A stretch of 46,472 nt of DNA. Origin: an uncultured Chloroflexota bacterium (GTDB taxonomy: Bacteria > Chloroflexota > UBA11872 > UBA12225). The stretch covers positions 1 to 46,472 of the forward strand of contig CADCTC010000175.1 in assembly GCA_902805635.1 (NCBI GenBank), in the 5' to 3' direction. Positions 1-46,472 of the stretch are shown one piece after another (position 1 is the first letter of the stretch; the number at the start of each line of letters is the position of its first letter). The notes beneath the pieces are model-generated. The model was not told the DNA's origin. It was given only the letters and a program-made list of their open reading frames with translations, and searched no databases. Made by a program: the position numbers and the translations under genes.

Positions 1-273
1 GTGCTCAGCGGCGACCAGGGCCTCTACCGGACCCCCATCGTTTCTAACGGCACCGTGCTCGCCACCGTCACAGAGGGCGGCCAGAAACGCGCCGTCTGGT
101 CGGTCACCGGCAACGCCATGTACCACGGCTTCTGGTACAGCGCCAACGGCCAGAACCACAACGCCGCCTACTGGACGCTGTTTGACCGCAGCGTCCTGCT
201 CCTGCTCGGCAAGGACCCTCTGGCCGCACCGTCCCTCGCCACCCCCGCCCCCACCCGTCCGCCTGCCCGGTAG
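1..273 (+). CDS. C-terminal fragment of an unidentified protein
   Basis: The frame is open from the first base of the window to a TAG at 271-273, so this is the 3' end of a gene that begins outside; the GTG at position 1 is probably an internal Val. About 90 residues are visible. The segment is rich in Gly, Asn, Tyr and Trp (for example MYHGFWYSANGQNHNAAYW around residues 40-58), ends in a Leu-rich stretch, and has a Pro/Ala/Thr-rich tail. I do not recognise the family. The composition suits the end of an exported or carbohydrate-related protein, but that is only an impression. Confidence 0.5.
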   Translation: MLSGDQGLYRTPIVSNGTVLATVTEGGQKRAVWSVTGNAMYHGFWYSANGQNHNAAYWTLFDRSVLLLLGKDPLAAPSLATPAPTRPPAR

Positions 274-278
274 ACTAG

Positions 279-297
279 CCTCTCCCACGGGGAGAGG
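279..297. terminator. 8-bp hairpin between convergent genes, dispersed-repeat type
   Basis: CCTCTCCC (279-286) pairs perfectly with GGGAGAGG (290-297) around a 3-base loop ACG. It lies between a plus-strand stop at 273 and a minus-strand stop at 328, so it could end transcription from both sides, although no T-run follows. The central 7-bp stem CTCTCCC/GGGAGAG recurs at 40270-40286, which suggests a dispersed palindromic element rather than a gene-specific terminator. Confidence 0.45.
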
Positions 298-327
298 GCG
301 CGCAGCGCGGGTGAGGGCAGCGGCGCC

Positions 328-2259
328 CTACTCGTACTCTAGCCGCCACCCGATCCGGCGGCCATCCAGTGGCGTTTCGGCTACCGAGTACTCGCCGTTG
401 CGCCCGCACACCGTGCCGGGCCGCCACTGCATCTCGCCCGCGTCCACTCTCAAGAGCTGGTGAGACTCCCCCAGCTTCCAGTCCGCTATTTGGTCGCCGG
501 CATGTCCTTCCCCCATGTGGCGCTGGTCGCTGAATAACAGCGGCCAGCGCAGCAGCGCGCCCTGAGGGTCGCCTCCTTCCAGCCGTTCCGTCATGCTGAT
601 GCCAGATCCCGTCAGGCGGCACTCGCTCGCTACCGCCGTGACCGCCTGGTCCTTGAGTGCATAGCGCAGCGTGAACTCCAGCCCATCGCGATCAGAACGG
701 AGTACTCGCACGTCGACCCCGGCCGGGTGAAGCCCCGCCAGGGTCGTGTCGGCACTCGCTGCCCCCTTCCACCCCAAGCCACAGCCAATAGCAATGCCGT
801 TCCCCTCCGGAACGCCGTAGCGCGGCTGCGCCGGGATGCCCGACGCCGGTCCCAGCAGCGGGTGCTCCCCCACCTTGCGCACGCTGTTGAGGCCAGTCAC
901 GTCGTATTTGCCATCGGCATCCAGGTCGAACGACAGCGTCAGGCCGCGGCAGGTGGCCAGCAGCGTGTGGAACGGGGCCGGGTAGCGGACAACGAAGCTG
1001 CCCGTCTCCACTGGCGCCGGCGCCTCGGGCGTCTCGCAATCGCCGAACAGGATGGCCGTGGCCAGCATGGCCGCCGGGTAGAGCCCGTAGTTGGAGTGGA
1101 AGCTGTAGCCCTCGAACCCCCAGCGCTGAACTGGATCGAAGTGGTTCTTCACCACGTGCAGTTCGCCCGACGACCGCTGCCAGTGCAGCATTGACCGAAA
1201 CGCCAGTGTCGCCACGCGCCGGAACAGCCCGGCGGCCACGTGCCGCCCGGCGCGGGCATGCCGCCTGGCCGCCGTCTCGGCCAGGGCTACCAGCGCCGCG
1301 TCGTTCCAGAGATGCTCGCTCGAGCGCCAGCCCGGCGGGATGCCGCCGCTGCCGGTCTGCGTCAGTGCCGACGTCCACTCGCCGCGGTGAAGCCATGCCG
1401 CCAGGTCATGCCGCAGCAGCTCCGGCAGCAGGGCCGGCACGCCCGGCGCGGCCAGCGCATAGCCCAGGTGGTGGCGCGGGAACAGGTCGTACGGCAGCGG
1501 GCAGTTGGGGTCGCGGTACAGCCCCCATTCCAGGTCGGCATGGCTGCGCAGCTGGTAGTCCAGGTAGCGCTCCACCCACGGCAGGTCCGACCCTGCGCCG
1601 GCCGCGGCGCGCAGCAGCTCGCCGCTCAGCGCCACGACGTTCCAGTTGTGGACCGTCTCCTCCTGCCCCTGGCTCCGCTTGTGGCTGAACGTGTTGCGGT
1701 ACGTGCTCTCCGGCCCGATTGACCGCAGCTCTGCCAGCCAGCGGCCCGCCCGGCTGCGCTCCACGAACGGCGCCAGGAGCTGGTAGCCAAGCACCACCAG
1801 TGGCGCGAAGAAGTCGGCGTGCCCCTGCGGCGTGTTCTTCTCCACCGCCAGGCCGCGCAGCGCATGGTCCTGCGCCCGCGCCGCGCTCTCCAGCAGCCCC
1901 AGGTCGGCGGGCGCCTCACCCTCCCGCGGGCGCGCGGCGCCCCAGGCCCCTGCCGGCGCACGCCCGTCTAGCGCCACCAGCGCCGCCGCCACGGCGTAGC
2001 ACGGCGTGGCGTACTGCTTCTCCTCCCCGGCGTAGGGATCGATGATGGCGCCGCGCTCGTCCTGGTGCTGCCGGAAATACCCGCAGATCCCGCGCAGCAT
2101 CCCCAGGTAGTCGCCGGCGGTGTAGCCCAGTGGCTGCCAGCCCGCCGGCGGCGTCGCCGCATCGCGCAGCGCCCTCTCCGCGGAGGCGCGCAGCGGGTAC
2201 GGCTCGGGCGGCAGCGCCCCCAGCTCACCGGTAATGGGATCGTCACTTGACGCGGACAC
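328..2259 (-). CDS. Predicted alpha/alpha-toroid glycan-processing-like protein
   Basis: A protein of about 643 residues with no obvious signal peptide. The first two thirds look helical, with repeated aromatic/His/Gly motifs (HNWNVVALSGELL, FPRHHLGYALAAPG, GFEGYSFHSNYGLYPAAM). The last 200 residues look beta-rich. This is the general layout of toroid glycoside hydrolases and polysaccharide lyases such as heparinase II/III-like proteins, but I could not place it in a named family and see no catalytic residue I can defend. I chose the GTG at 2259 because a TATAGT lies just upstream on the minus strand (2275-2270). An ATG at 2316 would add 19 residues and overlap the divergent gene. It is head-to-head with a hydroxyacid dehydrogenase, which may point to sugar-acid metabolism. 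Confidence 0.6.
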   Translation of the reverse strand: MSASSDDPITGELGALPPEPYPLRASAERALRDAATPPAGWQPLGYTAGDYLGMLRGICGYFRQHQDERGAIIDPYAGEEKQYATPCYAVAAALVALDGRAPAGAWGAARPREGEAPADLGLLESAARAQDHALRGLAVEKNTPQGHADFFAPLVVLGYQLLAPFVERSRAGRWLAELRSIGPESTYRNTFSHKRSQGQEETVHNWNVVALSGELLRAAAGAGSDLPWVERYLDYQLRSHADLEWGLYRDPNCPLPYDLFPRHHLGYALAAPGVPALLPELLRHDLAAWLHRGEWTSALTQTGSGGIPPGWRSSEHLWNDAALVALAETAARRHARAGRHVAAGLFRRVATLAFRSMLHWQRSSGELHVVKNHFDPVQRWGFEGYSFHSNYGLYPAAMLATAILFGDCETPEAPAPVETGSFVVRYPAPFHTLLATCRGLTLSFDLDADGKYDVTGLNSVRKVGEHPLLGPASGIPAQPRYGVPEGNGIAIGCGLGWKGAASADTTLAGLHPAGVDVRVLRSDRDGLEFTLRYALKDQAVTAVASECRLTGSGISMTERLEGGDPQGALLRWPLLFSDQRHMGEGHAGDQIADWKLGESHQLLRVDAGEMQWRPGTVCGRNGEYSVAETPLDGRRIGWRLEYE

Positions 2260-2269
2260 CTTTGCGCCG

Positions 2270-2300
2270 ACTATACCCCTGAGTGGACACTGAAGGAGAA
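2270..2300. promoter_or_regulatory. Compact divergent promoter region and a ribosome binding site
   Basis: The spacer between two divergent genes contains ACTATACC. It reads as TATAGT on the minus strand (2275-2270) and TATACC on the plus strand (2272-2277), so one A/T-rich island could be the -10 box in both directions. No convincing -35 box was found. AAGGAGAAGG at 2293-2302 is a good ribosome binding site for a TTG at 2307. The minus-strand start at 2259 would be nearly leaderless. Confidence 0.3.
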
Positions 2301-2306
2301 GGCTAC

Positions 2307-3326
2307 TTGGGCACACAAAGTGATGGGGAACAACTGCGCTTCTGTTTCGCGCTCGACCGCGCGCGGCTAACCCAATGCTTTCGGCCTGAGGCGGTGGACG
2401 AGATCGCGCGGCTGGTGGACCTGGACCGCAACGTGCCTGACACGCTGACCGACGATTGGCTGCGGCCTCGCCTGGAAGGGGTAGACGGCGTCATTTCTGG
2501 CTGGGGCAGCCCCGCGCTGACCGAAGAGCGCCTGGCCGGCGCCCCAAAGCTGCGCTACGCGCTCCACTCGGCGGGCAGCGTCAAGAGCATGGTCACCGAG
2601 GCGGTGTGGCGGCGCGGCATCCGCGTCACCAGCGCAGCCAACGTGAATGGCCGGCCGGTGGCGCAGTTCGTCCTGGGCCTGCTCTTCGCCTGCCTCAAGG
2701 ACGTGTTCCGCTTCCAGGAGGACTTCCGCCAGCGCGGCCGTGCGGCGTGGCGCCGCGGCCCCGAGGTCGCCGGTTACTACCGCACCACGCTAGGGATCAT
2801 CGGCGCGGGCAACGTCGGCCGCCAGCTGCTGCGTTTGCTCCAGCCACACGACTTCCGCGTGCTGGTGTACGACCCGCACCTTTCCGAGGAAGGCGCCCAG
2901 GCGTACGGCGCGGCCACGGCCGGCATGGACACGCTGCTGCAGGAGTCCAGGGCGGTGGTCCTGGTGGCGCCGAACATCCCGGAGAACCGCCACATGATCG
3001 CCGCTGCCCAGCTAGCGCTCCTTCAACATGGCGCCTATTTCATCAACGTCGCCCGTGGCGCCCTCGTGGACCACGACGCGCTGATAGCAGAGCTCCAGCG
3101 CGGGCGTATCACCGCCTGCTTGGACGTGGCCGACCCCGAGCCGCCGCCCGAAGGCTCGCCGCTCTACACGCTGTCCAACTGCATCTTAACCCCCCACGTC
3201 GCCGGCTCGCTCAACGACGAGTGCCTGCGCCTGGGCGACCAGGTGCTCGAAGAAGTCCGCCGCCTCGTCGCCGGCCAACCCTTTGACAACGAAGTCACGG
3301 AAGAGGCGCTCACGCGGATGGGGTGA
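2307..3326 (+). CDS. D-isomer-specific 2-hydroxyacid dehydrogenase family protein
   Basis: A cytoplasmic NAD(P)-dependent oxidoreductase that interconverts a 2-keto acid and a D-2-hydroxy acid; the substrate is unknown. The dinucleotide-binding motif GIIGAGNVGRQLL is near residue 165. The family's catalytic trio is visible towards the C-terminus: Arg in NVARGALVD, Glu in DVADPEPPPEG and His in LTPHVAGS. About 339 residues is a normal length. The TTG at 2307 is preferred because AAGGAGAAGG lies at the right distance; a GTG at 2283 in the same frame has no such site. It is divergent from the toroid protein and ends 12 bases from the convergent SpoIID-like gene, so it is probably transcribed alone. 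Confidence 0.85.
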   Translation: MGTQSDGEQLRFCFALDRARLTQCFRPEAVDEIARLVDLDRNVPDTLTDDWLRPRLEGVDGVISGWGSPALTEERLAGAPKLRYALHSAGSVKSMVTEAVWRRGIRVTSAANVNGRPVAQFVLGLLFACLKDVFRFQEDFRQRGRAAWRRGPEVAGYYRTTLGIIGAGNVGRQLLRLLQPHDFRVLVYDPHLSEEGAQAYGAATAGMDTLLQESRAVVLVAPNIPENRHMIAAAQLALLQHGAYFINVARGALVDHDALIAELQRGRITACLDVADPEPPPEGSPLYTLSNCILTPHVAGSLNDECLRLGDQVLEEVRRLVAGQPFDNEVTEEALTRMG

Positions 3327-3338
3327 AGCGTTGCAGCA

Positions 3339-5552
3339 CTACCGCAGCCAGGAGCGCTGCTGGAGCAACTGGTCGCCGAGGAGGCCGAGCTGGACCTCGT
3401 AGGGGGTGCCGGCGTGCTCGGGGTGGTATTCGAAGCGCGCGCGCTGGAAGTACTGCACGGTGTAGCCGCCCTCCACCAGCTCCTCCGAGATGGGGTAGCC
3501 GAACGCATCGAGGCCGCCGCGGTTGCGCCAGAACGATAGAAAACCGTGGTGCAGGCCGTGCGCTGTCTCTGGAAAGTAGTGGTGGTCGGCGGATGGGTCG
3601 AACGGCGTGGTGGTGGGGAACGGCCGGCGGGACGTGGTCACCGTATCGCCCAGCAGCGCCGCCTGCACCTCGTACAGCGTGCCCGCCTTGTCTACGTGAA
3701 ACTCCAGCCGGGCGCGCTGGAAGAACTGCACCGTGCGTCCGTCCTCCAGCAGCTCCTCCGTGCGTGGATAGCCGAACACGTCCAGGCCGCCCGCGCGCTG
3801 GAAGAACGCCAGAAACGCCCCGCCCACGTTATGTCCCGTCTCCGCGAAGTAGGCGTTGCTCGGCCCGCTGGGCCGGGCCGGCGCCGGCTGCGTCAGCTCC
3901 AGCCGGTACACCGGCGTCGGGACCGGGGTTGCCGTCGGAGGAACTGGCGTGGACGCCGGCCGGGGTGTGCCCTGCGGGGCGGCCCCGGTGCCAGGCATCG
4001 CCGTGGGGCTCCGCACGGCGCCCGGCGTGCCGGGAGTACCAGGGGTGCCCTGCCCGCTCGGCGTGCTCTGCCCGCCCGGTAGGGCAGTGCGCGTCGGCGG
4101 TGGCGGGCCGGCCGTGGGTGTGGCGGGCACGCCGCCTTGCGAGAGTACCAGCGCTTCCGTTGGCGCCCACTTCAGGTCGAAGTTGGTGCTCAGCAGCTGC
4201 GCCACACCTTCCGGCCTGCCGCGGTTGAAACGCACCATCAGCGTGTCCGACCGCAGCGTCTTCACCCCGGCGGTGCCGGTGACGACCACTTCCAAGAGTC
4301 GTCCCGACGGCGAACGCCGGGTCAAGTCCAGGCTAAGCAGCTTGCCGATCTCGGTCGCCTCGTGGCCGTTAAGCAGCACCTCCAGCTGCGCCACCGTCAG
4401 CGCGCCGGTGCTCCACGTCGAGCGGGGTGAATCGGCGTCGTAGGGACGTCCCGCGGCGTCAACGTCGCGGATGCCACGCAAGTAGGGCAGCGGCTGGCCG
4501 CCCGGCCAGACCACCTCGTTATTCTCGGTCCAGCCGGCGCAGGTGGAGAAGAAGAACCCCTGCACGGTCTGTGCGCCGTGCAGGATGGCCTGGCCAGCGG
4601 TCGCGTCGATCGCCGCGTTGCTGCCGGGGTGCTCGGCGTTGGCGCCGCGGTAGACCTGGTACGCGGTGGTGTCGTCCACGTCGTAGCGCTCCGCCGAGCG
4701 GTTCCGCGCTTGCCACACGGCGTACGAGCGCGCCGCCAGCGTCTGCGCCTTGACCGCCTCCGCGGGCCAGGAAGCCGGCACCTCCGCGGGCACCACCCCA
4801 CGCAGGTAGTCCTCCAGGCTGAGCCGGTTTACCGTCTCCAGCCCACCTCCGCGCAGCGCCAGCACCAGCTCGCCGCGGTACGCGTCGTAGTATTCCCCCT
4901 GGCGTCCCGGCACCGCCGCGGCCGGCTTATACCCCACCACAAAGCGGGTGTTGCCGTCCAGCGGCCGCAGCACTATCGGCGCTGCCACAGTGCCCGCGCC
5001 AGCAATCGCACCGTCGGGCGCCTTCACTTGGTAGCGCCACAGGTTGCCCTCCGCGGAGAGCTCCAGTGTCGCGCCCGCCGGCGCCTGGATTGCCGGGGTG
5101 CCCGCCGCGGCCAGCTGCCACGCCCCGCCCTTTCCGGTGACCTTGCCGGTCTCGCTGGCGTCGAGCTGCAATCCGGAATGGACCAGCACGCGGATGGTCG
5201 TCTCCGGCGCCACGGCCGTCTGGACGGTGGTGCCCGCGTAATACGCGGCCACGATCTGCTCCGCGCTCTGCCCCGCTAGGGCCCTCCCACGCGCGCCCCA
5301 CTGGCACAGACCCACGCCGTGGCCCCAGCCCTGGCCCTCAAAGACCAGCGCCTGGTTAGGGTCAGGGAACTGGTAGACGGCCGCTGCCGCCGGTGCTGCC
5401 TGCTCAAACGGCGACGAGAGCAATGCGGCCGCCGCCGGCGGCGCGGCCAGCGCGGGGGCCGCGCCCACGGCCAGGATGAGCCCAATGAGCGGCCCGGCGG
5501 CCGCGCCTCGCAGCGTGTTGACAAACAGGGGGATCAGAGGACCATGCTCCAT
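3339..5552 (-). CDS. SpoIID/LytB-domain protein with two C-terminal repeats
   Basis: An exported protein of 737 residues. A hydrophobic N-terminal segment (about residues 15-40, LIGLILAVGAAPALA) is a likely signal peptide. A SpoIID domain spans about residues 60-440, with the hallmark LEDYLRGVVPAEVPASWPAE near 241 and TCAGWTENNEVVW near 340. SpoIID proteins are lytic transglycosylases acting on denuded peptidoglycan; the same domain occurs in non-sporulating bacteria. A Pro/Thr/Gly-rich linker (about 470-555) leads to two repeats of about 80 residues (about 562-640 and 653-735), each built on TGH/TAH-F-GGLD-FGYP-TEEL-G-TVQ-FQRAR. These resemble LGFP-type wall-binding repeats and match those of the divergent neighbour. 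No sporulation genes are seen nearby, so a role in vegetative wall remodelling is inferred. Confidence 0.85.
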   Translation of the reverse strand: MEHGPLIPLFVNTLRGAAAGPLIGLILAVGAAPALAAPPAAAALLSSPFEQAAPAAAAVYQFPDPNQALVFEGQGWGHGVGLCQWGARGRALAGQSAEQIVAAYYAGTTVQTAVAPETTIRVLVHSGLQLDASETGKVTGKGGAWQLAAAGTPAIQAPAGATLELSAEGNLWRYQVKAPDGAIAGAGTVAAPIVLRPLDGNTRFVVGYKPAAAVPGRQGEYYDAYRGELVLALRGGGLETVNRLSLEDYLRGVVPAEVPASWPAEAVKAQTLAARSYAVWQARNRSAERYDVDDTTAYQVYRGANAEHPGSNAAIDATAGQAILHGAQTVQGFFFSTCAGWTENNEVVWPGGQPLPYLRGIRDVDAAGRPYDADSPRSTWSTGALTVAQLEVLLNGHEATEIGKLLSLDLTRRSPSGRLLEVVVTGTAGVKTLRSDTLMVRFNRGRPEGVAQLLSTNFDLKWAPTEALVLSQGGVPATPTAGPPPPTRTALPGGQSTPSGQGTPGTPGTPGAVRSPTAMPGTGAAPQGTPRPASTPVPPTATPVPTPVYRLELTQPAPARPSGPSNAYFAETGHNVGGAFLAFFQRAGGLDVFGYPRTEELLEDGRTVQFFQRARLEFHVDKAGTLYEVQAALLGDTVTTSRRPFPTTTPFDPSADHHYFPETAHGLHHGFLSFWRNRGGLDAFGYPISEELVEGGYTVQYFQRARFEYHPEHAGTPYEVQLGLLGDQLLQQRSWLR

Positions 5553-5642
5553 GAACCGGCGTATGATGGTGCGGCCGCGCCGCGGCTCCTAGTTCAGTAA
5601 CGCGTGCCTCACCCCTGGGGTTTGGCCGTTCCAACACAAGTA

Positions 5643-8351
5643 ATGAGTTTTCGCATCGCCTGCATAGTCCGCATGGCCTGCTCTGTCTACTTTGCTCGCT
5701 TGGTCCGCGTGCTGGCGCTCGCCTGTCTTGTGGCGGCCGGCGTGCTGCCCCTCTCCGGCGCCCTCCTACGGCCGAGCGTGTCGGTGGCGCAGGCACAGGG
5801 CCTGCCGCAGGCGCTGCCGGCGAGGGCGGTGCGCGCGCCCGCTGTCCAGGCACGCTCCGCGTTCCTCCTGGACGTGGCTAGTGGCGCGGTGCTCTTCCAA
5901 AAGTTCCCGGACACGCGGCGGCCCATGGCCTCCACCACCAAGACGATGACCGGGCTGCTGGCCGTCGAGAGCGGCCGCTTGGACGAAGTGGCGACCGTGA
6001 GCCGTGCCGCCGCGAACGTGGGGGAAACCACCATGGGATTGGTGGAGGGGGAGCAGCTGCCGCTGCGTGAGCTGCTCTACGGTCTGATGATGAACTCCGG
6101 CAACGACGCGGGCATCGCCATCGCCGAGCATCTGGCCGGATCGGTGCGGGCGTTCACGGCGCAGATGAATGCGCGCGCCGCCGTGCTGGGATTGAGGAAC
6201 ACGCGCTTCGCCAACCCACATGGGTTGGACCACTGGATCTATGACTCGCCGGACCACTTCGCCTCGGCGCGCGACCTGGCGACACTCGGCGCCGCCGCGT
6301 TTGCCAACCCGGTGCTGGCGCAGGCGATGGGCACGGCGCAGCGCCTGGTGCCCGGCCCGCGTGGTGAGCCGCACCGCCTGCGCCACAGCGTCTCCGCGCT
6401 GTGGTGGTATCCCGGATCGCTTGGTGGCAAGACCGGCTGGACCGAAAAGGCCGGGCAGGTACGCATCCTGGGCGCCGAGCGCGCCGGCACGCGCCTGGTG
6501 GCGGTGGTGATGCACTCACCTGACCACGTCGTCGAAACGCGCGACCTGCTCGACTACGGCTTTGCCCTCAGCAAGCGCGTCGAAGCGCGCACCAGCGTGC
6601 CACTAGGGGCGCCGCTGGGCGCGGATGCGTCTGCCGTTCCCGCCACGCCCGCCATGCCCGATCCACGGCTGGCGCAGGCGTGGGCAGCGTACAAGCGCCT
6701 GGTGCTGACCGGCGAAGGGCGCGTGCGCCAGGGGCGCGATGGCGCGAGCGCCACCGCTGATGCACAGGCCGACGCGCTGCTGCACGCCGTTTGGCAGCGC
6801 GACCGGACCGCCTTCGACGCAGTGTGGGGCTGGACGCAGGTGGCACTCTCGCGGCAGCAGGCGCCGCCAGGCACGGTACGCCGAGACTTCCTGTTTGCCT
6901 CACGCTGGACGGCGGGAAACGTCACCGACTGGAGCAACTCGACGGCGGCCGACCAACGGCTGGCGGCGGCGCTGCTGCTGGCGTCCCGTCTGTGGGACGA
7001 CCCGAGCTACGCCGCCGCTGCCACGAAGATCCTCGCAGCGGTCATCGACCGCGCCGCCATCTCCTGGGACGTGGGTGGCGTGCCTGCCGTTGGCTGGAGC
7101 GTGCCGGCGGCGAACAGCGCGCTCAAGGAACTGGATCCGGCTACCACTTCCGGCGCGACGCTGACTCCCGCCTTTTACCGCATGTTTGCCGAGGCGGCGC
7201 GCGAGACGGCCTGGCTGTGGGCGCTGGAGGGGACCTACACCGCCGTGGAGCGCGCAACAGCCGCGAACGGCACGCTCGGACCCGGCGCCGGGCTGCTGCC
7301 CGGCTGGTTTTCGGTCTCACGTGAGAGCGGGAGAGTGGGGCAGCCGGTAGACCCCACCTGGCAGACCGCCGGCTTCACGCCCGAGTCGGCGGCGCTGGCT
7401 TGGCAGCTGGCGCTGGATGACCGCTGGCACGCCGGCCATGCCGGGCAACCCGGACAGAGTGTGCAGGGCGGGCCAACTGGATCGGGTGAGGGTCGCGCCC
7501 GCGGCTTGCTCGCATCGTCGGCCCGTTTTCTGGCGCGCGACCTGGCGCAGCGTGGCCGCATGGACGCGACCTACACGCGCGGTGGCACGCCAGGCGGCGC
7601 CGAAACGGAGCACTATGGCGCCCTGGCGGGCGTGGCGTTGGTGGAGCCGGAGGCCGAGGCGGCGCTGCGCGCCAGAATCGAGGCGCAGCTGACGTCGAAC
7701 GAGCCGGAGCGCGTGCTGGACGGGATCGGCGGGTTGTGGCTGCTGGCCGGTGGGCCGCCCAACTGGTGGCGTATCTGGAACCCGCCGCTGGACTTGCCGA
7801 CGACGCGCAACGACGGCGTGGTGCCGCCAGCGGACGGCTACCCCTGGCGCTACTTCACCGAGACTGGCCATACCGTGCATGGCGCGGCGCTGGAGCATTT
7901 CAACGCCACCGGCGGCTTGGCGGTCTACGGCCTGCCCCGGACCGAGGAGTTCGTCGAAGACGGCAAGACGGTGCAGTACTTCCAGCGCGGCCGGCTGGAG
8001 TTCGGGCCGAACCGCCAGAGGCTGTCGCTGGCGCCGCTGGGCGAGCGCGTGGCGCAGCAGCGCGGTGTCCTCTTACGTCCGGAAGCGCGTCGCGTGGCGC
8101 CTTTCGAAAGCGACGAGCAGCGCCTGTACATCCCGCAGACCGGCCATTCACTGGTGGCCGGGTTCAAGCGCTTCTACGAGCAGCACGGCGGCGCGGCCAT
8201 GCTCGGCCACCCGCTGACCGAAGAGTTGGTGGAGGAGGGCTTCACGATGCAGTACTTCGAGCGCGTGGTGCTCGAATACGTTCCCGGTAAGGCGGTTCAG
8301 CCCAGCCTGCTCGGAGATGACTTGCTGCGAGAGAAGGGCTGGCTCAAGTAA
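5643..8351 (+). CDS. D-Ala-D-Ala carboxypeptidase fused to a GH8-like domain and two repeats
   Basis: An exported multidomain wall enzyme of 902 residues. After an N-terminal hydrophobic segment comes a peptidase S11 (DacA/DacF-type) domain with all three penicillin-binding motifs: STTK near residue 97, SGN near 151 and KTG near 262 (GGKTGWTEKAGQ). Residues about 346-600 look like a glycoside hydrolase family 8 domain: WAAYKRLV, the GH8-signature-like STAADQRLAAALLLASRLW, FYRMFAEAA, GLLPGW and LALDDRW occur in the family's order. The expected acidic catalytic positions are altered (SEGQ is TADAQ; A-S-D-A-D is S-T-A-A-D), so catalysis is doubtful and the domain may only bind glycan. Two repeats follow (about 734-815 and 825-902), like those of the divergent SpoIID protein. 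The ATG at 5643 is chosen; GTG 5604 and ATG 5673 are alternatives. The 90-base spacer to the neighbour shows no clear promoter. Confidence 0.85.
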   Translation: MSFRIACIVRMACSVYFARLVRVLALACLVAAGVLPLSGALLRPSVSVAQAQGLPQALPARAVRAPAVQARSAFLLDVASGAVLFQKFPDTRRPMASTTKTMTGLLAVESGRLDEVATVSRAAANVGETTMGLVEGEQLPLRELLYGLMMNSGNDAGIAIAEHLAGSVRAFTAQMNARAAVLGLRNTRFANPHGLDHWIYDSPDHFASARDLATLGAAAFANPVLAQAMGTAQRLVPGPRGEPHRLRHSVSALWWYPGSLGGKTGWTEKAGQVRILGAERAGTRLVAVVMHSPDHVVETRDLLDYGFALSKRVEARTSVPLGAPLGADASAVPATPAMPDPRLAQAWAAYKRLVLTGEGRVRQGRDGASATADAQADALLHAVWQRDRTAFDAVWGWTQVALSRQQAPPGTVRRDFLFASRWTAGNVTDWSNSTAADQRLAAALLLASRLWDDPSYAAAATKILAAVIDRAAISWDVGGVPAVGWSVPAANSALKELDPATTSGATLTPAFYRMFAEAARETAWLWALEGTYTAVERATAANGTLGPGAGLLPGWFSVSRESGRVGQPVDPTWQTAGFTPESAALAWQLALDDRWHAGHAGQPGQSVQGGPTGSGEGRARGLLASSARFLARDLAQRGRMDATYTRGGTPGGAETEHYGALAGVALVEPEAEAALRARIEAQLTSNEPERVLDGIGGLWLLAGGPPNWWRIWNPPLDLPTTRNDGVVPPADGYPWRYFTETGHTVHGAALEHFNATGGLAVYGLPRTEEFVEDGKTVQYFQRGRLEFGPNRQRLSLAPLGERVAQQRGVLLRPEARRVAPFESDEQRLYIPQTGHSLVAGFKRFYEQHGGAAMLGHPLTEELVEEGFTMQYFERVVLEYVPGKAVQPSLLGDDLLREKGWLK

Positions 8352-8408
8352 CGAGTAGGGCGCAGTCCATTGAGTAGCGAGCACTATCTGACCCGCGGTG
8401 AGTGAACC

Positions 8409-8444
8409 TTGCCCATGCCCCTTACGCAGTTCTCATCGTATAAC
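8409..8444 (+). promoter_or_regulatory. Weak candidate promoter for the phosphoesterase gene
   Basis: TATAAC at 8439-8444 matches five of six bases of a -10 box. Upstream, TTGCCC (8409) is too far away and TGCCCC (8416) is a poor -35 box. Transcription would begin near 8451, ten bases before the GTG start. The rest of the 8352-8461 spacer holds degenerate GAGTAG words and no terminator that I could see. Confidence 0.25.
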
Positions 8445-8461
8445 GTGCCCGTGACACAGGC

Positions 8462-9157
8462 GTGGTAAAGATCCTGGCGGTGGCGGACACGACCGACCGG
8501 GCGCTGTACGAGCACTTCAACCAGGCGCGCTGGGCCAAGGAGCGCATCGAGCTGATCGTCTCGTGCGGCGACCTGAAGCCGAGCTACCTGGACTACCTCG
8601 TCTCGCGCTTCAACGTGCCGTGCTTCTACGTGCGGGGCAACCACGACACGACCTACGCGCAGGATCCGCCGGGCGGCTGCACCGACATCCACGACAAGGT
8701 GGAGGAGTTTAAGGGGATCAAGTTATTCGGCCTTGGGGGCAGCTACTGGTACAACGGCGGCCCGGCGCAGTACACCGAGCGCCAGATGTGGTGGAAGGCG
8801 TTCTGGGCGCAGTTCCACCTGCGCCGCACCGGTGGCGCGGACGTGTTCGTCACCCACAGCGCGCCGCGCATGTGCCCGCTGCCGGAGAAACAGTGCGTCT
8901 GCGTGCACCCGCCGCCCGGCAGTGAGCCGAACCCCATCGGCAGCACCTGCCGGGTGGACCCGGAGCGCTCCACCTGGGACCCGTCCGACCTGCCGCACCG
9001 CGGGTTCGACACGCTGCGGTCGCTGATCCTTAAATACCAGCCGCGCTTCTTCCTGCACGGCCACACCCACCTGGGGTATGGCACGCGTCCGCGTGAGCTG
9101 CAGCTGGGGCGCACGCGCATCATCGACGCGTACGGCTACGTCATCCTGGACGTTTAG
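8462..9157 (+). CDS. Calcineurin-like metallophosphoesterase
   Basis: A 231-residue cytoplasmic protein with most of the metal-ligand blocks of the calcineurin-like phosphoesterase fold: VADTTD (where D-x-H is usual), SCGDL, RGNHD, THSAP and HGHTHLGYG. The first block lacks the usual His, so one metal ligand may differ. A Cys/Pro-rich insertion near residues 140-165 (three Cys within about ten residues, then another Cys) is unusual. The substrate cannot be read from the sequence; relatives act on nucleotides, phosphodiesters or phosphoproteins. The start is GTG with no strong ribosome binding site. The next gene begins six bases after the stop, so the two are very likely co-transcribed. Confidence 0.8.
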   Translation: MVKILAVADTTDRALYEHFNQARWAKERIELIVSCGDLKPSYLDYLVSRFNVPCFYVRGNHDTTYAQDPPGGCTDIHDKVEEFKGIKLFGLGGSYWYNGGPAQYTERQMWWKAFWAQFHLRRTGGADVFVTHSAPRMCPLPEKQCVCVHPPPGSEPNPIGSTCRVDPERSTWDPSDLPHRGFDTLRSLILKYQPRFFLHGHTHLGYGTRPRELQLGRTRIIDAYGYVILDV

Positions 9158-9163
9158 TGTGAG

Positions 9164-10300
9164 GTGAGTACTGAGGCGCGCATCCTGGTGCCGCTGGACC
9201 TGCTGCCTGCGGGTGAGGCCAAGCTGCCGGTGGCCGAGGCGCAGGCGCGCGCCTTTGGCTCGGAGGTAATCCTGCTGCACGTGCTGCCGGAGCGCGTCGA
9301 GAACGACGAGGGCGTCTCGCCCATCGAGGCGCACGCCCACGCGTACCTGGACGCGCTCGCGCTGCGGCTGCGCAGCGACGGCGTGCGTGCGCAGCCGCTG
9401 ATTCGCTATGGGTCAGTAGCCGCCACCGTGGTGGGTGTGGCGCGCGAGCTTGCGGTGGACCTGGTCATCATCGGCACCAACATGCGCGGTGGCCTGGCCC
9501 GCTTGTTCCCCGGCGCCATTGCCGACGAGATCGTGCACAACGCGCCCTGCCCGGTGCTGCTGGTGCGGCCGGCGCTGGAGACGGCGCCGCCGGCGCCGCC
9601 CGTGCGCAGCTTTGTGGACGACGCCGCCAAGGCCGGCCCACTGGCGCCGCGCGCATTGGGTATCCGCACGGTCGAGGTAGCGCGCATCGTGGGCAGCGTC
9701 GGCCGCCCCGCCGAGCTGGGAGTGGACTTCCGCCCGGTGAAGAGCAACGAGGAGGATGATGCCCGCCTCAAGCGACTGAGGCAGGCCATGGAGCGTGGCG
9801 TCCCGATCCCACCGATAGAGCTGTACAAGGTCGGCTACGGCTACTACGTCCTAGACGGCCACCACCGCGTAGCGCTGGCCAAGCAGGACCACCAGCTGTG
9901 GATCGACGCGATCGTCACCGAGTACCTGCCGTTGACCGAGCCGGAGGCGCAGCGCATCTTTACCGAGCGGCAACGCTTCGAGCGCGCGACCGGCCTGACA
10001 CGCATAGGCGTGGCTCGCCCCGGCAACTACGCCCGCCTGGAAGAGCTGATCCATGAGTACGCCGAGAGCCAGAGCGTGGACGTCCTGCGCGAGGCCGCTC
10101 GCCGCTGGTACTCGGAGGTCTTCCGCCCGCTCCAGCTGCGCGTGCGCGCCCGCCGTCTGACCCAATACTACCCCGGCGAGCGCACCGCGGACGTCGTGCT
10201 GCGCGTCGCGGACCACCGCCGCCGGGAAGCGCAGCGCCTCGGCCGCACAGTGGAGGAGGTCTCCTGGGAAGAGACGCTCTCCACCTTCAAGCCGGCGTAG
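9164..10300 (+). CDS. Universal stress protein domain fused to a ParB/sulfiredoxin-like domain
   Basis: A two-part protein of 378 residues. Residues about 5-137 are a UspA domain: ILVPLDLLPAGEAKLPVAEA at the start, VDLVIIGTNMRGGLARLFPG with a Gly-rich ATP-loop-like segment, and APCPVLLVRP at the end. Residues about 170-262 resemble the ParB N-terminal/sulfiredoxin fold, centred on VPIPPIELYKVGYGYYVLDG followed by HHRVALAK, where DGHHR matches the family's nucleotide-binding motif. The C-terminal 110 residues are Arg-rich and helical and were not identified. No helix-turn-helix or Walker ParA partner is nearby, so chromosome partitioning is unlikely; a nucleotide-dependent stress role is an inference. 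The GTG start follows the phosphoesterase stop by six bases. Confidence 0.75.
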   Translation: MSTEARILVPLDLLPAGEAKLPVAEAQARAFGSEVILLHVLPERVENDEGVSPIEAHAHAYLDALALRLRSDGVRAQPLIRYGSVAATVVGVARELAVDLVIIGTNMRGGLARLFPGAIADEIVHNAPCPVLLVRPALETAPPAPPVRSFVDDAAKAGPLAPRALGIRTVEVARIVGSVGRPAELGVDFRPVKSNEEDDARLKRLRQAMERGVPIPPIELYKVGYGYYVLDGHHRVALAKQDHQLWIDAIVTEYLPLTEPEAQRIFTERQRFERATGLTRIGVARPGNYARLEELIHEYAESQSVDVLREAARRWYSEVFRPLQLRVRARRLTQYYPGERTADVVLRVADHRRREAQRLGRTVEEVSWEETLSTFKPA

Positions 10301-10320
10301 GCTTAAGCGACGAGCGCCGC

Positions 10321-13300
10321 TCAGTCGAGTGGGAGACCCACCGGCAGGCGCCACAGCTCGACGTCCGGCAGAGCGACGACCGGCGCGTTGATGCCGCGGC
10401 GGGTCAGGGTCTCCAGTGAGGAGACCCAGCGCAGCCCACCCTGCTCCACGTAGTGCAGCCGGTCTGACGCACCCTTCACCAGCACGCCATCACGCGGTAC
10501 GGCCCGCGGCGCCGGCCGGCTCAGCAGCGGCAGGCTGTGCGCGCCGGGAGGCGCTGGCGCGGCGGCGCTGCTGGCGGTAGTCTGGAACACCGCGGGCTCG
10601 TGCAGCGCAGGCAAGGCGGGAGCGCCAACCGAAAACCAGAGCCAGGCATCGATCCCGGGTGGCACGCGTCGCAGAGTCACGACGCGGACGTGCGCCGATG
10701 GGTCAAGTGGGATTTCGTCGCTGGCGCTTTCATCTGCGAGCCAGAGCGTTCCGCCCCGCTGCACACGCGACGTGGTGGTGGCCAGGTCGCGTGTCAAGTT
10801 GACGAAGGCGATCAGCCAGCGAGGGTCGGCCGCAGGGAGAGCGGCGGCAGCGACGAAGTCGGTGCCGCCGGCGGATCCGGCTTGCGCAATGTGCCGGCCT
10901 ACGATCACCAGTGGCGCGTCCACACCCGCCACGGAGCGTTCGAGCGTCTCGCCGGCCCCGGCCCCGACACCGCCTCCGGTGCTGTCGGGGCCGGCGAGTG
11001 CCGCCACCAATAGGGCGTGCGTCTCCGCAGAGCCCGCAGCCTGATCGAGCCGCACGTTTGAGGGTGCTGAGAGCGGTGGAGGGGAGTACCAGGTGAGGCC
11101 GGGAAATACCGTCAGCCGGCGGGCCCCATCACGACCGCCAGCACCACTACCAGTATCAAGTGCGCTCCAGCTCACGGTCACCTCGCGTTCGGCCGGCGAG
11201 AAGATGCCAAGCCAGACGCGGACGGGAGCATCAGGCGGCGCAGCTGCCGTGCGGGGTGGCAACGGAGGCGCCAGCAGAATGGTGGCGCCGGTGCGGCGGC
11301 CGGGAGACGTCTCGCCGATGGGCAGTACCGGTGCCGGCCTGGTCGGCGCTGTGGCCCTGCCTGCTGCTGGTGCGGTGGCCGCTCCGGAAGCCGCTCCAGT
11401 GTTCGAGCGACTTGCTTCCCCAATGGCCGAGGCAGCGGCGGCGAGCGTGCGGTCGAGAGTCAGGTGGGGGGAGATTGTCCCTTCGGAGTTCGGCAAGGGG
11501 AGCGACTCCCAGGTGAGCGCAGGCCGGTGTACCTGCCGGTAGAGGCGCAGCCGGCCGGCCGACGCGACCCGGTCATCTTCGAGCAGTCCGAATAGTCGAG
11601 GGTCTTCACTTATGTCGAGCAGCAGGTAGTCGGCCAGCAGCGGGTCGAGCGGCAGGCGCAGCTCGGTGCTGTAGCGCTGCACCGCGCCATAGGGTGCCCG
11701 GCCACCGAACGCCAGCAGCGCCGTGACTACGCCCCGCCAGCGCGATGCTAGTGAGGACGCCCCGGCCTCGCGTGAAGGAAACCCGGCTCGGTGGGCGGTC
11801 ACCACGCCCTGCCACTGCACCGCCGCGTCGGGTGCCAGGACGCTTGACACCCACACCGCTGCGCCGCGCGGCGGTACGGCGGCGATTTCGCGCGCGGCGG
11901 CCATCTCACGCTCCGGCAGCGCCGCGCCCCATGGCAGGGCCACGAACACCCCGACATGGGCGCGCGTGGCCAGCAGGCCAACGGCGAACACGAGGGCGCC
12001 AGCCGCGGCTACCAGTGACACCACCGTCGTCCTCGCGCGCGGGGGGTGGCTAATGCCTGGTAAGCCAGTGGGTGCTCTGGTAACGCCTGCCAGGAGTGCC
12101 GACGTTCCCACGGCTGCCAGAGCGGGTACGAGGAACCAGGTGGTGGTCAGCAGCTTGAACTCGCCATACGGGAACGGCCGGAGCACGCGCAGGTACAGCT
12201 CGAAGCCCGCGACAGCGAGCAGTACACACGTGACGTATGCCGGACGCCTCCTGCTCTTGACCAGGCCGGCGGCGGCAAGCAGCGCTCCCGACGCTGCAAT
12301 CAACGCCGTGCCGGCGTCGCCGCCCAGAGGGCGCCATTGGACGAGCGACTCGCCGCCGAGGGTGGTGGCGGCGCCGAACAGGTCGAGCGGCACCACGCCG
12401 AGCGTCGCAGCGGCGCTGGCGACGGTGGTCACGTGGGTCGATCTTCCGGCGAGGTCGTCGGGCCGCAGCCCTCCCCACGCTGAGCGCCCGAGCAGGTAGC
12501 CAAGCGCCGAGAGATGGGAGAAGAACGCGGCGGCCGCTACGACGCTGCCTAGGGTCAGGAGGCGCCTGATTGGGCGGGCGAGGGCGCCTGCGCTCCCGAC
12601 AGGCAGGCTAACGGTTCGGCCGTGGGCGCTGTGGCGCTGGACCAAGGGGCGGAGCGTCAGCCACACCGTGTATGCCACGGCAGCGGAACCCACGATCGGT
12701 GCAGAGGCGAGGTAGAGGGAGCAGGCGCCGAGCGCCGCGAGCAGGCCGCCGCACAGGACCGATCGGCGATCGCCGGAACGCAGTGCGATGGCGACGCCTG
12801 CCAGCGCGATGGGTAGTGCCGCTATGGCCGCAGTCTGCTGGCGCCAGCCGAAGGCGGCCACGCCGAGTGGCGTCCCGCTAAGCGCAAAGAGGGTAGATGC
12901 CAGCAGCGCGGTGTATGCGCCAGCGCCCAGGCAGGTGCGGGCGAAGACGTACACGGCGGCCGGCGCCATCGCAAGCAGCAGCAGGAGGCTAGGCACCGCA
13001 GTCGAGAAGGCGTCCAGGCCGGAAATGGCGTTGAGCGTGGCGTGGGCGTAGTGGGAGCCTAGGCCGATGGGGGTCGCGTCGAGTCCCTGGTGCGCTTCGA
13101 GCGTCCAGCCGATGGGGTAGTGGAGCAGCGCCGTGGCCACGTCGGCATAGTGCTCGACGTCCGAATCGGTCAAGATGGTGGAGAGCGACCCCGCGCGCAC
13201 GTACGGAATGGTCCCCAGCGTGTACGAAAGGCAGCCGATCCCCAGCGGCGCGTACCGCACGCACGCTGCCCAGACGCGCGGGCGCCACGGTCGGTGCGTG

Positions 13301-13596
13301 TGCGGGCGAGGGGACGATAGGCGGGATGGGGACTGCAGCCGGCGGTAGATGGCCGGGACGAGCAGTGCTGCGATGCCCACAGCGCCCAGGCCCAGGAGGA
13401 CGGGCCGCGCGGGCAGGAACGCGTTGAGGGGGTAGGCGACGGCGGTCACCACGGCCCAGCCGAGCAGTGGCGCCACCGCGGGGGCCACGGGGCGCCAGCG
13501 CCAAGGCAGCAGCCAGCGCGCCGTGGCGGCCCCAATGAGCATGAAGTAGGCGAGGCCGCCGATCCCCAACAACGCAAAGGCGGCGGCGACGTGCAT
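10321..13596 (-). CDS. Large polytopic membrane protein with extracytoplasmic C-terminal half
   Basis: A 1091-residue protein. The first 540 residues or so alternate hydrophobic helices with short loops, giving roughly a dozen membrane segments and beginning with MHVAAAFALLGIGGLAYFML. The rest is Ala/Pro/Thr-rich, mostly hydrophilic and presumably outside the membrane. The last 55 residues (GVLVKGASDRLHYVEQGGLR, then WVSSLETL) match a small module often found at the ends of Chloroflexi surface proteins, in which an LVKG strand is followed by an RW(I/V) strand. The topology resembles GT-C glycosyltransferases or O-antigen-type membrane proteins, but I found no DxD or HxDE motif that I would call catalytic. 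It is divergent from the DUF2236 gene with only 17 bases between start codons. Confidence 0.7.
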   Translation of the reverse strand: MHVAAAFALLGIGGLAYFMLIGAATARWLLPWRWRPVAPAVAPLLGWAVVTAVAYPLNAFLPARPVLLGLGAVGIAALLVPAIYRRLQSPSRLSSPRPHTHRPWRPRVWAACVRYAPLGIGCLSYTLGTIPYVRAGSLSTILTDSDVEHYADVATALLHYPIGWTLEAHQGLDATPIGLGSHYAHATLNAISGLDAFSTAVPSLLLLLAMAPAAVYVFARTCLGAGAYTALLASTLFALSGTPLGVAAFGWRQQTAAIAALPIALAGVAIALRSGDRRSVLCGGLLAALGACSLYLASAPIVGSAAVAYTVWLTLRPLVQRHSAHGRTVSLPVGSAGALARPIRRLLTLGSVVAAAAFFSHLSALGYLLGRSAWGGLRPDDLAGRSTHVTTVASAAATLGVVPLDLFGAATTLGGESLVQWRPLGGDAGTALIAASGALLAAAGLVKSRRRPAYVTCVLLAVAGFELYLRVLRPFPYGEFKLLTTTWFLVPALAAVGTSALLAGVTRAPTGLPGISHPPRARTTVVSLVAAAGALVFAVGLLATRAHVGVFVALPWGAALPEREMAAAREIAAVPPRGAAVWVSSVLAPDAAVQWQGVVTAHRAGFPSREAGASSLASRWRGVVTALLAFGGRAPYGAVQRYSTELRLPLDPLLADYLLLDISEDPRLFGLLEDDRVASAGRLRLYRQVHRPALTWESLPLPNSEGTISPHLTLDRTLAAAASAIGEASRSNTGAASGAATAPAAGRATAPTRPAPVLPIGETSPGRRTGATILLAPPLPPRTAAAPPDAPVRVWLGIFSPAEREVTVSWSALDTGSGAGGRDGARRLTVFPGLTWYSPPPLSAPSNVRLDQAAGSAETHALLVAALAGPDSTGGGVGAGAGETLERSVAGVDAPLVIVGRHIAQAGSAGGTDFVAAAALPAADPRWLIAFVNLTRDLATTTSRVQRGGTLWLADESASDEIPLDPSAHVRVVTLRRVPPGIDAWLWFSVGAPALPALHEPAVFQTTASSAAAPAPPGAHSLPLLSRPAPRAVPRDGVLVKGASDRLHYVEQGGLRWVSSLETLTRRGINAPVVALPDVELWRLPVGLPLD

Positions 13597-13613
13597 CCTG
13601 TCAGACTCTCAAC

Positions 13614-14526
13614 GTGACCACCACCGTTGCCGCACCTTCTGGCTCGCCTATGTCGCCCACCATGCGCCTCACAGGCGACGTAGCATCCGACACCGTCGGC
13701 GGTTTGGCGGGGGCCCGGAGTGCTGCGTGGCGGATTAACGCGGAGATGGTGCTGCTACTGGGGTGGGGGCGCGCAATCCTGATGCAGTTCAGTCATCCGC
13801 TGGTCGCGTCGGGCGTGGCGCAGCACAGCCTGTTCATGAAGAGCCCGGCGCTGCGCCGGCAGCGCCTGCTGCAGACGGTGAACGCGATGCTGGCGCTGAC
13901 GTTCGGCACGCGCGAGGAGGCGGGGGCAGCGGCGCGCGGCATCAACGCTATTCACGACCACGTGCACGGCACGCTGGAGCAGACTACCGGACGGTTTGCG
14001 TCGGGCACCCAGTATTCGGCGCACGATCCGGAGCTGCTGCGGTGGGTACACGCTACTCTGATGGACTCGTTCCCGCTTACCTACCGGCGGTTAGTGGGAC
14101 CGCTCTCTGAGGCTGATGTCGAGGGCTACTACCAGGAGGCGAGCGGCCTGGAACCTTTGCTGGGCATTCCAGATGGGTACCTGCCGCGCAGCAGGGACGA
14201 GCTCGACGCATACATGCGGGAGTTGGACGCGAGTGGCGCGCTGCGGGTGGGTCCCGCAGCGCGCGGGCTAGCGGCCACGCTGCTGGACCCACCGCTAACA
14301 TCATGGCCGCGAGTGCTGTGGCCGCTGGCGCCGGTGTACCGGCTAGCGCTGTGGTGGGCGCGGCTGCTGGCGGTGGGGCTGCTACCACCGGGCCTGCGGG
14401 CCGAGTACGGGTTCCGCTGGACGCGCGGGCACCAGCTGGCGCTAGATCTGCTCTGCTCGGTTTCGCGCCGGGTGGTGCCACGCCTGCCGGGGCTGCTGCG
14501 CTACTGGCCCGCGGCGCGCAAGGCGT

Positions 14527-14552
<26 letters not shown>
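13614..14552 (+). CDS. DUF2236 (MpaB/latex-clearing-like oxygenase family) protein
   Basis: A 312-residue protein whose blocks fit the DUF2236 family, which includes oxygenase MpaB and the haem-containing latex-clearing proteins: LLGWGRAILMQFSHPLVASG near residue 50, INAIHDHVHG near 117 (the family's His motif) and AHDPELLRWVHATLMDSF near 141. The reaction in this organism is unknown. The GTG at 13614 gives the longest form; an ATG at 13650 removes a Ser/Pro/Thr-rich leader. The 3' end overlaps the end of aspS by 26 bases on the opposite strand, so their transcripts must run into each other. Confidence 0.8.
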
Positions 14553-16305
<1,753 letters not shown>

Positions 16306-16312
16306 GGTAACC

Positions 16313-17566
16313 TCAGGCAGCCACGCGGGCGTGGCGGGCGATCCAGCGGGATGGATCGTGGATCTCTTCGAGCGTGGGCAAGTGACTTTCGGCGGACCAG
16401 ACCTGGTTGAGGAAGCCGATGTCGTGCTCGGCGACCACCTGCTCGCAGAAGCGCTCGCCGAGGATGTACTGCTCCAGTTTTATGTCGAGCCCGGTGAGCT
16501 TGATGAAGAGCTGCTCGGCGGCGCCGCGCGACTTGGCCCGGCTCTCGAACGTCTGCTTGAGCGTAGCGTGGTCCTTGAGGTGTCGTGCGCCCACGCGGTT
16601 CATAACGTGGTTGCTATAGCCCTCCATGAGCGCCATGAGCGCCTGGAGCTTGCGGAACACCTCGCGCTGCGCCGGAGACATCATCATCTCCAGCACGTGA
16701 CCGCGCTCGAAGAGGTTGTCCTTGACGCGACCGGCCAGCATGGTGAGCGCGCCGCCGGGCCGGTTGCCGAACAGGTCGTCGGAGAGCGAGCGGAGATAGA
16801 CGGTGAGCAGGTCGTTCATGTAGGCGCGCACCCACGGGTGGGCCTCGAACTCGAAGGCGTGGGTCACCTCGTGCAGGGCGATCCATGCGCGGAACTCGTC
16901 ACGCGGCAGCTCGTAGCGGCGCACCATGGCCGCGATGTTCGGCTCGACGAAGTAGAGACGTCCCTCGGTGACGGGCTCGCGCCCCAAGAGGGAGAGGTCG
17001 TACTGGCCGAGTACGCGGCGCGCGAGGTAGCCGAGCAGAATGCCCATCTGGCCGCTGAGCATCACCTGGCCCATGATGCCGACCGGCGCGGCGCCTCGGG
17101 CGCGGGCGATGGTCTGGGCGTAGGACTCGTCAAGCGGCGCGAACATGAGGCGGAACTGCGCCAGGTTGGCGTCCACCCACTCTGGCCGGTCGAAGACGTG
17201 CACCTGGCGCAGCGGCGCCGGCAGATTGATCCCGGTGTAGCTCGCCACGAGCGCGGCCGAGCGCTCGACCAGGCGGGCGTACTCGGCACTGGCGGTCTCG
17301 CGCTCAGTACCGTCCACGGCAGCGTCTGCGTCGTTGTCGGATTGCGAATCGTGCGCGCCCCGCACGGCGATGTTGCGCGCCCACTGCCAGTTGATGAGGC
17401 GCGGGTTCTGCGCGTCGTCGCGGCTGACGCCGTCGTTCAGGACGCGCCCGGCGGCCCAGGCCGCGCCCGCTGCCAGTCCGAGCACCAGCCCGCCGCCGAG
17501 TAGCGCCGTCGCCGCCGGCCCAGGCAATCCCGGCAGCCCGGCGCCCCGCCGGGCAAGAGGTGTCAC
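16313..17566 (-). CDS. Zinc-dependent metalloprotease-like protein (DUF2342 / F420-associated family)
   Basis: About 417 residues. HEVTH in WIALHEVTHAFEFEAHPWVR is the zinc-binding HExxH motif, with a further Glu-rich stretch close by, as in the DUF2342 family called 'coenzyme F420 biosynthesis-associated' in actinobacteria. Here no F420 gene is nearby, so that label should not be taken as function. A hydrophobic stretch (GPAATALLGGGLVLGLAAGA) near the N-terminus suggests a signal anchor. The frame is open upstream to 17788, but that would overlap the zinc-ribbon gene; the GTG at 17566 gives a sensible 40-base spacer. A long helical C-terminal half with EGYSNHVMNRVG is typical of the family. 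Confidence 0.85.
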   Translation of the reverse strand: MTPLARRGAGLPGLPGPAATALLGGGLVLGLAAGAAWAAGRVLNDGVSRDDAQNPRLINWQWARNIAVRGAHDSQSDNDADAAVDGTERETASAEYARLVERSAALVASYTGINLPAPLRQVHVFDRPEWVDANLAQFRLMFAPLDESYAQTIARARGAAPVGIMGQVMLSGQMGILLGYLARRVLGQYDLSLLGREPVTEGRLYFVEPNIAAMVRRYELPRDEFRAWIALHEVTHAFEFEAHPWVRAYMNDLLTVYLRSLSDDLFGNRPGGALTMLAGRVKDNLFERGHVLEMMMSPAQREVFRKLQALMALMEGYSNHVMNRVGARHLKDHATLKQTFESRAKSRGAAEQLFIKLTGLDIKLEQYILGERFCEQVVAEHDIGFLNQVWSAESHLPTLEEIHDPSRWIARHARVAA

Positions 17567-17606
17567 CTGGAGAGTGTACCGAGAGTTTGACTGCGCCCCT
17601 GCTGCT

Positions 17607-18188
17607 TCAGAGTTGGTAACTGAAGTTGAGCTGGTAGGTGCCGGCGCAGGGGGGGGTGGACGATTCACCGGGGGTAATCGCGAGGTAGACGCGGCCGATG
17701 CGGAAGACGCGGGTGCTGCCGCCCAGGGAGCGCCAGGCGCTGTCGCGGGCGGTGAGGTGGTCCAGGTAGAAGCGGCGCACGGTGTCAAAGTCGGTGGGGG
17801 CTGCCCAGCAGCTAGCCAGGGTGCGCGCTTCGCCGCCGGGGGTGGCGCCGTGGACTTCGCCGACGCGGGAGGCGCCGGGGTAGGGCGGTAGGGTGCGCTC
17901 GGCGTCGCGGATCAGGTCCAGCTGGCGATCCAGGGATCGGGTGCGGCGGCCGAGCTCGCCGGGTAGGGAGGCGCCGGTGCGGGAGAGGACGGTGGACGGC
18001 ACGGTCAACGCTAGCAGGGTGGTCGCCACGACAAGCGCGCCGACCAGCATGAGCGCGCCGCCGATGATCAGGGGGCGGGGGAAGACGTCGCGCGTCGCCA
18101 GCAGCCGCGCGCTGCCGCACGCCGGGCAGCGTGCGGCGCCGTCGTCCGCCCGCGCCCCGCACTCGGCGCACGTCAGGCGCTGTGCCAT
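17607..18188 (-). CDS. Zinc-ribbon single-pass membrane protein, function unknown
   Basis: 193 residues. The N-terminus is a zinc ribbon with two CxxC knuckles (CAECG and CPACG, residues about 7-24). One membrane helix follows (IIGGALMLVGALVVATTLLA), then a 120-residue domain presumed to be outside the membrane with a C-terminal beta-rich part ending in TYQLNFSYQL. Such ribbon-plus-anchor proteins are common and mostly uncharacterised. The ATG at 18188 is chosen because the CxxC ribbon begins immediately after it. The frame stays open to 18554, but that part would run antisense through the flippase gene and has Arg/Pro-rich junk composition. Confidence 0.7.
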   Translation of the reverse strand: MAQRLTCAECGARADDGAARCPACGSARLLATRDVFPRPLIIGGALMLVGALVVATTLLALTVPSTVLSRTGASLPGELGRRTRSLDRQLDLIRDAERTLPPYPGASRVGEVHGATPGGEARTLASCWAAPTDFDTVRRFYLDHLTARDSAWRSLGGSTRVFRIGRVYLAITPGESSTPPCAGTYQLNFSYQL

Positions 18189-18190
18189 GT

Positions 18191-18218
18191 GTAGCAGGCA
18201 GTATGCAGTACGCAGAGG
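18191..18218. repeat. 7-base tandem repeat (four degenerate units)
   Basis: Reading on the plus strand, GTAGCAG, GCAGTAT, GCAGTAC and GCAGAGG stand in consecutive 7-base register immediately upstream of the zinc-ribbon gene. It is one of four places in the window with a short 7-base tandem repeat of differing sequence, and it occupies most of this 47-base spacer. Confidence 0.55.
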
Positions 18219-18235
18219 GCGCCCGGTGTTACCCG

Positions 18236-19210
18236 TCAGGCTGCGCTGCCAAGGCGGTTGAGGGCAACGCCGTCGCGCCAGGTGTAGTAGAAACCCAGCA
18301 GGGTGACGGGGACGACGAGGGCGGCGTGGACGACCAGGATGTACGCGAGGGCGGTCTCCTGGGGCAGGCCAAACGGCGAGAGGGCGAGCATGCCCGCGGC
18401 TTCGAAGACGCCGACGTAGCCGGGGGTGGAGGGGATCAGCGCGCCGAAGTTGGCGACGGCGGTGGTGAGCACGGCCAGCGCCACCGAGGGGGCCAGGGGG
18501 AAAGCGTACATCAGCACGTAGTACATGCCCGCTTCCAGCAGCCAGGCAGCGCACGAGAGGGCGAAGACGCGCAGCGCGGCGCCGGCGCCGCCAAGCGAGC
18601 CAAGCCCGGTGAGGAAGGAGGTGACGAGGTCGCGCACGCGGCCGCCGATGCCGGCAGGGACGGGACGCAGCACCAGGTCCAGCAGGCGCAACGCGAGCGC
18701 GGGGCGCACGGCGAGCAGCACCAGGCCGCCCAGGACGGCGATGAACAGGACGGCGGCGAAGCCCATCACGCCATAGAGCTCGGCGGTGAAGGTGAGGAAC
18801 GGCACGGTGGCGGCCATGAAGGTGAGCATGGTGAGGCCGTCCATGACGCGCTCCAGCAGCACCGAGCCCAGCGCCGCGGGCTGCGGGATGCCCTCACGGC
18901 GACGCAGGACGTAGCAGCGCGCCACCTCCCCCAGGCGGAACGGCAGCACGTCGTTGGCCATGTAGCCGATAACCACGACGGGGAAAAGTCGCGCGGCGGA
19001 GACGTGCTGGATAGGGGCCAGCAGGTAGCGCCAGCGCACGGCACGCACCCACACGCCGGCGAAGTAGAGCGCGAGCGCGGGCAGCAGCCAGGGGTACTCG
19101 GCCGATGCGAGCGCGCGGGCCACCTCGTCGAGCGCGAGACCGCGCGCGGCGAGCACGAGGCAGCCCAGGCTGACGGCCAGGCCGATGGCGAGCTGGATGG
19201 AACGCTTCAC
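18236..19210 (-). CDS. Lysylphosphatidylglycerol-synthase-TM (UPF0104) family flippase-like protein
   Basis: A 324-residue inner-membrane protein with about eight hydrophobic helices. Family blocks are present: VRAVRWRYLLAP near residue 57, GYMANDVLPFRLGEVARCYV near 82, ALGSVLLERVMDGL near 113 and LIPSTPGYVGVFEAAGM near 257. The family includes the membrane half of MprF and proteins placed with dolichol/undecaprenol-phosphate sugar transfer in archaeal and bacterial glycosylation clusters, where a lipid-flipping role is suspected. It starts with GTG nine bases after the stop of the polyprenyl-phosphate sugar transferase gene, so it may move that enzyme's product; this is inference from position. 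A second family member is encoded at 32156-33217. Confidence 0.85.
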   Translation of the reverse strand: MKRSIQLAIGLAVSLGCLVLAARGLALDEVARALASAEYPWLLPALALYFAGVWVRAVRWRYLLAPIQHVSAARLFPVVVIGYMANDVLPFRLGEVARCYVLRRREGIPQPAALGSVLLERVMDGLTMLTFMAATVPFLTFTAELYGVMGFAAVLFIAVLGGLVLLAVRPALALRLLDLVLRPVPAGIGGRVRDLVTSFLTGLGSLGGAGAALRVFALSCAAWLLEAGMYYVLMYAFPLAPSVALAVLTTAVANFGALIPSTPGYVGVFEAAGMLALSPFGLPQETALAYILVVHAALVVPVTLLGFYYTWRDGVALNRLGSAA

Positions 19211-19219
19211 GTGTGGCTG

Positions 19220-19984
19220 CTAACGCACCAGGAAGCGTAGCTGCCAGAGGCGCCAGAGGGCTTCTACGGCGATGCCGGGGGTCATCTTGGAGGCGCCCGC
19301 GTCGCGCTCGCGGAAGAAGATGGGGTATTCAGCCACGCGGAGGCCGGCGCGCTGGCAGCGCAGCGCCATCTCCACCTGGAAGTTGTAGCCTTGGGAGCGC
19401 ACCTCGTGCAGGGGGATGCGCTCCAGCGCGTCACGCCGGAAGCACTTGAAGCCGGCGGTGGTGTCCTGGACCCGCAGCCCGGTCACCAGGCGGGCATAGA
19501 CGTTGCCTCCGCGGCTGACGAAGCGCCGCAGCCAGCTCCAGCGCGAGTCGAGCCGGCCGCCGCGCGTGTAGCGCGAGCCCACCACGACGTCGTAGTCTTC
19601 GGAGAGCCGGAGCATGGCGGGCACGGCGTCCACCGGGTGCGAGAAGTCGGCGTCCATCTCGAAGACGCGCTGGGCGCCGAGCTCCAGCGCGCGGCGGAAG
19701 CCGGCGATGTAGGCGTCGCCCAAACCGGTCTTCTCGCGCCGGTGCAGGACCGAGAGGCGATCGGGGCGCTCGGCCGCCAGGCGGTCGGCGATCTGCCCCG
19801 TGCCATCCGGCGAGCTGTCGTCCACCACCAGCACGTCTACCGGTGGATCGAGGGCGAGCAGCGCCGCCACCATGCGGGGCAAGTTCTCCGCCTCGTTGTA
19901 AGTGGGAAGGACGATGACGGTCTTGGGGTAGCGCGTCTGCGGCTCAGGCGTTGTGGGTGGCGCGGCGGGCGCGGAGTCAATCAC
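19220..19984 (-). CDS. Polyprenyl-phosphate sugar (mannose-type) synthase, GT2 family
   Basis: A 254-residue GT-A enzyme of the dolichol-phosphate mannosyltransferase type without a C-terminal membrane extension. VIVLPTYNEAENLPRMV is the nucleotide-binding start, DVLVVDDSSPDGTG carries the DDSSPDGT signature, and FEMDADFSHPVDAVP holds the D-x-D metal site (DAD). GFKCFRRDALERI is also characteristic. It should transfer a hexose from a nucleotide sugar to a polyprenyl phosphate on the cytoplasmic face, feeding the GT-C enzymes of the same operon; the sugar is not known. Its GTG start overlaps the stop of the upstream YYY gene in a GTGA arrangement, which implies translational coupling. Confidence 0.9.
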   Translation of the reverse strand: MIDSAPAAPPTTPEPQTRYPKTVIVLPTYNEAENLPRMVAALLALDPPVDVLVVDDSSPDGTGQIADRLAAERPDRLSVLHRREKTGLGDAYIAGFRRALELGAQRVFEMDADFSHPVDAVPAMLRLSEDYDVVVGSRYTRGGRLDSRWSWLRRFVSRGGNVYARLVTGLRVQDTTAGFKCFRRDALERIPLHEVRSQGYNFQVEMALRCQRAGLRVAEYPIFFRERDAGASKMTPGIAVEALWRLWQLRFLVR

Positions 19985-22605
19985 CGGGGCAACCGGTAGA
20001 TGGCGGTCTGGCCTTGCTGGAAGGCGGTCTGTAGCTGGCCGGCGCGCGCGGCGGCGTCGAACTTAGCCAGGCCACCGGTGGCGCCGTGCTTCTGCTGTTC
20101 CAGGTAGCCGACCACGATGTACGTCACGCCGTATTTGTCCAGCAGGGGCTTCGCAGCATCCAACGTGGGGGCAGTATAGATGGCGTCCACGTCGGCCTTG
20201 CGGCGGTCCACCTCGGGGTTGATCGCCGCGCCGCGCCAGAGTCGCTCGTGCTGGTCCCAGCCGAGCACGGTGGGAAAGCCGGTTTGAGTGGCCATGCGCG
20301 CGAACTCGGAGTATGCGCCGCCAGTCGCCTCCAGCACTACCGGTGCCGGCTGCGCGGCGGTGGCGCCGTCCTGGCGCAGCCACTCGGCGGCGGCGTAATC
20401 GTCCGCGTGGAAGCGGCGCATCCATTCCATGCCGTTGAGGGTCGACGGGTTCTGGAACGAGTTGGTGCGCAGCAGGGTGACCTTCACCGGGAAGTGCAGC
20501 GCAGCGACGAGCAGCAGTGCACCCAGACCCAGGAACGCCGCGTACTGGGGCGTACCTCCGGGGAGGACACGCCTTGCCCGGAGCGTGCGGTAGAGCCAGA
20601 AGGAGACTAGGCTGCCGCCTGCGGCGAAGAGCAGCCACGCCTGGTAGTAGAGCTTGAAGACGGTGTTCATGCGCCGCAGTGCACCGCCGTAGAAGTCTCG
20701 GATGTAGACGACCTCGCACGCGGCGAGCAGCAGCGCCGCGAGGCAGACCAAACCAAACGCGAACGCCAGCGGCCGCCGGCCGGCCAGCGGCCCGGCGGGC
20801 ATGCCGGGCTCGGGCATCTCCAGCGCGCGGCGCGCCGCGTACGCCGCTGCGCCGGCCATCGCCAGCGCCAATGCGCCCGACCCCAACCGGTCGGCCAGCG
20901 CGAGCGCAAGCACCGCTGCGCCGAGCAGCAGCGCAGGCTCCCAGCCGGCCGGCTCGCGCGCGATAATGGCGACGGTCTGCGCGCGACGCAGCGACCCGGA
21001 GAAGCGCGGCGCCCAGCGCAGCGCGCCGCCGAAGGCGAGCGCCGCCCCCAGCGCGGGGGCCAGCAGCAGCAGCTGGATCCCCCAGAACTGGGTGAACTGG
21101 CTCAGGAAGCTGCGCTGGGCCACCAACCCCAGGGGGAGGGGGCTGGCGGCATCGGACACGACCGGCGGCCGGAAGGTGAGATGGAACGGCAGGAACAGCA
21201 GCAGGGCAAGTAGGCCGGTGAGGGCGATTGGGACCACGGAGCGGAGGAATGGCGAATGGCGAGTGGCGGGGGTTGAGTCGTCTTCATCGTCCGCTTCGGC
21301 TTCGCCGGGTCCCAGCGGGGACTCGGCACTTACCGCGCTCTGGCTCACCCAGTACGCGCCGGCGAGGGCGCCGGCCTGGGCGAGCATGAAGTAGGCGGGG
21401 AAGTCCCAGCTGTTGAGGAAGTAGAGGCTGCCCAGCAGGAGGGCACCGGGGAGTAGCTCGGCGTAGGGGGAGAAGCGGCGCCAGCGCGCGCGGGCGTTGG
21501 GGAGCGGCTCGCCGGAGACCGCCCAGCGGTAGAGCAGCGGCGGGCGCATCAGCCAGGTGTAGGCCATGGCCACGGCCAGTACGGCAAAGGGCAGCGCCAG
21601 GACGTGCGGGTGCAGGTCACCCAACAGGAAGGAGAAGGCGGGGAACTCGTTGATGGTGTAGTCCAGGTCCTGCTCGCCGTTCTTAATGACCAGCACGCGC
21701 GTGGCGTTCCAGCCAACGCCGCCCCAGAAGTCTTTCTCCCACGTGCCTGAGCCGTCCAACCGGCGCAGGAAGGTCCAGAGGTTGCCGGAGACCAGGAGCA
21801 GGAAGGCGCCGAGCAGTCCAACAACGAGGTAGGGGCGCGCGGCGCGGAAGGACCAGGAGGGGGTGCGGGAGGTGATGGCGGACGGCGCGGATCGAGCGGC
21901 GGGTGAGGGACGCCGTGCCCGTTCTGCCACCAGGTCCCTGGCCAAGCCGTAGGTGAGGCTGAAGATCGTGACGGCGGCGAGGGCGAAGAGCATGGAAAGG
22001 GCGAGGTTGTAGCCGACGGCCGGGGCGACGCCGGTGAGCGTGAGCAGCAGGCCCTGGAGCAGGTAGCCAAAGTGGTAGTAGTTAATGGTGGGATGCGGGT
22101 GATCGGGCCCTGGGGCAAGCCACGGATCGAGCGGTGGGAACGTGGGGGAGCGGGTGACGGCGTTCATGAACGCGAAGTCCATGAACTTCTCGGTGCCGGA
22201 GATATCGGCGTTGTAGCTGCGGATCCAGAGGAAGCCGAGGAAGGTGGCCAGGAAGAGCGCCTCCTGGATCAAGAGCAGGCCGCGCCGGCGGCGCCAGAAC
22301 TCCAGGATGTCGTGCAGGCCGGCGATCCAATCACCGCGCGCTGTGCCCATGTTGCCCGCGCGGTGCAGGGCGAGGAAGGACCCTCCCAGAATGAGGAGCA
22401 GCGCGGCGCCGTAGGCGAAGGGGCCGTTGGGCAGCAGTTGGAGCACGCCGAGCAGCCAGACAGCGTAGCCGAACAGCAGCAGTCCGAACGCCTTGGACAG
22501 CCCATGGCCGCGGTCGGCCAGCGGGTTGAACAGCGCCAGGCACAGCGGCATGGCGGCCAGCGCCAACACTTGGACCGCCAGCCACCACTTCAGGGCGTCA
22601 ATCAT
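19981..22605 (-). CDS. YYY-domain (DUF2298) membrane protein
   Basis: An 874-residue polytopic membrane protein. The family name comes from the YYF/YYH type motif, seen here in PTINYYHFGYLLQGLLLTLT near residue 175. Other blocks are LNSWDFPAYF, EFPAFSFLLGDLHPHVLALP and a soluble C-terminal part with LLDKYGVTYIVVGYLE. DUF2298 proteins are predicted GT-C-like glycosyltransferases, known mainly from Chloroflexi and archaea. The same domain forms the second half of the 1694-residue protein upstream, and both share the C-terminal LLDKYGV block, so they are paralogues. A 7-base tandem repeat (21244-21271) encodes a loop near residue 450. Confidence 0.88.
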   Translation of the reverse strand: MIDALKWWLAVQVLALAAMPLCLALFNPLADRGHGLSKAFGLLLFGYAVWLLGVLQLLPNGPFAYGAALLLILGGSFLALHRAGNMGTARGDWIAGLHDILEFWRRRRGLLLIQEALFLATFLGFLWIRSYNADISGTEKFMDFAFMNAVTRSPTFPPLDPWLAPGPDHPHPTINYYHFGYLLQGLLLTLTGVAPAVGYNLALSMLFALAAVTIFSLTYGLARDLVAERARRPSPAARSAPSAITSRTPSWSFRAARPYLVVGLLGAFLLLVSGNLWTFLRRLDGSGTWEKDFWGGVGWNATRVLVIKNGEQDLDYTINEFPAFSFLLGDLHPHVLALPFAVLAVAMAYTWLMRPPLLYRWAVSGEPLPNARARWRRFSPYAELLPGALLLGSLYFLNSWDFPAYFMLAQAGALAGAYWVSQSAVSAESPLGPGEAEADDEDDSTPATRHSPFLRSVVPIALTGLLALLLFLPFHLTFRPPVVSDAASPLPLGLVAQRSFLSQFTQFWGIQLLLLAPALGAALAFGGALRWAPRFSGSLRRAQTVAIIAREPAGWEPALLLGAAVLALALADRLGSGALALAMAGAAAYAARRALEMPEPGMPAGPLAGRRPLAFAFGLVCLAALLLAACEVVYIRDFYGGALRRMNTVFKLYYQAWLLFAAGGSLVSFWLYRTLRARRVLPGGTPQYAAFLGLGALLLVAALHFPVKVTLLRTNSFQNPSTLNGMEWMRRFHADDYAAAEWLRQDGATAAQPAPVVLEATGGAYSEFARMATQTGFPTVLGWDQHERLWRGAAINPEVDRRKADVDAIYTAPTLDAAKPLLDKYGVTYIVVGYLEQQKHGATGGLAKFDAAARAGQLQTAFQQGQTAIYRLPR
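21244..21271. repeat. 7-base tandem repeat inside the YYY gene
   Basis: GAGGAAT, GGCGAAT, GGCGAGT and GGCGGGG follow each other in perfect 7-base register. On the coding (minus) strand this gives part of a hydrophilic loop containing TPATRHSPF next to an acidic run. The reading frame is kept because it lies in a loop between membrane helices. Confidence 0.55.
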
Positions 22606-22676
22606 CGAAGAAAACGCGCGATCCGTAGCGAGTTAGGCGTGGCCACTCCGAGCCGCAGCGCATTACTCGCTACGCA
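22606..22676. other. Spacer with a 9-base inverted repeat
   Basis: GTAGCGAGT (22625-22633) and ACTCGCTAC (22665-22673) are perfect inverted copies 31 bases apart, between two minus-strand genes of the glycosylation operon. There is no T-run, so an intrinsic terminator is unlikely. It may be another dispersed repeat. Confidence 0.35.
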
Positions 22677-25600
22677 TTATCCCCCGAACGTCACCGCCTG
22701 GATACGATGGTTGCCCGAGTCGGCGACATAGATGGCGTCGCCGATGGCGATGCCGAGCGGGACCTCGAACTGGCCGGCGGCGCGGCCGGGGGCGCCACCC
22801 ACGGCTACCACTTCGCCGCCGGGGGCCAGCTTGACGATGCGGGCGTTGGGCGGGTCGGTGGCGATCACGCTGCCGTCGGTATCGACGGCGAGGTAGGGCT
22901 CGTTGCGCGCGCCGCCCTGCCAGCCGGCGAGCGGCCACTCGGCGACGAACCTGCCATCGGGCGCGAGCTGCTGGATGCGCCGGTTGTTGGTGTCGGCGAC
23001 GTACATCTGCCCGTCGGGAGTGACGGCTAGGCCAATCGGCTCGCGGAACTGGCCGGGGCCGGTGCCGTCGGCGCCAAACTGGGCTAGGAAGCGGCCGGTG
23101 GTATCGAACTTCTGGATGCGCTTGTTGCCGGTGTCCACCACGTAGACGTTGGCCTGGCCGTCGAGCGCGACGGCGCGCGGGCCCCAGAAGCCGCCTTGCC
23201 CGCTCCACTTGGCGACGAAGCGGCCGTTGCTGTCCAGCTTCTGGACGCGGTGGTTCCAGGTGTCTGCCACGTAGACGTTGCCCTGCGCGTCCACGGCCAC
23301 GCCCATCGGCTCCTTGAACTGCCCGTCGCCGGTCCCCTCGGCGCCCCAGGCGGCGAGTGGCTGGCCGGTGCGGCTGAACTTCTGGATACGGTGGTTGAGC
23401 GTGTCGGCGACGTAGACGTTGCCCTGAGTGTTCAGCGCGACGCCGCGCGGCGTATTGAGCTGGCCCTGGCCACGGCCGTTGGCGCCCCACTGGGCCACGG
23501 AGACGAGCGGGACCTGCCTGGCGTTGAGCTGCGTGGGGTCAAGGCGCGCCTGGCCTGCCTGGCCGGGAGGGCCAGAGGCGCCCGCCGCGGCGGGCGCGCC
23601 GGCACTGACAGGGCCAAGACCTTCCTTGAGGTAGAGGTAGAAGTCGTAAGAGCCGAGCGGCTGGGTGGGCTCGCGGTAAATCAGCCACTTCCACAGACCG
23701 TCGCGCACGTCCTTCTTGGTGAAGAGGTCGGTGAAGCTGGACGGCTTGAGGTTGCGGTAGTCCTCCGGGTACCACCAGCGCATCTTGTACTTGGTCTTGG
23801 TGTAGCCGACCAGGAAGGGCCGGTTCTTCTCGTCGTCTTCCAGGGCGATCAGGACGATGGGCTTGGTGGCCTGGGTGGTCAGGTTGGCGGGGTACTCGGC
23901 GTTCTTATAGTCGCGCATGTACCAGGAGAAGGGCCACCAGGTGCCGCTCTGCACCACCACGCCGATGTCGCGGACGTTGCCGGTCTGTTCGAGAGAGATG
24001 CGCTCAATGTCGGCCATCACCTTCTTCACGTCGGGCGCGCTCTGGGTGTAGACCAGGATGTCCTTGGGCGTGTCGGGCCGCTCGAAGTTCACCGGCCAGC
24101 CGGTGTGCAGCGTCCAGAGCGAGAGCAGTCCCAGGCCGCCAAAGGCAATGCGCTTCTCCCAGATGCTGCGGGCGCCCACGACGCCGAGGACACCGGCAGA
24201 GGCCGGGGCAACGGCGACGGAAGCGCCCAGGGGACCGGGAGCACCCGTAGTACCGCGCGTGTTGAGCGTGTTCAGGGCGCTGCGCGTCGCACTCATCGCC
24301 AGCTCACCCAGGTACCGCGCGGAGAGCAGCACCAGGGGTGTGGCGATGTGGATGATGAGCCAGGGCATCTTCTCGCCGGCCCAGGAGTAGATGGTGAGCG
24401 CCAGCGCCCACCACCAGATGAGGAAGCTGGTCAGCCAGGTGCCTTTGCCGGGGCGCAGATAATAGACCGAGGCGACAATGCCGAAGACCCAGGCCAGCGT
24501 CTCGTAGACCGAGAGCAGGATCAGGTAATAGAACCACGGCTGGTTGCCGCGCTGGACGTCGTGCTGCTCCAGCCAGTAGCGGATGGAGCCGATCATCCCT
24601 TCGCGGATTCCCGGCAAGTTTGTGAACAGGCTGGAGAAGAGCACGATGAAGATGGCGAAGAAGACGATGATCCCGCCCCAGAACGTGCCCACGCCCCAGA
24701 AACCCTCGCGATCACGCCAGAGTGAGACGAAGGCGCCGGTAAACGTGCCGAGCGGACGGACCGGACCGGCCAGCGCTGCGGTGCCCGCGGCGCCGCGGCG
24801 GCCGTCACGCGGGCGGCGGGCGCGGGCGCCCGGGCCGCTGACGGCCAGGACGCGCGTCTCTACCGGCGTGAGCTGGTTGTAGACGAATCCGGCCGCGGCC
24901 CCGATGAGGATGCCGATGAGGCCGCCGGTGACGTCGGCCACCAGCTTGCCGCCCAGGGCAGCCTTGCCGACGCCGATGACGGCGACGAGGAAGGCGCCCA
25001 CCAGGCCACCGGCGGCGGCGCCGGCGATGATGCGCCGGAACCACGTGTCGCTACGCTCCCAGAGCACCGAGAGGATCATGAACGTCCCCCAGATGAAGGC
25101 CGTGATGTAGGTGCTCTCTTTGGTGGCAAAGGCGAAAGAGAGGCCGGCGCAGAAAGCGTAGAACCACGCCCGCTTGCGGTGCAGGACGTAGCCGATCAGG
25201 CCGGTGGCGGCGAGCAGCGTCCAGGTGGCGGTGTAGCTGTCCTCGCGCAGCATGCGCGCGAAGTAGGTGAACGAGGGGGAGAAGACCAGGATGGCGATGG
25301 CGAAGAGCCAGCCGGCGGTCCCGAGCCAGCGCCGCCAGAGGAAGGTGAGGCAGACCAGCGCCACGCCGAAGATGGCCGGCACGGCGCGCGCGGTCCATTC
25401 GGTGGCGCCGAAGATCCAGAAGCTGGCCGCAACGGCCAAGAATTGGAAGGGGCCGTGCAGGAGGGGGTTGTACTTATAGATGGGCGTGCCGTGGAAGGTG
25501 TCCCAGGCGAACTTGGCGTGCATGCTCTCGTCGTGGTGCATGGCGCGGTCGCCCAGGTTGAAGAACCGAGTGATGATCAGCGCGACGAAGAGGAAGAACA

Positions 25601-26063
25601 GCAGGGCGCCCTGCCAGTAGGTCAGCCCATACAGCCAGCGACGCTGCAGCCACTCCCCCAGCGTCAGCTCGCCGTCCGCAGTGGCAAGCGTGGCCACCGC
25701 GGTGGGAGCCATGGCGACGGTTGAAACAGGGACGGCTCGCTCCACCACGGGGGTGGATTCCAGCTCCTCCGGGTCGTCGGAGTCGGGGTCGTACTCGTAT
25801 GCGTCGTCCGCTTCGCCGGCGTCGGGATCGGCGACAGCGGCGCCACGGCCGCCGCGTGCAGTGGACGGGCCGTTGCCGCCCCGGCCGTTGCTGCCGCGCG
25901 GGCCGCGGACGTCTTCCGCCTCGACGGTATCGAGGTCGTCGAGCGTCACGCCATCCACGGTCTCGTCGGGCGCGACGTCGAGTGAATCGTAGTCGGGCTC
26001 CTGGGGGCGGCCGGAGCCGGCGCCGGGAGCGGCAGGTCGGGAGGGTGGGCGTCTGAGAGACAT
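22677..26063 (-). CDS. Agl23-like (TIGR03663) membrane glycosyltransferase fused to an NHL-repeat propeller
   Basis: An 1128-residue fusion. Residues 1-140 are a disordered, acidic and Gly-rich cytoplasmic tail. Residues about 150-620 form a polytopic membrane domain with the family block MHHDESMHAKFAWDTFHGTP near 175, where the HDE acidic loop is the likely GT-C catalytic site, and YNPLLHGPFQF just after. A soluble domain follows. From about 850 to the end come six NHL-type repeats, each with a core like GVAVDAQGNVYVADTWNHRV, predicted to form a beta-propeller outside the membrane. The family is named for a haloarchaeal glycosylation-cluster protein. Its ATG lies two bases after the stop of the 1694-residue protein, so translation is probably coupled. 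Confidence 0.9.
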   Translation of the reverse strand: MSLRRPPSRPAAPGAGSGRPQEPDYDSLDVAPDETVDGVTLDDLDTVEAEDVRGPRGSNGRGGNGPSTARGGRGAAVADPDAGEADDAYEYDPDSDDPEELESTPVVERAVPVSTVAMAPTAVATLATADGELTLGEWLQRRWLYGLTYWQGALLFFLFVALIITRFFNLGDRAMHHDESMHAKFAWDTFHGTPIYKYNPLLHGPFQFLAVAASFWIFGATEWTARAVPAIFGVALVCLTFLWRRWLGTAGWLFAIAILVFSPSFTYFARMLREDSYTATWTLLAATGLIGYVLHRKRAWFYAFCAGLSFAFATKESTYITAFIWGTFMILSVLWERSDTWFRRIIAGAAAGGLVGAFLVAVIGVGKAALGGKLVADVTGGLIGILIGAAAGFVYNQLTPVETRVLAVSGPGARARRPRDGRRGAAGTAALAGPVRPLGTFTGAFVSLWRDREGFWGVGTFWGGIIVFFAIFIVLFSSLFTNLPGIREGMIGSIRYWLEQHDVQRGNQPWFYYLILLSVYETLAWVFGIVASVYYLRPGKGTWLTSFLIWWWALALTIYSWAGEKMPWLIIHIATPLVLLSARYLGELAMSATRSALNTLNTRGTTGAPGPLGASVAVAPASAGVLGVVGARSIWEKRIAFGGLGLLSLWTLHTGWPVNFERPDTPKDILVYTQSAPDVKKVMADIERISLEQTGNVRDIGVVVQSGTWWPFSWYMRDYKNAEYPANLTTQATKPIVLIALEDDEKNRPFLVGYTKTKYKMRWWYPEDYRNLKPSSFTDLFTKKDVRDGLWKWLIYREPTQPLGSYDFYLYLKEGLGPVSAGAPAAAGASGPPGQAGQARLDPTQLNARQVPLVSVAQWGANGRGQGQLNTPRGVALNTQGNVYVADTLNHRIQKFSRTGQPLAAWGAEGTGDGQFKEPMGVAVDAQGNVYVADTWNHRVQKLDSNGRFVAKWSGQGGFWGPRAVALDGQANVYVVDTGNKRIQKFDTTGRFLAQFGADGTGPGQFREPIGLAVTPDGQMYVADTNNRRIQQLAPDGRFVAEWPLAGWQGGARNEPYLAVDTDGSVIATDPPNARIVKLAPGGEVVAVGGAPGRAAGQFEVPLGIAIGDAIYVADSGNHRIQAVTFGG

Positions 26064-26065
26064 GG

Positions 26066-29000
26066 CTAGGACCCCTGTTGCGCGCGTGGGCCGTTCTGGC
26101 CCAGCACTTCGTAGATCGTCACGCTGCCTTGCTGGTACACGGGGCGGAGCGTGTCGGCCATCTGGTCGAACTTGCCGATGCCGGCGGCGGAGTAGTAGGC
26201 ACGCTCCAAGTCGCCGACGTAAATGTAGCGTACGCCATATTTATCGAGGAGCGGTGTGACCCTGGCCGGATTGGGGTCGCCGAACATAGTCTGCACGTCG
26301 CGCAGGCGGGCGTCCACCTGGGGAGCGTAGGTGCCGCGCTGCTGCACCTGGTGCCAGCGCCAGCCCAGCACCGCGGGCAGGCCGGTGTACTTGGCCACGC
26401 GGCTGCCCCAGCGGTACTCCGGGATGGAGGCTTCCAGCACCACGAGCGACCCCTGCGTGTTCTCCAGCAGCCAGCGGATGGCCGCGTAGTCCTCGGCGCC
26501 GCTGAAGCGCACGCCCTGCGGGTGCTGGCCGCGCACCTCTGAGTTGCCGTCGTCGATGGTGGCGAACGGCATGTAGGCCATGCCGTCCAGTGTGGGCGGC
26601 AGCGGGTTGAAGCGGTCCGCCAGCCGGGCCGGCGTGGCGCCCAGCGGATACGCCAGCGCCGCGAGCAGCAAACAAGCGGCGCCGCCGGCCCAAGCGTACT
26701 GCCACCAAGAAAGTGCTGAGGACTGGGGACTGAGGACTGAGTCCGACGGCGTGCCGCTCGCGAGCGCGGCGGCGGGCGCATCGAGCGGCTCGCCGGCCCA
26801 GGGGTCGCCATCGCCGGCGCCAGCGGCCACGGGGTCGTCGAAGACTAGGGCGCGCGGCGGACTGGCGTAGACCGGCGCGGCGGGGGCCGGCAGCACCACA
26901 GTGCGGGCGGCGGTCATGATGCGATCGAAGCCCCAGGCAAGGGCGGCGGCGGAGACGAGCGCCCACATGACCCACAGCTGTAAATAGAACTTGAAGACGG
27001 TGTTCATCCGCCCGATGTCGCCTTGCAGGGCGAAGAACTCCACGAAGATGCTGAGGGCGGTGCCGGTGGCGGCGAGCAGCGAGGCGAACAGCAGGGCGGG
27101 TGAATCGCGCCGCTCCCAGGCGGCGGCGACGAGCAGCGCAAGCAGCGGCACCAGGAAGGCGATCAGGCCCAGACCGCGCAGCAGGAAACCGAGTGTCAGT
27201 ACCGCGGTGACGCTGAGCAGCACGGCGTAGCCGGTGGCCGGGGCCCGGTACTGCAGCAGGAAGGCGCGCTCGAGCTCGCCGAAGCGGTCCCAGGCCGAGA
27301 GCGACCGCCAGCGCGCCGCCAGGTAGCGTCCCCAGCCGGTGCCCGCCCAGCGGCCGGCGCCGAGCAGCAAGGCAAACGTGATCAGCGAGAAAACGAACAC
27401 GCCGTGGATGACCAGGTAGTGGTCCAGGCGCGACTTGTCCTGGGTCCACGGCGTGACCGACGAGTAGAAGGTGACATACCACTGCCAGAAGGGTCGGAAG
27501 AGCGGCTTGGCCAGCAGGAAGACGCCCGCGGCCGAGATGCCGGCGCGGACCAGTCCGCCGAGGGTCAGCCCGCGCTGGGCCACGAACTCAGCGATGACAA
27601 AGGTGGCGGCGGTGAGCAGCAGGTAGGTGGGGAACTCCCAGGAGTTGATGACGTAGAGCGCGCCGACCAGCCAGCCGGCGAAGACGATCTCCGCCACGCG
27701 GCGCCACCCGAACAGCCCCCACAGCCAGCCCAGCAGGCGGCCATCGGTCGGGAGGCGGGTAAGTGAGAGTGCTGAGGACTGAGGAATGAGGACCGAGTCA
27801 GGGTCACGCGCGGGCTGCTTGCCGGTGTGCGCCAAACCCAAGAGCGCGGTGAGGGCGGTGACCTGGAAGGGGATGGAGATCAGGTGGGCGTGCAGGTCGG
27901 AGAAGAGGAAGGTCCAGAAGGGGAACTCGTTGATGGTGTTGTTGGGGATGATGCGTGAAGAGCGCCAGAAATCGAACTCGGCGAGCTTCTGCCCGCCGAA
28001 GATGACGGCGGGCAGGCCGGTGACGATGCTCCACAGCCCGGCCACGCCGGGCAGTCCCGACGAGACGCCGGCGCCGCTCGCGCGTGCCAGGCGCTCGATC
28101 AGCTGTGAGAAGCCGTCCAGGTTGCCGGCGAGCGCCACGAGCACGAAACCGAGCACACCGGCGCCCAGCGCCGCGCGCAGGCTAAACCGCGGCCGGCCGC
28201 CGAGGCGCGAGAGGTTGTAGACGAACGAGAAACAGCCGGCGGCGGTCAGGCCGTACAGCGTGGCCAGCGCCACGTTGAAGGAGACCGAGGGCATGACGCC
28301 GGTGAGCTTCACCAGCGCCGCGATCAGCACGTAGCCGAAGTAGTAGTAATTGAGATAGCCGCCGGCGTACCAGGGGTCGTAGGGTGGGAAATAGGTGGTC
28401 TTGATGACGGCGTTGAGGTACGAGAACTCCATGGGCTTCTCGCCGCCGCGCCCGGGGTGCCAGAGGTCGGGGTTGGCGGCGCGGAAGAGCAGCACCAGCA
28501 GGTAGGCCGCCAGGAACGTACCCTCGGCGGCGAGCAGCACGCGCCGGTGGCCGCGCATCCACGCCAGCCAATCGCCACCGGCGCGGCGCAGCGCCAGCAC
28601 GGCGACGCCGGCCAGCACCAGCACCGCCAGGAGCAGCGTCAGGCGCGTCCACGGCAGCAGCCGGTAGCCGGCCAGGGTCCAGGCAACCCACGACACGAAG
28701 AGCAGCCCCAGCGCCTTGGCGATGCCATAGCCGCGATCGGGCAGGCGGGGCAGCAACAGCCACAGCAGCGGCGCCGCCAGCAGGCCCAGCGCCTGGATGG
28801 CCAGGTACCAGGTCAGCGGCGCCAGCGCATTGGCGATGCCGTCCAGCGAGAACTGATCCGACCACGTGCCACCGTTGAGGTTGGCGGCGCGCAGCGCGGG
28901 CGGCATGACTAGGTTAGGACGGCCCACCTGGATGGGGGTCAGGTTGACCACGTTGTCCAGCGGCACCTTGCCGAGCACCTGGCGCACCTTCTCGGCGGAG

Positions 29001-31150
29001 AAGTCGGGCTGCTTTTGGAAGATGAGGACCTTGGGATGGTCGTAGACGGTGAACGCTTCTTCGGCGCGGTCGTCGTTGATGACCCACGGGCCAAGGGTGG
29101 GGTAGCTGGCGATGGTGGCGACCAGCTTGTAGCCCAGCTCCCCCGCGAAGAGCGCGCGGTAGTACTCGGTCGCCATGGGGTAGCGCTGGGGGATGCGCGG
29201 GATGCTGCCGTACAGCCGGTTGCTGGTGATGTTGATGTAGCTGGACTGGGTGAGCATCTGGACGATGGTGTCCAGCTTGCGCGGCTCGTCCACGTCGTAG
29301 AGTGGCAGGGCCGGACCGGCGTAGGCGCCGTGGTCGAAGTTGGGGATGGGGACGGGCAGCGGGTCGTCCCAGTGCTCATTGGCCATCACGGCCGGCTTGG
29401 GCACGTTCTGGTAGATCCACTGCGACGCCATGACGCGCGAGGTAGGACGGGTGTAGATGCGGGTGAAGGCGACTGCCCACAGTGTGCTGGCGACCAGCAC
29501 GAAGCCGCCCAGCGCGACAGCGGCGGAGGGGCCCCACTCGGCCACCAGCGGGCGCAAGCGGCGCCATGTGACGCTGGCGCGGTCGCGCAGCGCCGGGCGC
29601 GTCCTGATGGGACTGGCGCCCGTAACACCGTCCGCTTCGACTGCCGCGTCCAGCGCGCCGGGCGCGGTGGGTGCACGGTCCACGAGGAAGGCGTCGTTGA
29701 GCACTTCCAGGCGCTGGCGCTTGGTCCAGTCGTAGAGCGCGACGAGCGCCCATGCCCCCAGCAGGATGATGAAGGGGTACATGGGGAGCACATAGCGCAT
29801 GGTCTTGTTCAAGACCGACGCGAAGTAGACGAAGCAGAGGGCCGACCACGCGACCAGCAGCAGGTGCTGCCAGCGCCCGCGGCGCAGGAAGGCCAGCGCG
29901 GCGGCGGTGAAGCCGGCCCAGGCGGTGAGGCCCAGCGGGATGCCCATGCCCCACGCGACCATGTGGCGCCAGGGGAAGAGCAGCGGCTCGGTGCCGGCCC
30001 ACTGGATGCTGGGCGGCAGGTCCACGCTGCCATCCTGGCTCTTGGCCTGGTACTGAATGTTGTCCAGCCAGCGCGGGTTGAGGCGCAGGTCCCACAGGTT
30101 GGGACCTGCGAAGGCGTATGGCTGGAAGACGCGGAAGGTGAACCCCGCCACGAGCAGCGCCACCGCGCCGCCGGTGACCATGCGTATGATGAGTCCGTCC
30201 GCCCACAGCTGCGCGATGACGTCGCCATCCAGGCCGCGGCGCGAGAGATCGGCGGTGCGCCAGAGGTAGACCAGCGCCGCGAGCGCCAGGATGGGGACGA
30301 AGGTCACCATGGAGAGCTTGGTGGCCAGCGACAGGCCCAGGAAGACCCCCGCCAGGGCAAACGAGCGCAGCCGGCCGGTCTCGGCGATGTCGACGCAGAA
30401 GTAGAAGCACGCGGCGACGAGGGTGACCAGGAAGCTATCGAAGACGAAGAAGTGCGCCTGCTGGATGTGCATGACGCACGCGGCGGTGAGCGCCGCGCCC
30501 AGCAGGCCCACGCGCGAGCCGTAGAGCCGCCAGCCGATGAGGTAGACCAGCGCCACGGTGACGAGGTCCGAGAAGGCGGAGAGGAAACGACCGATGACCT
30601 GGAAGGGCATACGCTCAAAGCCAAGCCCCAGGCCCTGCAGCTGGTCCACCAGGAAGCGGGTGGCGAAGAGCGGGAAGGTGCCGTAGACGAAGAAGCCGTG
30701 CCCGACGTTGTGCGGGTTGAGGCCGGAGCGCTGGGCGTCGAAGTAATAGGAGAGCAGGCCGGCCTGCTCGAAGACGGGGGCGCCCTGGGCCTGCTGGCCG
30801 GGCCCTGAGGGCCGTGGCACGATGGCGGCGGGCTTGATGGCGCCCTCCACCATGGTGAGGAAGCGCTCGTCCGGGTGCAGCTGGGTGCCGCCGTCCCAGT
30901 TGAGGCCGGTGAAGCGGAAGTAGCCTCCTATTAGAAGGATGAGCGCCAGGAGCAGCAGCTCGTTCTGGCGCTGCGCCATGCCCTTCTGGAGAGAGTCGGT
31001 CCAGCTCCCGCGGCGGGCGCGCCGCGCGGGGCGCAGCGGCGCCTCGTCGGGTTGCGGCGCCGGCAGGGGTGCTGGTGCTGGTGGTTGTACGGGTACAGCG
31101 GAGGCCGGGACGGGTTCGTCCATGGACTCGGCGTCGTCGGGCGCGCTCAC
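26066..31150 (-). CDS. PMT-like (GT39) glycosyltransferase fused to a YYY (DUF2298) domain
   Basis: A giant membrane protein of 1694 residues built from two normally separate GT-C-like proteins. After a Pro/Ala-rich cytoplasmic tail (1-50), the first half (about 60-765) resembles PMT/ArnT-type transferases, with the acidic loop HPDERFLTM near residue 92, many helices, and an outer domain with VYDHPKVLIFQKQ. The second half (about 775-1694) is a complete DUF2298 domain with NYYYFGYVLIAALVKLTG, EFPFWTFLFSDLHAHLISIP, INSWEFPTYLLL and a C-terminal LLDKYGVRYIYVGDLE. GTG start; no ribosome binding site is seen. Two loops in the YYY half are encoded by 7-base tandem repeats and carry nearly the same 12-residue peptide. 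The arrangement suggests both activities work as one unit on a polyprenyl-linked sugar. Confidence 0.9.
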   Translation of the reverse strand: MSAPDDAESMDEPVPASAVPVQPPAPAPLPAPQPDEAPLRPARRARRGSWTDSLQKGMAQRQNELLLLALILLIGGYFRFTGLNWDGGTQLHPDERFLTMVEGAIKPAAIVPRPSGPGQQAQGAPVFEQAGLLSYYFDAQRSGLNPHNVGHGFFVYGTFPLFATRFLVDQLQGLGLGFERMPFQVIGRFLSAFSDLVTVALVYLIGWRLYGSRVGLLGAALTAACVMHIQQAHFFVFDSFLVTLVAACFYFCVDIAETGRLRSFALAGVFLGLSLATKLSMVTFVPILALAALVYLWRTADLSRRGLDGDVIAQLWADGLIIRMVTGGAVALLVAGFTFRVFQPYAFAGPNLWDLRLNPRWLDNIQYQAKSQDGSVDLPPSIQWAGTEPLLFPWRHMVAWGMGIPLGLTAWAGFTAAALAFLRRGRWQHLLLVAWSALCFVYFASVLNKTMRYVLPMYPFIILLGAWALVALYDWTKRQRLEVLNDAFLVDRAPTAPGALDAAVEADGVTGASPIRTRPALRDRASVTWRRLRPLVAEWGPSAAVALGGFVLVASTLWAVAFTRIYTRPTSRVMASQWIYQNVPKPAVMANEHWDDPLPVPIPNFDHGAYAGPALPLYDVDEPRKLDTIVQMLTQSSYINITSNRLYGSIPRIPQRYPMATEYYRALFAGELGYKLVATIASYPTLGPWVINDDRAEEAFTVYDHPKVLIFQKQPDFSAEKVRQVLGKVPLDNVVNLTPIQVGRPNLVMPPALRAANLNGGTWSDQFSLDGIANALAPLTWYLAIQALGLLAAPLLWLLLPRLPDRGYGIAKALGLLFVSWVAWTLAGYRLLPWTRLTLLLAVLVLAGVAVLALRRAGGDWLAWMRGHRRVLLAAEGTFLAAYLLVLLFRAANPDLWHPGRGGEKPMEFSYLNAVIKTTYFPPYDPWYAGGYLNYYYFGYVLIAALVKLTGVMPSVSFNVALATLYGLTAAGCFSFVYNLSRLGGRPRFSLRAALGAGVLGFVLVALAGNLDGFSQLIERLARASGAGVSSGLPGVAGLWSIVTGLPAVIFGGQKLAEFDFWRSSRIIPNNTINEFPFWTFLFSDLHAHLISIPFQVTALTALLGLAHTGKQPARDPDSVLIPQSSALSLTRLPTDGRLLGWLWGLFGWRRVAEIVFAGWLVGALYVINSWEFPTYLLLTAATFVIAEFVAQRGLTLGGLVRAGISAAGVFLLAKPLFRPFWQWYVTFYSSVTPWTQDKSRLDHYLVIHGVFVFSLITFALLLGAGRWAGTGWGRYLAARWRSLSAWDRFGELERAFLLQYRAPATGYAVLLSVTAVLTLGFLLRGLGLIAFLVPLLALLVAAAWERRDSPALLFASLLAATGTALSIFVEFFALQGDIGRMNTVFKFYLQLWVMWALVSAAALAWGFDRIMTAARTVVLPAPAAPVYASPPRALVFDDPVAAGAGDGDPWAGEPLDAPAAALASGTPSDSVLSPQSSALSWWQYAWAGGAACLLLAALAYPLGATPARLADRFNPLPPTLDGMAYMPFATIDDGNSEVRGQHPQGVRFSGAEDYAAIRWLLENTQGSLVVLEASIPEYRWGSRVAKYTGLPAVLGWRWHQVQQRGTYAPQVDARLRDVQTMFGDPNPARVTPLLDKYGVRYIYVGDLERAYYSAAGIGKFDQMADTLRPVYQQGSVTIYEVLGQNGPRAQQGS
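26712..26746. repeat. 7-base tandem repeat, in frame (copy 1)
   Basis: AGTGCTG, AGGACTG, GGGACTG, AGGACTG and AGTCCGA run in 7-base register. On the coding strand this specifies DSVLSPQSSALS in a loop of the giant transferase. It is almost the same array as at 27768-27795 in the same gene. Confidence 0.7.
27768..27795. repeat. 7-base tandem repeat, in frame (copy 2)
   Basis: AGTGCTG, AGGACTG, AGGAATG and AGGACCG run in 7-base register and encode DSVLIPQSSALS on the minus strand, 11 of 12 residues identical to copy 1 about one kilobase away. Such heptad arrays recall the short tandemly repeated sequences of cyanobacteria. Confidence 0.7.
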
Positions 31151-31157
31151 GTCAAGA

Positions 31158-31188
31158 AAGCATACGCTTAGGGTGGCCGAGTATGCCT
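31158..31188 (-). terminator. Weak hairpin with T-rich tail, possible partial terminator
   Basis: On the minus strand, AGGCATAC and GTATGCTT can pair over eight positions (one G-T) around a 15-base loop, running into CTTTCTTGAC just before the GTG of the 1694-residue protein. The long loop makes it weak; it could damp transcription between the methyltransferase and the giant transferase. The remaining spacer to 31242 shows nothing else. Confidence 0.22.
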
Positions 31189-31242
31189 ACAAACGTTGCC
31201 CGGTACTGGTCGAAAAGTACGGCAAGCATCTGGCCGCGCCGT

Positions 31243-32115
31243 CTACGCCTTCCTTGCGGCGAAGAAGTAGTACGCGCCGTTGGGGATGGCGATCTGCTCG
31301 GCATAGCCAGCCAGGCGGCGCTCCAGGGCGCGCTCCCAGGGGAGGTAGTCGCGCTTGTTGGGCCAGAGAATCCAGCGGCCGGTGAGGCGCTTGGAGAGCA
31401 GGGTGGGGGCGCCGTAGTAGTGGCTGAGGTCAAAGACGGCCATGGCGCGCGGATTGAGGTAGGAGGTCCAGCGCTCTACGCGGAAGCCGGCGGTCTCCAG
31501 GCGGCGCGTCCACTCCTGCTGGCTGTAGGTGTGGTAGTGGTAAGAGATGCCGTTGAACCAGCGGCCGTACGCCGCGGCTGGGCCGTGCAGCCCCACGGCG
31601 GAGAGCGCCTGGGGCCAGAAGAGCGAGCCGGCGAAGCGCTCGCTGGGCACGGTGATCACCAGCGTGCCGCCGGGGCGCAGCACGCGCGAGATCTCGGCCA
31701 GCGATTCGTCGAGCGGCGGGATGTGCTCCAGCACGCAGTTGCTGACCACGCTAGCAAACGACGCGTCCGGGAAGGGGAGCTGCGCGGCGCTGCCGACGTA
31801 GACCTGCTTGTAGGCCCCCGCGCGCGCCGCCTCGGCCGCGGACGCCGGGGAGGGGTCAATGCCTGCCTCCAGCGTGCGGCCCAGGCAGGAGGCGGCGAAG
31901 TGGCCGTCGCCGCAGCCCACGTCCAGCGTGGGGGCGGGGAGCTCTTCGGCTCCCACCAGCAGGCACTCCACCACCCGGATCATGGCGCGGTGGACCGGCA
32001 AGGTCTGCAGGTGGTGCCGCGCGATCTCGGGCGCGCGTGCGAGCAGCTCCGGGGTGGGGCGGACTAGCTCAGGAGCGGTGGGGGACGCGGGGGATGTGGA
32101 GGCAGTATTCGTCAT
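31243..32115 (-). CDS. SAM-dependent class I methyltransferase
   Basis: A 290-residue soluble methyltransferase. Motif I is LDVGCGDGHFAASCLG (about residues 63-78), followed by an acidic residue at the end of strand 2 (EAGIDPSPAS) and the Methyltransf_11 pattern LPFPDASFASVVSNCVLEHI and RVLRPGGTLVIT. The substrate is not evident. Its position among glycan genes suggests methylation of a sugar, lipid carrier or surface polymer, by inference. About 40 bases separate it from the flippase-like gene upstream. Confidence 0.88.
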   Translation of the reverse strand: MTNTASTSPASPTAPELVRPTPELLARAPEIARHHLQTLPVHRAMIRVVECLLVGAEELPAPTLDVGCGDGHFAASCLGRTLEAGIDPSPASAAEAARAGAYKQVYVGSAAQLPFPDASFASVVSNCVLEHIPPLDESLAEISRVLRPGGTLVITVPSERFAGSLFWPQALSAVGLHGPAAAYGRWFNGISYHYHTYSQQEWTRRLETAGFRVERWTSYLNPRAMAVFDLSHYYGAPTLLSKRLTGRWILWPNKRDYLPWERALERRLAGYAEQIAIPNGAYYFFAARKA

Positions 32116-32155
32116 GGGGTTATGGGCCAGCTCCGCTCATCGTACTCCGTGGGCT

Positions 32156-33217
32156 TTAGCCGGCGGCGCTGTGTACCGTTGCGCTCCCGTTACCGGAGGG
32201 GGTGGGACCGGGGGTTAGGTCTGCGGGATGGGTCCGCCAGCGCCAGAGGTCGGCCATGGAGTAGTCCTGCCGCGCCAGGCCTAGCATGAGGATGGCCGCG
32301 CCACCCACCAGGAAGGAGCCGAAGGCCAGAGCGTGCAAGGTGACCGCCACTGCCAGCGCGGTGGACGAGTCTACGCCGAAGGGTGAGAGCGCGAACACGG
32401 CGATGCTGTGGTAGACGCCGACGTAGCCGGGCGCCGAGGGGACGGTCATGCCCAGGTTGGTCAGCGCCAGCACCAGCCCCGCCGCGGTCCACGGCACGTC
32501 CAGGCTAAAGGCGCGGATGATGGCGTAGGTGGTGAGCAGCGCCAGCAGCCACATCAGCGGGGCCAGCACCAGGTGCAGCGCCAGCAGGCGCGGCTGACGC
32601 AGACTATCTGCCGCGCTGAGCACCATGTCTACCAGTGAAGAGGGGCGCAGCCGTCCGATGACGGGCGCGTTGTCCAGGTAGCGAGCGACCCAGGCGACGA
32701 CCGGCGCGCGGAAGTTGCTCAGTGCGAAGAAGACCACCGCCAGCGCACCAAACACCACCGCGGCGGAGGCGCCCGCGGCCGTGGCCTGGGGCGGCAGCGG
32801 CAAGAAGAACATCAGGACGCCCAGCAGCACCAGGAGCGTCAGTACGTCGATGATCTTCTCCACCAGGATAGTGCCGAAGGTGCGCGCCGTGCTCACGCCA
32901 TCGGTCTGGCTGACTAGCGCGGCGCGGGCCAGCTCGCCAACGCGGCCGGGCAGCACGGTGTTCAGCATGTACCCGATCATGGTGGCGGAGATGGTGCTCC
33001 ACAGCCGGACGTGGTTGTCCGGGAGGAAGAGCAGCTGCCAGCGCCAGCAGCGCAGCACGATGGAGCCGGCGATGGTCAATAGCGAGAACCCCAGCCAGCG
33101 CGCGTCGGCCTGTCCCAGCGCGTCCCCGACCTTGGCTAGGTCCACGGTGCGCAGCAGCAGCCAGATACAGACGCCGCTGACCAACGCGCCTAGCAGCAGC
33201 GACCGCCAGTTGCTCAC
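32156..33217 (-). CDS. Second lysylphosphatidylglycerol-synthase-TM (UPF0104) flippase-like protein
   Basis: 353 residues and about eight membrane helices. The family blocks are clear: LRCWRWQLLFLPD near residue 55, GYMLNTVLPGRVGELARAAL near 82, FGTILVEKIIDVL near 114 and MTVPSAPGYVGVYHSIAVF near 257. It is paralogous to the protein at 18236-19210 but clearly diverged. The last 25 residues (LTPGPTPSGNGS and beyond) are Pro/Gly/Ser-rich and unlike the rest; the DNA under them looks like a dispersed palindromic repeat. GTG start. It lies between the GT39-type transferase and the methyltransferase. Confidence 0.85.
   Translation of the reverse strand: MSNWRSLLLGALVSGVCIWLLLRTVDLAKVGDALGQADARWLGFSLLTIAGSIVLRCWRWQLLFLPDNHVRLWSTISATMIGYMLNTVLPGRVGELARAALVSQTDGVSTARTFGTILVEKIIDVLTLLVLLGVLMFFLPLPPQATAAGASAAVVFGALAVVFFALSNFRAPVVAWVARYLDNAPVIGRLRPSSLVDMVLSAADSLRQPRLLALHLVLAPLMWLLALLTTYAIIRAFSLDVPWTAAGLVLALTNLGMTVPSAPGYVGVYHSIAVFALSPFGVDSSTALAVAVTLHALAFGSFLVGGAAILMLGLARQDYSMADLWRWRTHPADLTPGPTPSGNGSATVHSAAG
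32184..32220. repeat. Repeat-like sequence forming the flippase tail
   Basis: On the minus strand this reads ACCTAACCCCCGGTCCCACC followed by CCCTCCGGTAACGGGAGC. Elements of the form CTAACCCCCGGCCCC plus a C-rich/G-rich palindrome are common between genes in GC-rich bacteria and translate as LTPGPSP-like peptides. Here one appears to have replaced the original gene end. Confidence 0.4.
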
Positions 33218-33233
33218 GTCTGTCTAAACGCGG

Positions 33234-35525
33234 CTAGGAGACCGCCCGCGCCCCGGCGGGCACGAGCACGGTGACGAACCAGGGGTTGTTGCCGGCCTCT
33301 TCTAGCGCGTGCACCTGCTGGATAGCGCCGGGATACCAGCGCCGCAGCGCTTCCTGGGAGGCGGTGTCCGCGGGGTGCAGCACGTACAGGCGCGGGCCGG
33401 CGGCGCCGTCGTGCCCGCGGGCCTCGTCGATGTTCTGCAGGAGCGCCTGCCAGCGCACGTCGCCGGCCTGGATGGCCACTAGCCGCCAGTCCACCCAGTT
33501 GGCTCCAGGGAGGATGTGCGCGTCCTGGCGCCGGCCGCCCATGGCGATGAAACCGTTGATGGCGCGCGCCACGTGCCAGGAGTGCTGCGAGGCGCGCGCG
33601 TGCTGCGCCGGATAGATGCGGAAGTACTGGTCGAAGTTGACGCGCAGCATGGCCGCGAGCACCAGCGCCAGTCCAACACCGGCGGTGATGGCGCCGGGGC
33701 GCCCACCCATCCAGACGCGCAGGCGGCGCGCCAGCAGGAAGAGCGGCAGCGCAACCAGGATGGCGGTGATGGGGATGGCCATGCCCATGCGTACCGTGCT
33801 GGGGTTCTCCACCGGGAAAGCCAGGCTCATGATGGACGGCAGCAGCCCGGTGAACAGCAGCACCATCAGGTAGGCGTAGGGCAGCTCGCGGTGGCGGATA
33901 AGGCGGTAGAGCGCGTAGGCGCAGCCCAGCACGAAGAGCGCGCCGCCGATGGGGTCGAGCATGGGCTCGCCGGGGATGGTGTTGACCCACACCTGGTCGC
34001 CCTTCCAGTTGAACATCAGGTAGGCGTTCTTCACGTTGCCGATGAAGACCTCCGGGATGTTGGGGGGCGGCTTGTCAGCGCTGTCGGAAGCCATGCGGGT
34101 GACGCCGCGGAAGAGGAACATGCGCGGGTCGTCGTAGCCGTAGCGGGCGAGGGGCATGAAGACGAGCACTGAGATGGCGAACAGCAGCACGGTGTTGACC
34201 GCTAGCGGGCGCAGCGCTGCGAGAGAACGCGTCTTCCAGTAGTCGGCGGCGGCGGCGATGGCGATGCAGGCGATGACGCCGAAGGGGGCGATGCGCAGCG
34301 CGGTGTAGGTGTGCTGCGCGATGCCGAGCATCAGCCCGCACAGCAAGAAGTCGTTGCGGCGGCGGTCGCGCAGCGCGCGGATGAGGAAACAGAACACCGC
34401 CGCGCCGAACAGTGGCGGGAAGGGGAAGCGCAGCCCCACCCGCCCTACCTGCCACAGCCAGCGCATCCCGGCCAGCACCGCGGTTGCCAGCAGCGCGAAG
34501 TGCGTGCCGAACAGGGTGCGCGCCAGCACGTAGGTGAACGGCAGCGTGCCAAACGCCAGCAGTGCGGTGCCGAGCTTCATGGTGAGGTAGCTCACGCCGG
34601 TGAGCGGCGTCATCAGCGCAATCCAGTAGAACTGGAATGCCTCGCGCCCGGTGTTGCGCGGGAAGAAGATGCGGTGCTGGCCTTCCAGCACGTCGGCCAC
34701 GTCCAGCAGCTTCTCGGCGTGGTCGCTGGTCATCTCGCGCGGCACGCTGTCTATGCGATAGAAGAGCAATCCAAAACCCACTGCCAGGATGGCCGCCAGC
34801 GCCAAGGCGGTCCACGACAGGCGCAGCGTCAGTCCCCCGGCGGTGGTGCCGGTGGTGGTGGAAGTAGTAGTGCTGCCGGTGGGAGAGAGTGCCTGGCGCC
34901 GGTGCAGCCAGGCTGCCGGAGAGAGCGCCCGGCGCAGCGCCGCCGGCTGGGGCCGCGGGTGCCAGCACGCGGCGAGGCCGAGCACGACGGAGGCGAGCCA
35001 GGTGGTGACGTTGAGCAGCGTGAACGCGTTGCCGCCGCTGAAAAGGAAAGTCAGCACGGACAGCGCTAGTGCCGCTCCTGCCAGCCGTGCGTCGATACCC
35101 AAAGATGACGCGAGGGCGCTTGCCCGCTCGGTTGTCGCGGCGGCGGCTCCCGCCAGGGGCGCGTCGCGCCAGGTGAGCAGGCCGGACCGGCGGCTCAGCG
35201 CCACGCCCGCGGTAAACACGCCGGCGCCGAGCGCGAAGCCCAGGAACGAGGACTCGGCGCCCAGTCCGCGCATGACCGCCAGCTGGGTATACAGTGCGAT
35301 GCAAAAGCCGGCCAGCAGCAGTGGCGCCGACCAGAACGACGCCCCCAGGCCGGGCTGGCCGCGGGACGCCTGCGGGCGCCCGGAACGCGCCGCGCGCGCG
35401 TAGACTTGAGGAACGTGCGCCGGCCCGGCGAGCGTCTCAGCCGTTTCAGCGGACACAGGTGCGTTGTACACCAATTGACGGGTGCTCGGCGGAGAACCGG
35501 GACCCTCGGATGATCCTATGGTCAT
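33234..35525 (-). CDS. GT39/PMT-type membrane glycosyltransferase
   Basis: About 763 residues. A Ser/Pro-rich leader is followed by some fourteen hydrophobic helices with an insert rich in Thr (SPTGSTTTSTTTGTTAGG). The first large outer loop carries EMTSDHAEKLLDVADVLEGQ and FFPRNTGREAFQFYWIAL, the layout expected of a GT-C acidic loop (D-H-x-E type). A soluble C-terminal domain follows. It should use a polyprenyl-phosphate sugar as donor on the outer face; the acceptor is unknown. The ATG at 35525 is chosen (TTG 35534 adds three residues); it overlaps the start codon of the divergent GT2 gene at a CATG. Confidence 0.82.
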   Translation of the reverse strand: MTIGSSEGPGSPPSTRQLVYNAPVSAETAETLAGPAHVPQVYARAARSGRPQASRGQPGLGASFWSAPLLLAGFCIALYTQLAVMRGLGAESSFLGFALGAGVFTAGVALSRRSGLLTWRDAPLAGAAAATTERASALASSLGIDARLAGAALALSVLTFLFSGGNAFTLLNVTTWLASVVLGLAACWHPRPQPAALRRALSPAAWLHRRQALSPTGSTTTSTTTGTTAGGLTLRLSWTALALAAILAVGFGLLFYRIDSVPREMTSDHAEKLLDVADVLEGQHRIFFPRNTGREAFQFYWIALMTPLTGVSYLTMKLGTALLAFGTLPFTYVLARTLFGTHFALLATAVLAGMRWLWQVGRVGLRFPFPPLFGAAVFCFLIRALRDRRRNDFLLCGLMLGIAQHTYTALRIAPFGVIACIAIAAAADYWKTRSLAALRPLAVNTVLLFAISVLVFMPLARYGYDDPRMFLFRGVTRMASDSADKPPPNIPEVFIGNVKNAYLMFNWKGDQVWVNTIPGEPMLDPIGGALFVLGCAYALYRLIRHRELPYAYLMVLLFTGLLPSIMSLAFPVENPSTVRMGMAIPITAILVALPLFLLARRLRVWMGGRPGAITAGVGLALVLAAMLRVNFDQYFRIYPAQHARASQHSWHVARAINGFIAMGGRRQDAHILPGANWVDWRLVAIQAGDVRWQALLQNIDEARGHDGAAGPRLYVLHPADTASQEALRRWYPGAIQQVHALEEAGNNPWFVTVLVPAGARAVS

Positions 35526-36351
35526 GACAGGCAACGGTGCGGCGGCGACCGCGCAACTGCAGCCGGCCGGCGATTCTGGTCAGGCAGGCGACATTGGCGC
35601 CGGTACAGGCGCCGGCAGCGCCAGTGTCGCCGCGCCCGCGGGCGGTGCAGGGCCCACCGCGCGGCCGGTGGTATCGGTGATTATTCCCGTTTACAACGAG
35701 GAAAACCACATCGGCGAGGTGCTGCGCCGCGTGATGCAGGTGCCCATCTCGAAAGAAGTGATCGTGGTGGACGACGGCTCCACCGACGGCACGCTGAGCG
35801 CGGTGGAGAAGGAGCGGCGCGAGACCGGCGACCTGATCCGGGTGCACCAGGCCATGGTCAACATGGGTAAGGGCACGGCGATCCGCATCGGGCTCAAGTA
35901 CGCCACGGGCGACGTGGTGCTGATCCAGGATGCGGACATGGAGTACGACCCGGCCGATTACCCGGCGCTGCTGGAGCCGATCCTCTCCGGCCGCGCGGAC
36001 GTGGTGTATGGCAACCGGTTCCACCGGCGCATCCAGGGCATGGCCATGCGCTACTGGCTGGCCAACCGCATCCTGGCCACGGCGGCCACGCTGCTGTTCG
36101 GGCGGCGCATTCACGACGAGGCGACGGCGTACAAGGCGTTCCGGCGGGATGTGATCCTTGGGTTGGACCTGCACTGCTCGCGGTTCGAGTTCTGCCCAGA
36201 GGTGACCGCCAAGGCGCTGCGCTCCGGCATGCGGCTGGCGCAGGTGCCCATCTGGTACGCGCCGCGCACGGCGGAGCAGGGCAAGAAGATCAAGTGGCGG
36301 GACGGCTTCCACGCGCTGTGGACGCTGGTTTGGTTCCGGTTTATGCGGTAG
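35518..36351 (+). CDS. GT2 glycosyltransferase, polyprenyl-phosphate sugar synthase type
   Basis: About 277 residues. A 50-residue Ala/Gly-rich disordered leader precedes the GT-A domain: VVSVIIPVYNEENHIGEVL, then EVIVVDDGSTDGTLSAV, then VVLIQDADMEYDPADYPALL with the metal-binding DAD. HDEATAYKAFRRDVILGLDL is the acceptor-side block of dolichol-phosphate-sugar synthases. It has no C-terminal membrane helices. It is less like a mannose synthase than the enzyme at 19220-19984 and may load a different sugar. ATGs at 35518 and 35524 are both possible; neither has a good ribosome binding site, and the start overlaps the divergent GT39 gene. Confidence 0.85.
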   Translation: MVMTGNGAAATAQLQPAGDSGQAGDIGAGTGAGSASVAAPAGGAGPTARPVVSVIIPVYNEENHIGEVLRRVMQVPISKEVIVVDDGSTDGTLSAVEKERRETGDLIRVHQAMVNMGKGTAIRIGLKYATGDVVLIQDADMEYDPADYPALLEPILSGRADVVYGNRFHRRIQGMAMRYWLANRILATAATLLFGRRIHDEATAYKAFRRDVILGLDLHCSRFEFCPEVTAKALRSGMRLAQVPIWYAPRTAEQGKKIKWRDGFHALWTLVWFRFMR

Positions 36352-36418
36352 GTACGGGCGCGGCACCGCGGCTGGCGCTCGTCGCGTCAATCGGGTAGTT
36401 GCGGGTTAGAGCTGCGGG

Positions 36419-36459
36419 CCAATCGTGTACCGTATCTGTACGTCGGTGCACACGATTGG
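36419..36459. repeat. Perfect 10-base inverted repeat between two glycosyl genes
   Basis: CCAATCGTGT (36419-36428) and ACACGATTGG (36450-36459) are exact inverted copies. Inside them ACCG and CGGT can extend the stem after a two-base bulge. No T-run follows, so it looks more like an operator, a recombination relic or an RNA stem than an intrinsic terminator. The rest of 36352-36536 shows no gene. Confidence 0.5.
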
Positions 36460-36536
36460 TGGGATGAACGTCTCGGGGTTTCTCAATACGGGGCAGTTTG
36501 CTCTGCCCGTCAGCGCCTAGCCGGTCAGTGAGCTGG

Positions 36537-38663
36537 ATGAGCACAATCACGGCCCCTTTGCCGCCGGCGCCGGCAGCACCTGGGGCAGCACCGCGGCCGC
36601 CGGCACGGCACGCCGACAGGGCTCGCATAGCACCCGCCTGGCGGAGTCCACACTCCGCAGTATGGACTGTGGCGCCTTTCCTCGTGGGCGCTTTGGAGCT
36701 GACTCTGCTCGCGGTTTGGGCAGGATACGTTGCGCGTCCGTACCTGAACCTGGACACCCAATGGGTTCCCGCTGGGCGTGAATACCTTTCAAACATCCAG
36801 ACTCACCACTTCTGGACCCGGCTGTTGGAGTGCGGCTCGTGCGCGTTCTGGAATGGGAGCTTCCGCGGTGGCTATCCGGCATTGGCGGATCCCCATGGCA
36901 GCATGCTTCATCCGCTGGTTGCCATCACCACGCTCATCTGGGGTGTCTTTACCGGTTCAAAGGTGGCGCTGGTAGCGGCGCTGTTCATGGCCGGCGTGGC
37001 CCAATGGTGGCTGGCGCACCTCCTCCGTGTGAGCGTGGTGGCTCGTCTCTGGACCGCGGGGCTGGCAGTTGCCGGCGGCCATCTCTCCGGCCGGATGGAG
37101 CCTGGCAACTTCGGCCTGCTGCTCTCCACCGCTGCCTGCGCGCTCGTGCTTCCCGCCGTGATGCAGTACTCGCGCGCGCTGAATGCGCGAGCGGCTGCGA
37201 TCCTGTCGGTGACGGTGGCGTCGGTGGCGGTGTCAGGCCAGGGCTACATGCAGTTCGGCCTCGTTCTGGTCTTGCCTGTCACGCTGCTTGTGCTGTGGCG
37301 GCCCTCTGAAACCGGCAAGTGGCTGCGCTCTAGCGCGGTCGTGGTGCTGCTGACGGCGCTCCTCTCCGCACCGCTGCTCGTGCCGCTCGTGCATTTCCTG
37401 CCGGAATTTGGAAAGGACACCGATGCTGGGTTCCGTAGCGCGCAGGCGTTCCCGTACGTCCCGCTGAACCTCGTTATTTCGGATCCCAAGTTCTACCTCT
37501 CGGAGTCACTTGGCAAGTTGCCCTATCCCTACCTGTACACGCTGTACGTGGGATGGATGGCGGTGTTGATGGGGGCCATTGGGGCGGGTACCGCCGTCAT
37601 CGCCGCCGGCACGGACCCCGCAACAGAGCGGGGGCGCAAGCGTGCCGAGCGCGTGTTTCTGGTGGTGTATGCCGTTGGCGCGTTGTGGGTCGCGAGTGCC
37701 GCGCCGCTCCAGTGGCTGATCTCAGCCATGCCCTGGCGGTCCGTTACCAGCCAGCTTGTGGGCTTACGCTATCCGCCGGTGATTGCGGGACTGGCGGTGC
37801 CCCCTCTTCTGGGCCTTAGCGCTGTCGGCTATTCGCGTGTGGAGCAGTGGGCCCGGGAGCGCTACCGCACCATGCGCCTGAAACCACGCCGGTCACGCGG
37901 TCCTGCGGTATTGCTCGGCCTCACAGGTTCGGCACTGCTGCCACTGGCCCTGCTATTTGCTGCGTGGGGTTCACTGCTGGACGCGCAGCGATTCTCGGGC
38001 AACTGGCTAACGGTGCAACGTCAGAGCACCGACCTACGGGATGTGCTCATGGCGTTGAAGACCTCGGATGCGCAGTGGGTAAATACCCCCTACGGTGAGC
38101 AGTTCTGGATTGAACCTGCCGTTGCTTTTGGCCTCAAACTCAATCTAGGGACACAGGGCTGGTACTGGAAGGGGCGACAGCCGCCGCCTGCCGTGCGAGA
38201 GGCACACCGCCAGGTCGTCGCGGCCGACATGACCCTGAAGACCACTGTTGGTGGTGTGCCAATCTGGGAGGCATTCAGTGGGCGTGAATATGCGGCTGTC
38301 GTGCACGCTGATGGTCAGCGAACGGTTTGCGCGGCGTTGGCTGCCGGCGGTCACATCGATGTGACCTGCGGGCTGTCGGCTGCGGGCACACTCACCGTGC
38401 GGGAGAACAACTGGAGTGGGTGGCGCGCGTCCGTAGATGGTGAAGCTGCGCCTCTGCTCCCTGGCACCTGGTTGCAAGTGGCGCTCCCTGCCGGGCAACA
38501 TCGTGTGGGCATGCGGTACGAGCCTCTGGATGTCACCATAGGAGTCATGCTCTTTGCGATCGGAGGTGTGATGGTCTTTGCCATGGTGCTGGGTCTGGGG
38601 GCGCCGGGGAGCCTGAGGCACCTGAGGCGCAGTGCACATCGCTGGAAACGGGCGCCTCGTTGA
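36537..38663 (+). CDS. YfhO-like polytopic membrane protein
   Basis: 708 residues. After a Pro/Ala-rich leader come about a dozen helices. An outer loop holds YLNLDTQWVPAGREYLSN and FWNGSFRGGYPALADPHGSM, a region that in YfhO and related GT-C proteins lines the active site. The C-terminal part is a beta-rich outer domain with RENNWSGWRASVDGEAAPLL, the usual end of YfhO-type proteins, then a final membrane helix. YfhO acts in Gram-positive surface-polymer glycosylation; the acceptor here is unknown. ATG 36537 is chosen; TTG 36498 is in frame but lacks support. Codon use looks slightly less GC-biased than in the neighbouring genes. Confidence 0.78.
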   Translation: MSTITAPLPPAPAAPGAAPRPPARHADRARIAPAWRSPHSAVWTVAPFLVGALELTLLAVWAGYVARPYLNLDTQWVPAGREYLSNIQTHHFWTRLLECGSCAFWNGSFRGGYPALADPHGSMLHPLVAITTLIWGVFTGSKVALVAALFMAGVAQWWLAHLLRVSVVARLWTAGLAVAGGHLSGRMEPGNFGLLLSTAACALVLPAVMQYSRALNARAAAILSVTVASVAVSGQGYMQFGLVLVLPVTLLVLWRPSETGKWLRSSAVVVLLTALLSAPLLVPLVHFLPEFGKDTDAGFRSAQAFPYVPLNLVISDPKFYLSESLGKLPYPYLYTLYVGWMAVLMGAIGAGTAVIAAGTDPATERGRKRAERVFLVVYAVGALWVASAAPLQWLISAMPWRSVTSQLVGLRYPPVIAGLAVPPLLGLSAVGYSRVEQWARERYRTMRLKPRRSRGPAVLLGLTGSALLPLALLFAAWGSLLDAQRFSGNWLTVQRQSTDLRDVLMALKTSDAQWVNTPYGEQFWIEPAVAFGLKLNLGTQGWYWKGRQPPPAVREAHRQVVAADMTLKTTVGGVPIWEAFSGREYAAVVHADGQRTVCAALAAGGHIDVTCGLSAAGTLTVRENNWSGWRASVDGEAAPLLPGTWLQVALPAGQHRVGMRYEPLDVTIGVMLFAIGGVMVFAMVLGLGAPGSLRHLRRSAHRWKRAPR

Positions 38664-38697
38664 GCGGCGCGCGATTTCCTTGGTGGTGTCCTTTTGG

Positions 38698-38727
38698 TTG
38701 ACTTATCTGCTGTAGTGCTGGTAGCAT
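38698..38727 (+). promoter_or_regulatory. Candidate promoter of the ilvC-leu leader
   Basis: TTGACT (38698-38703, five of six bases of a -35 box) and TAGCAT (38722-38727, four of six of a -10 box) are 18 bases apart. Transcription would begin near 38734, about 35 bases before Stem I of the T-box, a sensible distance. Confidence 0.5.
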
Positions 38728-38770
38728 CTGCTCGCGTGCCGGAACTGTGTTCTGCATGTAACAACACAAG

Positions 38771-39098
38771 AGTACGCGTTGACGGGGAGTAGTACGTCCC
38801 CTCTCTCGCCAAGATCAGAGAGCCGGCGGTTGGTGCAAGCCGGCAGGGCACCAGAGAGGCACTGAACTCGCCCCCGAGCTGTTGAGCCCAACGTCTGGCG
38901 ACCTGAATTTTCGGGTTGAATGACAGGCAAGTAGGCTGGACCGGTCCCCGCCGTTAACGGGTCAAGTGGGCGCAGCCACGTTTGCGTTGCCGGCGTTGAG
39001 TGCTTTTGGGCACTCCAAAGCGGGAATCGCGGTGTGGTGTGCCAAGTGGGGTGGTACCACGGGAGTCAGCTCTCGTCCTCTGGGACGGGGGCTTTTTT
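38771..39098 (+). promoter_or_regulatory. T-box riboswitch, Leu (CUC) specifier, first module
   Basis: A leader RNA that senses uncharged tRNA. Stem I closes with CGTTG (38777-38781) and CAACG (38889-38893). It holds AGTA (38791-38794), AGAGA (38817-38821), the distal GCCGGC/GCCGGC arm with GGTTGGTGCAAGCC, and GAA followed by CTC (38867-38869) as specifier codon, which reads leucine. Stem II is ACCTGA/TCGGGT (38901-38916) and Stem III is GAGTGC/GCACTC (38998-39015). The antiterminator is GGGG (39048-39051) with CCTC (39077-39080), bulge TGGTACC (39052-39058), and ACGGGAG (39059-39065) with CTCTCGT (39070-39076). The UGGU in the bulge fits the ACCA end of a tRNA with discriminator A, as in tRNA-Leu. 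A leucine signal matches the genes downstream. Confidence 0.9.
39068..39098 (+). terminator. First T-box terminator
   Basis: AGCTCTCGTCC (39068-39078) pairs over all 11 positions (two G-T) with GGACGGGGGCT (39083-39093) around loop TCTG, and six T residues run to 39098. The stem uses the bases needed by the antiterminator, so the two folds exclude each other. Confidence 0.9.
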
Positions 39099-39172
39099 GT
39101 TGCCCCGGACCCAGGCAAGCGGGACGGGCAGGCAGGCTATCGGGGCGCCGCGGCTCCGCCTGGTCGCGCCAA

Positions 39173-39240
39173 CTGAGGTGGTACCACGGGGTTCCTGAAC
39201 GGAGCGGCCCTCGTCCTCAGGACGGGGGCCGCTTCTTTAT
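39173..39240 (+). promoter_or_regulatory. Second T-box antiterminator module without its own Stem I
   Basis: A complete second T-box sequence follows the first terminator. CTGAGG (39173-39178) pairs with CCTCAG (39215-39220) over six bases, the bulge is again TGGTACC (39179-39185), and ACGGGG (39186-39191) pairs with CCCTCGT (39208-39214). The 75 bases between the modules (39099-39172) are too short for a normal Stem I and show no AGTA/AGAGA/GAA-specifier set; the only stem there is CAGGC/GCCTG. Whether the same tRNA, held by the single Stem I, could also act here is open. Confidence 0.85.
39204..39238 (+). terminator. Second T-box terminator
   Basis: GCGGCCCTCGTCC (39204-39216) and GGACGGGGGCCGC (39220-39232) pair over all 13 positions around TCA, followed by TTCTTT. 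The upper stem repeats the first terminator's CTCGTCC/GGACGGGGG, which suggests duplication. The ilvC ribosome binding site starts nine bases later. Confidence 0.85.
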
Positions 39241-39258
39241 GTCACGAGGAGAACTGAC

Positions 39259-40254
39259 TTGGCGAAGATGTATTACGACACGGACGCCGATCTTGGGCGT
39301 CTGCGCGGCAAGACCGTGGCGATGCTTGGCTATGGCGCCCAGGGACACGCCCACGCGCTCAACCTCAAGGACAGCGGCATGAACGTGGTGGTGGGCCTCT
39401 ACAAGGGCTCGTTGTCCAAGGCCAAGGCCGAGGCGGCGGGGCTGACGGTGCTGGAGAACGCCGAGGCGGTCAAACAGGCCGACGTGATCATGTTCACGCT
39501 GCCCGACCAGGTGCAGCGCCAGGTCTACCTCCAGGACGTGGAGCCGCACCTGCGTGAGGGGCAGACCATCATGTTTGCCCACGGCTTCAACATCCACTTC
39601 AACCAGATCGTGGCGCCCAAGTTCGTGGACGTGAGCATGATCGCCCCCAAGGCGCCGGGCACCCGCGTGCGCGAGGTCTTCACCGAAGGGTCGGGTGTGC
39701 CGTGCCTGATCGCGGTCCACCAGGACGCCTCCGGCCAGGCGCACCAGAACGCGCTGGCGTATGCCAAGGGCATCGGCGGGACGCGCGCGGGCGTGCTGGA
39801 GACGACCTTCCTGGAGGAGACCGAGACCGACCTGTTCGGCGAGCAGGTGGTCCTGTGCGGCGGCGTCAGCGCGCTGATCAAGGCAGCGTTCGAGACGCTG
39901 GTGGAGGCGGGTTATCAGCCCGAGTCGGCGTACTTCGAGACGATGCACGAGCTCAAGCTGATCGTGGACCTGATCTACCAGGGCGGGCTGACACACATGC
40001 GCTACGTGGTGTCGGACACGGCGGAGTACGGCGACTACGTCACCGGGCCGCGCGTGATCGACGACCGCGTGAAGGCGACGCTCAAGCAGGTGCTGACCGA
40101 GATCCAAAACGGCGAGTTCGCGCGGCGCTGGATCTCCGAGAACCAGGTGGGCCGGCCGGCCTTCCTGGCGATGCGCCGGCGCGAGCAGGAGCACCAGATC
40201 GAGACGGTCGGCAAAGAGCTGCGCTCGATGATGAGCTGGCTGAACGCGAAGTAG
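39259..40254 (+). CDS. ilvC: Ketol-acid reductoisomerase
   Basis: The second common step of valine, leucine and isoleucine synthesis: isomerisation and NADPH reduction of acetolactate or acetohydroxybutyrate. 331 residues, the short class I form. The N-terminal Rossmann domain has [17 protein letters not shown]. The cofactor loop [16 protein letters not shown] keeps the two Ser but has Tyr where Arg is common, so NADPH preference is likely but unproven. FAHGFNIHF carries the active-site His; [10 protein letters not shown] and [17 protein letters not shown] carry the metal-binding acids. The TTG at 39259 is chosen because AGGAGAA (39247-39253) is at the right distance; ATG 39268 is too far. 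First gene of the operon, under T-box control; no ilvB/ilvN is present in the window. Confidence 0.96.
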
Positions 40255-40269
40255 TTAGGAAATCACCCC

Positions 40270-40331
40270 CTCTCCCTCCGGGAGAGAACCTCGCGGGGCT
40301 TCGCCCCGCACCCGCTGGGGCGCTGCCCCAG
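40270..40331 (+). repeat. Three consecutive 17-base hairpins between ilvC and leuA
   Basis: Three perfect hairpins, each a 7-bp stem with a 3-base loop: CTCTCCC-TCC-GGGAGAG (40270-40286), GCGGGGC-TTC-GCCCCGC (40293-40309) and CTGGGGC-GCT-GCCCCAG (40315-40331). They are 6 and 5 bases apart. The first has the same stem as the hairpin at 279-297. No T-runs follow, so full termination is unlikely; protection of the upstream ilvC message or partial attenuation is possible. Confidence 0.75.
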
Positions 40332-40350
40332 ACCCGGTAAGGAAACGACC

Positions 40351-41994
40351 ATGCGACGGATCAAGATATTCGACACGACGCTGCGGGACGGCGAGCAGGC
40401 GGCGGGCGGCGCGCTGACGCTGGAAGAGAAGATCGACATCGCCCAGCAGTTGGAGCGGCTGGGGGTGGACTGCATCGAGGCGGGTTTCCCGGCCACGTCG
40501 CCGGGCGACTTCCGCGCGGTGGAGACGGTCTGCGAGCTGGTCAAGAACGCGCAGGTGGCGGCGCTCTCAGACGCCAAGCTGGCCAACATTGAGACGACCG
40601 GCGCGGCGCTGAAGAAGGCGGTGGCGCCCCGGCTCCACACGGTGCTGTCCACGTCGGACATCCATCTGAACTACCAGCTGCGCATCACGCGCCAGCAGTG
40701 CCTGGAGATGGCGGTGGCGGCGGTGAAGCTGGGCCGCAGCCTGATCGGCGAGGTGGAGTTCTCCGCCATGGACGCCGCGCGCTCGGACTGGGACTTCCTG
40801 TGCCGCGTCTTCGAGGCGACCATTGGCGCGGGCGCCACGGTGATCAACATCCCGGACACGCTGGGCTACATGCAGCCCCACGAGTTCGCGGAGATGGTGA
40901 AGTACGTGATGGACAATGTGCCCAACATCGACAAAGCGGCGGTCTCGGTCCACTGCCACAACGACCTGGGCATGGCCACGGCGCTGTCGCTGGCGGCGGT
41001 GAACGTGGGCGCCGAGTGGGTGGAGTGCACCGTCAACGGCGTGGGCGAGCGCGCCGGCAACGCGGCGCTGGAAGAGATCGTCATGGCGCTGACGACGCGG
41101 CCCGACCACTTCAAGTGCACGACGGGCATCAAGACCGACCAGATCTGGCGCACCAGCCGCATGGTGTCCTCTTACATGGGTTTCCCGGTGCAGCCCAACA
41201 AGGCGGTGGTGGGCTCCAACGCCTTCTCGCACGCCAGCGGCCTCCATCAGGACGGCATGCTCAAGGAGCGCAGCACCTACGAGATCATGACGCCGGAGAG
41301 CATCGGCCGCTCGGACAGCCGCCTGGTGATCTCCAAGCACTCCGGGCGCAACGCCTTCCGCGACCGGCTGGTCAAGCTGGGCTACCGCCTCGACGAGGAC
41401 GAGTTCATGCGCGCCTTCCGCGCTTTCAAGGACATCGCGGACCGCAAAAAGGAAGTCACCGACGGCGACATCGAGGCGGTGGTGGCCGACCAGGTGCTGA
41501 CGGTGGAGGAGCACTACAAGATCGAGTCGCTGCAAGTGATGTGCGGCGAGCCGGCGCTGCCGACGGCGACGGTGCGCGTCATATCGCCGGACGGCGAGTC
41601 GCGCCAGGACGCCGCCATCGGCGACGGACCGGTGGACGCGGTGTGCAAGGCGATCGACCGCATCGTGGGTATCCCGAACAAGCTGAGCGACTTCAACGTC
41701 AGCTCGGTCAGCTCGGGCATCGACGCGCTGGGCGAGGTCTCTATCCGCGTGGAATCCGAAGAGGGCACGTTCATCGGCCGCGGCATCAGCACCTACATCG
41801 TGGTCGCTTCCGGCCGGGCGTACCTGAACGCGCTCAATAAGGTTGTGGCTGCCCGCAAGGAGCGCGAGACCGGCGGCGACAAGCTCAACACCGGTAAGCA
41901 AGGCGCGGCGTCCAACGACACACGTGCCGAAAAGGACGAGAAGCGCGCCGCGACTCCCAAGAAAGTCGCCAAGCGCCAGCCGGTGATGGCGTAA
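40351..41994 (+). CDS. leuA: 2-isopropylmalate synthase
   Basis: The first committed step of leucine synthesis: acetyl-CoA plus 2-oxoisovalerate gives 2-isopropylmalate. 547 residues. The TIM barrel begins [20 protein letters not shown] (the metal-binding Asp is in DTTLRDGEQ). VSVHCHNDLGMATALSLAAV provides the metal-binding His pair (HCHND) and NGVGERAGNAALEEIV is the second signature. The C-terminal leucine-binding regulatory domain runs about 390-510. A Lys/Arg-rich tail of 35 residues is extra. AAGGAAA eight bases upstream of the ATG is the ribosome binding site. It follows the three-hairpin spacer after ilvC. Confidence 0.96.
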   Translation: MRRIKIFDTTLRDGEQAAGGALTLEEKIDIAQQLERLGVDCIEAGFPATSPGDFRAVETVCELVKNAQVAALSDAKLANIETTGAALKKAVAPRLHTVLSTSDIHLNYQLRITRQQCLEMAVAAVKLGRSLIGEVEFSAMDAARSDWDFLCRVFEATIGAGATVINIPDTLGYMQPHEFAEMVKYVMDNVPNIDKAAVSVHCHNDLGMATALSLAAVNVGAEWVECTVNGVGERAGNAALEEIVMALTTRPDHFKCTTGIKTDQIWRTSRMVSSYMGFPVQPNKAVVGSNAFSHASGLHQDGMLKERSTYEIMTPESIGRSDSRLVISKHSGRNAFRDRLVKLGYRLDEDEFMRAFRAFKDIADRKKEVTDGDIEAVVADQVLTVEEHYKIESLQVMCGEPALPTATVRVISPDGESRQDAAIGDGPVDAVCKAIDRIVGIPNKLSDFNVSSVSSGIDALGEVSIRVESEEGTFIGRGISTYIVVASGRAYLNALNKVVAARKERETGGDKLNTGKQGAASNDTRAEKDEKRAATPKKVAKRQPVMA

Positions 41995-41997
41995 ACC

Positions 41998-42014
41998 AGC
42001 TGGTCAGCCCAGCT
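41998..42014 (+). other. Small hairpin in the leuA-leuC spacer
   Basis: AGCTGG (41998-42003) and CCAGCT (42009-42014) pair around TCAGC, three bases after the leuA stop. No T-run. The surrounding CAGC/AGCC words may be another degenerate short tandem repeat. The rest of the spacer to 42076 shows no clear promoter. Confidence 0.3.
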
Positions 42015-42076
42015 AGCCCAGTCAATCCTGCTTCCATAGAAGGAATGGGGTAGTCTTTTCCGATCTGGACCACACT

Positions 42077-43495
42077 ATGTCAACTACACCAAAAACACTC
42101 TTCGAGAAGATCTGGGACGCTCACGTCGTCCACGAGGCGCCGGGCGAGCCGGCGCTGCTGTACATCGACCTGCACCTGGTGCACGAGGTGACGTCGCCCC
42201 AGGCGTTCGAGGGGCTGCGCCTCACCGGGCGCACGGTGCGCCGCCCGGACCTGACCGTGGCCACCATGGACCACAATGTGCCCACCAGCGACCGCTCGCT
42301 GCCGGTGGAGGACGAGGTCGCGCGCGCGCAGATGGACACGCTGGCAGCCAACTGCGTCGAGTTCGGCGTGCCACTCTACGACATCCACTCGGACAAGCAG
42401 GGCATCGTGCACGTGATTGGGCCGGAGCTGGGGCTTACCCAGCCGGGCATGACCATCGTGTGCGGTGACAGCCACACCGCAACCCATGGCGCATTTGGCG
42501 CGCTGGCGTTCGGCATCGGCACGTCGGAGGTGGAGCACGTGCTGGCGACGCAGTGCCTGCCACAGGCGCGGCCGAAGACAATGGAAGTGCGCGTGGACGG
42601 CCGGCTGCCGGAGGGGGTGACCGCTAAGGACATCGTGCTTAGCGTCATCGGCCGGCTGGGCACCGCGGGCGGCACGGGCTACGTGGTGGAGTACACCGGC
42701 GAGGCCATTCAGGCGCTCTCTATGGAAGGCCGCATGACGGTCTGCAACATGTCCATCGAGTGGGGCGCCCGCGCCGGCATGGTAGCGCCGGATGAGAAGA
42801 CCTTCCGTTACCTGGAAGGGCGGCCGCACGCGCCGCAGGGCAAGGCTTTCGAGCGCGCGGTGGAGCACTGGCGCGGCCTGGTCACCGACCCCGGCGCGAC
42901 GTACGACCGCGTGGAGGTGTTCCACGCCAACGAGCTCGTGCCTGTGGTCACCTGGGGCACCAACCCCGGCCAGGTCGTAGCGGTGACTGGGCGCGTGCCC
43001 AAGCCAACCGATTTCAAGGACGAGAGCGACCGCAAGACGGCCGAGCGCGCGCTGGAGTACATGGGTTTGGAAGGCGGCACGCCGGTGACGAAGATTGGGA
43101 TCGACCGGGTCTTCCTGGGGTCGTGCACCAACGGGCGCATAGAGGACTTGCGCGTCGCCGCAGAGGTGATCCGCGGCAAGCAGGTCAACCCGCGGGTCTA
43201 CGCCATGGTGGTGCCTGGGTCGGTGCAGGTGAAGCTGCAGGCCGAGGCCGAGGGACTAGACAAGGTCTTTAAGGCGGCCGGGTTCGACTGGCGCGAGGCG
43301 GGCTGCTCGATGTGCCTGGGCATGAACCCGGACATCCTCAAGCCGGGCGAGCGTTGCGCATCGACCTCCAACCGCAACTTCGAGGGCCGGCAGGGCAAGG
43401 GCGGGCGCACCCACCTGGTCAGTCCCCAGATGGCGGCGGCTGCGGCGATCGCGGGTCGGTTCGTGGACATCAGGACGTGGGACGGGAGCAACTAG
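42077..43495 (+). CDS. leuC: 3-isopropylmalate dehydratase large subunit
   Basis: With LeuD it converts 2-isopropylmalate to 3-isopropylmalate. 472 residues, the full bacterial length. The 4Fe-4S cluster ligands are visible: Cys near 350 in [12 protein letters not shown], and two Cys near 410 and 413 in [12 protein letters not shown]. The aconitase-family blocks [31 protein letters not shown] and [20 protein letters not shown] are intact. The ATG at 42077 has no strong ribosome binding site. Its stop is two bases before the leuD start. Confidence 0.96.
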
Positions 43496-43497
43496 CC

Positions 43498-44121
43498 ATG
43501 CAGCCATATCGCACGGTGACCGGGAAAGTGGCGCCGCTGGACCGCGCCAACGTGGATACCGACCAGATCATCCCAAAGCAGTTCCTCAAGCGGATCGAGC
43601 GCACCGGGTTTGGCCCGTTTGCCTTCTTCGACTGGCGCTACAACGAAGACGGCACGCCTAACCCGGACTTCGTGCTGAACAAGCCGGAGTACCAGGGGGC
43701 CACGGTGCTGGTGGCGGACCGCAACTTTGGGTGCGGGTCGTCGCGCGAGCACGCGCCGTGGGCGCTAGAGGACATGGGCTTCCGCACCATCATCGCGCCG
43801 TCCTATGCGGACATCTTCTACAACAACTGCTTCAAGAACGGCATGCTGCCCATCACGCTGCCGGAGCAAACGGTGAAGGAGCTGATCGCACGCGCGCAAG
43901 AGCGTCCCGGCTACACGCTCACCGTTGACCTGGAGAACCAGACGGTCAACGATGAGGAAGGCGTGGTCGCCACCTTCGACGTGGACGACTTCCGGCGTCA
44001 CTGCCTGCTGGACGGTTTGGACGACATCGGCCTGACGTTGAAGAACGAGGACCGCATCACACAGTTCGAGCGGACACGCTCCGAGCTGCTGCCGACCGCC
44101 AAGGAGGTTGCCCATGTCTAA
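43498..44121 (+). CDS. leuD: 3-isopropylmalate dehydratase small subunit
   Basis: The swivel-domain partner of LeuC; 207 residues. [20 protein letters not shown] and [20 protein letters not shown] are the hallmark blocks, the latter holding the substrate-binding Ser-Ser-Arg. [16 protein letters not shown] follows. The ATG is two bases after the leuC stop (coupled translation). The 3' end contains AAGGAGG (44101-44107), the ribosome binding site of leuB, and overlaps the leuB start by eight bases. Confidence 0.96.
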
Positions 44122-45265
44122 CAGCTCAGGCTCTTACACTCCCCTTCTGGCGGTGCTGCCCGGCGATGGCGTGGGCGTGGAGGTGGTCGACCAGGGGTTG
44201 GTCGTGCTCGACGCGGTGTCGCGCCGCTTTGGGTGGCAGTACCGCACCGAGCGCGCGCTGGTGGGAGGCGCGGCAATAGACGCGGAGGGGACGGCGCTGC
44301 CGGACGAGACGCTGGCGCTGTGCAAGCGTGCTGACGCGGTGTACTTCGGCGCGGTGGGCGGCCCCAAGTGGGACGACCCGCGCGCCTCGGTGCGTCCCGA
44401 ACAGGGCATCCTGGCGCTGCGCAAGGGGCTGAAGCTGTACGCCAACCTGCGCCCGGTCAAGCTGTTCTCGGCGCTGATCGCGCAGTCGGTGCTCAAGGAA
44501 GAGATCGTGCGTGGGACCGACGTGATCGTCATCCGCGAGCTGACCGGCGGCCTTTACTTCGGCAAGCCGAGCAAGCGCTGGACGACGGCCGGCGGGACGA
44601 TGAAGGCGGTGGATACGCTAGCGTATTCTGAGCACGAGATCGAGCGCGTGCTGCGCACGGGGTTCGAGCTGGCGCGAGGCCGGCGCAAGAAGCTGGCGTC
44701 GGTGGACAAGGCCAACGTGCTCAACTCGGGCCGCCTGTGGCGCGAGGTGGCGACGCGCGTGGCCAAGGAGTACCCGGACGTCGAGGTCGAGCACGTGCTG
44801 GTCGATTCGGCCGCCATGTACTTGATGAAGCGACCCGCCAGCTTCGACGTGATGGTGACCGAGAACATGTTCGGCGACATCTTGACCGACGAGGCGGCGG
44901 TACTGGCCGGGTCGATGGGCATGCTGCCGTCGGCCAGCCTGGGCACCGGGAAGAACCGCGTGGGTGGCACGCTGGGCCTGTACGAGCCGATCCACGGCAC
45001 GGCGCTCTACACGCCGGAGGTGGTCGGCTCCGGCAAGGCCAACCCGATCGCGGCGATCCTCAGTGCCGCCATGATGCTGCGCTACTCGCTGTCGATGCCC
45101 GAAGCGGGCGACGCGATCGAGACGGCGGTGCAGGGCGTGCTGGACGATGGCTACCGCACGTCCGACATCGCCGGTGGTCCGAACGAGCGGGGTGTGAAGG
45201 TCGTGAAGACCGAGGAGCTAGGTCGGCTGGTCGCCGAGCGCGTGGAGCAGCTGCGAATTAAGTGA
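44114..45265 (+). CDS. leuB: 3-isopropylmalate dehydrogenase
   Basis: NAD-dependent oxidative decarboxylation of 3-isopropylmalate, the third leucine-specific step. 383 residues. [17 protein letters not shown] is at the N-terminus; YANLRPVK and [15 protein letters not shown] line the substrate site; [20 protein letters not shown] carries the metal-binding Asp pair; [10 protein letters not shown] is the NAD-binding turn. The ATG at 44114 is chosen over TTG 44108 because a perfect AAGGAGG lies six bases upstream. Leu codons are mostly CTG, as in ilvC and leuA. The stop overlaps the next start in TGATG. Confidence 0.96.
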
Positions 45266-46290
45266 TGGTTGATCTCTACGACACCACCCTGCGCGACGGC
45301 GAGCAGTCGCCGGGGATCAGCCTCAACAGCGCCGAGAAGCTCGAGATCGCGCAGCAGCTCGCGCGGCTCGGCGTCGACGTGATCGAGGCCGGCTTCCCGA
45401 TCGCCTCGCCCGGCGACTTCGAGGCGGTCCGGGGCATCGACGTCGAGGTGAGCCGCGGTGAGTCCTTCGGCTTCCTCGGGCCCAACGGCGCGGGCAAGTC
45501 CAGCACCATGCGCATGGTGGCGGCCGTCTCGCCCGTCAGCGGCGGCGAGCTGCGCATCCTCGGCCTGGACCCCGCCACCGACGGGCCGGCGATCCGGTCG
45601 CGCCTCGGTGTCTGCCCGCAGGAGGACACCCTCGACAACGAGCTCAACGTCTTCGACAACCTCTACATCTACGGCCGCTACTTCGGCCTCGGCAAGGCCG
45701 AGGTGCGTGCCCGCTGCGAGGAGCTGCTCGAGTTCGTGCAGCTGGCCGACAAGCGCGGGGCCAAGGTCGAGGACCTCTCCGGCGGCATGAAGCGGCGGCT
45801 CACCATCGCCCGCAGCCTCGTCAGCTCACCCGACCTGCTCCTGCTCGACGAGCCGACGACCGGCCTGGACCCGCAGGCCCGCCACGTGCTGTGGGACCAG
45901 CTGTTCCGGCTCAAGCAGGCCGGCGTGACGCTCGTGCTCACCACCCACTACATGGACGAGGCCGAGCAGCTGTGCGACCGGCTGGTCGTGATGGACAAGG
46001 GCCTGATCGTGGCCGAGGGGTCGCCGCTCCAGCTGATCCGCGAGCACTCCACGCGCGAGGTGGCCGAGCTGCGCTTCCCCGTGGGGGAGAACGAGCAGGG
46101 CGCCGAGAAGGTCGCCGACCTCGGGCGCCTGGAGGTGCTGCCCGACCGCGTCCTGGTCTACAGCCAGGATGGCGAGGAGGTCGTGGCCAAGGCCCACGAG
46201 AGGGGCCTGCGCCCCGTCGCCGTGCTCGTGCGGCGCTCCACGCTCGAGGACGTCTTCCTCGCCCTGACCGGCCGGACGCTGGTCGACTGA
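45265..46290 (+). CDS. Chimeric frame: LeuA/CimA-like N-terminus joined to ABC-transporter ATPase
   Basis: The first 55 residues ([20 protein letters not shown] and on to [18 protein letters not shown]) are the start of a 2-isopropylmalate- or citramalate-synthase-type enzyme. From residue 49 the frame is an ABC ATPase of the DrrA/NodI type lacking its own first 15-20 residues: Walker [10 protein letters not shown], signature LSGGMKRRL, Walker [14 protein letters not shown]-loop [19 protein letters not shown] belongs naturally to both families. Most of the barrel of the synthase is absent, so the first part cannot be an active enzyme. Leu codons switch from mostly CTG to about half or more CTC, as in actinobacteria. 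I think this is an assembly join; a real gene fusion is less likely. A permease gene follows, overlapping by one base. Confidence 0.7.
45277..45431. other. Probable join between unrelated genomes
   Basis: Two shared words could have bridged different contigs: the DTTLRDG-coding stretch (45277-45300), shared by all LeuA/CimA genes, and the GDFEAVR-coding stretch (45412-45431, GGCGACTTCGAGGCGGTCCG), shared by LeuA and ABC ATPase genes. Sequence to the right of 45431, and perhaps from 45280, should be handled as foreign. Confidence 0.6.
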
Positions 46291-46472
46291 TGGCAGCCGA
46301 CCGGACGGCGCCCGGCCCGCCCGCGGGGCTGGGCGCGCGTGACGGCATCACCCGCCAGCTCGACTACTGGTGGACGCTCTACCGGCGCACGTGGAGGGCG
46401 AGCATCATCAGCTCGTTCGTCTCGCCGCTCTTCTACGTGCTCGCCATGGGCGTCCTGCTCGGTGGCTTCATC
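46290..46472 (+). CDS. ABC-2 type transporter permease, N-terminal fragment
   Basis: 61 residues are visible before the window ends. An ATG overlaps the ATPase stop by one base (TGATG). A hydrophilic start ([19 protein letters not shown]) is followed by QLDYWWTLYRRTWRASIISS and a hydrophobic helix (PLFYVLAMGVLLGGFI), the usual start of DrrB/NodJ-type permeases that pair with the preceding ATPase as a drug or polysaccharide exporter. It belongs with the ATPase to the part that probably comes from another genome. Confidence 0.75.
   Translation, partial: MAADRTAPGPPAGLGARDGITRQLDYWWTLYRRTWRASIISSFVSPLFYVLAMGVLLGGFI

Follow-up and report, generated by a model that had tools for sequence, protein, structure and literature searches.

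A putative S11 D,D-carboxypeptidase of Chloroflexota carries a conserved GH8 domain that appears to have lost its glycosidase active site

The GH8 fold is that of cellulose, xylan and chitosan hydrolases. In a 46,472-nucleotide contig of an uncultured Chloroflexota bacterium (CADCTC010000175.1, assembly GCA_902805635.1; this whole stretch is referred to as the window), a domain resembling it lies in the middle of a predicted peptidase of family S11, which raises the question of whether it is a second enzyme, a non-catalytic part that binds or positions, or a remnant. A preliminary description of the gene had proposed an S11 peptidase joined to a degenerate GH8 domain, and this architecture was upheld by Pfam (S11 E 9.6e-47; GH8 E 3.8e-16). 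The features of the gene and of its neighbor are as follows.

5604..8351, + strand: gene of the S11/pseudo-GH8/repeat protein, 915 aa (ORF list and translation; frame open throughout)
5673..5798, + strand: signal-peptide-like N-terminus, residues 24–65, MACSVYFARLVRVLALACLVAAGVLPLSGALL...SVAQAQ (read directly from the sequence)
5826..6518, + strand: Peptidase S11 (D-Ala-D-Ala carboxypeptidase) domain, residues 75–305 (Pfam PF00768, PDB 3mfd, genome search, motifs)
6657..7829, + strand: degenerate GH8 domain, residues 352–742, with a GGPP..WR...PP..PT.RND.V.PP tail (Pfam PF01270, PDB GH8 profile, Foldseek, family alignment)
7842–8072 and 8118–8348, + strand: two C-terminal ETGH...GG...G.P.TEE...VQYF repeats (genome search, repeat profile A6)
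3339..5552, − strand: divergently transcribed SpoIID/LytB-domain protein with two C-terminal repeats like those above (Pfam SpoIID E 8.2e-27; TIGR02669 E 2.2e-56)
3342–3857, − strand: the two repeats of the SpoIID protein (genome search, repeat profile)

The start codon may be GTG 5604, with ATG 5643 and ATG 5673 as alternatives; the start at 5643 in the preliminary description is an in-frame ATG corresponding to residue 14 of the 915-aa ORF. Judging from the signal-peptide-like N-terminus, the protein is putatively secreted or exported. Homologous full-length frames were found at loci L011, L012 and L014–L016 of relatives, and two further copies, L013 and L017, are truncated at contig ends. 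Nothing was found when viral contigs were scanned, nor in a promoter scan.

The S11 domain scored 159.9 bits against a Pfam cut-off of 27.6, with all of its active-site motifs intact (STTK 110–113, SGN 165–167 and KTG 276–278), and SxxK, SGN and KTG were also present in the relatives covering these sites. Pfam matched S11 in seven of the eight family members, the exception, L017, being a fragment that lacks the S11 region, and phmmer matched solved S11 structures over residues 80–320, of which 3mfd was the best (E 6.7e-44). In a full-length AlphaFold2 model (mean pLDDT 60), the S11 domain and the repeats were good and the GH8 domain was not; S11 or beta-lactamase-fold structures accounted for essentially all of the 50 listed matches of a fold search with this model. 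We take the domain to be a D,D-carboxypeptidase whose activity is predicted from its motifs. It shares with DacA/PBP5 and B. subtilis DacB (3mfd) a complete S11 domain with SxxK, SxN and KTG and an export-signal-like N-terminus, whereas Pfam found no match for the PBP5 C-terminal beta-domain, in whose stead the protein has a barrel derived from GH8 and a pair of Chloroflexota repeats. Plain S11 proteins were also found in most genomes across the class, so that as a rule the fusion is an extra paralogue.

Homology of the middle domain to GH8 was established at several levels. The Pfam Glyco_hydro_8 match (59.5 bits, cut-off 24) covers residues 358–572, and an HMM search of the whole 6.1-Mb genome returned this domain as the sole GH8 there (E 7.5e-17). 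Seven of the eight family members matched the GH8 profile (best E 2.1e-25). GH8 endoglucanase structures were matched by phmmer with E values of 3e-9 to 2e-4, the GH8 glucanases covering residues 352–539; a family profile built from seven relatives matched GH8 glucanase among solved structures down to E 8.5e-22, and NCBIfam gave a weak BcsZ match in the middle part of the protein. The GH8-order motifs quoted in the preliminary description are all present, namely WAAYK (360–364), STAADQRLAAALLLASRLW (446–464), FYRMFAEAA (524–532), GLLPGW (563–568) and LALDDRW (602–608), and the Pfam, PDB and fold scores rule out a chance resemblance of motifs.

A domain-only AlphaFold2 model showed about 12 helices in order at low confidence (mean pLDDT 53, pTM 0.59; the alignment held eight sequences only). 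When this model was searched against the PDB with Foldseek, 41 chains had E≤0.001, all of them GH8 except two chains of CPF_2247, and the top match was E. coli BcsZ (3qxq, TM ~0.5). CPF_2247 belongs to GH126, whose resemblance to GH8 is known (PMC13363691). The (alpha/alpha)6 barrel that had been anticipated is thus supported for the middle domain by a low-confidence model, which is too rough for the shape of the cleft. Neither of the outcomes that would have spoken against the preliminary description, another fold or the lack of a significant GH8 match, was observed. Compared with BcsZ/CelA-type GH8 endoglucanases, the domain is homologous across the barrel and retains the core Trp and Ala positions, whereas its C-terminal part is divergent and ends in the clade-specific GGPP...RND.V.PP tail, which is strongly conserved in the family alignment.

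To locate the catalytic positions, we used a reference alignment of E. coli BcsZ (from NC_000913), ten intact Chloroflexota GH8s and the S11-linked copies. The roles of BcsZ residues E55, D116, D243 and R246 have been described (PMC8805304), and their counterparts in the window are listed below.

6759..6761, + strand: D386, at the general-acid position (BcsZ E55/CelA E95); the S11-linked copies have D, E, D, S, S, S, S here
6945..6947, + strand: A448, at the −1 subsite Asp (BcsZ D116/CelA D152); each of the seven S11-linked copies that cover it has A or G
7383..7385, + strand: E594, at the general-base position (BcsZ D243); the column reads E, A, T, L, L, L, A, with D only in the fragment L017
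7392..7394, + strand: A597, at the substrate-tethering Arg (BcsZ R246); A, E, D or M, never Arg, in the S11-linked family

The change that had been noticed at two acidic positions was therefore real, and its extent was greater than stated, since it involves E55 (D386), D116 (A448), D243 (E594) and R246 (A597). The combination of acid Glu, −1 Asp, base Asp and Arg246 that marks a functional glycosidase is not found in the S11-linked family, which differs in this respect from BcsZ/CelA, while ten Chloroflexota GH8s outside the S11-linked clade and genus g78 have E, D, D and R throughout. Among 31 columns that are near-invariant in canonical GH8, nearly all of the core Trp, Ala, Leu, Pro and Phe are retained in the S11-linked copies (A64, F73, W79, W98, D118, L125, A128, W132, P185, W198, P219 and W343 in the BcsZ alignment), and the columns lost are D116, P180, S181, Y182, D243, A244 and R246, with E55 left in one copy only. 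Because the core columns stay while the catalytic-site columns go, the losses cluster at the active site. In the S11-linked clade, new invariant residues surround the former site (W443, N445, Q451, R452 and Q601), and E530, D428 and D450 do not vary among the copies covering them. On these alignments, the S11-linked GH8 is a conserved pseudo-glycosidase module whose glycosidase active site is predicted to be gone. A Pfam match alone would enter the protein in annotations as a glucanase, which it very probably is not.

The degenerate domain is nevertheless being kept. The GH8 frame is open in all copies, none of which is shortened except at contig ends, and identity across genera is 38–65% in the family alignment. 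Over all pairs, dN/dS of the GH8 part was 0.11–0.29: 0.26–0.28 for the window versus L011/L012, 0.18 for L011/L012, 0.11–0.12 for L013 versus L014/L015, 0.19 for L015/L016, and 0.29 for L014/L015, a very close pair with few changes. In the three-genus comparison, GH8 (0.18–0.28) and S11 (0.24–0.28) were about equal, these ratios being rough because dS approaches or exceeds 1 in the wider, between-genus pairs. Within the other genus, the GH8 ratio (0.11–0.12) was higher than that of S11 (0.02–0.04), but still well below 1. These values indicate that the GH8 domain is under purifying selection.

In the genomes covered, the fusion was seen in a narrow group. Scans of frames with Pfam found S11 together with GH8 in relatives, with the fusion in 7/9 genomes of the window's family. 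The remaining 32 genomes of the class showed no such fusion; one of them gave a marginal GH8 match (G019, E 9.4e-4), which was not recovered with the family profile. In 400 Chloroflexota genomes, no fusion was seen outside the family among the stronger GH8 matches, the weakest few (E ~1e-4 to 8e-4) having been read in part. When about 85,000 species were scanned with two motifs, six loci of the family were returned, together with one fragment in a record labelled Oxalobacteraceae. This fragment (L017, RGFZ01000113.1, titled Oxalobacteraceae bacterium) carries the last part of an S11-linked GH8 protein together with its repeats, and is probably a mis-binned Chloroflexota contig. All S11-linked copies formed a single clade in the tree (support 100/99). 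The preliminary description knew of no standard account of S11 joined to GH8, and our search of open-access papers likewise found no such report.

The C-terminal repeats are not specific to this protein. Their Chloroflexota consensus, ETGH...GG...G.P.TEE...VQYFQRARLEY, occurs at 29 places in the genome (G000), and the carriers include Amidase_3, an M23 peptidase, another S11, SpoIID, a polysaccharide deacetylase and others. As amidases, the M23 peptidase, another S11, the polysaccharide deacetylase and others carry them, a wall- or surface-related role is likely. Pfam gave no match for the repeats, and the C-terminal module of the S11-GH8 protein is not an LGFP (PF08310) member by this measure; LGFP matches below threshold were obtained at three other places of the genome with related repeats (C154, C218 and C228), and the best PDB match of the repeat was the LGFP protein PS1 (E 0.067, non-significant). 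The repeat is probably a distant LGFP-like wall module.

A homologous SpoIID gene lies upstream of the S11-GH8 gene, divergently oriented as in the window, in each of the five relatives that could be tested, with only the end of the SpoIID gene on the contig piece compared for L014, and with one dehydrogenase-like gene between the two in L015 and L016. In other families of the same class, plain S11 genes without GH8 have a SpoIID gene no more than about 1.5 kb away (L073 and L079), so that the S11-SpoIID linkage may predate the GH8 fusion.

What would an emptied GH8 fold do on such a peptidase? It is probably a wall-binding or spacing part and not a second enzyme. The reading that we prefer, with modest confidence, is an exported S11 D,D-carboxypeptidase with a non-catalytic GH8 barrel that would bind or lean on glycan and position the peptidase. 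The pseudo-GH8 barrel stands between the catalytic domain and the repeats, in place of the small beta-domain of PBP5-type S11 enzymes, and would hold a glycan chain (a peptidoglycan strand or another envelope polysaccharide) without cutting it, which could put the S11 active site onto the stem pentapeptides. The S11 domain would then remove the terminal D-Ala of the stem peptides, the repeats would fasten the protein to the envelope, and the SpoIID-type partner with its similar repeats might cleave glycan nearby, the two perhaps acting jointly. A bolder version, in which the GH8 fold has been rebuilt as a reader of envelope glycan that guides the D,D-carboxypeptidase and forms, with the linked SpoIID, a wall-remodelling module of two genes whose sensor is a pseudo-glycosidase, is tentative, and we regard it as doubtful. 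Chitinase-like lectins are pseudo-glycosidases retained as lectin-like domains, and both they and the S11-linked domain keep a hydrolase fold after the catalytic acids are lost; the lectins, however, belong to a different fold family from GH8, and binding is known for them, whereas it is only proposed here. If our preferred reading is true, the emptied GH8 on a wall peptidase would show this fold taken over, without catalysis, for reading the wall or for positioning, in a phylum with a poorly understood envelope.

A serious rival, possible although we would not expect it to prove right, is that the pseudo-GH8 is a ligand-free rigid spacer or dimerization scaffold that determines how far the S11 domain stands above the wall or membrane, with the repeats as anchor. 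The PBP5 C-terminal domain is thought to set this distance, and the absence of a match to it in our protein fits such a role, as does a barrel core kept while the cleft was emptied; the repeats, common to many envelope enzymes of the genome, could alone bind the wall, and purifying selection fits a purely structural spacer equally well. Glycan binding is favored over the spacer because the new invariant polar and aromatic residues in the cleft region (W443, N445, Q451, R452 and Q601) exceed what a bare spacer needs, which is suggestive only.

That the domain is still an active glycosidase with relocated acid and base, making a two-headed peptidase/glycosidase, is improbable. The window copy does have acidic residues at both positions (D386 and E594), and, taken alone, resembles an acid swap (E to D, D to E); the invariant E530, D428 and D450 could also be cited for it. 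The relatives, however, have S at the acid and A, T or L at the base, and no S11-linked copy, that of the window among them, has the −1 Asp or Arg246, whereas, to our knowledge, GH8 enzymes with an altered base (GH8 subfamilies) retain the acid Glu and the −1 Asp. Asp/Glu conservation in relatives, the check suggested earlier, thus bears out a degenerate domain, and the moved acid is made unlikely by the family-wide lack of a kept acidic residue at the acid and base columns. Still less credible is a decaying relic of a chance GH8 fusion drifting toward loss: the catalytic residues do vary even inside the S11-linked clade, but decay is made unlikely by the open frames, by the identity of 38–65% kept across genera and by the low dN/dS, which in the three genera is close to that of S11.

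The nearest GH8 relatives found in the phylum are PMT-like glycosyltransferase-GH8 fusions and lipoprotein-like single GH8s, which make up the stronger matches outside the family; their active site is mostly intact, their partner domain, where present, is another one, and the tree sets them apart from the S11-linked clade. In several Chloroflexota, a GH8 that looks intact is joined to a PMT-like membrane glycosyltransferase (L010, 4–2592, in G030; L022 in G311; L025 and L039 in G052), an arrangement that resembles a synthase joined to its own trimming hydrolase. In three such fusions from one genus (L026, L028 and L029; G374, G243 and G124), the acid Glu is replaced by Arg, D118 by Asn and R246 by Leu, and this lineage apparently represents a second, independent loss of the GH8 active site.
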